NCBI GenBank assembly: GCA_022616665.1
Contig: JAKEFJ010000195.1
Location: forward strand, 1-43,091
Length of the DNA stretch: 43,091 nucleotides
Origin: Acidobacteriota bacterium
GTDB taxonomy: Bacteria > Acidobacteriota > Polarisedimenticolia > Gp22-AA2 > AA152
Reading direction: 5' to 3'
Each line of letters starts with the position of its first letter. The stretch's first letter is position 1. Below the pieces are notes generated by a model. That model ran no database searches. It had not been told where the DNA came from and was given only the letters and a program-made list of their open reading frames with translations. Below, one piece after another: positions 1 to 43,091 of this stretch. A program made the position numbers and the translations under genes.

Positions 1-77
1 CCCCTTTCTCGTTCGACTTGCATGTGTTAAGCACGCCGCCAGCGTTCGTTCTGAGCCAGGATCAAACTCTCCAGTTA
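1..77 (-). rRNA. rrs: 16S ribosomal RNA, 5' end only (partial)
   Basis: The reverse complement of this stretch carries the universal 5' start of 16S rRNA (AGAGTTTGATCCTGGCTCAG, positions 70-51), then the conserved GCTGGCGGCGTGCTTAACAC and CATGCAAGTCGAACG. The gene is read leftward and runs off the window. I placed the mature 5' end near 77 by analogy with the seven bases that precede AGAGTTTGAT in E. coli, so it is good to a few bases. The fragment fits Acidobacteriota or deltaproteobacteria-like lineages but is too short to place the organism. Confidence 0.96.
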
Positions 78-177
78 AAATCTCACGTTCTTGCGAACGA
101 GAAATCACCCAGACGCTTGATCCGTAACTTATTGCAAGGACTCAGCATAACTTGGGACGCACGCACGTCCTATTTAG

Positions 178-190
178 TTTTCAAAGAACA
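178..190 (-). promoter_or_regulatory. boxA-like antitermination site in the rRNA leader
   Basis: The minus strand reads TGTTCTTTGAAAA, close to the rRNA boxA consensus (TGCTCTTTAACAA in E. coli; TTCTTTGAAAACT-type leaders in many phyla). It sits between the rRNA promoter and the 16S 5' end, where boxA is expected to recruit NusB/S10 and NusA. NusA is encoded on the opposite strand within 1 kb. The motif is seen in the sequence; the function is inferred from its position. Confidence 0.7.
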
Positions 191-213
191 TCGTCTTTTT
201 TCGAGGGATTGCG

Positions 214-242
214 ATTGTAGGCAAAGCAGTTCCATGTGTCAA
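214..242 (-). promoter_or_regulatory. rRNA operon promoter, sigma-70 type
   Basis: On the minus strand a perfect -35 box TTGACA (242-237) is followed after exactly 17 bases by TACAAT (219-214), matching the -10 consensus at five of six bases. It lies about 140 bases upstream of the 16S 5' end and points into it. The T/A-rich stretch just upstream of the -35 box (243-252) could act as an UP element. Confidence 0.85.
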
Positions 243-267
243 GGCTTTTTTTGAGACCGACGCACTC

Positions 268-295
268 TTGATTTATGGCGCTTTTGTATTATAGG
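268..295 (+). promoter_or_regulatory. Candidate promoter of the rimP-nusA-infB operon
   Basis: TTGATT (268-273) and TATAGG (290-295) are separated by 16 bases and point toward rimP. Transcription would start near 302, only about 20 bases before the terminator-like hairpin at 321-345. The match is moderate, and no better plus-strand promoter is visible between the rRNA promoter and rimP. Confidence 0.5.
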
Positions 296-320
296 ATAAC
301 GCCGGCTTACGGGAAGAGAA

Positions 321-347
321 GTGGGCTGCACGGCGCCCACTTTTTTA
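321..347 (+). terminator. Terminator-like hairpin in the rimP leader
   Basis: GTGGGC (321-326) pairs with GCCCAC (335-340) across an 8-base loop and is followed at once by TTTTTTATTTT. This is a textbook intrinsic terminator, but it lies between the candidate operon promoter and rimP, and no gene ends here on the plus strand. A similar U-tailed hairpin precedes rimP in many Proteobacteria (the rimP-leader RNA motif), so it may be an attenuator or a conserved leader element. The stretch 78-412 holds no gene, only this leader and the divergent rRNA control region. Confidence 0.65.
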
Positions 348-412
348 TTTTGGACCCTAAAAATCCAATGGTCGCAGGTCCCTTAGGCTTCGGCTCGGAG
401 TTGATTGTGTCC

Positions 413-877
413 ATGCACAAGAGCGAAATCATGGCGAAAATCTCTCAGATCGGTGAGCGAGTAACCATGGGAATGGGGTTGGAAATCGTCAGCATTGACC
501 TGGAAAGGCAAAGAGGGGGTTGGTTCTTGAGGTTTTTCATCGATAAACCGGGCGGGGTGACCCTCGAGGACTGTCAGGCCGCCTCCAAGCAGTTAGGCGT
601 CGAACTGGACGTCGAGGACATCATCCCAGACCGGTACACGCTGGAGGTCTCCTCTCCAGGATTGGACCGCCCGCTGCGGACCGACGAAGATTTTCATCGC
701 TTCACCGGCAAACTTGCGGCTGTACACACGTTCGAGCCGATCCAGGGCCGCAGGCACTTTGTCGGCCTGCTCAGATCACTGGAGGCCGGGGTCGTGACGA
801 TCGTGGACGCCGAGGGTCGTCCCTGGGCAATACCTAGAAGCGCCATTTCAAAGGCCAGGCTCGAGGTGGAGTTTTAG
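413..877 (+). CDS. rimP: Ribosome maturation factor RimP
   Basis: RimP binds the free 30S subunit and helps its late assembly. The protein is about 154 residues, the usual length. The N-terminal alpha/beta domain includes the conserved VEDIIPDRYTLEVSSPGLDRPL stretch in two parts: DRYTLEVSSPG and LDRPLRT. The C-terminal half is an SH3-like barrel ending in the typical ISKARLEVEF. The ATG at 413 is chosen because the homologous region begins there. An in-frame GTG at 407 has better spacing from GGAG (397-400), so a start two codons earlier is possible. It is the first gene of the rimP-nusA-infB-ylxP-rbfA-truB run. Confidence 0.93.
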   Translation: MHKSEIMAKISQIGERVTMGMGLEIVSIDLERQRGGWFLRFFIDKPGGVTLEDCQAASKQLGVELDVEDIIPDRYTLEVSSPGLDRPLRTDEDFHRFTGKLAAVHTFEPIQGRRHFVGLLRSLEAGVVTIVDAEGRPWAIPRSAISKARLEVEF

Positions 878-917
878 AATCGGACTGCCTGCCTTCAATC
901 CAGGACCGAGGGAAAAC

Positions 918-2324
918 ATGAGCAGTGAAATTCTGCAAGCTATAGAACAGGTAGGACGGGAAAAAGGCATCGAAGTTGATGTCATCATCCGGGCTGTAGA
1001 GGATGCCTACGCGGCAGCTTCCAAGAAGTACTACCGGACGAAAGAGGAAATCGGCGCCCGCTTCAATCGTACTAGCGGAGCCTTGGAGGTGTTCGCCCGT
1101 AAGAAAGTGGTCGAGAGCGTCTCCAACCCTGATCTCGAGATTTCCTTGCGGGAGGCAGAGCAACTGAGTCCCGAAGCGAACTTGGAGTCGGTGCTGGAAA
1201 TCCCTCGACCTGTGGAAGGGTTGGGGCGCATCGCCGCTCAGGCGGCCAAGCAGATCATCTTCCAGAAAGTGCGGGAAGCGGAGCGTGAGAACATTTACAA
1301 GGAATACAGCAGCCGAATTGGTGAGCTGATCAACGGCTTTGTGAAGCGATTCGAGCGTGGCAGCATCATCGTTGACCTGGGAAAGACCGAGGCCGTCCTT
1401 CCCAAAAAGGAACAATCCAAGGCGGAACACTACAACCAAGCGGATCGGATTCGGGCCATCATCGTAGATGTTGATAAGAACGCGAAGGGGCCCCAGATCA
1501 TTCTGTCGCGCACCGACCCGCGCCTCCTGATCAAGCTCTTCGAAATGGAAGTGCCGGAAATCTACGACGGCACTGTGAAGATCGAGGTGGCGGTTCGTGA
1601 CGCCGGCGATCGAGCAAAAATCGCAGTGCGCTCCAAGGACAAGGACGTGGACCCCGTGGGTGCCTGCGTGGGTATGAAGGGATCGCGCGTCCAGGCTATC
1701 ATCCGTGAGTTAAGGGGCGAGAAGATCGACATTGTGCAATACTCCGAGGAAATAAGTGCCTTCGTCACCCATGCTCTCAACCCAGCGAGGATTAACCGGG
1801 TATCGATCGTCGATCTGGAGGGGAAGGTGCTGGAGGTCGTCGTGGATGACGACCAGCTCTCCTTAGCCATCGGGAAGAAGGGCCAAAATGTGCGGCTCGC
1901 CTCTCGCCTAGTTGGATGGCGAATAGACATCAAGAGCGAGCAGGACAAGAAGCGGGAAGTGGAAATGGAAATGGAGCGCATGGCTCGTGCCAATCGCCTA
2001 CTTGAGACCGCTGAAGATCTGAGTATTCGCTCCTTGGAGAAACTACATGATGCCGGCTTCACCACCATAGGCAGCGTGATCGCCGTAGGATTGGAAGGCT
2101 TGACGGCCGTCCCGTCGATCGGTCCAAAAACCGCCGAGAAGATCCTCCTGACGCTTCGGGAAGTGCTCGATGCTCCCCTTCCCGAGCCGGTCGAGGAAGA
2201 GCCCGCCGAGGCTCCGTCAGAGTTTTCTGATTCGGTGGTCGAGGCCGCTGCGGAAACTGCCACCATCTCCGTGGATGAGGGCGGTCCACCTACTGAAGAG
2301 GCTGCGGCGGCAGAAGAAGAATAG
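918..2324 (+). CDS. nusA: Transcription termination/antitermination protein NusA
   Basis: NusA binds RNA polymerase and nascent RNA and modulates pausing, termination and rRNA antitermination. Visible domains are an N-terminal RNAP-binding domain (about 1-125), an S1 domain (about 133-200, with GSIIVDLGKTEAVLPKKEQ), KH1 (about 225-290, with VGMKGSRVQAI), KH2 (about 300-345, with LAIGKKGQNVRLASRLVGW) and a C-terminal helix-hairpin-helix segment (VPSIGPKTAEKIL). An acidic Glu/Ala-rich tail follows. At 468 residues it lies between the short Bacillus form and the long E. coli form with two acidic repeats; only one HhH repeat is seen here. It starts 40 bases after rimP. Confidence 0.97.
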   Translation: MSSEILQAIEQVGREKGIEVDVIIRAVEDAYAAASKKYYRTKEEIGARFNRTSGALEVFARKKVVESVSNPDLEISLREAEQLSPEANLESVLEIPRPVEGLGRIAAQAAKQIIFQKVREAERENIYKEYSSRIGELINGFVKRFERGSIIVDLGKTEAVLPKKEQSKAEHYNQADRIRAIIVDVDKNAKGPQIILSRTDPRLLIKLFEMEVPEIYDGTVKIEVAVRDAGDRAKIAVRSKDKDVDPVGACVGMKGSRVQAIIRELRGEKIDIVQYSEEISAFVTHALNPARINRVSIVDLEGKVLEVVVDDDQLSLAIGKKGQNVRLASRLVGWRIDIKSEQDKKREVEMEMERMARANRLLETAEDLSIRSLEKLHDAGFTTIGSVIAVGLEGLTAVPSIGPKTAEKILLTLREVLDAPLPEPVEEEPAEAPSEFSDSVVEAAAETATISVDEGGPPTEEAAAAEEE

Positions 2325-2357
2325 GGTTTCGCGACCCGCGAGAGGGACCAAGAGAAT

Positions 2358-4727
2358 ATGGGGAAAATACGCGTTTATCAGTTCGCAAAGCTCCTGAGAA
2401 TCTCCAACGATGAGGCGGTGGATCTGCTTCGAAAAAGCGGCCTGGAGATTAAATCAAATCTGAGCAGCATTGACGAGGTTCTGGTCGAGAGATTTCAACA
2501 GAGGGTCGTCTCCGCTGCCAAAACTCAGGATGCCGCAGCGAAGAGCTCATCCGCGGCCAAGCCGGGCTCGGTCACGGGGACTGCCCCTGCGACAAAGACT
2601 GCCAAAGTCGCCCCTGCAGCAGTAAAAAAACTCTCGACAACCAAGGTCAAGCCGGCCCCCGTTCAGACGCAGAAGGGGCCAGCCACCGGCCCAACGAAGG
2701 TCGTGTCGCGAACTGTGCCAGCCGCGGCAAGCAAGACAGGTCGGGAATCTGCCGCGAAGCCAGTTCCCTCGGGGAGCCGGCCTGCTTCAGCCGCGCACCC
2801 CCCGACCTCCTCGCAGGCCCACGCAGTTTCCCGAACGACAGCCGCAGTGCCACCTACTGCCCCCTCAGGCGCGGTGCGCCCTCAGGCGGTCACTGCAGTT
2901 CCAGTCACACGACCGGTGGTCGTGTTGCCTCCGACCCCCGCGGTGCGACCCGCGCCAGTACCTCCCCCACCCATCAGAGACGTCGTGCTCACGGAAGGGG
3001 TTACCGTCAAGGAACTCTCGGAAAAGACGGAAGTCAAGTCCAAGGACATCATCAAGAAGCTCCTGGATCGTGGGATTCTAGCGACCATCAACCAACCCCT
3101 GGATATCGAGGCAGCCAAGCAGATTTGTCGGGATTTTGGATTCGAGGCCCGCATCATCTCTTTCGAAGACGACGCAATTCTCGAGCACCGCACGACGGCC
3201 CCCTCCCTCGGGATGAAGCCCCGGGATCCTGTCGTGACTATCATGGGGCATGTCGACCATGGCAAGACTTCCCTGCTGGATGCTATACGTGAGTCGAAGA
3301 TTACCGAACGGGAGCACGGCGGTATCACGCAGCATATCGGTGCCTATCATGTCCAGGTCAAGGGCCGAGGGATTACATTTATCGACACGCCGGGTCACGA
3401 GGCATTCACGCTCATGCGGTCCCGGGGTGCCCGGGTAACCGACGTGGTGGTGCTGGTCGTCGCCGCAGATGACGGTGTCATGCCCCAGACCGTCGAGGCC
3501 ATTGATCACGCCCGCGCCGCCGGCGTGCCCATCGTGGTCGCCATCAACAAGATCGACAAGCCGGGAGCGAATCTGGATCGGGTGAAAAAGGCGCTGTCCG
3601 ATCAAAACCTCCTGGTGGAAGACTGGGGCGGCGAAGTGGTAAGTGTGGCGATCTCCGCCAAACAGCGTCTTCATATCGACGATCTTCTGGATATGATCCT
3701 TCTGGTAGCCGATATAAACGACTTGAAGGCCGATCCAAACCTCCCGGCCACCGGCACGATTCTGGAAGCCAGGCTGGACCGAAATCGCGGTGCGGTTGCC
3801 ACCGTGCTCGTCCAAAATGGAACTCTTCGCGGGGGCGATGCTTTCATCGCCGGTGCTGTGAGCGGAAAAGTGCGTGCCATGCTGGATGATCGAGGGCGAA
3901 AGCTTCTGTCGGCGGTTCCCTCCATTCCTGTGGAGGTGCTGGGACTCCAAGCGGTCCCCCTGGCCGGAGACCGCTTTCAGGTCATCGAGGACGAAGTCAA
4001 AGCCCGTCAGATCGGAACATTTCGCCAATCCAAGCTCCGCCAGGAGTCGCTTGCAAAATCGTCGCGCCTCTCCCTGGAACATCTCTTCCAGCAAATCAAG
4101 GAGGGTTCCATCAAGGAGCTCCCCATCGTGGTGAAAGCAGATGTCCAGGGGTCGGTGGAGGTGCTGGCGAAAAGCCTCAATGACCTCGCCACCGATCAGG
4201 TGAAAGTCCGCCTCATTCACACCGGAACCGGTGCAATCTCCGAGACTGACGTGCTGCTGGCGTCGGCGAGCAATGCCGTCATCATCGGTTTCAGCGTTCG
4301 GCCCGACCGGTCTGCCGCCGAGCTGGCCGAAAAAGAGAAGGTGGATATCCGGCTCCACACGGTAATTTACGAAATCCACGACGAGATCAAGAACGCCATG
4401 GTGGGGCTTCTCGAGCCGAAGGTCAGTGAGCAGTACCTGGGGCGGGCGGAGGTCCGGAACACCTTCAAGATACCCAAGGTGGGCACCGTTGCGGGTACCT
4501 ACGTCGTGGACGGCAAGCTGCTCCGCGGGTCCCAGATCCGGCTCCTTCGGAACAACGTCATCGTCCACCAGGGCCGGATGGCTTCCCTGCGACGATTCAA
4601 AGAGGACGTCGGGGAGGTCAAGTCCGGATACGAGTGCGGCATCGGCCTCGAGCGATTCAACGATATCAAGGTCGGGGACATCATCGAGGCGTTCAAACTC
4701 GAGAAGGTGTATCAGAAAACCCTTTAG
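2358..4727 (+). CDS. infB: Translation initiation factor IF-2
   Basis: IF-2 is the GTPase that brings initiator fMet-tRNA to the 30S subunit and promotes 70S joining. Residues 1-50 form a first IF2_N domain ([18 protein letters not shown]). A low-complexity Ala/Pro/Lys/Thr linker of about 150 residues follows, then a second IF2_N-like segment ([20 protein letters not shown], about 215-265). The G domain has G1 GHVDHGKT, G3 DTPGHEAF and G4 NKID. Domains II, III and IV (fMet-tRNA binding) complete the 789 residues. ATG at 2358 begins at the conserved N-terminus, 33 bases after nusA. Confidence 0.97.
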
Positions 4728-4766
4728 GGCCCTGTGTGGCCCTCGGCCCGGCCCGTTGGATATCCG

Positions 4767-5051
4767 ATGAATGTCGGACTCTGCCTGGTGGAGATCCACC
4801 TCACAGGCTCTCACTCCCTCAAGGAGAAGCGGCGGGTGTTGCGCCGCCTCAAGGACCAGATTCGAGCGAAATTCAACATCGCCGTTGCTGAAGTGGACCA
4901 CCAGGATCTTTGGCAGCGTGCAACGCTGGGCATGGTGAGCATTTCCAACTCACAAGAACTCCTTGAGTCTTGCTTCCGCCAGATTCGGGGTATCCTCGAA
5001 CGGGAGGTGGAAGGCGACCTGGCGAGTTTCCACATCGAATACCTGACTTGA
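4767..5051 (+). CDS. YlxP-like DUF503 protein
   Basis: A small protein of 94 residues of the DUF503 family, which sits between infB and rbfA in many bacteria. The family hallmark SLKEKRRVLRRLKDQIR is present near residues 17-33, followed by FNIAVAEVDHQDLWQRA. The fold is a compact alpha/beta domain, and its biochemical role is not established; the genomic company implies ribosome maturation or translation. I start it at ATG 4767, where homology begins; in-frame sequence upstream has no family similarity. It ends 7 bases before rbfA. Confidence 0.88.
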   Translation: MNVGLCLVEIHLTGSHSLKEKRRVLRRLKDQIRAKFNIAVAEVDHQDLWQRATLGMVSISNSQELLESCFRQIRGILEREVEGDLASFHIEYLT

Positions 5052-5058
5052 GGAAACC

Positions 5059-5421
5059 ATGGGTCACTCCCGGCGAGAGCGAGTGGCGGATGCGCTCCGC
5101 GAGGAAATCGCGGCGCTCCTGCGCAGCGACGTGCGAGACCCTCGCGTGGGATTCGTGACTCTCACCGAGGTTAAGGTCAGCCCCGATCTGTCCCACGCCC
5201 GGATTTTTGTCAGCGTCCTGGGATCCGAGGAAGAGCGCCGAGAGTCCCTCGACGCTCTGAATCGCGCCTCGAGCTTTCTCCAGCGGCAGATATTTCGTCG
5301 CCTCCGCCTGAAGAAGGCACTGTCACTGCTGTTCGAACACGATGACTCCGTGCAGTCCGGCAGCCGAATCGAGGAGCTCCTGCACCAGATCCACTCATCC
5401 GGCGAAAACGAGGAAGAATGA
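5059..5421 (+). CDS. rbfA: 30S ribosome-binding factor RbfA
   Basis: RbfA binds the 30S subunit near the 5' end of 16S rRNA and is needed for its final maturation. The 120-residue protein has the family KH-type layout: RRERVADALREEIAALL at the N-terminus, the conserved DPRVGFVTLTEVKVSPDLSH (about 32-51) and ARIFVSVLG, then a charged C-terminal tail. GAGGAA sits just upstream of the ATG. The last four bases overlap truB as ATGA, so the two are probably translationally coupled. Confidence 0.95.
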   Translation: MGHSRRERVADALREEIAALLRSDVRDPRVGFVTLTEVKVSPDLSHARIFVSVLGSEEERRESLDALNRASSFLQRQIFRRLRLKKALSLLFEHDDSVQSGSRIEELLHQIHSSGENEEE

Positions 5422-6338
5422 GCGTCAGCGGCGTCCTTCTCCTGGACAAGGAGGGAGGTCTCACCTCCCACGGTGTCGTGGAAAGGGTCCGGGAAATTCT
5501 TGGCCAGCAGCGAGTCGGCCATACGGGCACCCTCGATCCCATGGCAACGGGGTTACTCCCCCTTTGCCTGGGAAGGGCCACCCGGCTTTCCCAGTTTCTC
5601 ACCTCCTCGGACAAAACCTATGCGGGGACAATTCGGTTCGGAACTGCCACGGATACCCACGATCGCGAAGGGAAGCCGATGGGTCCTTCGAGGGAGGTGC
5701 GCTTTACCGAAGCGGAACTACGCCGGGCAGTCGCCGCTCTCACCGGTCCCATCATCCAGGTCCCGCCGATTTTCTCCGCCAAGAAGCACGGGGGAGTACC
5801 GCTTTACCGCTTCGCGAGAAAGAACCAGGAGGTTCCACGGGAACCCATACGAGTCACCATTCACTACCTGAACATTCTGGCGGTGCGCCAGGACGAGATC
5901 GATTTCGAAGTTAAGAGCTCCCCCGGCACCTATATTCGAGTCCTAGCCCACGATCTGGGTCAAATCCTGGGAACCGGAGCGCACCTCCATTCCCTCCGTA
6001 GGACGGCCTGTGGTGAGTTTCAGGTGTCCGACGCCCACTCCCTCAAAGGCCTCCGACAGATCGTCTCCGAGGGCGCCTTGGAACAGGTCCTCGTGCCCTT
6101 GGAGCGCGTCCCTCTGGGCTTCGGGACCGTGGTGGCCAACCGGCAGGGAATCCTGGCGGTGCGGAACGGGCGGATTCTTGGCATCCGGGAGATTCTGCCC
6201 TCCCGCTCCTGCCTTCTCGAGGGGCAGTGCCGAGTGGAGAGCGAAGCCGGCGAGCTGCTCGCCATAGGGAGAGTGTTGAAGCCTGAGGGCAACGAAGTTC
6301 CCATCGTGCAGCCACAAATTGTCTTTCCACCCGAGTAG
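5418..6338 (+). CDS. truB: tRNA pseudouridine(55) synthase TruB
   Basis: TruB makes pseudouridine at position 55 in the T-loop of tRNAs. The N-terminus (SGVLLLDKEGGLTSH) and the catalytic motif GHTGTLDPMATGLLPLCLG (about 35-53, catalytic Asp within it) are intact. The YAGTIRFGTATDTHDREG stretch and the SSPGTYIRVLAHDLG motif (about 173-187) match the family. A C-terminal PUA-like segment follows. Length (306) is normal. It overlaps rbfA by 4 bases and is the last gene of this tight run; a 246-base gap follows. Confidence 0.96.
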   Translation: MSVSGVLLLDKEGGLTSHGVVERVREILGQQRVGHTGTLDPMATGLLPLCLGRATRLSQFLTSSDKTYAGTIRFGTATDTHDREGKPMGPSREVRFTEAELRRAVAALTGPIIQVPPIFSAKKHGGVPLYRFARKNQEVPREPIRVTIHYLNILAVRQDEIDFEVKSSPGTYIRVLAHDLGQILGTGAHLHSLRRTACGEFQVSDAHSLKGLRQIVSEGALEQVLVPLERVPLGFGTVVANRQGILAVRNGRILGIREILPSRSCLLEGQCRVESEAGELLAIGRVLKPEGNEVPIVQPQIVFPPE

Positions 6339-6460
6339 GCGGCATCGGCGAAGGATACCGTCATCTCACTTTTACAAGGCGAATCGGCGACCTTTAATTG
6401 GCCTGAGCGGGAGATCCACCCTTCCCTTTCAGAGAGTCTGCGAATGGCACCGACTTGGGG

Positions 6461-6489
6461 TTTACACTCGGCTGGGCCCTGTGTTACAG
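6461..6489 (+). promoter_or_regulatory. Weak candidate promoter upstream of rpsO
   Basis: In the 246-base gap between truB and rpsO, TTTACA (6461-6466) is followed after 17 bases by TTACAG (6484-6489), a poor -10 match. It lies about 95 bases before the rpsO start. Nothing else promoter-like or terminator-like stands out in 6339-6584. Confidence 0.3.
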
Positions 6490-6584
6490 TGTCGCAACCA
6501 TTTGCACTTGTCGACCGCTATTACTTCGCGGAATATCATCTTCCGAGCGGTCCATCGGCAGGTTGCCGTGACTAGGGGGAAGCA

Positions 6585-6854
6585 TTGAGCATTTTTAAGG
6601 ACCGGAAGGGCGAGATTATAGAATCGTACAAAACCCACCCCGGTGACACGGGCTCTCCCGAGGTCCAGGTGGCGCTGCTGAGTGAACGCATCGAGTACCT
6701 GACAGAGCACTTCAAGACCCATCGCAAAGATCACCACTCCCGCCGCGGCCTTCTGATGATGGTCGGCACGCGGCGCCGTCTCCTCGATTACCTGAAACGT
6801 ACCGACGCTGATCGCTATAAAGTGTTGATTAAGAGACTGGGCATCCGCAAATAG
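6585..6854 (+). CDS. rpsO: 30S ribosomal protein S15
   Basis: S15 is a primary 16S rRNA-binding protein of the small-subunit platform. At 89 residues it has the exact family length. The conserved blocks [40 protein letters not shown] and [10 protein letters not shown] are all present, with the final LIKRLGIRK. The start is TTG at 6585, set by a strong AGGGGGA (6574-6580) five bases upstream; no ATG fits the conserved N-terminus. As in most bacteria it is followed by pnp. Confidence 0.97.
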
Positions 6855-6909
6855 GTCCCGGGGTTCGTGCCGCGATCCGAGCTGGGCAGAAGGATGGAAG
6901 TTCCCGAAC

Positions 6910-6966
6910 AATTAAGGGTTTTCCTCTGGCATTATTCCTTATCATCCTTGAATTTCACCCTTAATT
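6910..6966 (+). repeat. 10-bp perfect inverted repeat in the rpsO-pnp gap
   Basis: AATTAAGGGT (6910-6919) is repeated inverted as ACCCTTAATT (6957-6966) with 37 bases between the arms. It could fold as a long-looped stem in the transcript leading into pnp. In E. coli the pnp leader also holds a stem that RNase III cuts for PNPase autoregulation; equivalence here is inference. No U-tract follows, so it is not a simple terminator. Confidence 0.55.
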
Positions 6967-7069
6967 CTTGAGCACTTCTCCCCCTTCTTCCCGCTCCTGC
7001 TGCAGACCGGCTCTCGAGGACTCTTCCAAGGGTGCCCCCCACCCCACAAGCTACTAAGGAGGTCGCAAG

Positions 7070-9241
7070 TTGAATATCCGAAAAGAAACGTCCGTCGGCG
7101 AGCACACCATTTCCATCGAGACGGGGAAGGTGGCACGACAAGCCGATGGATCCGTACTGGTCCGCCAGGGCGACACAGTCGTGCTGGTGACCGCAACCGC
7201 CGACCGGAAAGCTCGCGAAGGGCTGGATTTCCTTCCGCTGACCGTGGACTATCGTGAGAATACCTATGCCGCCGGGAAGATTCCTGGTGGATTCTTCAAG
7301 CGAGAGGGGCGCCCGAACGAGAAGGAGACCTTGACATCTCGAATGATCGACCGCCCGATCCGGCCGCTTTTCCCCAAGGGATGGCGGTGCGAGACCCAAG
7401 TGGTCGCTCTCGTCCTTTCGGCCGATCTCGAGAATGACCCGGACATTTTGGCGGTGACCGGCGCTTCAACAGCCCTGGTGCTCTCTGACATTCCTTTTGA
7501 AAGCCCTATCGCGGCCGTAAGGGTCGGGCTGAACGATCAAGGGTTCCTCATCAACCCGACCACCTCTCAGCTGGAAACCAGCCGGCTGGATTTGGTTGTC
7601 GTGGGAGGCGAAACTGAGCTGGTGATGGTGGAAGCTGGGGCCAGCGAGGTTTCCGAGCAGGAGATGGTGGATGCCATCCTCTTCGGCCAGTCTCACATCG
7701 TCAAGCTCGTGGCGCTGCAGAATGAGCTCCGCAGAGAGGTGGCGCCCACCAAGCGCACTGTCACCCTCGTGGAAATCCCCGGCGAGCTTCGGCGAGAGGT
7801 GGAGGAGCGAATCTCGTCTCCCCTGTGGGAGGCCATGAAGCTCCCGGTCAAAATCCAAAGCTATCGCCGGGTGGGGGAGCTGGAGAAGGAGCTTATCGAG
7901 AGTTTCCCCGAGGACCCGCCCGAGACCCGCTCCTTCGTCAAGTCTGCATTTCATGAAGTTCACAAAAAACTGGCTCGCACGGAGATCCTGGAGAAGGCGA
8001 AGCGATTCGACGATCGAGCCTTCGACCAGATCCGCCCAATCCGTTGCGAGGTCGGTTTCCTGCCTCGTACCCATGGTTCTTCCCTATTCACCCGGGGCGA
8101 GACCCAAGCGCTGGTCACGACAACTCTGGGAACTTCCGAGGATGCTCAGACACTGGATTGGCTGGAGGGGGAATCGGAGCGCCGGTTCATGCTTCATTAC
8201 AACTTCCCCCCCTTCAGCGTGGGTGAAGTGAAGTTTCTCCGGGGCCCAGGACGCCGGGAAATCGGCCACGGTGCCCTGGCGGAGCGCGCCTTGAGACCCA
8301 TGATTCCCGCCGATGAGCAGTTCCCCTATACCATCCGGTTGGTCTCCGATATTCTGGAATCCAACGGCTCCTCCTCCATGGCCTCCATCTGCGGGGGCTC
8401 GCTCTCCCTCATGGACGCAGGAGTTCCGATGAAATCGGCGGTGGCGGGGATTGCCATGGGTTTGGTGAAGGAGGGCGATCATTACGTGATACTCAGTGAC
8501 ATCGCCGGCTCCGAGGACCATTACGGGGACATGGACTTCAAGGTAGCCGGAACCCGTCATGGAATCACTGCCCTCCAGATGGATATCAAGGTCAAAGGGC
8601 TCTCCCGGCAGATTCTCCAGGAGGCGCTGGCGCAGGCCCACCGGGGCCGCCTCCATATTCTGGGAATCATGGACAGCACCTTGTCCGAGCACCGTTCCAA
8701 CATCTCCTCCTACGCTCCCCGGATATTCTCAATCCGGATTCCAAAGGACAAGATCCGGGAAGTCATCGGACCGGGAGGGAAGATGATCCGCTCCATCATC
8801 GAGCGCACCGGATGCAAGATTGATGTGGACGACAGCGGCAAGGTGGACATCGCCTCCATCGATGAAGCTTCCGCGCTCAAGGCCATCGAGATCATCAAGG
8901 AGATTACTGCCGAGGCGGAGATCGGCAAGACGTACCTGGGAAAGGTGATTCGGATCGTCGCGTTCGGCGCCTTCGTTGAGATCCTGCCTGGGATCGAAGG
9001 GCTCCTCCACATCTCTGAGATAGCCGAGCACCGAGTGAAGGAAGTGACAGACGAAATCCAGGAGGGAGAGGAAATCCTGGTGAAGGTCATTGAAGTAGAC
9101 GGTGACCGAATTCGGCTGAGCAGAAAAGCGGTCCTCCGGGAGAAGAGGGGTGATACAGGTGCCCCCGAGCCCCTTCCACCTCGTCAGGAGGAGCGCAGCC
9201 GCGCCGGCAGTGGCAGACCGCAGCACAGACGTCCTCGCTGA
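7070..9241 (+). CDS. pnp: Polyribonucleotide nucleotidyltransferase (PNPase)
   Basis: PNPase degrades RNA 3' to 5' by phosphorolysis and can add tails. The 723 residues show RNase PH domain 1 (about 1-225), an all-alpha linker domain, RNase PH domain 2 (about 310-540, with GDMDFKVAGT), a KH domain (IPKDKIREVIGPGGKMIRSI) and an S1 domain (GKVIRIVAFGAFVEILPG). The tail is Arg/Pro-rich. The start is TTG at 7070, fixed by AAGGAGG (7056-7062) seven bases upstream. It follows rpsO as in most bacteria. Confidence 0.97.
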   Translation: MNIRKETSVGEHTISIETGKVARQADGSVLVRQGDTVVLVTATADRKAREGLDFLPLTVDYRENTYAAGKIPGGFFKREGRPNEKETLTSRMIDRPIRPLFPKGWRCETQVVALVLSADLENDPDILAVTGASTALVLSDIPFESPIAAVRVGLNDQGFLINPTTSQLETSRLDLVVVGGETELVMVEAGASEVSEQEMVDAILFGQSHIVKLVALQNELRREVAPTKRTVTLVEIPGELRREVEERISSPLWEAMKLPVKIQSYRRVGELEKELIESFPEDPPETRSFVKSAFHEVHKKLARTEILEKAKRFDDRAFDQIRPIRCEVGFLPRTHGSSLFTRGETQALVTTTLGTSEDAQTLDWLEGESERRFMLHYNFPPFSVGEVKFLRGPGRREIGHGALAERALRPMIPADEQFPYTIRLVSDILESNGSSSMASICGGSLSLMDAGVPMKSAVAGIAMGLVKEGDHYVILSDIAGSEDHYGDMDFKVAGTRHGITALQMDIKVKGLSRQILQEALAQAHRGRLHILGIMDSTLSEHRSNISSYAPRIFSIRIPKDKIREVIGPGGKMIRSIIERTGCKIDVDDSGKVDIASIDEASALKAIEIIKEITAEAEIGKTYLGKVIRIVAFGAFVEILPGIEGLLHISEIAEHRVKEVTDEIQEGEEILVKVIEVDGDRIRLSRKAVLREKRGDTGAPEPLPPRQEERSRAGSGRPQHRRPR

Positions 9242-9256
9242 CGGAGGGTTGTCTCG

Positions 9257-10639
9257 ATGAAACTGGGAAGCTGGCTCATCGCCCGCGGCAAGCTCACGGG
9301 AGTCCAGCTCAAGCGGGCTCTGCTCGATCAGTCTTTCTATGGCGGTCACTTGAGCTCGAGCCTGCTCAAGCTCGGCTACCTGGATGAGCCGACTCTAAGA
9401 GCCTACCTCTCGGATCTCTTCCAAGTTCCATGCGTGGGCACCGAGCATTTCCGGGAGATTCCATCCGAAGTCATCCGGATGATTCCGGAGCATCTGGCGC
9501 AAAAACACCAGATGGTGCCTCTGGCAGTGGAGAGCAAGAAACTGCGCCTGGCCATGATGAACCCCGGGGACATTCTGGTCATGGATGAGGTGGCGTTCCT
9601 GACCGGCCTTCAGGTGGAGCCGCACGTCTCGTCTGAGAATCACCTTCTCGACGCTTTGGAGCGCTACTACCAGGTCCCCCGTTCGATCCGGGAGACGATC
9701 CCGTTGTCTGACCAAGTTGAGGGGCGTCAGGATCCCCGCACGGCTCGCCGTCAAATGATGGAGGCCTCGGATACATCCGAGCCACCGCCGCCGGCGTCGC
9801 CGACGGGCCAATCCACGTCCGACGAAATCGGGCTGGATGGCCGCCCGCTTTCGGCCTCATCGGAGGCAGTTTCGGAGCTCTACGCCGGAAAAGCCCCTCC
9901 CGTCCCCGCGGTTGTGCCCGCGTCTCCGCTCCCACGCTCGCTGGAAGAATGGCGAGAGCCGTCCGGATCGACGGGGGTCACCACGGCCGGAGACGGCGTA
10001 GTGCCGCCTCCGGCGCCAGCGGCTCCACTCCCCAGTGAGTCGGGACCCCCCCCTGTCAGCGCGGCACCGATCACTTCAGGGGAGCCGCAGGCCTCCACGG
10101 CGCTTCCTCCCAGACGGCCCGTTCTCAGCCTCGTTCCCACACCCTCGTCGGTGTCCCTCGAACAGACCTCCGAGAGACTCAAGAACTCCCTGACCCGCGA
10201 TGAGGTATTTGAAGCCGTGCTGGATTTTTGCGCCGGGCGATTCGCGAGGTCGGCTGTTTTTCTGGTCACTCAGGAAAAAGTGGTGGGTTTTGGCGGCCGG
10301 GGTGATGGATTCGAGCCATCGCGAATCCGATCTGTGGTCGTAGGATTGGAGGCACCCTCGATCTTCTCCCACTTTCTCACGGGGAGCGAGTTTTACTACG
10401 GCCCGGTGCCGGGGCTTCCCGAGAATCAACGATTCTACCGCGGCCTGGGGATGCCTCCACCTGAGCGGATTCTGTTGGTTCCAGTGCAGATCAAGGAGCG
10501 CCTGATCGCGCTGGTATATGGGGACCTCCCCGTGAATCGGCGGGAAGATCCCGATATCGCACTCTACCGAAGACTGGTTCAAAAGGCAGTCCTCGCACTG
10601 GAGATTTTGATTCTGAAAAACAAGATCGCCATGATTTGA
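9257..10639 (+). CDS. MshEN (GspE N-terminal) domain protein with C-terminal GAF-like domain
   Basis: Residues 1-~150 match the MshEN/GspE N-terminal domain, which in MshE binds cyclic di-GMP through two 24-residue motifs separated by 5 residues. Here motif 1 begins KLGSWLIARGKLTGVQLKRA and motif 2 HLSSSLLKLGYLDEPTLRAY, spaced by exactly five residues (SFYGG). The canonical RLG is changed to KLG and HLS, so ligand binding may be weakened. A Pro/Ser/Ala-rich linker (about 155-300) leads to a C-terminal alpha/beta domain of about 155 residues resembling GAF domains. There is no ATPase domain, so it is not a GspE motor. It starts 15 bases after pnp and is probably co-transcribed. Confidence 0.75.
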   Translation: MKLGSWLIARGKLTGVQLKRALLDQSFYGGHLSSSLLKLGYLDEPTLRAYLSDLFQVPCVGTEHFREIPSEVIRMIPEHLAQKHQMVPLAVESKKLRLAMMNPGDILVMDEVAFLTGLQVEPHVSSENHLLDALERYYQVPRSIRETIPLSDQVEGRQDPRTARRQMMEASDTSEPPPPASPTGQSTSDEIGLDGRPLSASSEAVSELYAGKAPPVPAVVPASPLPRSLEEWREPSGSTGVTTAGDGVVPPPAPAAPLPSESGPPPVSAAPITSGEPQASTALPPRRPVLSLVPTPSSVSLEQTSERLKNSLTRDEVFEAVLDFCAGRFARSAVFLVTQEKVVGFGGRGDGFEPSRIRSVVVGLEAPSIFSHFLTGSEFYYGPVPGLPENQRFYRGLGMPPPERILLVPVQIKERLIALVYGDLPVNRREDPDIALYRRLVQKAVLALEILILKNKIAMI

Positions 10640-10676
10640 GGGGGACTCCACCTTTGACGATGGCTCGCCCCACCGC

Positions 10677-11285
10677 ATGAGGCGAGTCCGAAAGCAACTC
10701 GAACTCATGTCTGCCTCTGAACAACCCAAGGAACTCCTCACTCCTCCCCAACAGATTGAAGCTCTCAGCCTTGTGCGCAGCGCGGTGGAAATCTGGGTCG
10801 CGAATGAGGTTCGGATAACCCCCCCGGCAAGCTCTTCTCTCAATCGAATTCAGATCGCAGCATTCGTCACCTTGACCCTGCAGGGCCGGTTGCGAGGATG
10901 CATCGGCTCCCTGGGGCCGCGGGAGCCGCTGGGCGCTACGCTAGTGGATTGCGCCATCTCGGCCGCCTGCAGGGATTCTCGATTCTCTCCCGTGACGAAA
11001 GCAGAGTTGGCGCAGGCGTGCTTCGAGGTTTCGACCCTCACCCCTCTCCGGCTCGTGGCGGGGCCCCAGCACATCGTCGTGGGTCGCGATGGAGTGCTGG
11101 TGGAGATTGGCGGTAGGCGCGGACTGTTACTGCCTCAAGTAGCGACAAGGTACGGGTGGGATCGGGAGACTTTCTTGGATCACGCCTGCGTCAAGGCTGG
11201 ATTCGAGGCTGGAGATTGGCGGCGGGGGGCCAGGCTTTGGACTTTCCAGGCCCAGGTCTTCAGCGAGGCCGACCCCGCCGCCTGA
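10677..11285 (+). CDS. AMMECR1 domain protein
   Basis: The protein matches the AMMECR1 family (the 'Amme' part of AmmeMemoRadiSam systems). The near-invariant LRGCIGSL motif lies at about residues 75-82, followed by AAFVTL-type strands, a conserved ACRDSRFSPVTKAEL and EVSTLTPLRLV. No catalytic activity is established for the family. Usual partners, a MEMO protein and a radical SAM enzyme, are not in this window. The start is uncertain: ATG 10677 and ATG 10707 both lack a clear ribosome-binding site. It ends 11 bases from the convergent LysM gene, with no terminator visible between them. Confidence 0.88.
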   Translation: MRRVRKQLELMSASEQPKELLTPPQQIEALSLVRSAVEIWVANEVRITPPASSSLNRIQIAAFVTLTLQGRLRGCIGSLGPREPLGATLVDCAISAACRDSRFSPVTKAELAQACFEVSTLTPLRLVAGPQHIVVGRDGVLVEIGGRRGLLLPQVATRYGWDRETFLDHACVKAGFEAGDWRRGARLWTFQAQVFSEADPAA

Positions 11286-11296
11286 TTTTCACTTCG

Positions 11297-12706
11297 CTAC
11301 CTCAATTCCACCAGGTTTCCGACTTCCACGTCCCGGATGGCATAGATGATCTTGGCGCTGGACGTCTTCTCCTCCGTGGATATCACCATGAGCAGGCCGA
11401 TGGGCTTGCGGGGGAAGAGGAGGTGTTGATCATCGTCGCGTAGCTGCTGCGACTGGTAGCGGCGATCGTTCCACCGGTAATCGTAGGTCACATCCCGCGG
11501 GCGAGGCGGCGCGTTGTTCAGGTAGATGAGCATCACATCCCCCGCGCGCACCCCATCCTTGCTCCCCAGGTCCACATCCACCATGGATCCTGCAAGTGCG
11601 TCGTTCATCCCGTCTTGAAGATGGACAATGTACCCGTTGGGCTTTCCGCTAGGCTCCACATCCAGCTTGTTGAACGCAACGTGCCTGGCAACGGGAGAAG
11701 TCAGCGTGCGATCGGCTTCCACCTCGAACCCCACCTCAATGCGGTCTTGGCAGCTCTCGGTGATCTCCGCGATGGAGGTCTGATCCTGGACTGCCAGGAC
11801 CTTGACCTTCCCAAGACGGCGCACGTAGGTTCCCACCCACTTGTCCGTGACAGGGTGGAACACTTCGCTGCCCTTGGCAATGACCAGGAAACTGTCCCCA
11901 GGGTTCACCTTCCCCCCGTCCCGGCCGCCGTTCAGGTAAACCAGATCGCCGGTCGTCAGGCCGATCTTGACGTCCTCGGAATTGGCGATGTAGAGCTCAG
12001 TTTTCTCATAGTCGGGGCGGACGCTCCCCGTGCAATACAGATCGCTGTAATCTGCGACCGGACTCGGACCCTCATCCTGCGACTCGGAGGATGCGCTGGG
12101 TTGCGGTACCGACTCCTCCCCGGACGTGTCCGTCGGCTCATCCTGGGGCTCGGTCATGGCCGGAGCGGGAGCGATTTCTGAGACCACTGTCGGGCGCGGA
12201 GGGAGCAGGAGAGGATCACCAGGATAGATCCAGTGGGAGTCGAGGATATAGCGATTCTCGTTCCAAATGTGCGGCCAAAGCCAGGGATTCTGAAAATGGG
12301 TGCCCGCCATTCCCCAGAGAGTATCCCCCTTCACAATGATATGAATTTGCGCCCCTTCCGGGAAGGATTCGGGATCGGGAGGCTGGTAGGGGGTCCAGTG
12401 GTCTCCGACCAGCTTCAATCCGCGTGGAGGAGTGGTGGATTCCGGCGGAGTGATGATGGGCACGCTCGCCGCAGGAGCCGGTGCGGCCTTCTTAGCGGCC
12501 GGTTCCGGCGTAGCTTTGGGTTCGGCTTGCTCCGGTGCCGCCGTGGGTGCGGCCTGCTCTGACGCCGGCTTGGAGGTCTCTTCCACAGGCGGCGCCGGCT
12601 TGGCGCTCTGGCTCGTTTCCTCGCCATTGGCAGGCAAGGCAATGGTGATGAGAAGCAATGCCAGGGACAGGTGCCCGGCCTTCCTCAGCAGGTCGTTCAT
12701 CTTCAT
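11297..12706 (-). CDS. Secreted LysM-domain protein
   Basis: A 469-residue exported protein. An N-terminal signal peptide (core LSLALLLITIALPANG) is followed by a Pro/Ala/Glu-rich spacer (about 30-105). A LysM peptidoglycan-binding domain comes next (IIVKGDTLWGMAGTHF to IYPGDPLLLPP, about 125-170), then a second low-complexity stretch. A ~240-residue C-terminal region of beta-rich segments (GDLVYLNGG, GDSFLVIAKG, RRLGKVKVLAV) loosely recalls FlgT-type C-terminal domains; I would not assign that firmly. ATG 12706 has GGGAG upstream. It probably anchors to the cell wall in the periplasm. Confidence 0.82.
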   Translation of the reverse strand: MKMNDLLRKAGHLSLALLLITIALPANGEETSQSAKPAPPVEETSKPASEQAAPTAAPEQAEPKATPEPAAKKAAPAPAASVPIITPPESTTPPRGLKLVGDHWTPYQPPDPESFPEGAQIHIIVKGDTLWGMAGTHFQNPWLWPHIWNENRYILDSHWIYPGDPLLLPPRPTVVSEIAPAPAMTEPQDEPTDTSGEESVPQPSASSESQDEGPSPVADYSDLYCTGSVRPDYEKTELYIANSEDVKIGLTTGDLVYLNGGRDGGKVNPGDSFLVIAKGSEVFHPVTDKWVGTYVRRLGKVKVLAVQDQTSIAEITESCQDRIEVGFEVEADRTLTSPVARHVAFNKLDVEPSGKPNGYIVHLQDGMNDALAGSMVDVDLGSKDGVRAGDVMLIYLNNAPPRPRDVTYDYRWNDRRYQSQQLRDDDQHLLFPRKPIGLLMVISTEEKTSSAKIIYAIRDVEVGNLVELR

Positions 12707-12751
12707 GCCTTTCTCCCTTAGAGAGCTCCGTTCTCGCAGATATCCCCCTCT

Positions 12752-12779
12752 AAAGATAGGTACATGGCACGAAGTGTCA
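12752..12779 (-). promoter_or_regulatory. Promoter of the LysM gene
   Basis: On the minus strand TTGACA (12779-12774) and TATCTT (12757-12752) are separated by 16 bases, about 45 bases upstream of the LysM ATG at 12706. The perfect -35 box and good placement make this a likely sigma-70 promoter within the 189-base gap between the CpoB-like gene and the LysM gene. Confidence 0.65.
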
Positions 12780-12895
12780 AGGATGCGGGATCATCACTTA
12801 TCCGTAATCGAATGGCCTTTCTCAGGCGAAGTCGCGCCAGGCACAGCCCAGGCGAACTCCACGGGAGCGCGTGTAACCCCATTGATACGAGGGAA

Positions 12896-13678
12896 TTAGC
12901 GAGGTGAGGTCTTGTTGATTTCGTCCAGGGTCGCTTTCGCCACGGTAGCGACTTCGCTCCTGGGAAAGGCCTGGACAACCGTCTCGAGGCTCTCGGAGGC
13001 CCGATCCCGATCCCCCAGCGCCAGGTAGCAGAGTCCGACCTTCAAAAAGGCATGGGGTACGCGGTTGCCAAACGGATATTGATCGATGACCTTGCGGAAC
13101 TCCAGGATTGCACGCCGGTAGTCCTTCTGCGAGAAGTAACACTCCCCGATCCAATACTGAGCGTCATCCGCGAGATCACTCTCCGGAGAGCGGGCCAGGA
13201 ATTCGCTGAAGTCCTGTTGCGCCACCTGGTAGTTCCCACTGTTGAATTGAGCGTACCCATCGACATAGAGCTTGTCTGCCTCGGAGGAAGGGCTAGAGCT
13301 CTGATTTGGAGTTGGAGCCTTGGAATTGGCTACTGCCGGGGAAACCTCCGCACTTCTAGTGGGCCCCTGGTCTCCCAGGTCGACGGTGGATCCGGGTACA
13401 AGCGGCTCCTCGGTTAGTGATCCACTCGGATCTGCCGCGGTGGACCCCGAGGCTGGGGAGGTCGGGCTAGAGCCTCCAGGAGATCCCTCTTGCAGCTCCT
13501 GGATCTCCACCTGGGCCTCCGCATTTCGTTTCTGGAGTTCGTAAAGGCGATTCTGCAAGTCTTCTATCTCGGTGCTCAGATTGCCGCTTTTTCGTGGGGC
13601 ACAGGCCAAGAACATGGCCGGCAGTAGGAAGGCGGCCAGTACCCAGCGGATGATGTTCACAGTGGATTTGAATTTCAC
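12896..13678 (-). CDS. CpoB/YbgF-like Tol-Pal system lipoprotein
   Basis: 260 residues. The N-terminus carries a lipoprotein signal ending in the lipobox LACA (Cys about residue 26). A short coiled coil (LSTEIEDLQNRLYELQKRNA, about 34-62) matches the YbgF/CpoB trimerisation helix. After a Ser/Pro-rich linker, about 115 C-terminal residues form TPR repeats (YVDGYAQFNSGNYQVAQQDF; QYWIGECYFSQKDYRRAI; HAFLKVGLCYLALGDRDRA). CpoB links Tol-Pal to peptidoglycan synthesis at division. It starts at GTG 13678 with GAGGTGAG upstream. No other tol or pal gene is in the window, and most CpoB proteins are not lipidated, so the lipobox is a lineage trait or a sign of a related outer-membrane TPR lipoprotein. 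Confidence 0.82.
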   Translation of the reverse strand: MKFKSTVNIIRWVLAAFLLPAMFLACAPRKSGNLSTEIEDLQNRLYELQKRNAEAQVEIQELQEGSPGGSSPTSPASGSTAADPSGSLTEEPLVPGSTVDLGDQGPTRSAEVSPAVANSKAPTPNQSSSPSSEADKLYVDGYAQFNSGNYQVAQQDFSEFLARSPESDLADDAQYWIGECYFSQKDYRRAILEFRKVIDQYPFGNRVPHAFLKVGLCYLALGDRDRASESLETVVQAFPRSEVATVAKATLDEINKTSPR

Positions 13679-13730
13679 AGCCCGCTCACCTCATCAGGAG
13701 AGGCATTATAGGGGCGACCTTCCTGGCGGG

Positions 13731-14318
13731 TCAAACCCTTTCAGCGGAGAGGGAGCCTGCCGTTGCGCTCTCGAAGAACGAAAGCGCTGTATCACCATAA
13801 CGTACTGTCCGCAGATGCCTCATGCAACCCACCGGCGTCGGCGAATGAGTCGACTTACGATGCTCGAGAATCACCCAGGATCCCGCACGCAGCAGACCTC
13901 CGAGACCCAGGTCCCTGAGGACGAGATCTCCTGTGCGAGCCTCGTAGGGTGGATCCACGAAGACCAGATCTACGAGACCTCTCGCCTGAAGGAGAGGGAG
14001 ACAGGAGGGCAGGCTTCCCTGATAGACTTCCCCAGCGCCCTCCAACCTGCACACCTGCAGATTGTTCTTAATCGCTCGGATGTTGAGGGGATTCTCTTCC
14101 ACGAAAAGGCAACTCGCTGCTCCACGGGAGAGGGCTTCGATACCAACGGCTCCCGTGCCCGCAAAGAGATCCAGGAACCGGGAGTTCCATACCCTCTCGC
14201 CGAGGATGTCGAAGAGGGCTTCGCGGACTCGATTGGCTGTCGGGCGCAACTTTCCCCCTTTGGGAGAAACCAGCGGGAAGCCGCGTCTTTCCCCTCCAAT
14301 GACTCTCAGGTTTCCCAC
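13731..14318 (-). CDS. rsmD: 16S rRNA (guanine(966)-N2)-methyltransferase RsmD
   Basis: RsmD methylates G966 of 16S rRNA in the assembled 30S subunit. The 195-residue protein begins NLRVIGGERRG, has the family motif LRPTANRVREALFDIL (about 27-42), the SAM-binding LDLFAGTGAVGIEALSRGA and the catalytic DPPY (VFVDPPYEA, about 120). I choose GTG at 14318, seven bases after AAGGGG; an in-frame GTG at 14324 is too close to that site. It is transcribed toward the CpoB-like gene, 52 bases away. Confidence 0.92.
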   Translation of the reverse strand: MGNLRVIGGERRGFPLVSPKGGKLRPTANRVREALFDILGERVWNSRFLDLFAGTGAVGIEALSRGAASCLFVEENPLNIRAIKNNLQVCRLEGAGEVYQGSLPSCLPLLQARGLVDLVFVDPPYEARTGDLVLRDLGLGGLLRAGSWVILEHRKSTHSPTPVGCMRHLRTVRYGDTALSFFESATAGSLSAERV

Positions 14319-14424
14319 GTGCACTCCCCTTGCAGGCGTTCTCAGGGTTGGACCGATCCCTCAGGACAGCATAAGAAGGGGTCGAGAGACGGTCAAGACG
14401 TGATCCTCCCTTACACCCGAATTC

Positions 14425-14453
14425 TTGACTCGAGCGGCGCTTGCAGCTAGGAT
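14425..14453 (+). promoter_or_regulatory. Promoter of the FG-GAP/TSP3 gene
   Basis: TTGACT (14425-14430) and TAGGAT (14448-14453) are separated by 17 bases. This predicts transcription starting near 14460, which places the out-of-frame ATG at 14452 outside the transcript. The 321-base gap 14319-14639 otherwise holds the probable signal-peptide coding stretch (14559-14639) and a short perfect hairpin at 14536-14552. Confidence 0.6.
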
Positions 14454-14558
14454 GGGCTCGGCTTCAAAGTACGTGAAGAGCCAGCACTTACGGAGCACTC
14501 AATCCTCTCCCATAGACTCCAGAGCCGATTCTCTCCCGGGGATTATCCCCGGCGGCCG

Positions 14559-14639
14559 ATTCTTCGAATCGCTGCAAGTGCCTTAGTTCTACTTCTGGCT
14601 CGAGCCGACGGCAACACAGCCTCCCGGGGCATTTTAGCG
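14559..14639 (+). other. In-frame upstream extension encoding a probable signal peptide
   Basis: The reading frame of the downstream gene stays open back to a TAG at 14448-14450. From ATT at 14559 it encodes (I/M)LRIAASALVLLLARADG: a basic residue, a hydrophobic core and an Ala-Arg-Ala cleavage motif before Asp. No ATG, GTG or TTG exists in this frame between the stop and ATG 14640. Either a rare start (ATT 14559 or CTG 14595) is used, or the sequence carries a frameshift. A protein with only extracellular repeats would need such a signal. Confidence 0.5.
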
Positions 14640-17600
14640 ATGCGACCTGGCCCTCCCGACCGCCCAGGAGCCCTCGCATCGGCTGATTTCAACCTGGACG
14701 GCAATCCCGACATCCTGCAGGCCAATTTCGAAGCAGGAGATCTGTCCTTCTTCCAGGGGGAAGTGTCGGGGAATTATGTGGAGAGGAGTCCGTCGCCTTT
14801 TCTGGCCCAGGGCGGGCCCACGTTTATTGAGGTGGCCGACCTGAACGCCGATGGGCGCCCCGACGTGGTCGCCGTGGACCGGCTGGCACGACAGCTATCC
14901 GTCCTCCTGTCCGACCCCGAAGTGACGCTCAAGCCGATGCCGAGCATTACGGTCGGGCGCGGACCCCAAGCCGTCGCTGCAGCTGACTTCAATGGTGACG
15001 GACGATTGGACCTGGCCGTAACCAGCGAACTCGATGACGTCATACTCATCTTTAACGGCAAAGGCGATGGCAATTTTACTTTTGCGCGCCTTCTAGATGC
15101 CAGAAGCGCCTCCCAAAAGAGCGCGGAAACCGTGGCGGGAGCCTTCGGAATAGTCGCAGAGGATTTTAACCGCGACGGCAAGGTCGATCTGGCGGTCACG
15201 CAGTACTGCACGGATGCGTTGGCCATTCTCCTGGGCAATGGCAACGGCACATTCCAGATTCCCACGACGCTCTCCGTGGGACGGCATCCCACCTATCTGT
15301 CCGCGGCACGACTCAGCGATGATCAACTTCCCGGCCTCACCGACGACTTTCAGGACCTGGTCGTACTCCTGACGGGTGGGGAACAAAGCGACCCGAAGGA
15401 CTGCAAAAAGCTCTCCGGAGCTTCTCTCGCCGGCGGGGTTGCCCCGCTTCTGGGAAACGGCGATGGAACTTTCACGGCGGGAGCCGTGCTGCCCGGGTCA
15501 ACCGGCGATGCGCCGCTCCAGTTGGCCGTCGGCGAGCTGCGGTTGGGAGCCTCAGGATTCGACGACTTGGTCGTCGCCAATTTTGGGAATAGCACGCTGG
15601 CCTTGCACCCTGCCTCGGGATCGGGCGGTTTCCTGCCTCCCACTTTTCTGGGAGGCAGCTCCTCGACATTGAGAAATCCCAATGCGCTAGCCCTGCTGGA
15701 TCGTGACGGGGACGGATTCATCGACCGGATCGCGGCCGCCAACTACGGTGGCGACTCCCTGACTCTTTTCGACGGAGGAGGCCCGAGTCCATTTGTCGAA
15801 GTCCCGTCCTCACCAGTGACCGCCACCCAGGATCCAGCTGGCTTGGTTAGCGGGCTGCTGGGCGGCATAACCGACGATTTGGCACTGTTTTCGACGGGAA
15901 ATGCTTCACTCCAGACCTTCATCTCCATGAATGACGGCTTCTTCTTCAAGCGGCGGCAGACTCCCCTCCCCTTCGGCTGCGGCCCGTCAGCGATGGCGCT
16001 GGGAGATTTCGATCGGGATGGCTCGCTCGACGCGGCTCTGGCGGTCACCGACGAGGATGGCGCTGCCGGAGGGTCGACGACTCCGGCGCTTTCCGTGCTC
16101 GCCGGGAGCATACTCGGGACCTTCGGAACCGTGGTCGGTGTTTGCGCCGGCGGTTCTGCTTCCGGATCCAGCTGCACTTCCGATGCCTCCTGTCCCGGAG
16201 GGATCTGCTCTTTCTCCTTGACCCTGGGTGCCTGCAACGGCGGCACCAACGCGGGCAAAGCTTGCACCGGGGACGCCGATTGCCCTTCGGCCACTTGCCT
16301 GCTTCCTGACCCGCCAACCCCCATCCAGGCCCCGGCCAGCGCTCTGCTCGCTACGGACCTGAACCAGCTGGATGCCGACCGGGACGGCGTCGCAAATTCC
16401 GCGGACAATTGCCCGTCCCGCTACAACCCCGCACAGGACAATACCCGAGGCAGGACCTGCCTTCTGGGGAGCAACAACCTTCAGCCTTGCACCCTTGACA
16501 CCGATTGCCCGGGGGGCACCTGCGCCCGCCTGGATGCCAGCGGCGATGCCTGCGACAGCACCGACTTGACTGCGGGAACCTGCCCGAGCCCCGGGGACTG
16601 CGATCAGGACGGGATTGCGGACCTGAACGACAATTGTGCGGACGTCTACAATCCGAGCCAGCTCGATGCCGACTCCAACGGAGTCGGCACCGAGTGTGAC
16701 CACGACCCCGATGTGGTGTCATCGGAGCCTTCTCTGGCGCAGCTGGAGGTCTTCATGCGACTCATGGGCGGAACCGGATTTGAGGCTCCGCAGGTCCTTA
16801 CTCTGGCAGGCCCTGCTGGCGGACTGGTCGCCGGCAGCCTCACGATCGGCGACGCGACCCAGGACTTGGCTGTCACGCTACCAGGATCGGGCAATCTGCA
16901 GATCTTGTCAGGCGACGGCGGGGGGGGATTCAGCGCGCTCGCCCCGATTGTCCTGGGAGGGGAACCGGGGGCACTGGCCAGTCTTGATGCAAACCGACAG
17001 GACCTGGATCTGGACGGTCTTCTGAACAACGCCGACAACTGCCCGACCCGCTACAATCCGACCCAGTTGGACACCGATCGGGACGGCGCCGGCGATGCCT
17101 GCAGCCTGGTGGATAATCCGGACGCGGATATCACTATCACTCTTCTTGCCAAGCGGGGGGACAATTGTCCCGACGTGTACAATTTCGCGCAGACCGACAC
17201 GGATCTGGATGGAATCGGGGATGCGTGCGACAGCAACCCTTCCATTTACAACCCGGCGGACGATCAGGATGCGGACGGAACGCCGAATTCGACCGACAAC
17301 TGCCCGACGCGGTATAACCCGTCCCAGCAAAACTTCAACACCGATGCCGTGGGGGACGCGTGCGCGCAGTCGACGGATCCCGACGGGGATCTGCACTTCA
17401 CGGCGCTTATCACCCGGGACAACTGTCCGGACGTCTATAACCTGGACCAACAGGACCTGAACCTCAATGGTATCGGGGATGCGTGCGAAGGTCTCCTGGA
17501 CCTAGCGGTCGCCGACGCTCCGGGTGGTACCCTGCAGCTCGTCATCCAATCCCCTTCCGGAATCTGGATGCCCCAGCCACAACTTCCCGTAGGAAGCCTC

Positions 17601-18068
17601 CCCACCGCCGTCAGCGCCCTGGATCTCAACGGGGACGGCATCACCGATTTGGTGGTGGCGAATACCGGAAGCTCCACGCTGAGCGTCCTACTGGGACACG
17701 GCGACGGAACTTACTTGGTGAATCCCGCATTCGATGTGCCCGTTCTCCCCGGCCCGAATACTCTGCAGCGGGGATTTTTCCGCCGCGATGCCGTCCTGAA
17801 TCTCCCTGAAGTTGCCACTCTCAGCCCTTCCCTCAATACCCCCGTCCTCGCCTTCAACATCCTCCCCGAGCGGGCGGACATCGACGTCTCAGGAAAGGTG
17901 GGGGGGAGGGACCTGGCGCTCTGGGCCAAAGGGTTCGGACTGGCCCGCAAAGATCCTGGATATGCTCAGCAGATCGACGCCGATATCAACCTGGACGGCA
18001 GGATCGACGGCCTGGATCTCGTGTTTATCACCTCTCAGTTCGGTACCGTCGTGCCGGTGCCCCCATAG
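14640..18068 (+). CDS. Large secreted protein with FG-GAP/VCBS repeats, thrombospondin type-3 repeats and a C-terminal dockerin-like domain
   Basis: 1142 residues from the only in-frame ATG. The first ~480 residues are FG-GAP/VCBS-type blades with repeated calcium motifs (ADFNLDGNPDI, ADLNADGRPDVV, ADFNGDGRLDLAV), expected to form a beta-propeller. A Cys-rich stretch follows (about 500-560, C-GG-C-D-CPGG-C pattern). Thrombospondin type-3 repeats (DNCPTRYNP, DNCPDVYN, DRDGAGDACS) fill about 575-955, interrupted by more FG-GAP units. The C-terminus (about 1080-1138) has two dockerin-type loops (DIDVSGKVGGRDL and DADINLDGRIDGLDLVF). No enzyme domain is seen. It is probably a surface or extracellular calcium-dependent protein. 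The real N-terminus is probably upstream (see 14559-14639). Confidence 0.85.
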   Translation: MRPGPPDRPGALASADFNLDGNPDILQANFEAGDLSFFQGEVSGNYVERSPSPFLAQGGPTFIEVADLNADGRPDVVAVDRLARQLSVLLSDPEVTLKPMPSITVGRGPQAVAAADFNGDGRLDLAVTSELDDVILIFNGKGDGNFTFARLLDARSASQKSAETVAGAFGIVAEDFNRDGKVDLAVTQYCTDALAILLGNGNGTFQIPTTLSVGRHPTYLSAARLSDDQLPGLTDDFQDLVVLLTGGEQSDPKDCKKLSGASLAGGVAPLLGNGDGTFTAGAVLPGSTGDAPLQLAVGELRLGASGFDDLVVANFGNSTLALHPASGSGGFLPPTFLGGSSSTLRNPNALALLDRDGDGFIDRIAAANYGGDSLTLFDGGGPSPFVEVPSSPVTATQDPAGLVSGLLGGITDDLALFSTGNASLQTFISMNDGFFFKRRQTPLPFGCGPSAMALGDFDRDGSLDAALAVTDEDGAAGGSTTPALSVLAGSILGTFGTVVGVCAGGSASGSSCTSDASCPGGICSFSLTLGACNGGTNAGKACTGDADCPSATCLLPDPPTPIQAPASALLATDLNQLDADRDGVANSADNCPSRYNPAQDNTRGRTCLLGSNNLQPCTLDTDCPGGTCARLDASGDACDSTDLTAGTCPSPGDCDQDGIADLNDNCADVYNPSQLDADSNGVGTECDHDPDVVSSEPSLAQLEVFMRLMGGTGFEAPQVLTLAGPAGGLVAGSLTIGDATQDLAVTLPGSGNLQILSGDGGGGFSALAPIVLGGEPGALASLDANRQDLDLDGLLNNADNCPTRYNPTQLDTDRDGAGDACSLVDNPDADITITLLAKRGDNCPDVYNFAQTDTDLDGIGDACDSNPSIYNPADDQDADGTPNSTDNCPTRYNPSQQNFNTDAVGDACAQSTDPDGDLHFTALITRDNCPDVYNLDQQDLNLNGIGDACEGLLDLAVADAPGGTLQLVIQSPSGIWMPQPQLPVGSLPTAVSALDLNGDGITDLVVANTGSSTLSVLLGHGDGTYLVNPAFDVPVLPGPNTLQRGFFRRDAVLNLPEVATLSPSLNTPVLAFNILPERADIDVSGKVGGRDLALWAKGFGLARKDPGYAQQIDADINLDGRIDGLDLVFITSQFGTVVPVPP

Positions 18069-18081
18069 GTTTGGAGGCGAA

Positions 18082-19092
18082 TCACGGCTGATCGATTGGG
18101 AGGTTGTAGAAGAAACCGAAGGTGACTCCCTCCGCTTCCTTGGGAAAATTCGGAGGCAGGGGCGGGAGTGGGTTTGAGGCGCGGATGGCGTTTTCTGCGG
18201 CCCGATCGAAAGGCGCAATATCGGAGGATCGAAGCACGGCCAGGTCGGTAATCGAGCCGTCCTTCTCGATGACGAAGCGGATAAAGACCCTCCCTTTTTG
18301 ACCGTAATAGGCGGCGATGGGTATTCGGTCATACCAGTTTTTCTTGATGATCAAGTAGAGCTGCCGCGCGTAGTCGCCCCAGTCGAATCCCTTGGTGTCA
18401 AACGACAGTGTGCCATAGTTGTTCCCCTGCAGATAGGCCGGATTGTCGAACCCGCTGAAGTCGTAGGTGCCCGACTCCAACTGCCGCAGTGCTTTCTGGA
18501 ACGCCGTTCTTCGGTCCTCCGCGGAGGTGTCGGAGCCTTGATTTCCATCCGTTCCGCCTCCTGTTTGCGGCCCCTGCTCGGTCTGTGCGGGTGTATCTTG
18601 AGGGGAATCGCCGGGAGAGGGAACCGGTCTCTCCGATCCGGGACTTCCCGCAGTTTTGGAATCGTGCCCGCGCGTGTTTCCTCCGGCAGGTGGGGGCGTC
18701 GAGGGGGTGGGTGGCGCGGCGGGACGCATGACCTGTCGGAGGGGAGAGTTTCCCTCGGCATGGGGGTCGGCACTGAAGCGGGTGGCATCCGGCGGGGTCG
18801 GCACGCTCTGCCTCGCTGCCCGGGTCTTGTCCGAGAGGAGCTGAGCTCGCGGGTTTTCCTTCACACCCTGATCATCGGGTAAATCCACGAAGGTGAACTG
18901 CAGTGATGAAGGGGACCTCTCACGTTGGCTCACGGCCGTGCCCACGGGGAGAATGAGGATGTCCGCCGCCCCGGAGAACATCAACCAGACGAGCAGGAGG
19001 AAGTGAAGGAGCAGGGAGATCAGGAGTGCTCCCCCCAGTCCCAGCCGGAACCGGCGAGCCGGACGACTGCTGAAAGGGCCGGCTTCCATCAT
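18082..19092 (-). CDS. TonB-like energy transducer protein
   Basis: 336 residues. Residues ~15-40 form one transmembrane helix (LGGALLISLLLHFLLLVWLM) preceded by arginines. A long Pro/Ser/Gly-rich periplasmic linker follows (about 60-210). The last ~85 residues match the TonB C-terminal domain (GRVFIRFVIEKDGSITDLAV, then AAENAIRASNPLPPLP). ExbB/ExbD are not nearby, so it may serve as an accessory TonB. The start ATG at 19092 overlaps the stop of the upstream serine hydrolase gene as TAATG, with GGGAAG just before it, showing translational coupling. It is the last gene of the ~20 kb minus-strand run. Confidence 0.83.
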   Translation of the reverse strand: MMEAGPFSSRPARRFRLGLGGALLISLLLHFLLLVWLMFSGAADILILPVGTAVSQRERSPSSLQFTFVDLPDDQGVKENPRAQLLSDKTRAARQSVPTPPDATRFSADPHAEGNSPLRQVMRPAAPPTPSTPPPAGGNTRGHDSKTAGSPGSERPVPSPGDSPQDTPAQTEQGPQTGGGTDGNQGSDTSAEDRRTAFQKALRQLESGTYDFSGFDNPAYLQGNNYGTLSFDTKGFDWGDYARQLYLIIKKNWYDRIPIAAYYGQKGRVFIRFVIEKDGSITDLAVLRSSDIAPFDRAAENAIRASNPLPPLPPNFPKEAEGVTFGFFYNLPIDQP

Positions 19093-20201
19093 TACGCTTC
19101 CCGCTTGGACCATTCCCGACCCAGTGCCCGACGGTGGAATTGGCGTCGTACCGCATTCATGTCAAACGGCCGATAGTGGGGGTGAACCCGATTCGTCAGG
19201 AGCACCAGGATCCACCCTGCCTCAGGGTCGATCCAAATCGAGGTGCCGGTAAAACCCGTGTGCCCCATCGCCTCCGGGGACAGCAGGGGTCCCGCGGAGC
19301 AGTCGGGGGTTCTAGCCAACTGCCATCCCACGGAACGGTTCTCGTTGAGCCTCGGCGTCAAATCCTCCCTCAACAGGCCCAGGCACTTCTCATCGTACAA
19401 CCCGCGTCCGCATCCGAGCAATTCCAACGCCATGGCGTGAAGATCCTGTGCCGAGGAGAAAAGTCCCGCATTGCCGCTGACCCCTCCCAGCGTGTAAGCG
19501 TTCAGATCGTGGCACTCGCCCCAGATAACCCCCTGCCGCCATCCCAAAAAATCGCGGCCTGCGTCGCCAGCCATCTCCTCTTCCCGTCGGTTCCCCATCT
19601 CGGTGGCCGCAACCCGGCACCGCAGGGCCGCAGGCGGCCGAAAGAAGGTTTCCTGGAGACCCAAGGGCGAAAAAATCTCCAGGCGCGCCAGCTCATCCAG
19701 AGGCAGGCCCGAGACCCTCTCCAAGACAAGCGTCATCAGAATGTACCCAAGGCAGCTGTAGGTGACTCGGGTTCCCGGGCGATACTCAGGCGTCAGCGAA
19801 GAGATTTCACGGAGGTAGCCGTCGCGATCGGAAACCTTCAGGTAGAGGGGAAGCCAGGCGGGAAGCCCCGATCGATGCGCCAGAAGCTCCAGAAGCGTTG
19901 CTCGTCCGATCCATCGGCCGGCAGTCTCCGGAAGGTACTCCTCGAGCGCCGACTCCAGATGCAGCCGGCCGCGACCCGCCAGAAGGGTTGAGAGGGCTCC
20001 CGTCACCAGTGGCTTCGTCAACGATGCCAGATCATAAAGCGTGTCCCGGGTGGTGGGGATGATCTCGGGTGTGACGACACTGTTCCCCAGCCAACCTTCC
20101 TCCAGCACCTCCTTGCCCCGTGCCACGAGATAGCGCGACCCGGGAAAGATCCCCAGTTCCTGCTGCTCCTGCAGGAACTCGCGCACGGCCGAGCCGCTCA
20201 T
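19092..20201 (-). CDS. Serine hydrolase, beta-lactamase/penicillin-binding-protein-like family
   Basis: 369 residues of the class C beta-lactamase-like family (PF00144 type), which includes D,D-peptidases and esterases. The catalytic SxxK is SLTK (about 59-62), the second motif is YSCLGY (about 150), and the third is HTG in GHTGFTGT. The usual Asn or Asp of the second motif (YxN/YSD) is Cys here. No clear signal peptide is seen, which argues for a cytoplasmic or leaderless enzyme. The substrate is unknown. ATG 20201 overlaps the stop of the oxidoreductase gene by 4 bases (ATGA), and its own stop overlaps the TonB-like start. Confidence 0.85.
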   Translation of the reverse strand: MSGSAVREFLQEQQELGIFPGSRYLVARGKEVLEEGWLGNSVVTPEIIPTTRDTLYDLASLTKPLVTGALSTLLAGRGRLHLESALEEYLPETAGRWIGRATLLELLAHRSGLPAWLPLYLKVSDRDGYLREISSLTPEYRPGTRVTYSCLGYILMTLVLERVSGLPLDELARLEIFSPLGLQETFFRPPAALRCRVAATEMGNRREEEMAGDAGRDFLGWRQGVIWGECHDLNAYTLGGVSGNAGLFSSAQDLHAMALELLGCGRGLYDEKCLGLLREDLTPRLNENRSVGWQLARTPDCSAGPLLSPEAMGHTGFTGTSIWIDPEAGWILVLLTNRVHPHYRPFDMNAVRRQFHRRALGREWSKREA

Positions 20202-21145
20202 GAGCCACCCTTGACGATGGCCAGAACCACTTTCTCGGCCAGCTCCAGGGCCGCGAGCCCATCCTCACCGGACACCAACGGGCGACGCGATGAGAGGGCC
20301 TGGACGAAGTCCATCAGCTCAGCGCGGAGCGGCTCGTCCTTTTCAACCACGGATGGAACTTGGACGATGCGCGCGGCGCCGCCGTCCTCCCGCTCCAGAC
20401 GGTAGTGGACGAGGTCCTGCATCGCCGAGTCGATGCTCAGATAGCTCTCGCTCTGAAAGATCCGAATCTTGCGGACCCGATCGGTGCTGATTCGGCTGGC
20501 GGTGAGATTGGCCACGCACCCCGATCGGAACCCCAGCCGGGCATTGGCGATGTCCATCTTGTCCGTGAGGACATTCACCCCCACAGCCGCCACCGATTCC
20601 ACGCCACTGGAATCCAGGCTCAAGGCGATATCCAGGTCATGGATCATGAGATCCAGGATGACATCCACATCCAGGCTCCTGGGAGCGAAAGTTCCCAATC
20701 GGTGGACTTCGATGAAGCGGGGGCGAGTGACACGGGAGAGAGCCTGGCGGACCGCCGGATTGTAGCGCTCCGTATGACCGGTCTGCAGGACTCGCCCCCT
20801 CTGTGTGGCCTGGGAGACCATCTCCCGAGCTTGAACCACGGAAGCAGCCAACGGCTTCTCCACCAGAACATCCCATCCCCGATCGATGCAATCCATGGCG
20901 ACCTGGTGATGGAACTCGGTGGGCACGGCCACCACGGCGGCGCGGGTTTGAGGGGGCAGGGAGCCCACATCAGGGTACGCGATCGTGCCGTGGAGGGAGG
21001 CAATCTCAGAGGCGCGTCGAGAGTCCCGATCCACCACTCCCGCGAGCTCGGCCCCCGGAAGGGAGGCCAGTATCCGCGCGTGGTGGCGCCCCAGGTGCCC
21101 GACTCCGATGACCGCGATTTTGGTTCCCATGCCTGGCCATTTCAC
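20198..21145 (-). CDS. Gfo/Idh/MocA-family oxidoreductase, possible UDP-GlcNAc 3-dehydrogenase (GnnA type)
   Basis: 315 residues. The N-terminal Rossmann fold has KIAVIGVGHLGRHHARIL; the family EKP motif is in VLVEKPLA (about 94-101); the C-terminal alpha/beta domain includes DLMIHDLDIAL (about 165-175). It directly follows lpxA. In Leptospira and Acidithiobacillus an oxidoreductase of this family (GnnA) near lpxA works with the aminotransferase GnnB to make UDP-GlcNAc3N for amide-linked lipid A. GnnB is not in this window, so the role is a guess from context. ATG 21130 (MGTKIAVIG) is an alternative start; neither has a strong ribosome-binding site. Confidence 0.85.
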   Translation of the reverse strand: MKWPGMGTKIAVIGVGHLGRHHARILASLPGAELAGVVDRDSRRASEIASLHGTIAYPDVGSLPPQTRAAVVAVPTEFHHQVAMDCIDRGWDVLVEKPLAASVVQAREMVSQATQRGRVLQTGHTERYNPAVRQALSRVTRPRFIEVHRLGTFAPRSLDVDVILDLMIHDLDIALSLDSSGVESVAAVGVNVLTDKMDIANARLGFRSGCVANLTASRISTDRVRKIRIFQSESYLSIDSAMQDLVHYRLEREDGGAARIVQVPSVVEKDEPLRAELMDFVQALSSRRPLVSGEDGLAALELAEKVVLAIVKGGS

Positions 21146-21175
21146 TGCGGAACGGTAACGAGAGGCAATGGATGT

Positions 21176-21958
21176 CTATTTCACGATTCCGCGCTGGGAG
21201 GACCGGATGAAAGACGTCAGATAGACCACTTCCGGGACGTTTCCCATTTCCCGATCCATTTGCTCGAGGGCTCGAGTCGTGGTCAATTTGCTGTGAAACA
21301 GGAGCCGGTAGGCATTCTTGAGGGCGGTGATGGTTTCCTCGGAAAAGGACTTCCGCTTCAAGCCGACGATATTGATGCCGAAAGCCCGCGCCCGGTTGCC
21401 CACGGTGAGGACGTAGGGGAGCGTGTCCTGCGTGATTACGGAGTATCCCCCCACATAGGCGTGCGAGCCGATCCGACAGAACTGGTGGACCCCTGAGAAG
21501 GCCCCGATGACGGCGAAGTCCTCCACTTGAACATGTCCGGCCAGGGTGGCGGCATTGGCGAAGATGGTGTCGCTCCCGACCTGGCAGTCATGGGCCACGT
21601 GGGAATAGGCCATGAACAGGTTTCTATCCCCGATGGTGGTGATGCCCCCTCCCCCCGCGGTTCCGGCGTGGATGGTGCAGTTCTCGCGGAACTGATTGGA
21701 TCTCCCAATCCTCACCCGGGTTTTCTCTCCGTGATATTTGAGATCCTGGGGCTCCAGTCCCACGGCACTGAAGGGGAAAAAGCGGCAAGCCTCGCCCACT
21801 TCCGTGTCCCCCTGAAGGACCACGTGCGAGATCAGCTCGCAGCCTGCTCCCAGGCGGACCTGCTCGCCCACTAGCGAAAAAGGCCCCACACGGCACCCTT
21901 CACCGATTTGTGCGGAAGGGTGTACGAAGGAGCTCGGGTGTATTTCGGATCCGCTCAT
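21176..21958 (-). CDS. lpxA: UDP-N-acetylglucosamine acyltransferase LpxA
   Basis: LpxA transfers a 3-hydroxyacyl chain to UDP-GlcNAc, the first step of lipid A synthesis. The 260-residue protein has left-handed beta-helix hexapeptide repeats. The catalytic His lies in SHVAHDC (E. coli His125 equivalent), followed by ATLAGHVQVEDFAVIG and GVHQFC. The residue matching E. coli Gly173 is Gly (YVGGYS), which predicts acceptance of long hydroxyacyl chains. The common IHRGT is IHAGT here. The C-terminal helices (GLKRKSFSEETITALKNAYR) are present. ATG 21958 overlaps the fabZ stop by 4 bases. Confidence 0.96.
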   Translation of the reverse strand: MSGSEIHPSSFVHPSAQIGEGCRVGPFSLVGEQVRLGAGCELISHVVLQGDTEVGEACRFFPFSAVGLEPQDLKYHGEKTRVRIGRSNQFRENCTIHAGTAGGGGITTIGDRNLFMAYSHVAHDCQVGSDTIFANAATLAGHVQVEDFAVIGAFSGVHQFCRIGSHAYVGGYSVITQDTLPYVLTVGNRARAFGINIVGLKRKSFSEETITALKNAYRLLFHSKLTTTRALEQMDREMGNVPEVVYLTSFIRSSQRGIVK

Positions 21959-22395
21959 GCAGCGTCTCCCATGGACGAGAAGATCTCTGCTTCGGCCACC
22001 AGCTGTTCTCCCACGTAGGCCTCCCCCCTCATCAGGCAGGTGCGGCTGCGGAGCTTGAGAACCTCTACCTGGAGACGGACGGAATCGCCGGGGACCACCG
22101 GGCGCCGAAATTTCGCTTTGTCGATCCCGGCAAAATAGACCACCTTACCGCGGCTTTCCGGGCGGGAGTGGAGGAGCAGGACGGCTCCTGCTTGGGCCAT
22201 TGCCTCCACCACCAGCACACCGGGCATGATGGGATTTCCGGGAAAGTGGCCCTGGAAGAAGGGTTCGTTGAAGGTCACGTTTTTCAGCGCCACGATGCGC
22301 CTTCCTTCTTCCAGCTCCAGCACCCGATCCACCAGAAGAAACGGATAGCGATGGGGAATGATCTCCATGATCGCCCGGACATCCAGCGGTTCCAT
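21955..22395 (-). CDS. fabZ: 3-hydroxyacyl-ACP dehydratase FabZ
   Basis: FabZ dehydrates 3-hydroxyacyl-ACP in fatty acid synthesis and competes with LpxA and LpxD for substrate, which explains its place here. The 146-residue protein has [13 protein letters not shown] with the catalytic His (about residue 15) and [18 protein letters not shown] with the catalytic Glu. I start it at ATG 22395, whose A overlaps the lpxD stop (TGATG); longer in-frame sequence upstream is lpxD coding sequence and has no FabZ similarity. Confidence 0.96.
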
Positions 22396-23435
22396 CAGCT
22401 CTCCTTTTTGGCCGGCCCGGAAGCCAGCTGCGCCACTCGCCGCTCCAGGTCGACCACGCGCTTTCTGAGTTCCGGCAGGCGCCCCAGTCCAGCCTGGGAT
22501 TTCTTCCACTCACGATGGTCGCGGGCGGGGTGTCCGATGACGAAGGCCCCATCTGGAAGATCTCCGGTGACCGCCGACTTCGCCCCCACCTTTACCCCTG
22601 CGCCGATTTGGATGTGCCCCACCGAACCGGACTGACCCGCGAAAATGCTCCCACGCCCGACCCGGACGCTTCCCGACAGGCCGACCTGCGCCACCAGGAT
22701 GCAGCTCTCGCCGATGTCACAGTTGTGGCCCACTTGCACCAAATTGTCGATCTTCGTGCCCTTCCGAATCCGTGTGGTGCCGAAGGTGGCCCGATCCACC
22801 GTGACGTTGGCGCCGAGCTCCACGTCATCCTCCAGCGTCACATTCCCAATCTGGGGAATCTTCCAGTGCGTGCCTCCCTCCTCGGCGAAGCCGAATCCGT
22901 CGCTGCCGACGACAGTCCCGGCATGGAGGATGACGCGGTCTCCCACCACGCAGCGGTCCAGGATTCGAACTCCCGGGTGGATGAGGCAATCCTCCCCGAT
23001 TTGTACCTCCTGTCCCAGAATCACGCCCGCCAACAAGATGGTACCTCTACCGATCCGGCACGCCCGGCCGACGCTCACGAACGCGCCGATACTGACTTCC
23101 CGGCCCAGAATGCAGTCGCTCTCCACGACGCTCGTGGGGTGGATGCCCGGGTACGGCCTCGACGGTGGATGAAGCAGGGGCATGACCTTCGCCAGGGCCA
23201 CATAGGGCCGCTCCACGACCACCAAGCTCAACCGCTGGGAAGCGATGCCTGGAGACACCAGCACTCCCCCCGCTCGGGTCGACTCCAGCAGCGGCAGGTA
23301 CCTGGGAAGGGTCAGGAACGAAAGATCTTCTTCGCCCGCCTCTTCCAGGGGCTTCACGGAGCGGACCTTCCTGTCCGGGCCCGACAGGCTGCCCCCGACG
23401 TGTCGGGCGATCTCCTTCAACGTCAATTCAGGCAC
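22395..23435 (-). CDS. lpxD: UDP-3-O-(3-hydroxyacyl)glucosamine N-acyltransferase LpxD
   Basis: LpxD adds the N-linked hydroxyacyl chain in lipid A synthesis. The 346 residues comprise an N-terminal uridine-binding domain (LTLKEIARHVGGSLSG; VKPLEEAGEEDLSFL), a left-handed beta-helix of hexapeptide repeats with the catalytic His in QVGHNCDIGESC, and a C-terminal helix (VVDLERRVAQL). VGSDGFGFAEEGGTHWKIPQ matches the family's conserved substrate loop. The start is GTG at 23435 with GGAGGGGAG upstream, slightly distant. It follows skp by 23 bases and overlaps fabZ by 1. Confidence 0.95.
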   Translation of the reverse strand: MPELTLKEIARHVGGSLSGPDRKVRSVKPLEEAGEEDLSFLTLPRYLPLLESTRAGGVLVSPGIASQRLSLVVVERPYVALAKVMPLLHPPSRPYPGIHPTSVVESDCILGREVSIGAFVSVGRACRIGRGTILLAGVILGQEVQIGEDCLIHPGVRILDRCVVGDRVILHAGTVVGSDGFGFAEEGGTHWKIPQIGNVTLEDDVELGANVTVDRATFGTTRIRKGTKIDNLVQVGHNCDIGESCILVAQVGLSGSVRVGRGSIFAGQSGSVGHIQIGAGVKVGAKSAVTGDLPDGAFVIGHPARDHREWKKSQAGLGRLPELRKRVVDLERRVAQLASGPAKKES

Positions 23436-23458
23436 GCGTTGCTCGGCTCCCCTCCGCG

Positions 23459-24064
23459 CTAGGGCTTCTTGGGCGGGTCGGGCACGGGTTTCTTGGCGTC
23501 TGCCGGGGGCTTGGTGCCTGTAGGTTTGGCGGCCGGAGCGCCCGCAGTTCCCTTGTACATCTGGTTGAATTTGGCGATGACCTCCCCGGTCACTTCCACC
23601 ACGGCATCGTTGTAGACGACGATGCTCTTTTCCAGGATGAGCATGTACTTTTTCTCTTTTCCCAACGCAGTGACTACCTCTACCAACTCCTTCTGAAACT
23701 GGTCCTGGCTGTCACCGAGCTGCGCTTTCATCTCGCGCGTGGCGTCATCGTTCAGACGCTTTAGATCGATGCTCTTCTGGTCGATGTCTTTGAGCATCTG
23801 ACTTCTTTTGTCGTCGCTGAGGCTTACTTCTTGTTCGCGAAGCTTATCTTTGAGCTTGTTGAGCTCGGTCTCTTTGGCGTTGATCTCGCCAATCTTGGAG
23901 TCCCGGAAACTCGCCAGCTGGGCCTGAATCTTCTTCCCCTCCTCGGTCTGCTGCCAGATCGCCTGGGAATCGAAGACGCCGATGCGAATCCCCTCCTGCT
24001 GGGCCAGAGCGGCTCCCGTGACGCCGGCGGCCAGAAATATGCATGCCATAACCTTTCTGAGCAT
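23459..24064 (-). CDS. skp: Periplasmic chaperone Skp/OmpH family
   Basis: Skp holds unfolded outer-membrane proteins on their way to BamA. The 201-residue protein has a signal peptide (CIFLAAGVTGAALAQ), the family start IRIGVFDSQAIWQQTEEGKK, and two long charged helices (about 45-135) forming the tentacle coiled coil. The C-terminus after ~170 is a Lys/Pro/Ala-rich tail not found in E. coli Skp. GGGAG precedes ATG 24064. It lies 45 bases after bamA, the standard order. Confidence 0.92.
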   Translation of the reverse strand: MLRKVMACIFLAAGVTGAALAQQEGIRIGVFDSQAIWQQTEEGKKIQAQLASFRDSKIGEINAKETELNKLKDKLREQEVSLSDDKRSQMLKDIDQKSIDLKRLNDDATREMKAQLGDSQDQFQKELVEVVTALGKEKKYMLILEKSIVVYNDAVVEVTGEVIAKFNQMYKGTAGAPAAKPTGTKPPADAKKPVPDPPKKP

Positions 24065-24109
24065 TCTGTGTTTCTCCCTTTTCGGATTGACTGCTTCTCC
24101 CTTTCGTGG

Positions 24110-26878
24110 TTAGAACGTGGTGCCGATGGAAAACTGGAAGCTGCTCGCCTTTTCTCCAGGCTCGGGATCCTGAATGAAGCCGTAGATGAAGCGCAAGGGG
24201 GCCTGAAAAATCGGCAGGTAGAAACGCAGCTCGATGCCGTAGTCCACCCTCAAATCCCTCAGATCGATCTTCCGCCCGTTATCAAACGCATTGCCCATAT
24301 CCGTGAAGGCCGCGAGCTCGGCGGTTTCCCCGATGGGAAAGACATACTCGAAATTGAACTGCACGAACTTGTCGCCGCCGGGGAAGATCACTCCGAAAAT
24401 CCCATCTCCGTTGGTATCCTCGCCGGTGTCCAGGGATCCATTCCCGTTGACGTCCTCGTTGACCTCCAAAAGGCCGTCCCCATCCAAGTCCTCGGTATCC
24501 AGGATTCCATTGCCGTTGGTGTCTTCCCCGGGGTCCAGCACCCCGTTCAGGTTCAGATCCTCGGTGTCCAGAATCAGGTTGCCGTTGAGATCCTCCGAGG
24601 GATCCAGGATTCCGTCTCCGTCCCGGTCCTCCGGGCGATCGATGAATCCATTCCCGTTCAGGTCGATGTCGATCCTCGCCGGGCTGATGGTACGGCTCTT
24701 GAACGCCCGCAGCGACCTCTCCCCCCCCAGGTAGAACCGATCGTAAACCGGAACCACGCTTCCGTTGTAGGCCCGGACATAGCCGATGGCGGCATTCAAG
24801 GCAATATATTGCCTCTTGATGGACGGAAAATAAATTGTCCCGAAGGCCAAGGGGCGAACGAATGAGTTGTCCCCCCCCAGAGGTCCTCCTGCGATTTGGG
24901 TGGAGATGTTGAACCGGAACCCGCGGTTCGGCCGGAAGAAGTTGTTCCGCGAATCGTAGGTGAAGCTGGGAATGACGCTGCTGGTCAGGGTTTCGGCGGT
25001 GGAGAGGGCTCCCTGCTGTGCCTTGGCAAACTCATAGATGTAGGTGAAGTCCATCCGGCTGAAGGTTCCCAGAAGGCGCCCTACCTGCGCGCTCCCTCCA
25101 TGTCCCTCCTGAACGGCATTGCGGAAATCGCTGGTACGCTGGAACAGGCTGAACCCCAGCGTCCAGGGGTGGCCCAGAAACCAGGGCTCGATGAAGGAAA
25201 GGCTGTACCGGGACTGGCGTCCACCCAGCTGGAAGCTCGCCTGGACAATCTCGCCCCTTCCAAGGAAATTCCGAGTGGCGTAGGATCCCGAGAGGAAAGC
25301 GCCGTTCAGGCCGCTGACTCCTCCTCCGATCTGGATTTCATTGCGATTGGCCTCTTTACCCTCGATCACGATATCTACTTTGTTCTCGCCCGTTCGCGGC
25401 CGGATCGCGGCATCTTCCGTGATCTGCCAATAGCCCAGCTGGTTGATTTTCCTCAACCCAACCCGAAACCGCTTCAGGTCGAACAGATCCTCTTCCGCCA
25501 CCGGAATTTCTCGCCGCAGGACCTTGTCCCGGGTTGACGTGTTCCCTTGGAATTCCATGGTGTTAATCCGGTACTGCTTGTCCTCGTTGATCTCGATCTT
25601 GAGATCCGCCACCTGATCGCCCTGACGCTCCACGACCTGGTTGGCGGTCACGTAGAAATACCCCTTCTCGCCGTAGTCCAGCTGGATGCGCCCCAGCCCG
25701 AGTTTCACCGCACCGTCGTTGAAGATCCCTCCGGCGACCACGGGAACCCGCGCGAGAATCTCCTCCCGGGTAAAGACCTTGTTGCCTTCCACGTCGATGG
25801 TCCCGATCTTGTACTGGGTCCCCTCGTGGATGGGAACGGTGACGTAAATCCACTTCTTGGGGGTTTTTGGTTCCTCCTCCTTGGTGTCATCTTCCGGAGG
25901 GGAGGTGGTCCCGACGGGCAGGAGCTGGCCCTTCTCAGCAGCCTTGGCAGCCTTCTTTGCCTGCTTTTCCGCTTCCTTTGCCTGTTTCTCCGCCTGCTTC
26001 TGCGCCTGCCGAGCCGCTTCCTCCTCCTGTTGCTGCTGCTTCTTCTTCGCCTCGGCCTGCTGCTTCTCCGCCTCTTTGGGAGAGGTCGGAGGTGGCTGAT
26101 CGGGAAGCAGCTCCACCACTTCGGGCTTCACGTCAACGTCCAGGTAGCCCAGATCCATGTAGGCTTGGCGGATGACCCTGGCATCCTCGTCAAATTTCCC
26201 CGGATGGTACAGATCCTTGGAGTTGGCCCAGGTGAGCATTCCCTTCTCTTTTGTGAGCTTCATCACCTTTTTCAGCTGCCGATCTGAGAAGACCGTATTC
26301 CCCGTGAAGTCGATCTCCTTGATCTTGGTCTTCCCGCCCTGATGGGCTGTGAAGGTGAGATTCTGCTGCCCGGGCGCCACTTCCTTCATTTCGATCTCGA
26401 CCTGGGCATCCAAGTAGCCCTTCTGCCCGAGCATCTGCTTCAGGATCTCCTGTGCCTTGCGAATCTTGCTGTAGTCGACCGGTGACCCGCGATGAATGTC
26501 GGCCTTCTGTTCGGAAAGCTTTTCGTCGATCTGGGTCGTCGTGAACGCCTTGATGCCCTTGTACTCCACGTCGGCGACGAGAGGACGATCTTGGACGTGC
26601 CAGAGAACGATTTTGCCTCTCTCCCCCTGGCGCACTTCCAGGGTGATGTTGTCGAAGAGGTTCAGGTCCCAGAGCCTTTGGAATTCACGCACCAGGACGT
26701 TCTCGTCGTACAGATCTCCCTCTTTGACGGTGAGTTGGCTCACGAGGGCCGACGCTGAGATGCGGACGCTGCCGTCCACGACGATGCGCTCGATGGTCTC
26801 CGACTGCCCCATGGCGAGGCTAGGCACGAGGGCGAACCCGAGCGTCGCCATGACCATCCACAAGCCACGCGTCAGCAT
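24110..26878 (-). CDS. bamA: Outer membrane protein assembly factor BamA with two large insertions
   Basis: BamA is the core of the outer-membrane protein insertion machine. From ATG 26878 it has 922 residues against about 800 usual. A signal peptide (MVMATLGFALVPSLAMGQS) precedes five POTRA domains (about 25-490) and a 16-strand barrel. POTRA3 is interrupted by an 83-residue Lys/Gln/Glu/Ala-rich insert (25853-26101). Loop 6 carries the conserved (V/L)RxF motif as SLRAF, followed by eight EF-hand-like loops (24392-24664), before the barrel resumes with VQFNFEYVFPIG. I choose ATG 26878 because AAGGA lies nine bases upstream and the signal peptide starts there; GTG 26941, overlapping clpC, is in frame but adds 21 unlikely residues. 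Confidence 0.95.
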   Translation of the reverse strand: MLTRGLWMVMATLGFALVPSLAMGQSETIERIVVDGSVRISASALVSQLTVKEGDLYDENVLVREFQRLWDLNLFDNITLEVRQGERGKIVLWHVQDRPLVADVEYKGIKAFTTTQIDEKLSEQKADIHRGSPVDYSKIRKAQEILKQMLGQKGYLDAQVEIEMKEVAPGQQNLTFTAHQGGKTKIKEIDFTGNTVFSDRQLKKVMKLTKEKGMLTWANSKDLYHPGKFDEDARVIRQAYMDLGYLDVDVKPEVVELLPDQPPPTSPKEAEKQQAEAKKKQQQQEEEAARQAQKQAEKQAKEAEKQAKKAAKAAEKGQLLPVGTTSPPEDDTKEEEPKTPKKWIYVTVPIHEGTQYKIGTIDVEGNKVFTREEILARVPVVAGGIFNDGAVKLGLGRIQLDYGEKGYFYVTANQVVERQGDQVADLKIEINEDKQYRINTMEFQGNTSTRDKVLRREIPVAEEDLFDLKRFRVGLRKINQLGYWQITEDAAIRPRTGENKVDIVIEGKEANRNEIQIGGGVSGLNGAFLSGSYATRNFLGRGEIVQASFQLGGRQSRYSLSFIEPWFLGHPWTLGFSLFQRTSDFRNAVQEGHGGSAQVGRLLGTFSRMDFTYIYEFAKAQQGALSTAETLTSSVIPSFTYDSRNNFFRPNRGFRFNISTQIAGGPLGGDNSFVRPLAFGTIYFPSIKRQYIALNAAIGYVRAYNGSVVPVYDRFYLGGERSLRAFKSRTISPARIDIDLNGNGFIDRPEDRDGDGILDPSEDLNGNLILDTEDLNLNGVLDPGEDTNGNGILDTEDLDGDGLLEVNEDVNGNGSLDTGEDTNGDGIFGVIFPGGDKFVQFNFEYVFPIGETAELAAFTDMGNAFDNGRKIDLRDLRVDYGIELRFYLPIFQAPLRFIYGFIQDPEPGEKASSFQFSIGTTF
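24392..24664 (-). repeat. Eight tandem EF-hand-like calcium loops within BamA loop 6
   Basis: About residues 739-829 of BamA read as back-to-back 11-12 residue units: DLNGNGFIDRPE, DRDGDGILDPSE, DLNGNLILDTE, DLNLNGVLDPGE, DTNGNGILDTE, DLDGDGLLEVNE, DVNGNGSLDTGE, DTNGDGIFG. Acidic or Asn residues at positions 1, 3 and 5 and Glu at 12 match the EF-hand loop. There are no flanking E or F helices. The coding DNA is correspondingly repetitive but diverged. Calcium binding is inferred from the motif. Confidence 0.9.
25853..26101 (-). other. 83-residue charged helix/linker insert in POTRA3 of BamA
   Basis: Between the second and third strands of POTRA3 (after DVKPEVVELLP, before WIYVTVPIHEG) lies a stretch dominated by Lys, Gln, Glu and Ala (for example KKKQQQQEEEAARQAQKQ), probably one long helix, followed by a Pro/Asp/Glu-rich linker. 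POTRA3 resumes intact afterwards. Such an arm would project into the periplasm. It falls in coding sequence without a frame break. Confidence 0.8.
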
Positions 26879-26937
26879 GCCTGGCAATCCTTGCGAGTCC
26901 TCGCGGGGCCTGGATGGTGGATGGGTTCCCGCCAGCC

Positions 26938-29364
26938 TCACGGAAGCGTGTTGATTTCCATGGCCTCCCGGAAGGCCAGGCGCTCCTGGTCCAGGAAGAT
27001 CTCGATCTCCCCCTGGCGCGGCAGCGTGCCGAGGATCAGGCTCTCGGACAGGGCGTCCTCGATGTGCTTCTGAATGGCGCGCCGCAGAGGTCGGGCTCCG
27101 TAGGATCGATCCGCGCAGGTGGTCTCGATTAGCCAGCGGTAAACATTGTCCTTCAGCGTGAGCGAGATTCCCCTGTGGACCAGGCCTTCGTTGAGCTGGC
27201 GAATCATGAGCTTCGCGATTGCGAGCAGATCTTCGTCGGAAAGGACATCGAAGACGATGATTTCATCGATGCGGTTCAGGAACTCGGGGCTGAGGGATTG
27301 CTTGACCTCCCGCATGACCAGTTCCCGGCGGTTGCGGTACTCCTCCTGGGGCTCGGCCCCGGAGAAGCCCAGCTTGGGCCCCTTCTGGATCAAGGACGAG
27401 CCGATATTGGACGTCATGATCAGCAGGCAGTTCTTGAAATCGATGGTGTCACCATAGGCGTCGGTGATCTGCCCGTCCTCGAACACCTGCAGGAGAATAT
27501 TCAGCACATCCGGGTGGGCTTTTTCGATCTCATCCAGCAGGACCACCGAGTAGGGCTTGCGCTTCACCCGCTCGGTGAGCAGGCCGCCTTCCTCGTATCC
27601 GACGTATCCGGGGGGCGAGCCAATCATCTTGGCCACGGCGTGCTTCTCCATGTACTCGGACATGTCGAACCGAATCATGGACCGCTCGTTGCCGAAGAGA
27701 AACTCTGCCAGGGTGCGCGCGACTTCGGTCTTGCCCACTCCGGTCGGGCCAAGATACATGAAAGATCCCACCGGCCTCAAGGGGCTCTTCAATCCCGCCC
27801 GGGATCGGCGGATCGCCCGGGAGAGGGCGGAGATGGCCTCATTCTGGCCCACAATCCTCCGATGCAGGTACTCCTCCATTTTCAGGAGTTTTTCCAATTC
27901 CTCCTTGCGGACCGAGGCGAGGGGAATCCCGGTCCACTTGGAGATGACCTCCTCAACGTCGTCCCGGGTCACTTCCAGTACCGTGTCCGTGGTCTCCTGC
28001 TCCCGTCGCCTGCACTCTTCATACTTTCGACGCAGGGCAAGTTCTTCGTCGTGGTGCTTCACGGCATTCTCGAAGTCTTTCCGGAAGAGGAAAGTCTTCA
28101 TGTGGGAGACCGCTCGCTCGATTTCCTGCTCCATCTCCCTGAGCTGCTTGTAGGAAGCGCTGCGATAGAGCTTCACTCGAGCGCCGGCTTCGTCGATGAC
28201 GTCGATAGCCTTGTCGGGGAGGAAGCGGTCGCTGATGTAGCGGCTGGACTGGTAGACCGCCTGAACCAGGGCCTCTTCCGTATAGCGAACATGGTGAAAC
28301 TTCTCGTAGCGGTCCTTAACGCCGAAGAGGATCCGCACCGTCTCCTCTTCGCTGGGAGGGGAGACCTTGATGGACTGAAATCGCCTCACCAGGGACCGAT
28401 CTCTCTCGATGTGGCGATGGTATTCCTTGGGGGTCGTGGCCCCGATGCACTGGACTTCCCCTCGGGACAGGGCGGGTTTGATGATGCTGGCCGCGTCCAG
28501 TGAGCCTTCCGCCGATCCCGCTCCGATGAGGCAGTGGATTTCATCGATGAAAATGATGATGCTCTCGTTTCCCAGGAGCTCGGAGAGGATCCCTTTGAGC
28601 CGCTCCTCAAACTGCCCCCGGTACTTGGTTCCGGCCACGATGAGCGAGAGGTCCAAGGCAAGAATTCGCTTGCCGGCCAGGGAGCTGGGAACTTCGCCTT
28701 GGGCTATCCGGGTGGCCAGCCCCTCCACGATGGCCGTCTTGCCAACGCCGGGATCGCCCAGGAGCACGATGTTGTTCTTCCGCCTCCGGGAGAGAATCTG
28801 GATCATCCGCTGGATTTCTGCGTCCCGACCGATGAGGGGGTCGAACAGCTGGCGGGAAGCCAATTCGCTCAGATCCCGCGAAAACTCGTTGAGGAAGGGG
28901 GTTTCCTTGACCTTCTTGGGTAGGGAGCGTTCCTTCCACACCGTCACCGTGTCTTCCCGCACGGCGTAGAGCCTCATCCCCTTCTCCTGTAGGGCGCGGC
29001 CTGCGGCAGAGTCCTCAACCCGCAGAAGGCCCAAGAGCAGATGCTCGTTCCCCACGTAGGGGTGGAGCAGTCTCTCGGCCTCCTCTTCGGCATGTGCCAG
29101 GATTCTCTTGGTCTCCTCGCTGAAGGGAATTTCCAGGGTCGTGGAAATCTTCTCGCCGGAGGGGCCACGGGCTTCCAGCTCCGCCTGCAGCAGCTCCACA
29201 TTGACATTGGAGCGACGGAAGATTTCCCGCGTGACCTCGTCACCTTCTTTCAAGAGCCCCAGGAGGAGATGCTCGGAAGCAATGACCTTGCTTCCCATCT
29301 GGCTCGCTTCGTAGCGGGCGAGGAACAGGATTTTTTTGGCGCGTTCCGTGTACTTTTCGAACAT
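26938..29364 (-). CDS. clpC: ATP-dependent Clp protease ATP-binding subunit ClpC
   Basis: ClpC is a AAA+ unfoldase that feeds proteins to ClpP. Residues 1-~145 form the double Clp N domain (FTERA-type start, LLLGLLKEGD and LLLGLLRVED). AAA domain 1 has Walker A GDPGVGKT (203-210) and Walker B IIFIDEIH. A short middle domain coiled coil follows (about 410-470), then AAA domain 2 with GPTGVGKT and VVLLDEIEKAHPDV. The LGF tripeptide (KLGFSGAEP) matches the ClpP-docking loop. Its place between lolD and bamA is unusual. ATG 29364; it ends 59 bases before the bamA ATG. Confidence 0.94.
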   Translation of the reverse strand: MFEKYTERAKKILFLARYEASQMGSKVIASEHLLLGLLKEGDEVTREIFRRSNVNVELLQAELEARGPSGEKISTTLEIPFSEETKRILAHAEEEAERLLHPYVGNEHLLLGLLRVEDSAAGRALQEKGMRLYAVREDTVTVWKERSLPKKVKETPFLNEFSRDLSELASRQLFDPLIGRDAEIQRMIQILSRRRKNNIVLLGDPGVGKTAIVEGLATRIAQGEVPSSLAGKRILALDLSLIVAGTKYRGQFEERLKGILSELLGNESIIIFIDEIHCLIGAGSAEGSLDAASIIKPALSRGEVQCIGATTPKEYHRHIERDRSLVRRFQSIKVSPPSEEETVRILFGVKDRYEKFHHVRYTEEALVQAVYQSSRYISDRFLPDKAIDVIDEAGARVKLYRSASYKQLREMEQEIERAVSHMKTFLFRKDFENAVKHHDEELALRRKYEECRRREQETTDTVLEVTRDDVEEVISKWTGIPLASVRKEELEKLLKMEEYLHRRIVGQNEAISALSRAIRRSRAGLKSPLRPVGSFMYLGPTGVGKTEVARTLAEFLFGNERSMIRFDMSEYMEKHAVAKMIGSPPGYVGYEEGGLLTERVKRKPYSVVLLDEIEKAHPDVLNILLQVFEDGQITDAYGDTIDFKNCLLIMTSNIGSSLIQKGPKLGFSGAEPQEEYRNRRELVMREVKQSLSPEFLNRIDEIIVFDVLSDEDLLAIAKLMIRQLNEGLVHRGISLTLKDNVYRWLIETTCADRSYGARPLRRAIQKHIEDALSESLILGTLPRQGEIEIFLDQERLAFREAMEINTLP

Positions 29365-29413
29365 CCTCGCCCTGCAAAGCCTTCGGTTTCACGGCTGGGA
29401 TATTGCGGATGTA

Positions 29414-30142
29414 TTATAGCTTTCCCACTGGCGATTCCCAACCGAATTTGTACCGGCTGCCGTGTAGACTACGCAGCACGCCCTCTTCCAGGACGCACAC
29501 CCGATGGCACCGCTGTGCCAGGCGCTCGCTGTGTGTCACCAGCACGGTTGCAGCACCTCTTCGAGAGGCCGTTTCCTGAATCAGCGCGAATACGGTTTCA
29601 CTGGTGGAGAAATCCAGATTGCCCGTGGGCTCATCCGCCAGGAGGACCGAGGGACCCCCGACCAGGGCCCGGGCCAGGGCCACCCGCTGCTGCTCTCCCC
29701 CGGAGAGCTCTCCAGGGCGGTGTTGCAATCGCGGGGCGAGCCCCAGCTCCCGAAGCAGATTGCGCGCCTTCGCCACCGCATCGGCCTTGGACTCTCGTCG
29801 GATGAGGCAGGGAAGCATGACGTTCTCCTCAGCCGTGAATTCAGGCAGGAGATGGTGAAACTGGAAAACGTAGCCCACATCGCGATTGCGCAGCAGGGCC
29901 CTTTCCAGCGCCGAAAGGGCCGCCATGTCCCTCCCCGCGAGCTCGATGTTCCCCGAATCCGGCCGATCCAGTCCGCCCAGCAGGTGCAGGAGCGTGCTCT
30001 TACCCGCTCCCGACTCCCCCACCACCGCCACCATCTCTCCCGGCATGACTTCCAGGGACAAGCCGCGCAGGACGCTCAGACGGTTGCCTCCCGAAGGATA
30101 GCTCTTGAACAGTTCACGTACCTGGATGGCCGGCTCATTCAT
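29414..30142 (-). CDS. lolD: Lipoprotein-releasing ABC transporter ATP-binding protein LolD
   Basis: LolD powers release of lipoproteins from the inner membrane to LolA. The 242-residue ATPase has Walker [11 protein letters not shown] (41-50), the Q-loop [16 protein letters not shown], the LolD-typical signature [15 protein letters not shown], Walker [13 protein letters not shown] and an H-loop in VTHSERLA. The [13 protein letters not shown] stretch is characteristic of LolD as opposed to MacB or FtsE. ATG 30142 overlaps the end of the permease gene by 8 bases. Confidence 0.93.
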
Positions 30143-31376
30143 AGCGCAGCGCCTCCACCGGGTCCAGGCGCCCCGCCTGGCGGGATGGATAGAGAGTGGC
30201 CAGGAACGATGCCGCCAGGGAGATTAGGCACACGCCAGCAACATCCACGGCCCGGATTTTGAACGGGACATAGGGGATGTAGTAGACCTCCACCGGAAGC
30301 TTGACTACCTGATAGGCATCCAGCCACCAGCACAGACTCAGGCCCAGGGTGCATCCCACTGCCGTGCCGAAGAGTCCAATCACGGCCCCTTGGACCATGA
30401 AGATCCTACTGATGCCGGCGGGAGGCATGCCCAGTGCCAGCAATGCGCCGATGTCCCTGACCTTTTCCATGACCATGAGGATGAGCACGGTGATGATGTT
30501 CAGCGCGGCCACGACCACGATGAGTCCGACGGCGATGCTCATGAGCAGCTTTTCCAGGTTCAGCGCCGTGAAAAAGGTGCGGTTCATGGCCATCAGGTCA
30601 TTGACGAAATAGTCCTTGCCCAGGACCCGCTGGACCTCCTCGCCCACCTCCTTGAGGCGCGAAAGATCGCGTACGCGCACCTCGACGATGGTCACCCCCC
30701 CATCCAGCGAGGCCAGGGACTGGGCTTCTCTCAAGTCCACATACCCGCGGGATGAGTCGTAATCGTAGAATCCCGAGTCGATGAGGGCTACGACCTGGAA
30801 GGGGCGGCTCCTGGGGATGGGAAGGAAGGGAGTCATCTGGAGCTGCGGGAGGATCACTCGCACCCGCTCTCCGGGAGTAACGCTCAAAGTTGCGGCCAGG
30901 TCCTTCCCCAAGGCAATGGACGGGATGGCCTCTTTTCCGCTCCGGGAGAGCGCCGACAAATCTCCCATAGATACCTTCTCGGCCAGGTCGGTCACCAGGC
31001 GCTCCTCGGAAAGTCTAATCCCCTTCAGGACGACTCCGGTTCCCCCCGGATTCAGGTCGCTGACCAGAAGTCCCTTGAGCAGCACCACGGGCGAAGCCGC
31101 GACCACGCCGGGCACGGAGAGGAGCTTGCGGATCACTTCATCGGAGTCTTGGATGGGCTTTCCCGCCCAGGTCCCGAAGACGGTCAAATGGGCGTTGGCT
31201 CCCAGAATCTTTTCCCGGATGTCCTGCTGGAACCCGGTCATGAGAGCCAGCGCGATGATGAGCGCGGCTACGCCCACGATGACTCCCAAGACCGAAATGA
31301 GGGAAATGACGGAGACGAAGGTCTGCTTTCGCTTGGCGGTCAGGTAACGGAGGGCGATGAATAGCTCGTAGGACAT
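30135..31376 (-). CDS. lolC: Lipoprotein-releasing system permease LolC/LolE
   Basis: The 413-residue inner-membrane permease has one N-terminal helix (VISLISVLGVIVGVAALIIA), a large periplasmic domain (about 50-265), and three C-terminal helices of the FtsX type. The start YELFIALRYLTAKRKQTF is characteristic of the LolC/E family. Only one permease gene is present, so the transporter may be a homodimeric LolF-like form; that is inference. I choose ATG 31376, where homology begins; a GTG at 31427 would add 17 Pro-rich residues. Confidence 0.92.
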   Translation of the reverse strand: MSYELFIALRYLTAKRKQTFVSVISLISVLGVIVGVAALIIALALMTGFQQDIREKILGANAHLTVFGTWAGKPIQDSDEVIRKLLSVPGVVAASPVVLLKGLLVSDLNPGGTGVVLKGIRLSEERLVTDLAEKVSMGDLSALSRSGKEAIPSIALGKDLAATLSVTPGERVRVILPQLQMTPFLPIPRSRPFQVVALIDSGFYDYDSSRGYVDLREAQSLASLDGGVTIVEVRVRDLSRLKEVGEEVQRVLGKDYFVNDLMAMNRTFFTALNLEKLLMSIAVGLIVVVAALNIITVLILMVMEKVRDIGALLALGMPPAGISRIFMVQGAVIGLFGTAVGCTLGLSLCWWLDAYQVVKLPVEVYYIPYVPFKIRAVDVAGVCLISLAASFLATLYPSRQAGRLDPVEALRYE

Positions 31377-31407
31377 CAAGGGATCAGGCTCCAGCGGGGC
31401 GGCGGGC

Positions 31408-32208
31408 TCACGGAGCGGTGCCGTCACCCTTCTTGCGCGTTTCGCGCTTCTTGCCGCTCCAGGCGCCGTTCACCGGGGTGCCGTCGCCGATGATCCGGCT
31501 CAACCACGTTCCCTTGATCGATTTCAGATCCGCCGAGACCTGCCCCTCCAGATCTCGATCCGCACCCAGTTTGCTGTCGATTCGATGGAGCAGCAGCTTG
31601 CCGTTGATGAAGGTCCCCTGAAGGCTGCCCCGGAACCCTCCCTCTTGCTGATACTCTCCTTCGATCAGGGCCGTGGATTGCCTCAGGTTGAAGACCGCCT
31701 TGTCGTTGCTGGGAAGGTAGGTAACGTCCCAGGTGCCGGTGATTCCCTCCGGCTCCTCGGCGGCAGGTCGGTGGAGTTTTGACAGCCGATCCTGGATGAA
31801 GCGGATTCGCTCCCGGGAATCGGCGATCTGCTCCTGGAGGCGGCGGAGTGTCTGGCGGGTAAGCTCCTCCGCCCGCTGGGCCGACTCGATCTGCAGCGTC
31901 AAGGACTCCTCATCATCCTCCTCGGGCGGAGTGGAGCCGCGCCGGATGGCCGTTCCCAGGCGCTCGTAGAGCAGGGATATCCTCTCACTGAGCTCCACCC
32001 GGCGCCGTTGCGCCGTTTCGTATTCCTCGAGGAATCGATCCAGCCGCGTTTTCTCCAGCTCCTGCTGGACTTTCAAGGTGAAAATCGCGGCCGAAATCTC
32101 CTGGGGAGTGTTCAGATCGGCGGTTTCCTCCCTGTCGGCCGCGGGTGCCGATGCCGGCAAGGCGAGCAGGAGCGACAAAAGCGGCGCCAAGCCGATGGGA
32201 AGCCTCAT
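31408..32208 (-). CDS. Exported coiled-coil protein of unknown function
   Basis: 266 residues, family not recognised. A signal peptide (LPIGLAPLLSLLLALPASAPA) is followed by two charged helical stretches: about 40-85 (EISAAIFTLKVQQELEKTRL and on) and about 100-150 (RAEELTRQTLRRLQEQIADS), likely coiled coils. The last ~100 residues are short beta strands with repeated Gly turns (GTWDVTYLPS, GSLQGTFINGKLLLHRID, IKGTWLSRIIGDGTPVNG), like a small barrel. It overlaps the Usg-like gene by 4 bases (ATGA) and precedes lolC by 31 bases, so it probably acts in the periplasm with envelope functions. Confidence 0.75.
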   Translation of the reverse strand: MRLPIGLAPLLSLLLALPASAPAADREETADLNTPQEISAAIFTLKVQQELEKTRLDRFLEEYETAQRRRVELSERISLLYERLGTAIRRGSTPPEEDDEESLTLQIESAQRAEELTRQTLRRLQEQIADSRERIRFIQDRLSKLHRPAAEEPEGITGTWDVTYLPSNDKAVFNLRQSTALIEGEYQQEGGFRGSLQGTFINGKLLLHRIDSKLGADRDLEGQVSADLKSIKGTWLSRIIGDGTPVNGAWSGKKRETRKKGDGTAP

Positions 32209-33251
32209 GCCGACCTCTTGCGAGGCAGGAAACCGGAACTCACCAGATACTCCGCCAGACGCACGGCGTTGAGCGCCGCGCCCGCGGCCAGGTTGTCGGT
32301 AACTCCCCAGAACCAGGCTCCGTTCCGGGCAGCCGGGTCGCACCGCACCTGCAGGAGGATGCCTTCCTCCCCCGCCAGTTCCGCAGGGGTGGCCGCCCCG
32401 GAACCTTCCAGAATTCTCAGGCTCGGCTCCGAGGCCAGCGCCTTCCGAATCCCTGTCTGGTCCACGGCATGGGCGAAACGCACCCAGCAGCAGAACGAGT
32501 GGCAGTGGAACACGGGCACGAGCAGCACGCGCAGAGCATGGAGAAACGGCTTTCCTCCGACGATTGCCTGGGTCTCCCGCGTGATCCAATCCTCGCTGAA
32601 GCCGCTTCCTCGCCCCAGAGTGGCCGGCATCACATTGAAGGCCAGCACTCGCTCGAACCGCTGCTTCGGGACCTCGGCAAAACTCAAGACTCCCACTGTC
32701 TGTTTATGGAGCTCAGCGATTCCCTCCTCCCCCGCTTCCGAGGCCGGCTGCATCACCAGGCACACCGCTTCTTCCAGAGGAAGGGCGCGCGATAGAGGAG
32801 CCAGGAAGGTCGAGAGAAACTGGGAGATGGGGTGGGGAGAAGCGACAATCCCCGGGAGCGAGTGGATGGCTCGAGGATTGACTCCTGCATTGACCACGGG
32901 AACGCCATCCTTTCGATTGGCCGAATGGGTCAGATCAATGGCGGTGAATCCCCCCCGCTCTGGCCAGTCGAGAAGGCCTTCGCCCGTTCCCGGGGCGCCG
33001 CAGAAGAAAGCGAGATCCACTTGGGTCATGGCGTCCGGGTCGGGCCGGACGGCCAGCATCGCCTCCCCGTCGAACTCCGTGAGATTTCCCCCCTCCTCCA
33101 CCGCGCCGGTATCGAAGGAGCGGACCTGGCCTACCGGGAAGCCGCGCTGGAGCAAATGGGTCTTTACCCCTTTCCCCACCAACGTCGAGGCGTCGAAGAG
33201 CGCAATGTTGACCGACTCCGGACCGTGCGAAAGCGGGCTATTCCGCCCCAT
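32205..33251 (-). CDS. Usg-1-like aspartate-semialdehyde dehydrogenase homologue lacking the catalytic cysteine
   Basis: 348 residues. It aligns along its length with Asd: NIALFDASTLVGKGVKTHLL at the N-terminus, LAFNVMPATLG in the middle, FWGVTDNLAAGAALNAVRLA at the C-terminus. In Asd the active-site motif is IIANPNCSTIQ; here the same positions read IVASPHPISQF, so the catalytic Cys is Pro. The later catalytic His region is kept (VPVFHCHS). E. coli Usg-1 is an Asd homologue with the same kind of loss. It probably lacks dehydrogenase activity, and its role is unknown. ATG 33251 overlaps the pssA end by 14 bases. Confidence 0.85.
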   Translation of the reverse strand: MGRNSPLSHGPESVNIALFDASTLVGKGVKTHLLQRGFPVGQVRSFDTGAVEEGGNLTEFDGEAMLAVRPDPDAMTQVDLAFFCGAPGTGEGLLDWPERGGFTAIDLTHSANRKDGVPVVNAGVNPRAIHSLPGIVASPHPISQFLSTFLAPLSRALPLEEAVCLVMQPASEAGEEGIAELHKQTVGVLSFAEVPKQRFERVLAFNVMPATLGRGSGFSEDWITRETQAIVGGKPFLHALRVLLVPVFHCHSFCCWVRFAHAVDQTGIRKALASEPSLRILEGSGAATPAELAGEEGILLQVRCDPAARNGAWFWGVTDNLAAGAALNAVRLAEYLVSSGFLPRKRSA

Positions 33252-34014
33252 GGGTCTGCTCCGCCGGAAGCCGTCCGGCCTCCTCTCGGCCATCGCTCCG
33301 CCCGGGCAGGAGTCCCCGCGGCACCACCCCCGAAAGGACGTAGAGGAAAGCCATCCCCAAAAGGACCTGCTCGGGCCACGCGAAGATGGCCAACACAATC
33401 AGGATGGGAACGAACAGAACGGGGTACGGGCGGCGCGCCTTGAGATCCAGCTGCTTGAGGCTTCGATAGCGCATCCGGGAGACCATGAGCACCGCCAGCG
33501 TCACGAGGAGGAGCCAGACCAGTCCCGCCATCAGGGGGTCTTGCACCGGTCGCGGGTAGTAAAACACCAGGGCCGCCACCGCCCCCGCAGCCGCTGGTAT
33601 CGGCAGACCCACAAAATGGAGCCGGTCCGTGGTGGAGGCCTGGATATTGAACCGGGCCAGCCGCAATGCGCCGCAGAGAACGAAGCCGAAGGTGGCCACC
33701 ATTCCCGGCCGGCCGAGACTCGATAGGGCCCAACAATAGGCGAGGACCGAAGGTGCCACTCCAAAGGAGATGAGATCCGCAAGGGAATCCAGCTCGCGGC
33801 CGAAGTCGCTGGCGGTGCCGGTGAGTCTCGCCACGAGCCCATCCATGCCGTCCAGCAGGATCGCCAGGGCGATGAGGATCGCCGCCAGTCCGTACTCTCC
33901 GCTGATGGACTTGAGAAGCGAGATGAGCCCGAAGAATAGGTTGACCGATGTCAGGACGCTGGGCAGCGAAGCCCCGCGCCGGAATCGGACTTTACCGTGC
34001 GTTCGCCTGCGCAA
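33238..34014 (-). CDS. pssA: CDP-diacylglycerol-serine O-phosphatidyltransferase PssA
   Basis: PssA makes phosphatidylserine in the inner membrane. The CDP-alcohol phosphotransferase signature is complete: DGLVARLTGTASDFG then RELDSLAD, fitting DG-x2-AR-x8-G-x3-D-x3-D (about 57-79). Several transmembrane helices follow. I choose TTG 34014 because GGAG (34025-34022) is seven bases upstream; TTG 34020 is only one base from it. It overlaps psd by 23 bases. With psd it supplies phosphatidylethanolamine. Confidence 0.93.
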   Translation of the reverse strand: MRRRTHGKVRFRRGASLPSVLTSVNLFFGLISLLKSISGEYGLAAILIALAILLDGMDGLVARLTGTASDFGRELDSLADLISFGVAPSVLAYCWALSSLGRPGMVATFGFVLCGALRLARFNIQASTTDRLHFVGLPIPAAAGAVAALVFYYPRPVQDPLMAGLVWLLLVTLAVLMVSRMRYRSLKQLDLKARRPYPVLFVPILIVLAIFAWPEQVLLGMAFLYVLSGVVPRGLLPGRSDGREEAGRLPAEQTHGAE

Positions 34015-34654
34015 ACTCAAGCTCCCCCTTGTGAGGGGATCCCACCGGGATCCTCGCCAGGATGCTGCTTCCCCCTCTGACCTTGGAACCCACCACCACT
34101 TCCGGTTTGGCCTTGGGAGGAAGCACCACCTCCAGCCGTGAGCCGAACTGAATCAGGCCAATCCGCTCGCCGGCTCTCACCGGATCCCCGGGTTTCTTCC
34201 AACACACGATGCGGCGCGCGACGAGCCCGGCGATTTGCGACAGGCGCACCTCACCGATTTCGGAATCGATGGTCAGATCGTTGCGCTCGTTTTCCAGGGC
34301 CGCGCGGTCTACGTTCGCGGGGAGGAATCGTCCGGGGTGGTATTGCACGCTGCGAACAACCCCGGCAACCGGAGCCCGATTGATGTGAACGTCGAACAGT
34401 GAGAGAAATATCGAAATCCGGATCCGCCCCCCTTCCGCGAGAGTTCGAATTTCAACCACGCGGCCGTCTCCAGGCGAGACGACCAGCCCCGGCTCTGTGG
34501 GAATCTCCCTTGCCGGGTCCCTGAAGAAGAACGCCACGAACCCCGAGAGCAGCAGGGCGCCGGCGGAGAGATAGGCAAACCCCAGCACGGCGCCGGCTGC
34601 CGCCACGGCCAGTCCCACGAGGAGGTAGGGATGAGACTCACGTGCCAGCGTCAT
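33992..34654 (-). CDS. psd: Phosphatidylserine decarboxylase proenzyme
   Basis: Psd decarboxylates phosphatidylserine to phosphatidylethanolamine. At 220 residues it is the short form found outside enterobacteria. N-terminal hydrophobic helices (about 10-45) anchor it to the membrane. FFRDPAREIP, VVSPGDGRVVEI and the His motif SLFDVHINRAPVAG are conserved. The self-cleavage site, usually LGST, is FGSR here (in GLIQFGSRLEVVLP); the Ser that becomes the pyruvoyl group is kept. It starts at ATG 34654, only 13 bases after a terminator-like hairpin. Confidence 0.93.
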   Translation of the reverse strand: MTLARESHPYLLVGLAVAAAGAVLGFAYLSAGALLLSGFVAFFFRDPAREIPTEPGLVVSPGDGRVVEIRTLAEGGRIRISIFLSLFDVHINRAPVAGVVRSVQYHPGRFLPANVDRAALENERNDLTIDSEIGEVRLSQIAGLVARRIVCWKKPGDPVRAGERIGLIQFGSRLEVVLPPKAKPEVVVGSKVRGGSSILARIPVGSPHKGELEFAQANAR

Positions 34655-34666
34655 CCTCGGGTTCCC

Positions 34667-34690
34667 AAAGAAAAGGGGGCCACGCCCCCT
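34667..34690 (-). terminator. Rho-independent terminator between the DUF465 gene and psd
   Basis: On the minus strand GGGGGC (34689-34684 read as its complement) pairs with GCCCCC across a GTG loop and is followed by TTTTCTTT. It lies 29 bases after the DUF465 stop and ends 13 bases before the psd start. No promoter fits between it and psd, so it may be leaky or act as an attenuator. Confidence 0.75.
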
Positions 34691-34718
34691 CCTCTCAAAA
34701 CTCGCCCCGTCCTCGGCG

Positions 34719-34967
34719 TTAACGGGAGCCGGAAGCGGTGAGGTCGCCGTTTCGATGGTGTTGCATCAAGGCCTCCATCTTATCCTTTAGGTGGAGTTTT
34801 TTCTTCTTGATGTTCACCTCTTCCAGTTTTTCGTTGTCGTTGAGAATACCTTTTCCCTGGAGTTCTCGAAGTCGGGCCTCACAGGTTGCGTGGGACTCCA
34901 TCAAGAGTCGGAATTCATCGCTCTCTCTCCGAAGGACTTCTTTGAGCTCCCGGAAATCGGTCTCCAT
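34719..34967 (-). CDS. DUF465 (YdcH-like) small protein
   Basis: An 82-residue helical protein of the DUF465 family. It consists of two amphipathic charged helices (RELKEVLRRESDEFRLLMES; EKLEEVNIKKKKLHLKDKME) joined by a short turn, with the family's KKKKLHLKDKM segment. The function is not established. GGAGGT sits seven bases before ATG 34967. It has its own promoter (35011-35037) and terminator, so it can be made as a single-gene transcript. Confidence 0.85.
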   Translation of the reverse strand: METDFRELKEVLRRESDEFRLLMESHATCEARLRELQGKGILNDNEKLEEVNIKKKKLHLKDKMEALMQHHRNGDLTASGSR

Positions 34968-35010
34968 AGCGGCACCTCCGTGCGATGGGGATTAAACAGC
35001 CAAAGGGTGG

Positions 35011-35037
35011 ATAGTAATATCATGGGTTTTCTGTCAA
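35011..35037 (-). promoter_or_regulatory. Promoter upstream of the DUF465 gene
   Basis: On the minus strand a perfect TTGACA (35037-35032) is followed after 15 bases by TACTAT (35016-35011). The spacer is short, but the AT-rich stretch and location 44 bases before the ATG support a sigma-70 promoter in the 121-base gap between rimI and the DUF465 gene. Confidence 0.5.
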
Positions 35038-35088
35038 TCAGTCTAGCATCCAGATTCTCTCCCCGCAAGACCGCCCTGGGAGCGACTT

Positions 35089-35604
35089 TCATAGGAAAGC
35101 CTTCATGACGAGGGCATCCTCCCGGGTGTCGGTGTAATACCCCTTCCTGCGACCCGATTCCCGGAAACCCAGCTTGGTGTAAAGGCTAATGGCCGCGGAG
35201 TTGGACGGCCGAACCTCGAGAGTCGCGGCGGTGCAGCCCAGGGTCTTGCCGAGATCCAGCAAGCTGCGCAAGAGGGCCTCTCCATAGCCCAGACCTCGGT
35301 ATTCTTCCCCAACCGCAATGTTATTGATTCGCACTTCTGCGTCCACCATCCAGGCGCTGGTGTAGCCGGCTACCGCTCCTTGGCTGGAACGGACAACCCG
35401 GTTACAGGCGAACGGGTTCCGTTCAATCTCGTGGAGGAAGCTCTCGTGGGTCCAGGGGATGGGAAACGTAGCTTGTTCGATGGCGAGGACTTCCGGTAAG
35501 TCCCGCGGGAGCATCGGTTCGATTCGGATCCCCCTCAGGGTCCCCGACCCAGCTCCGCGTCGGGTGGTCGGATGTAGTTGGGTTTCAGATTGCCGATGGA
35601 CCAA
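35089..35604 (-). CDS. rimI: Ribosomal protein S18-alanine N-acetyltransferase RimI
   Basis: RimI is a GNAT acetyltransferase that modifies the N-terminus of S18. The acetyl-CoA motif RGLGYGEALLRSLLDLG (about 99-115), NNIAVGEEYRG before it, and the RimI-typical LEVRPSNSAAISLYTKLGF and GYYTDTREDALVM are all present. The start is uncertain. TTG 35604 lies inside tsaB, while ATG 35514 would cut off the first strand (IRIEPM). CTG 35538 between them is also possible. It overlaps tsaB as in many bacteria where tsaB and rimI are adjacent. Confidence 0.88.
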   Translation of the reverse strand: MVHRQSETQLHPTTRRGAGSGTLRGIRIEPMLPRDLPEVLAIEQATFPIPWTHESFLHEIERNPFACNRVVRSSQGAVAGYTSAWMVDAEVRINNIAVGEEYRGLGYGEALLRSLLDLGKTLGCTAATLEVRPSNSAAISLYTKLGFRESGRRKGYYTDTREDALVMKAFL

Positions 35605-36215
35605 GGGCAGCCCTCCCTGTGTTTCCTAGCACCCAGCATTCCAAGGGTGGCCCCCAGAAAGCAGGGGCCCGCAACCAGTGGATCATTCCCCGTTCGCGAC
35701 CGGAGAATCAAGTCTCGGTACGTCCCGACCCCATCTCCACAGAAGAGTATGGGCTCGGAGGGAAGGGAGTCCAGAAATAACTCGGGATCCCCTCCTTGCT
35801 CCGGCAGAATCTCCCACAAATCTCCCTGGCGGCTGCCATAGAGCGCCGAATAGACTTCTCCCCTGCCGGCTCCGATCATGCATGCCACGGGAAGACCCCG
35901 AGCGCTGTACCGGTGCCCCAAAGCCAGAAGGGTGGAGAATCCAAAGGCGGGAACTCCCGTTGCCACCGCCAATCCCTTTACGGTGGCGATCCCCACACGC
36001 AGCCCCGTGAAGGTGCCTGGACCGAGAGCCACCGCCAAGAGATCCACCTGGGAGATGTCCAGGCCGACCAGGTCCAGGAGGAAGTCGATGCTCCGAAGCA
36101 GCTTCTCCTGATGGTGCTCTCCCGTGGCAAGGTTGATTTCCCCCAAGAGTCGCTCTTCCCGTCGGAGCGCCACGCTTCCGGCCGGGGTGGAGGTATCGAT
36201 GCCCAAGGCGATCAT
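35535..36215 (-). CDS. tsaB: tRNA threonylcarbamoyladenosine biosynthesis protein TsaB
   Basis: TsaB is the inactive partner that activates TsaD in t6A37 tRNA modification. The 226-residue ASKHA-fold protein starts MIALGIDTSTPAGSVALRR and has the family motif ALGPGTFTGLRVGIATVKGL (about 67-86), followed by GVPAFGFSTLLAL. The N-terminal half is well conserved, the C-terminal half less so, as usual. ATG 36215 abuts the stop of the upstream GGDEF-PilZ gene (TAGATG), so the signalling genes and this one are probably co-transcribed. Confidence 0.94.
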   Translation of the reverse strand: MIALGIDTSTPAGSVALRREERLLGEINLATGEHHQEKLLRSIDFLLDLVGLDISQVDLLAVALGPGTFTGLRVGIATVKGLAVATGVPAFGFSTLLALGHRYSARGLPVACMIGAGRGEVYSALYGSRQGDLWEILPEQGGDPELFLDSLPSEPILFCGDGVGTYRDLILRSRTGNDPLVAGPCFLGATLGMLGARKHREGCPWSIGNLKPNYIRPPDAELGRGP

Positions 36216-37424
36216 CTATCCGGGCCGTGGCCTCTCCCGTTGAAGAAAGCGAGCCACTTCGGCCTCCTGATGTTCCCACTCCAGGATAAACGCGATCCCC
36301 ACATCGAAGCGGCCCGGCATTCCCCGATCATCCAACTCTTCCACCCGCACGACGCGCCCCTTGAGCGTGAGCTGGTCGGAACCGCCCGCATCGTGGCATT
36401 TCACCACGACACACTCGCCAATTCCATAGGGGCGCGCCGTTTCCACCATGAGACCGCTCCGGCTCACGTTTTTCGCCTGCGGTGGAACGGGCTCCGGGAG
36501 AGGATGGTCGGAGGGTTTCACCTCGATGCTCAGGGCCCGGTGACTGGGATCGAAGCGGATGAAATTCCTCCTCTCCCGATAGTACACCGCCACGGAGTTC
36601 GCTCCTCGAGCCTTGGCCTGATAAAGCGCTTCCTCCGCTCGAGCGATGAGACGCTCCCCTACCGTGGAATCGTCCGGGTATTTGGCGATCCCGATGCTGA
36701 GCGTCATATGGATGGGCTTCCCGTCCACCTCTCTGCGGACAAAGTGCCGCTCGATCTCCATGCGGATGCGTTCCGCAACCAGGTAGGCTCCCATTCGCTC
36801 CGTCTCGGGAAGCATGAGCACGAATTCTTCTCCGGCCCAGCGGGCTGCCACGTCGATGTCGCGAATCTTGTTCTTGATCAAAATCGCCACTTCCTTCAAC
36901 AGGATGTCTCCCACCAGATCGCCGTATCGCTCGTTGATCTCGCGGAAATTGTCCAGATCCATCGACAGCAGGCAGAGCTCCAGCTCGTACCTTTTGGAGC
37001 GCCTGAGCTCCCTCTGAAGGCTGGACTTGAAGGAGCGCTGATTCGTAAGCCCCGTGAGGGAGTCTAAAGCGCTGGATCGCTCCGATTCCTCAAAGACCGA
37101 CATTTCGATAATCTTCGGCCGGGTGAGCTTTCGATTGACGTTGATGAAGTAATCGAAAGCAGCCACCCTCAGGCCGACTTCCCGACCGACCCGCGCAATC
37201 AGATGAATCCGATGCTGGAGGACGGCGTTCCAGTGGCTGCGTGCTTCCTCCTCGTCCATCATCAAGTGGGTGAGAATCAAAAGCAGGGCGGAATGGACCT
37301 GAATGCCGGTTTCGCAGCGGATCTGGGAAAGGCGACCCAGGATGCGCTCTTCATTGTGGGAGTCCTCGTCCAACAAAGCCAGCAGCTCACCCTTGACTCG
37401 TTCGACCTCGTGGGGAGTGATCAA
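36216..37424 (-). CDS. GGDEF-PilZ protein, probable active diguanylate cyclase
   Basis: 402 residues. An N-terminal helical domain of about 115 residues that I do not recognise ends in FDYFINVNRKLTRPKII. A GGDEF domain follows (about 118-280: DSLTGLTNQRSF; MDLDNFREINERYGDLVGD). Its signature is AGEEF (usual GG[D/E]EF), and an RxxD product-inhibition site (RDID) lies five residues before it. A C-terminal PilZ domain (about 288-395) has RxxxR (RNFIR) and NVSRSG. It could therefore both make and sense cyclic di-GMP. TTG 37424 has AGGAG six bases upstream, 8 bases after its paralogue. Confidence 0.87.
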   Translation of the reverse strand: MITPHEVERVKGELLALLDEDSHNEERILGRLSQIRCETGIQVHSALLLILTHLMMDEEEARSHWNAVLQHRIHLIARVGREVGLRVAAFDYFINVNRKLTRPKIIEMSVFEESERSSALDSLTGLTNQRSFKSSLQRELRRSKRYELELCLLSMDLDNFREINERYGDLVGDILLKEVAILIKNKIRDIDVAARWAGEEFVLMLPETERMGAYLVAERIRMEIERHFVRREVDGKPIHMTLSIGIAKYPDDSTVGERLIARAEEALYQAKARGANSVAVYYRERRNFIRFDPSHRALSIEVKPSDHPLPEPVPPQAKNVSRSGLMVETARPYGIGECVVVKCHDAGGSDQLTLKGRVVRVEELDDRGMPGRFDVGIAFILEWEHQEAEVARFLQRERPRPG

Positions 37425-37432
37425 GGGTGCTC

Positions 37433-38641
37433 CTACTCCACGCCCTGACGGCGGATGAGCTCCAGGAACTTTTCCAGGGATGCTTCGGTCGCTGGGCTGG
37501 GGGTGAAGAACCTGACGCCCGTGCGATAGATGCTGCCCTCGGCCTTCGGCGCCGCCTCGGCACGGATGACCCGGGCCTCGAGGGATAGCTCCATCTTGAG
37601 GGAGTCGCTGGTCATCCGAAGCAGCAAGTCCTCCCCTCGCGCGAGCGCTGTCGGACCTTCAAGGAGGGCACCAGACCGGCTGATATCCCGGACTCGAACC
37701 CAGCCCGCCGCATCCGACCCTCGGCGCTGGGCTAGGGATTTGACCGGCGCCCCCATGGGTCTCAGCCGCAAACAGCGGCGCTTCTCCTGATGATGCAACA
37801 TGACCTGGTTTCCACCCTGGCTACGTGCTCCGGAGAGGGCCTGCACCGCGCGCTCCAGCAGGCACTGTGCCGTGTCGCCATCGTCGGGATAGGCCGCGAG
37901 CCCCCCGGATAGGGTCAGGGCGATGACTGGGCCAGCAGGACCCGCCCGGAGGTATGCGTCCCGTACCGCGATCCGGATTCGCTCGACTGCGACATGGGCG
38001 CCTGGGCGGCGCGTGAGCGGGAGCAGGAGGGCGAAGTGACCTCCGCCCAAGCGCCCGGCCAGGTCCATGTCCCTCAAGCGGGCTTGAATCAACATGGCCA
38101 CTTCCCTGAGTACGCCATCCCCGGCGGCACGGCCATGGCTGCGATTGACCCGCTGGAATCCATCCAGGTCCAGGACAGCCAAGGTGAATTCTTGAACCCT
38201 TCGGCTGGCCCGGCGAATCTCGCCACGGATGGCCTTACGGAACGTCCTCTCATTGGGGAGGCCCGTTAATCCGTCGGCGTCGGCGGCGCTCTCGGCGATT
38301 TCCATCGCCGACTCGTCCACAAATTTGGGGCGGGAAAGGAGCCGCTGCTCATTCATGAGGTAGTCCATCGCGGCGACGCGCGTACCCGGATCCCTCCCGA
38401 GTCTCCAGGTCAATTCTTCCCTACGCAGCGCGATGGCGTGCCAGTGCCCGGCGGCCTCGTCCTCCTTCATCTCCAAATGGCTCAGAAAGGAGATGAGAGT
38501 GGCATGCACGGGAAATTGATCGGCGAGGCCGAAGTCGCGGGCCCTGGCCGCGGCTGTGGAGGGCTCCGGGGAATCGAGAAGGGAAAAGAGCGCCTCGCGC
38601 TGTTTGGGGCTGATCCGGTGGGGGGATAACCAACCCTGCAA
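37433..38641 (-). CDS. GGDEF-PilZ protein, degenerate cyclase and probable cyclic di-GMP receptor
   Basis: Also 402 residues, a tandem paralogue of the next gene with the same three-part layout. The N-terminal domain ends in MDYLMNEQRLLSRPKFVDES. In the GGDEF domain the signature is GGGHF, losing the acidic metal- and GTP-binding residues, so catalysis is unlikely. The RxxD inhibitory site (RDMD) is kept five residues upstream. The PilZ domain keeps RxxxR (in EKRRCLRLRP) and DISRSG. The start is TTG 38641, with AAGGGAG (38654-38648) six bases away. It heads the ~20 kb minus-strand run. Confidence 0.85.
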   Translation of the reverse strand: MQGWLSPHRISPKQREALFSLLDSPEPSTAAARARDFGLADQFPVHATLISFLSHLEMKEDEAAGHWHAIALRREELTWRLGRDPGTRVAAMDYLMNEQRLLSRPKFVDESAMEIAESAADADGLTGLPNERTFRKAIRGEIRRASRRVQEFTLAVLDLDGFQRVNRSHGRAAGDGVLREVAMLIQARLRDMDLAGRLGGGHFALLLPLTRRPGAHVAVERIRIAVRDAYLRAGPAGPVIALTLSGGLAAYPDDGDTAQCLLERAVQALSGARSQGGNQVMLHHQEKRRCLRLRPMGAPVKSLAQRRGSDAAGWVRVRDISRSGALLEGPTALARGEDLLLRMTSDSLKMELSLEARVIRAEAAPKAEGSIYRTGVRFFTPSPATEASLEKFLELIRRQGVE

Positions 38642-38669
38642 TACGCACTCCCTTGATGAGACAGGACTT

Positions 38670-38699
38670 ATCCTAGCTTGCGCGAAATCTCTCTGTCAA
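38670..38699 (-). promoter_or_regulatory. Promoter of the GGDEF-PilZ pair
   Basis: Minus-strand TTGACA (38699-38694) and TAGGAT (38675-38670) with an 18-base spacer lie about 30 bases before the TTG start at 38641. This is a good sigma-70 promoter at the head of the minus-strand run, in the 186-base gap shared with the divergent sigma-factor gene. Confidence 0.65.
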
Positions 38700-38724
38700 C
38701 CACTAAGAATTCTTGCATCTCCGC

Positions 38725-38749
38725 GAAACTTCCGGCCGCCCCGGACGTT
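38725..38749 (+). promoter_or_regulatory. ECF-type promoter upstream of the sigma-factor gene
   Basis: GAAAC (38725-38729), 16 bases, then CGTT (38746-38749) fits the SigW/SigX-type ECF consensus TGAAAC-N16-CGT. It points into the ECF sigma gene 79 bases downstream and would give the usual positive autoregulation. A TAGAAT at 38771-38776 could serve as a sigma-70 -10 box but lacks a good -35. Confidence 0.4.
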
Positions 38750-38827
38750 TTAATGAACGGGGAGTTGCTGTAGAATCTCCCCGGACTTACCCAAAAACTC
38801 CATTCCGGTAATTTAGGTGTAGCGAAG

Positions 38828-39457
38828 ATGCGGGACACGCGACTGGCTCGTCGCTCAGAAACGGAGCTCGCCGCGGGCCGGATTGGCCCGGCTCCCCTCC
38901 CGTCCGACGAGCTCCTGGTGACTCGCATTCTCGCCGGAGAAGCGGATCTCTACGAGGCCCTGATCGCCCGGTATGAGCGCCCGATCGTCAACTTCATCTA
39001 CCGGATGATCGGCGATTATGAGCAGGCCCTCGACCTCGCCCAGGAAGTCTTCTTCAAGGCGTACCGGTCGCTGGAGCGCTTTGATCCTACCTTTCGATTC
39101 TCCACCTGGCTGTATCGCATTGCGTCAAACAGAAGCATTGATCACTTGCGCAAGCAAGCTCCCGTGCTTCTGTCCCTGAACGACTCCAGGGAGAGCGACA
39201 ACGGCCCTGAAGGGGCCATCCAGCTGAAGAGCGCTGCCCACGGACCTGAAGATCTTCTGGCGTCTCGGGAGTTGGGGGAGCAGATTTCCCACGCCATCGA
39301 TGCTCTTCCAACCCCCTACCGCGAGCTGATTCTACTCAGGCATCTCCAGGGGATGTCCTACGAAGAGATTGCCCGGATGAAGCGATTGCCCCTCGGGACC
39401 GTGAAAAACCGCCTGTTTCGCGCCCGCGAGATTCTTCGCAAGAGACTGGAGTCCTAA
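38828..39457 (+). CDS. RNA polymerase ECF-family sigma factor (RpoE-like)
   Basis: 209 residues. Region 2 (about 45-115) has FIYRMIGDYEQALDLAQEVF and the -10 recognition stretch FRFSTWLYRIASNRSIDHLR. Region 4 (about 145-200) has LPTPYRELILLRHLQGMSYE and the helix-turn-helix LPLGTVKNRLFRAREILRK. A 40-residue N-terminal extension precedes region 2, rich in Arg and Pro. It overlaps the anti-sigma gene by one base (TAATG), the usual pairing. The regulon is not visible apart from the candidate site upstream. Confidence 0.95.
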   Translation: MRDTRLARRSETELAAGRIGPAPLPSDELLVTRILAGEADLYEALIARYERPIVNFIYRMIGDYEQALDLAQEVFFKAYRSLERFDPTFRFSTWLYRIASNRSIDHLRKQAPVLLSLNDSRESDNGPEGAIQLKSAAHGPEDLLASRELGEQISHAIDALPTPYRELILLRHLQGMSYEEIARMKRLPLGTVKNRLFRAREILRKRLES

Positions 39458-40056
39458 TGGAATCGTGTGCCCGGGTCACCGGCCTCCTGCCAGAATTCGT
39501 CGAAGGAGAGATTCCGCTCGCCGACTCCGGCCGAGTCGGAGACCACCTTCGTGTCTGTGGTGCCTGCCGACGGAGGGCAGAAGGCCACCGCCGAACTTTG
39601 CAGGCTCTGGATTCTCTACCCCAGGTCGTTCCGCCGTCCGAATTGAGGCTTTTGGTGATGCGCCTGGTCCGCAAGAACCCTCTCTCCGTCGGCCGCAAGA
39701 GCGTGCCTCACCTGCGGCTGGTGAAAGCGATTTTCTGGGCAGCCTTCGTTGGCATGGCGTCTCTTACTTCGGGCGCCGGAGCCCTCTTCGTGGCGCGGGC
39801 CTCTCTGGGCAGAACCTCCCTCGCCGATCCCACTTTGCTTACCGATTGGCTCATCGCCCTCGGGCAGCTGGCTTTCTCCTTGGTCGTCAATGTGGCCACC
39901 CGGGCGGAAATCCCCTCCCTCTTCTCCACCCCCAGGAGCCTCACTTTCTGGGGAGGTGCATCGGGCTGGATGATCGTCCTGGGTGCCACCTGCGTGGCGA
40001 TGGCTTTCGGCATTCTCGCCACCGCCCGCGTTGTCTTCCGTCCGCGGAGCCGTTGA
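39457..40056 (+). CDS. Anti-sigma factor with zinc finger and three membrane helices
   Basis: 199 residues. The N-terminal zinc-binding anti-sigma domain has His30, Cys34 and Cys37 (DHLRVCGAC, HxxxCxxC) with Cys4 as probable fourth ligand. Then come three predicted membrane helices: about 90-112 (IFWAAFVGMASLTSGAGALF), about 127-147 (DWLIALGQLAFSLVVNVA) and about 168-190 (MIVLGATCVAMAFGILATA). It likely holds the upstream sigma factor at the membrane until a signal arrives. Three helices rather than one is less common for this class. Confidence 0.88.
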   Translation: MESCARVTGLLPEFVEGEIPLADSGRVGDHLRVCGACRRRAEGHRRTLQALDSLPQVVPPSELRLLVMRLVRKNPLSVGRKSVPHLRLVKAIFWAAFVGMASLTSGAGALFVARASLGRTSLADPTLLTDWLIALGQLAFSLVVNVATRAEIPSLFSTPRSLTFWGGASGWMIVLGATCVAMAFGILATARVVFRPRSR

Positions 40057-40134
40057 GTCCGTTCCCCATTTTCCTGCCTTTCGGATCTCCCGCTTCTCCG
40101 CGATGGTGCATGGGACCGCGCTCCGGGAAAATCT

Positions 40135-40163
40135 TTGACAATTCTTTGACTGAGCATTATATT
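40135..40163 (+). promoter_or_regulatory. Consensus sigma-70 promoter of prkA
   Basis: TTGACA (40135-40140) and TATATT (40158-40163) are separated by exactly 17 bases, about 110 bases before the prkA ATG. This is among the best matches in the window, and it leaves a leader of about 105 bases. Confidence 0.8.
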
Positions 40164-40275
40164 GCGCAACGGAGCGCCTCCGAGTGGAAGAACTATCTTC
40201 TTTCCAATAGGTTCCTGACGGCGGCGCAGGATTCATCAATCGAAACATCGAACCGGCTTGGGAGGCGGAGAGGCC

Positions 40276-42342
40276 ATGTCATCGGGCACCGAAGTAATCC
40301 AGATGATCGGCAGGCTCCAGGACTTGAAGGGTTTCAGGGACCAGCATTGGGAAGGAAGTTTCGAAGACTATCTGCAGATTGCCAGGCAGAACCCGCGCGT
40401 GACCCGCTCGGCATTCCAGCGGGTGTACGACATGATTCTCGCCCAGGGGACGCGGGAATACTACGAGTACAAGAAAAAAATCATTCACTACAATTACTTC
40501 GACGATAAAAGCCACGGCGGCGTGGACGCAGTTTTTGGATTGGACATTCCCCTGATGAAGATGGTGAATGTCTTCAAATCCGCGGCGAAGCGTTACGGAA
40601 CCGAACGGCGCGTGTTGCTCCTCCATGGCCCAGTCGGCAGCTCAAAAAGCACGATCGTCCGACTCCTCAAGAAGGGGCTCGAGGACTACTCGCGCACCCC
40701 GGAGGGTGCCGTTTACACTTTTTCCTGGATCGTGGATGAGGAGAATACCCGGAAGAAGCAGGATCAGGCGGTGGCGGAAATCCCCTGCCCCATGCACGAG
40801 GAGCCGCTGCACCTCATCCCCTTGGACCTGAGGGGCGAGATTCTCTCCAAGCTCAGTGAGGGGAAACCCGAGACCGAGCGGATCTCCGTGGAAGGGGACC
40901 TCTGCCCGGCCTGCCGGCAGCAATACAAGGAGCTGAACCTCCGGTTCGGCGGCGACTGGACCCGGATCATCTCCCACGTGAAGGTTCGCAGACTGATCCT
41001 TTCGGAGAAGGATCGAATCGGTGTCGGAACGTTCCAGCCCAAGGACGAGAAAAACCAGGACTCCACCGAGCTCACGGGGGACATCAACTACAGGAAGATC
41101 GCCGAATACGGGGCCGATTCGGATCCCCGGGCCTTCAACTTCGACGGCGAGTTCAACATCGCCAACCGGGGCCTCATCGAGTTCGTGGAAGTGCTGAAGC
41201 TGGACGTGGCATTCCTCTACGACCTGCTGGGCGCTTCCCAGGAGCACAAAATCAAGCCCAAGAAATTCGCCCAGTGCGACATCGATGAGGTCATCATCGG
41301 CCACACCAACGAGCCCGAGTACCGCAAACTGCAGCACAATGAGTTCATGGAGGCATTGCGGGATCGGACGGTGAAAATCGACATTCCGTACATCACCAAG
41401 CTCGCCGAGGAAATCAAGATTTACGAGAAGGACTACAACCCAGCCCGAATTCGCGGCAAGCACATCGCGCCGCATACCATCGAGATGGCCGCCATGTGGG
41501 CCATCCTCACGCGTGTTGAGGAGCCCAAGAAGGCGGACTTGACGCTGCTCCAGAAACTGAAGCTTTACAACGGAAAGACGCTCCCGGGTTTCACCGAGGA
41601 CAACGTCAAGGAGTTGCGGAAGGAAGCGATGCGCGAGGGGATGGACGGCATCTCTCCGCGCTACATCCAGGACAAGATCAGCAATGCCCTGGTTTCGGAC
41701 AAGGGAGAGGGATGCATCAATCCCTTCATGGTGCTCAACGAGCTGGAAAGCGGGCTAAAGCACCACTCCCTGCTCACCAACGAGGAGCTGCGGAAGCGTT
41801 ACCGGGACCTGCTTTCGGTGGTCAAGCAGGAATACGAGGACATCGCCAAGAACGAGGTCCAGCGGGCCATCTCGGCGGACGAGGAGGCCATCAGCCGCCT
41901 GTGCGCCAATTACATCGACAATATCAAGGCGTATACCCAGAAGGAGCGGGTCCGGAACAAGTACACGGGCCAGGACGAGGAGCCCGACGAACGGCTCATG
42001 CGCTCCATCGAAGAGAAGATCGACATCCCGGAGAATCGCAAGGACGATTTCAGGCGGGAGATCATGAACTACATCGGCGCTCTGGCCGTGGAGCGCAAGA
42101 CCTTCAACTACCGCACCAACGAGCGGCTTCACAAGGCCCTGGAGCTCAAGTTGTTCGAGGATCAGAAGGACTCCATCAAGCTCACGAGCCTGGTGAGCAG
42201 CGTGGTGGACAAGGAAACCCAGGAGAAGATTGACGTGGTCAAGAGCCGCCTCATCAAAGATTACGGCTACTGTGACGTCTGCGCCACAGACGTGCTGAAC
42301 TACATCGCCAGCATCTTCGCCCGGGGGGACGCGCGGGACTGA
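40276..42342 (+). CDS. prkA: PrkA family serine protein kinase
   Basis: 688 residues from ATG 40276, with GGAG at 40267-40270. The N-terminal AAA domain has an unusual Walker A typical of Prk[10 protein letters not shown] (about 116-124), and [19 protein letters not shown] before it. A Cys/His set ([10 protein letters not shown], then LCPACRQQY) could bind zinc. The C-terminal half (about 400-680) is the PrkA-specific domain. In enterobacteria its homologue YeaG works with YeaH and YcgB/SpoVR in stress and stationary-phase responses. The next gene here is a YeaH homologue. Confidence 0.95.
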
Positions 42343-42414
42343 AGAAAACCGCCCCGCAACGAGCCGGGGCCCCTCCCTTTAGCGTCCCTCCCCGGGGCGA
42401 TCCCGGATTCCACC

Positions 42415-43091
42415 ATGATCCTTCGAATCGAGCAGGACCACCATCGCTTCAAGCAAATCATCCGCGGAAAGATCAAGCAGGATCTGCGTAAGTACATCTC
42501 CCGTGGCGAGCTCATCGGTCGTCGAGGCAAGGAGCTCATCAGCATTCCCCTGCCGCAGATCTCCATCCCCCATTTCGTGCATGGCAGCCGCCAGGCGGGA
42601 GGGGTGGGCCAGGGCGAGGGAGACGTCGGGACGGTGCTGGGCGCCGCCCAGCCCGAGGATGGCACCGGACAGGCCGGTGACGCCCCGGGCCAGCACATTC
42701 TCGAGGTGGAGGTCAGCCTGGAGGAGCTGGCGGAGATGCTCGGAGAGGAGCTGGAGCTTCCCCGCATCGAGCCCAGGGGGAAGAAGAACATCGTGACCGA
42801 GAAGTCCAAATACACCGGCATCGCCCCAACGGGCCCGGAGACCCTGAGGCATTTCCGGCGTACCTACAAGGAGATGTTGAAGCGCTCTCTGGCCAGCGGG
42901 ACGTACCGCCGCTCGATCCCTGCTCCTTTCATCATCCGGGAAGACAAGCGGTACCGTACCTGGAAGCCCACCATCCTGCCCGAGACCACCGCAGCCATTC
43001 TGTACATGATGGATGTCTCGGGCTCGATGGGGGAGGAGCAGAAGGAAATCGTCCGGATCGAGTCGTTCTGGATCGACACCTGGCTCAGGCA
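42415..43091 (+). CDS. YeaH/YhbH DUF444 protein (truncated by window end)
   Basis: At least 225 residues, cut by the window edge. It begins [20 protein letters not shown] and has [18 protein letters not shown], then a Gly-rich stretch. The family-typical [20 protein letters not shown] comes before a von Willebrand A domain whose metal-site motif DVSGSMGEE is present near residue 203. ATG 42415 is the first start after prkA, 72 bases downstream, and probably shares its transcript. A SpoVR/YcgB gene would be expected next. Confidence 0.92.

Follow-up and report, generated by a model that had tools for sequence, protein, structure and literature searches.

The canonical BamA proteins of E. coli and Neisseria have five POTRA domains, a 16-strand barrel and a loop-6 motif of the form GG..SLR.F, and their gene lies in the order bamA-skp-lpxD-fabZ-lpxA. 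Calcium has been placed outside the BAM machine in Flavobacterium johnsoniae, where BamM, a lipoprotein of the BAM canopy, binds seven ions, assigned as calcium, that structure it (PMC12611786). In the BamA of this organism, loops are extended, loop 6 gaining only 16 residues, and a substitution in loop 6 (Gln801) suppresses the loss of BamH (PMC12611786). This canopy is the nearest precedent for the array described here. As for calcium-binding repeats, EF-type Dx[DN]xDG loops have ligands at positions 1, 3, 5, 9 and 12, a Gly at position 6 and a hydrophobic residue at position 8 (PMC3123361). RTX repeats are extracellular and tandem, and consist of nonapeptides (GGxGxDxUx) that form a beta-roll. 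Thrombospondin type 3 repeats are tandem calcium loops with no regular secondary structure between them. In the open-access literature searched, no paper came up that describes calcium loops in LptD or in loop 6 of BamA.

We analyzed a window of 43,091 nucleotides, for which a BamA with repeated EF-hand-type calcium loops in its extracellular loop 6 had been predicted. The identity of the gene was borne out on several grounds. The protein scores 463 bits against the NCBIfam equivalog TIGR03303 (OM_YaeT), for a cut-off of 297, Pfam finds five POTRA domains and an Omp85 domain, and in a Foldseek search of the PDB the fold of the BamA model is matched best by structures of E. coli BamA. The neighbourhood, in the order lol-clp-bamA-skp-lpxD-fabZ-lpxA, agrees: on one flank lie a Skp-like gene, then lpxD, fabZ and lpxA, and on the other a Clp ATPase, lolD and lolC/E. 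No NCBIfam match was found for the Skp/OmpH-like ORF. Family and neighbourhood together suggest a role of this BamA in outer-membrane protein assembly. Its ORF spans 24110-26941 (-), and the alternative upstream GTG at 26941 would give a protein of 943 aa (coordinates of the features are collected in Table 1). Domains, motif and gene order are thus those of the canonical BamA, which however has no counterpart of the ~91-residue calcium-type insert found here after the loop-6 motif. Near this outer-membrane gene cluster, the window also encodes (14640-18068, (+)) a secreted-type protein of 1142 aa. It contains FG-GAP, thrombospondin type 3 and dockerin-like repeats, which are of another calcium-repeat type than the array.

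Table 1. Features of the bamA locus and of the loop-6 array, in positions of the window.
Feature	Position	Strand	Basis or remark
bamA coding sequence	24110..26878	(-)	922 aa from likely ATG at 26878
Predicted barrel strand 11, preceding loop 6	24779..24808	(-)	AlphaFold2 model
GGERSLRAF loop-6 motif, residues 718-726	24701..24727	(-)	alignment; counterpart of GG..SVRGF
EF-loop-type array, residues 739-829	24392..24664	(-)	seven complete units and a truncated eighth
Unit 1, DLNGNGFIDRPE	24629..24664	(-)	ligand-pattern match
Unit 2, DRDGDGILDPSE	24593..24628	(-)	ligand-pattern match
Unit 3, DLNGNLILDTE	24560..24592	(-)	ligand-pattern match; 11 residues, the next D serving as position 12
Unit 4, DLNLNGVLDPGE	24524..24559	(-)	ligand-pattern match
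Unit 5, DTNGNGILDTE	24491..24523	(-)	ligand-pattern match; 11 residues
Unit 6, DLDGDGLLEVNE	24455..24490	(-)	ligand-pattern match
Unit 7, DVNGNGSLDTGE	24419..24454	(-)	ligand-pattern match
Truncated unit 8, DTNGDGIFG	24392..24418	(-)	ligand-pattern match
Predicted barrel strand 12, following loop 6	24332..24370	(-)	AlphaFold2 model, block pLDDT 92-93
Skp/OmpH-like chaperone gene	23459..24064	(-)	called from position and sequence character only
lpxD-fabZ-lpxA	21176..23435	(-)	NCBIfam

The original prediction counted eight EF-hand-type units following the SLRAF motif, after which a normal barrel would resume. Its coordinates and its description of the units stand, but the eighth unit is incomplete, which leaves seven complete ones. 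The place relative to the motif was found as predicted: after the array, the barrel resumes with GGDKFVQFNFEY, followed by the last strands. In the motif itself, here in the variant SLRAF, the Arg is invariant across 44 aligned BamAs. The units, of 11 or 12 residues, are arranged head to tail and follow, with small departures, the form D-x-[DN]-x-[DN]-G-x-[hydrophobic]-[DE]-x-x-E. The 12-position ligand pattern occurs 7 times in this BamA, versus a mean of 0.26 in composition-preserving shuffles, none of which, out of 20,000, reached 7. The array is acidic, with 27 D+E versus 2 K+R per 90 residues.

At the DNA level, array units share 50-72% identity, TRF detected no tandem repeat in the array, and the GC content of the array is close to that of the remaining bamA gene (0.59 vs 0.586), GC3 being likewise similar. 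This combination points to an old, selected array rather than to a fresh microsatellite or an obvious import. The negative TRF result and the divergence of the units led us to rule out a fresh tandem duplication as the origin of the array, and the match in GC and GC3 to reject its horizontal import.

The place of the array in the barrel was examined in an AlphaFold2 model of POTRA5 and the barrel, computed without metal from an alignment of 44 BamA sequences (mean pLDDT 79). The model has 16 barrel strands, and the array follows strand 11 (model residues 258-267) and precedes strand 12 (404-416). Its position is therefore that of loop 6, as had been proposed. Within the array, block pLDDT drops to 38-67 and no helix of at least 4 residues is formed. 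A fold that depends on metal, when modelled in its absence, would be expected to give such low values, but equally so would a disordered loop.

How do these units compare with known calcium-binding repeats? The pattern that defines an EF-hand loop (12 residues, ligands at 1, 3, 5, 9 and 12) is present in seven array units, and they share with EF-type loops the Gly at 6 and the hydrophobic residue at 8. They differ from them in that they abut, measure 11-12 residues, have no flanking helices and often have Asn at position 5. An EF-hand domain proper was rejected, as there is no room for helices between units, Pfam EF-hand models remain below their cut-offs, and the array has no helix of at least 4 residues in the model. 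The closest sequence with a solved structure is the loop DTNGNGYLDAEE of the engineered protein Z-Ca (6fgo), which is nearly unit 5, in a weak match (E 0.12); for its crystal structure, 6FGO, a complex with Ca2+ is reported (PMC12685030). Thrombospondin type 3 repeats resemble the array by the similar length of their tandem loops and the lack of regular secondary structure between them, and by the paired cysteines seen in some relatives (family f2, below), whereas the array of the window has no cysteine. Assignment to this family (PF02412) was discarded: the array gave no match at E<=1, though a neighbouring protein of the window does match. With RTX repeats, the array shares its tandem and extracellular character, but its period of 11-12, which led us to reject RTX membership, its EF-type ligands and its DxNxNG units set it apart from the nonapeptides. 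Finally, the Flavobacterium canopy has calcium-structured material outside BAM, and so, putatively, does this BamA; in Flavobacterium the calcium sits in a separate subunit, BamM, and in the present case loop 6 of BamA itself contains the loops.

The distribution of the array was then followed in the class, which holds 41 genomes; the order, one of uncultured Acidobacteriota, is represented by 12 genomes from two families (f1 and f2). A BamA was found in 11 of the 12, and all 11 have the array, in both families, although in one of them (G011) it was seen as match pieces only. The repeats are thus conserved in the BamA homologues of relatives. In family f1, the same seven units and truncated eighth recur in BamA with no gaps, so that unit number is fixed, and in family f2 the inserts are longer (159-163 residues vs 109 over the compared stretch). 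Four cysteines flank the calcium-type loops in the f2 BamAs (L032-L037), suggesting disulphide staples. Another region, an insertion rich in Lys, Ala, Glu and Gln in the POTRA part (BamA residues ~260-338, window 25863-26100 (-)), is variable among four f1 relatives. In BamAs from other families of the class, loop 6 is short and holds no more than one loop of this type. In families f8 and f9 (L055, L056, L057), a single DRNGDGILDRND-like loop is present just before GGDRY, and it may represent either a simpler state or a parallel gain.

In a tree built without loop 6, array-bearing BamAs form one clade (100/100), and single-loop BamAs also group. The distribution is most simply explained by one gain of the array in the ancestor of the order. 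Searching the array region against two samples of 396 genomes of the phylum Acidobacteriota gave no BamA match outside the order. The weak matches obtained there are, by sequence, seemingly unrelated proteins (carboxypeptidase-like and TSP3-like ones among them), and neither BamA nor LptD. The nearest named record, 'Acidobacteria bacterium isolate AA152' (QHVQ01000015.1, 78%), is a MAG and carries the array.

We asked what selection has acted on the units by comparing four family f1 BamAs, for which synonymous sites are mostly saturated (dS mostly >1). EF-type ligand positions 1, 3, 5, 9 and 12 are invariant in 34/35 columns, and the sole change, between D and E, keeps the carboxylate. For non-ligand positions 2, 4, 7, 10 and 11, invariance falls to 10/35 columns (Fisher p ~1e-9, to be taken as indicative only, since columns of the 11-residue units overlap the next unit slightly and the sequences are related). 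The dN/dS of the array is ~0.06-0.20, and that of the barrel is similar. Invariance of the ligands despite saturated synonymous sites argues that selection maintains the loops as metal loops. Such a pattern would be expected under selection for metal coordination, and low-complexity drift could hardly account for it.

Loops of this kind are also present in other proteins, a pattern that the original prediction had missed. In the genome of the window itself, the array has its second match in LptD (Pfam LptD), which has about five calcium-type loops (L003 445-3273 (-), same gene as L152; G000:C136:31967-34792). LptD carries them in all 11 order genomes read, between about one and eight loops at one shared site, before 'FVRKSLQGSVEVIGP'. 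An AlphaFold2 model of LptD puts the insert between two barrel strands, and profile alignment to the Klebsiella LptD 5iv9 maps it between LLATHYQQS and ESVSRVMPQ. It would correspond to an extracellular loop between strands 13 and 14, counting from the conserved SDFDY loop. In one genome (G001), LptD (L154) contains an internal duplication of the calcium-loop module, the two modules being 85% identical in DNA, which indicates that unit number is still changing in LptD, unlike in BamA. A recent gene conversion between LptD and BamA found no support, as the two-unit modules of LptD are no closer to the BamA of their own genome than to those of others.

Further array matches in genome G003 are six Oar-type TonB-dependent receptors and one subtilase, the receptors having the Pfam domains CarboxypepD_reg, Plug and OMP_b-brl_4 (five of six scanned). 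Receptors of G008 carry 4-6 units, and no receptor with three or more units was found at the loci fetched from four sister-family genomes, both results being obtained with crude script filters. Oar-type receptors of the order with 4-6 loops (L142, L143, L145, L147, L149, L177-L185) often have a cysteine pair, GCEG..EDLNCNG; in sister families such loops are few or absent. In the TamA-like BamA paralogue of the order, loop 6 is short and normal, and no units were found. Judging from their sequences, calcium-type loops are common to several, but not all, outer-membrane proteins of the order.

The explanation that we favour, and hold to be probably correct, is that these are calcium-structured loops with a general surface role, to which the array in loop 6 of BamA belongs. 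As to the identity of the metal, the fold of the array and its function, we infer the following. Loop 6 would have gained a chain of seven tandem calcium-binding loops and a truncated eighth, with EF-hand ligand geometry and no flanking helices, and in each unit side chains at positions 1, 3, 5, 9 and 12 would coordinate the metal. Extracellular Ca2+, or a similar cation, would fill the sites and offset ~25 net negative charges. Lying beside the LPS surface, the array would be expanded without cations, and with calcium in every loop the acidic loop would collapse into a compact and rigid structure, a cap or a rod, that covers the barrel mouth. Once stiffened by calcium, the cap may stabilise or shield the barrel mouth, and the use would be the same in BamA, LptD and the receptors. 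Calcium-stapled extracellular loops would then be a general device of the order, possibly linking outer-membrane proteins to each other or to lipopolysaccharide, and any effect on the gating of BamA would be secondary. A more far-reaching proposal, that the order has rebuilt BamA and LptD with calcium-folded extracellular domains and that its outer-membrane biogenesis senses or requires external calcium, seems to us rather unlikely.

The original prediction had gone in another direction, namely that of a possible calcium gate in which occupancy of the array would shift loop 6 inside the barrel, so that assembly by BamA could depend on external calcium. Loop 6 is indeed the functionally sensitive loop of BamA, as the Gln801 suppressor of Flavobacterium illustrates, and the unit number, fixed in f1 BamA and variable in LptD, hints at a tighter constraint on BamA. 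However, the same loop type exists in LptD and in receptors, which have no gate of the BamA type, the SLRAF motif itself looks normal, and the sites would probably stay filled at ordinary levels of external calcium. The loops of LptD and of the Oar-type receptors thus lead us to favour a general calcium-stiffened surface over a gate specific to BamA, and we regard the latter as unlikely. The array might instead act as a folding ratchet: unfolded during export and barrel assembly, the acidic loop would fold once exposed, drawing long loops to the surface. This would fit with a loop type common to three barrel families, each of them assembled by BAM, and has a precedent in RTX repeats, for which calcium folding of the ratchet type has been proposed. 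But calcium in the periplasm should be in equilibrium with that outside, so that there is perhaps no calcium gradient to exploit across the outer membrane, and TamA manages without such loops; we consider this possibility quite improbable.

Some of the data would also suit a disordered acidic decoy or shield, directed against phage, antibodies or bacteriocins and devoid of specific metal sites, its motif being the product of low-complexity drift. Low predicted confidence, high acidity and surface position of the array all go in this direction, but the invariance of the ligand positions (34/35 vs 10/35 columns) despite saturated synonymous sites does not, nor do the fixed unit number in f1 BamA and the paired cysteines of the longer f2 arrays, and little likelihood is left to it. 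As for an artefact of assembly or binning, or a wrong gene call, the genome of the window is a fragmented draft of 274 contigs, but the array recurs in 11 genomes of the order and in record QHVQ01000015.1, its open frame is unbroken, and its dN/dS is well below 1, so that an artefact is extremely improbable and was rejected. These alternatives partly overlap with the main explanation, and the likelihoods expressed here do not sum to one.

The array is a real and conserved variant of BamA, and part of a pattern found across the order. BamA and LptD are essential and are targets of antibiotics, and their extracellular loops are usually seen as lids or as variable surfaces. In this one lineage, the same kind of calcium-type loop is found in BamA, LptD and nutrient receptors. 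The array parallels, within one protein, the calcium-structured canopy that covers the BAM of Bacteroidota. Confirmation of calcium-structured loops would show that assembly machines can have their surface loops rebuilt around a metal, and calcium would offer a direct way to test the locking and unlocking of loop 6 from the outside.

Follow-up and report, generated by a model that had tools for sequence, protein, structure and literature searches.

Why does a soil acidobacterium carry, side by side, two paralogous GGDEF-PilZ genes of which one looks catalytic and the other degenerate, and what might the degenerate protein do? The question is raised by contig JAKEFJ010000195.1 (43,091 nt, referred to below as the window), which comes from an acidobacterial metagenome-assembled genome whose nearest named relative is AA152 (L010, 82-83% identity for the downstream paralogue). 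No description of this pair was found in the open-access literature searched.

The tandem genes and their neighbourhood

The pair consists of two open reading frames on the minus strand, separated by 8 nt, each with a TTG start. They are referred to here as up and dn, and residues are given in dn numbering. The features of the locus are as follows.

33238..34020, minus strand: pssA, CDP-diacylglycerol-serine O-phosphatidyltransferase (NCBIfam TIGR00473, over cut-off)
33992..34654, minus strand: phosphatidylserine decarboxylase family protein (Pfam PF02666, over cut-off)
34719..34967, minus strand: DUF465 small protein (profile match)
35089..35604, minus strand: rimI (NCBIfam TIGR01575, over cut-off)
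35535..36215, minus strand: tsaB, directly after dn with a gap of 0 nt (NCBIfam TIGR03725, over cut-off)
36216..37424, minus strand: dn, downstream paralogue, 402 aa; putatively helical N-terminal region (residues ~1-113), GGDEF (119-276), PilZ (284-394)
36822..36836, minus strand: codons of the dn active site AGEEF (residues 197-201; position derived from the ORF start at 37424)
36852..36863, minus strand: codons of the primary I-site RDID in dn (residues 188-191; position derived from the same start)
37433..38641, minus strand: up, upstream paralogue and first in the presumed operon, 402 aa; architecture as dn, GGDEF site GGGHF
38670..38699, minus strand: sigma-70-like promoter match ahead of up, TTGACA-18-TAGGAT (consensus match only)
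38828..39457, plus strand: divergent ECF-type sigma factor gene (TIGR02937, over cut-off)

Both proteins exceed the curated Pfam cut-offs for GGDEF (E-values: 3.5e-43 and 1e-31) and PilZ (E-values: 2.4e-8 and 3.1e-10), with dn scoring 147.6 bits against a GGDEF cut-off of 23.8, and they are 34% identical across 395 aligned columns. The motifs are DLDNF..N..GD and RDID-VAARW-AGEEF in dn and DLDGF..N..GD and RDMD-LAGRL-GGGHF in up; PilZ motifs RxxxR and [DN]xSxxG are found in both. The original prediction of two tandem 402-aa GGDEF-PilZ paralogues, one with AGEEF and the other with GGGHF, both keeping RxxD and the PilZ motifs, is borne out by the domain matches and by the sequences as read.

In dn, the motif [GAS]G[DE]EF is present as AGEEF, and the equivalents of D327, N335, D344, E370 and K442 are D156, N164, D173, E199 and K271. 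Activity is known for enzymes with AGDEF or SGDEF (PMC3974145), and dn is predicted to be an active diguanylate cyclase. Up retains D156, N164 and D173 at the metal and guanine positions; the equivalents of E199, E200 and K271 are lost, and acidic residues are absent from the third and fourth A-site positions (GGGHF). It is predicted to be inactive as a cyclase, with its I-site and PilZ motifs retained. A Hypr (cGAMP-making) GGDEF domain, the hallmark of which is Ser or Thr in place of the D344 equivalent (PMC6456294), was ruled out for the pair, both copies having D173.

The N-terminal region (approximately 113 residues, motif GRDxGxxVAxxDY) is common to the two copies. AlphaFold models, with a mean pLDDT of 46 for dn (from a 4-sequence alignment) and 54 for its N-terminal region, suggest at low confidence that the region is all-helical, and no convincing relative was found among solved structures (best E-values: 0.62 and 0.25). 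This domain had been described as shared and unrecognised. It is indeed shared, but it is not wholly unrecognisable: dn has a weak DUF4032-like motif (Pfam PF13224), scoring 13.6 bits, which is under the gathering score of 23.8 and so does not make it a member. Weak DUF4032 matches at E-values up to 1 were obtained for 27 of 66 members (best 7.8e-5), and four stand-alone proteins from elsewhere in the phylum (L123, L125, L126 and L127) pass the DUF4032 cut-off and share the N-terminal motif. The motif is also present in L124, and all of these are small stand-alone open frames of 78-132 aa.

The proposed run into tsaB and envelope genes holds, in that TsaB, RimI, phosphatidylserine decarboxylase and PssA are each matched by profile. 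The decarboxylase falls just under one NCBIfam cut-off (222.2 versus 225) and over another (190.1 versus 183), and a semialdehyde-dehydrogenase-like protein is also encoded among the downstream genes (profile match). The pair is linked to tsaB and the phospholipid genes by position alone. The promoter match ahead of up was observed once against 0.2 expected from shuffled sequence. Up and dn are presumably co-transcribed from one operon. On the other side of the pair, genes for the ECF sigma factor, a zinc-finger protein and PrkA (38828-42342) are divergent; in family f2 the gene that diverges from the pair is that of PrkA, and none for a sigma factor was detected between them. The window's assembly (2.8 Mb, 274 contigs, about 90% complete) contains 9 matches to dn, the pair included, the remainder covering the GGDEF part, as well as 4 PilZ matches (two in the pair) and 2 EAL domains.

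Distribution and age of the duplication

With the N-terminal region of dn as query, 29 of 41 genomes of the class were matched, and 35 stretches were compared (34 within the class, one outside it). In the 41 class genomes 23 tandem pairs were found, 22 of them first and the last (L080) through a search for divergent f2 up copies. In every one of the 22 pairs that could be assessed, dn is followed by tsaB; the other pair, L104, breaks off within dn. Homologues of rimI, psd and pssA lie farther along in most. The two genes of a pair share a 4-nt overlap in 15 of the 21 rows measured, which is what coupled translation would predict. In a sample of the phylum a match was found in 47 of 396 genomes, and neither a tandem pair nor a tsaB hit was found in 20 stretches from 17 genomes outside the class. 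Within the class, no up copy was found beside dn in G026 (L091), the tsaB locus of L090 (3326-4942) carries a single copy with a degenerate GGDEF domain and without PilZ, and dn of L086 (4262-6591) is split by a frameshift that is either genuine or an assembly error.

In a 56-row tree, a branch with support of 98/97 separates the dn copies from the rest, and when 12 relatives from outside the class were added the dn copies formed one clade (98/94). In the latter tree, 21 of 22 up copies group with the long-branched single copy of L090 (95/94), while L093_up is placed near the dn stem; a single up clade that includes L093_up is absent from the best tree but is not rejected by the AU test (p of 0.235, run without L090 and L102_up, the two long rows). 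These trees exclude L086_dn (frameshift), L104_dn (contig end) and L080_up (found later). L086_dn is omitted from most counts as well, though its AGEEF motif was read, and the start of L076_dn has masked bases. Because dn forms one clade and up nearly one, the duplication predates the families sampled here; in the favoured reading it was a tandem event at the tsaB locus, early in the history of the class. The phylogeny thus agrees with the duplication originally proposed, and neither copy branches with unrelated families.

The 12 outside-class relatives, together with L088 and L110, have GG[DE]EF along with each of the further residues checked (the metal-site Asp, the Asn and the Lys), six having Asn at the D344 position. 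As these proteins are canonical, the ancestral single protein was probably active. The class also contains a third group of GGDEF-PilZ paralogues (outparalogues L084, L087, L089, L092, L099, L100, L103, L107 and L109) with the motifs GGEEF, GGEEL or GGDEF. The D344 guanine-specificity position is Asn in eight of these nine and His in L087; it is likewise Asn in six outside-class relatives (L117-L122). Substrate preference could differ in these proteins.

Catalytic and inhibitory sites across the pairs

Judged by motif, dn is canonical and up degenerate in 11 of the 23 pairs (f1, 4/4; f2, 7/7). Two f2 members need comment: L086_dn is frameshifted in its assembly with AGEEF present, and the D344 equivalent of L082_dn is N. 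The assignment is reversed in nine pairs (two in f8, two in f9 and five in f10), in which up is canonical and dn degenerate; L097_up has GGEEI. Both members are canonical in one pair (L093, f7). In another (L102, f10) neither is, so the combination of producer and receiver is not universal. L102, from a single-contig genome (G034), retains the I-site and PilZ motifs in both of its non-canonical members. The remaining pair (L108, f11) is ambiguous: L108_dn has SGGEF, and in L108_up the metal site is covered by an in-frame gap, which may be an artefact of assembly.

Degeneration is milder in the dn copies of f8-f10, where GEDEx or GSDEx is found in 9 of 10 and the acidic residues are kept. The GEDEF domain of Caulobacter CC3396 is described as binding GTP and being inactive as a diguanylate cyclase (PMC4823724), and on this one precedent the f8-f10 dn copies are probably inactive. 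Degeneration requires at least three changes on the tree (L108_up and L091 unscored). By these motifs, catalysis has been lost reciprocally, the dead copy differing between lineages.

In PleD, R359, D362 and R390 bind dimeric c-di-GMP together with R313 contributed by the partner (PMC7288161), and DgcR uses another possible arginine position in its I-site (PMC8041772). By offsets from the PleD ranges (2wb4, 9g85), the equivalents of these four residues in dn are R188, D191, R219 and R142, respectively. Up has lost its A-site and kept RxxD as well as the R390 and R313 equivalents, and in the window pair each of the two alternative secondary positions (142 and 145) is occupied by arginine. R145 aligns with R198 of WspR.

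Across the first 10 aligned up copies of f1 and f2, 142 GGDEF columns are fully filled. Of these, 16 are invariant, among them the columns of all four I-site residues (hypergeometric P of 1.1e-4 for the four named columns, a figure that ignores shared ancestry, treats columns as equal and concerns sites picked from the literature). L080_up, the eleventh copy of the window's order, lies outside this figure and agrees with it. R219 (equivalent to PleD R390) and R221 are both invariant in the f1 and f2 up copies, while losses, complete or partial, affect D156, N164, D173, G198, E199, E200 and K271. In f2 up copies the entire DxD-to-N loop is gone; the whole GTP half-site is lost there and the I-site kept. 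All four I-site residues are present in each of the 23 degenerate copies, and canonical copies nearly always keep them too; the I-site therefore outlasts the active site, with no gain implied.

Among the 22 assessable degenerate copies, RxxxR is present in every one and [DN]xSxxG in 19; the latter is broken in L077_up, L078_up and L097_dn, two of which belong to the window's own family. PilZ is the fastest-changing domain in comparison with AA152 (identity of 44% in up and 67% in dn). Whole-protein identities to AA152 are 58% for up and 82-83% for dn, up being the faster-evolving. The corresponding dN/dS values are about 0.22 and 0.046, and because dS is saturated only their direction counts: both genes are constrained, up less so. 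The reading frame of up is open throughout the 23 pairs, with the in-frame gap in L108_up.

The original prediction of a split into producer and receiver therefore stands in part. Duplication with subsequent divergence into catalytic and non-catalytic copies is well supported and class-wide, with the roles reversed in other families, and the receiver role of the degenerate copy is supported indirectly, at the level of sequence, by the retained I-site and, mostly, the PilZ motifs.

What the degenerate copy may do

On balance, we favour as somewhat probable a history in which a tandem duplication, with one copy dying as a cyclase, gave a c-di-GMP producer and a c-di-GMP-binding pseudo-cyclase. 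The ancestor would have been a single protein with a helical N-terminal region, an active GGDEF domain and PilZ, duplicated ahead of tsaB. One copy would then have lost cyclase catalysis while retaining the allosteric I-site and mostly PilZ, and it is this retention that would make the pair a producer and a binding pseudo-cyclase. In the window, dn would synthesise c-di-GMP under feedback inhibition at its I-site and sense it through its own PilZ domain; up would bind c-di-GMP and relay the signal or restrain dn through I-site cross-linking. With I-site residues of the primary and the secondary kind in both copies, up and dn could form a cross-linked mixed dimer. A two-subunit module of an active cyclase and its twin pseudo-cyclase, each with an I-site and a PilZ domain, cross-linked by c-di-GMP, with tunable feedback and the catalytic role in opposite subunits by lineage, is a more tentative proposal that we consider less likely than not. 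The sequences themselves show the anatomy of the proteins, their conservation, the phylogeny and the loss of residues, from which we infer cyclase activity, ligand binding, output and any contact between up and dn.

The degenerate copy might instead be a dominant-negative or scaffold partner, which pairs with the active copy by way of their shared N-terminal region or the stalk, so as to block or tune homodimerisation of that copy, c-di-GMP binding being secondary. The N-terminal region common to both proteins and their single operon with 4-nt overlaps are in keeping with this, as is CdgI of E. coli, which has a degenerate GGDEF domain, keeps its I-site intact and contacts active GGDEF domains (PMC5635695). 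However, in up copies of the sister family f2 the stalk and the DxLTGL turn are lost or Gly/Pro-rich and the I-site is kept. This speaks against a dimer of the catalytic type in f2, and we regard a scaffold role as rather unlikely. The degenerate copy could also be a relic in decay that has no function itself, its I-site and PilZ residues persisting structurally or by slow decay; this would fit the faster evolution of up (58% versus 82% identity to AA152), the broken PilZ motifs of some copies and the lack of a detected up copy beside dn in G026. Such a relic is improbable given that dN/dS is about 0.22 for up (dS saturated), that its frame is open in 23 of 23 pairs and that I-site residues are invariant where catalytic residues are gone. 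We give slightly less credence still to up as a sensor of GTP or another nucleotide rather than a c-di-GMP receptor: D156, N164 and D173 are kept in the window's up and the CC3396 GEDEF domain binds GTP (PMC4823724), but up has lost the E199, E200 and K271 equivalents, and f2 up copies are without the whole GTP half-site while the I-site is still there.

The closest published parallel found for a producer paired with a binding pseudo-cyclase is E. coli CdgI with DgcT and DgcX (PMC5635695). CdgI likewise has a degenerate GGDEF domain and an intact I-site, binds c-di-GMP, shares its type of N-terminal domain with active cyclases and is reported to make heteromeric GGDEF contacts; unlike here, the available text on CdgI makes no mention of PilZ, tandem genes, class-wide pairing or a swap of roles. 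PopA, PelD, CdgA and SgmT are cyclase-dead GGDEF proteins acting as c-di-GMP receptors (PMC3974145, PMC4877007), the part proposed for up, whereas the dead copy here has PilZ, a second possible c-di-GMP site, and adjoins its predicted active paralogue. CC3396 has the type of substitution seen in most f8-f10 dn copies, but its GEDEF domain is linked to an EAL phosphodiesterase and not to PilZ (PMC4823724). PilZ-GGDEF proteins of saprophytic Leptospira, known from a table count, combine the same two domains; the likeness noted is one of domain content, and the source as available describes no degenerate twin (PMC5932348). Finally, DgcR and PleD are cross-linked by dimeric c-di-GMP bound to RxxD and a secondary arginine, residues as in the pair, but they have receiver input domains, and their dimer halves are identical and both catalytic (PMC8041772, PMC7288161).

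Catalytically degenerate GGDEF domains make up 24% of diguanylate cyclases (PMC3974145), and the evolution of cyclases into receptors has mostly been inferred from isolated cases. Here, after a duplication at a fixed locus, opposite copies have, by motif, lost catalysis and kept the inhibitory site in at least two lineages, and in f7 both are still intact. Such matched pairs make two things directly testable: the order of loss, in which the A-site goes first and the I-site stays, and how a dead partner is used. If the cross-linked two-subunit module is real, it would be a natural experiment in pseudoenzyme evolution, run with the roles reversed.
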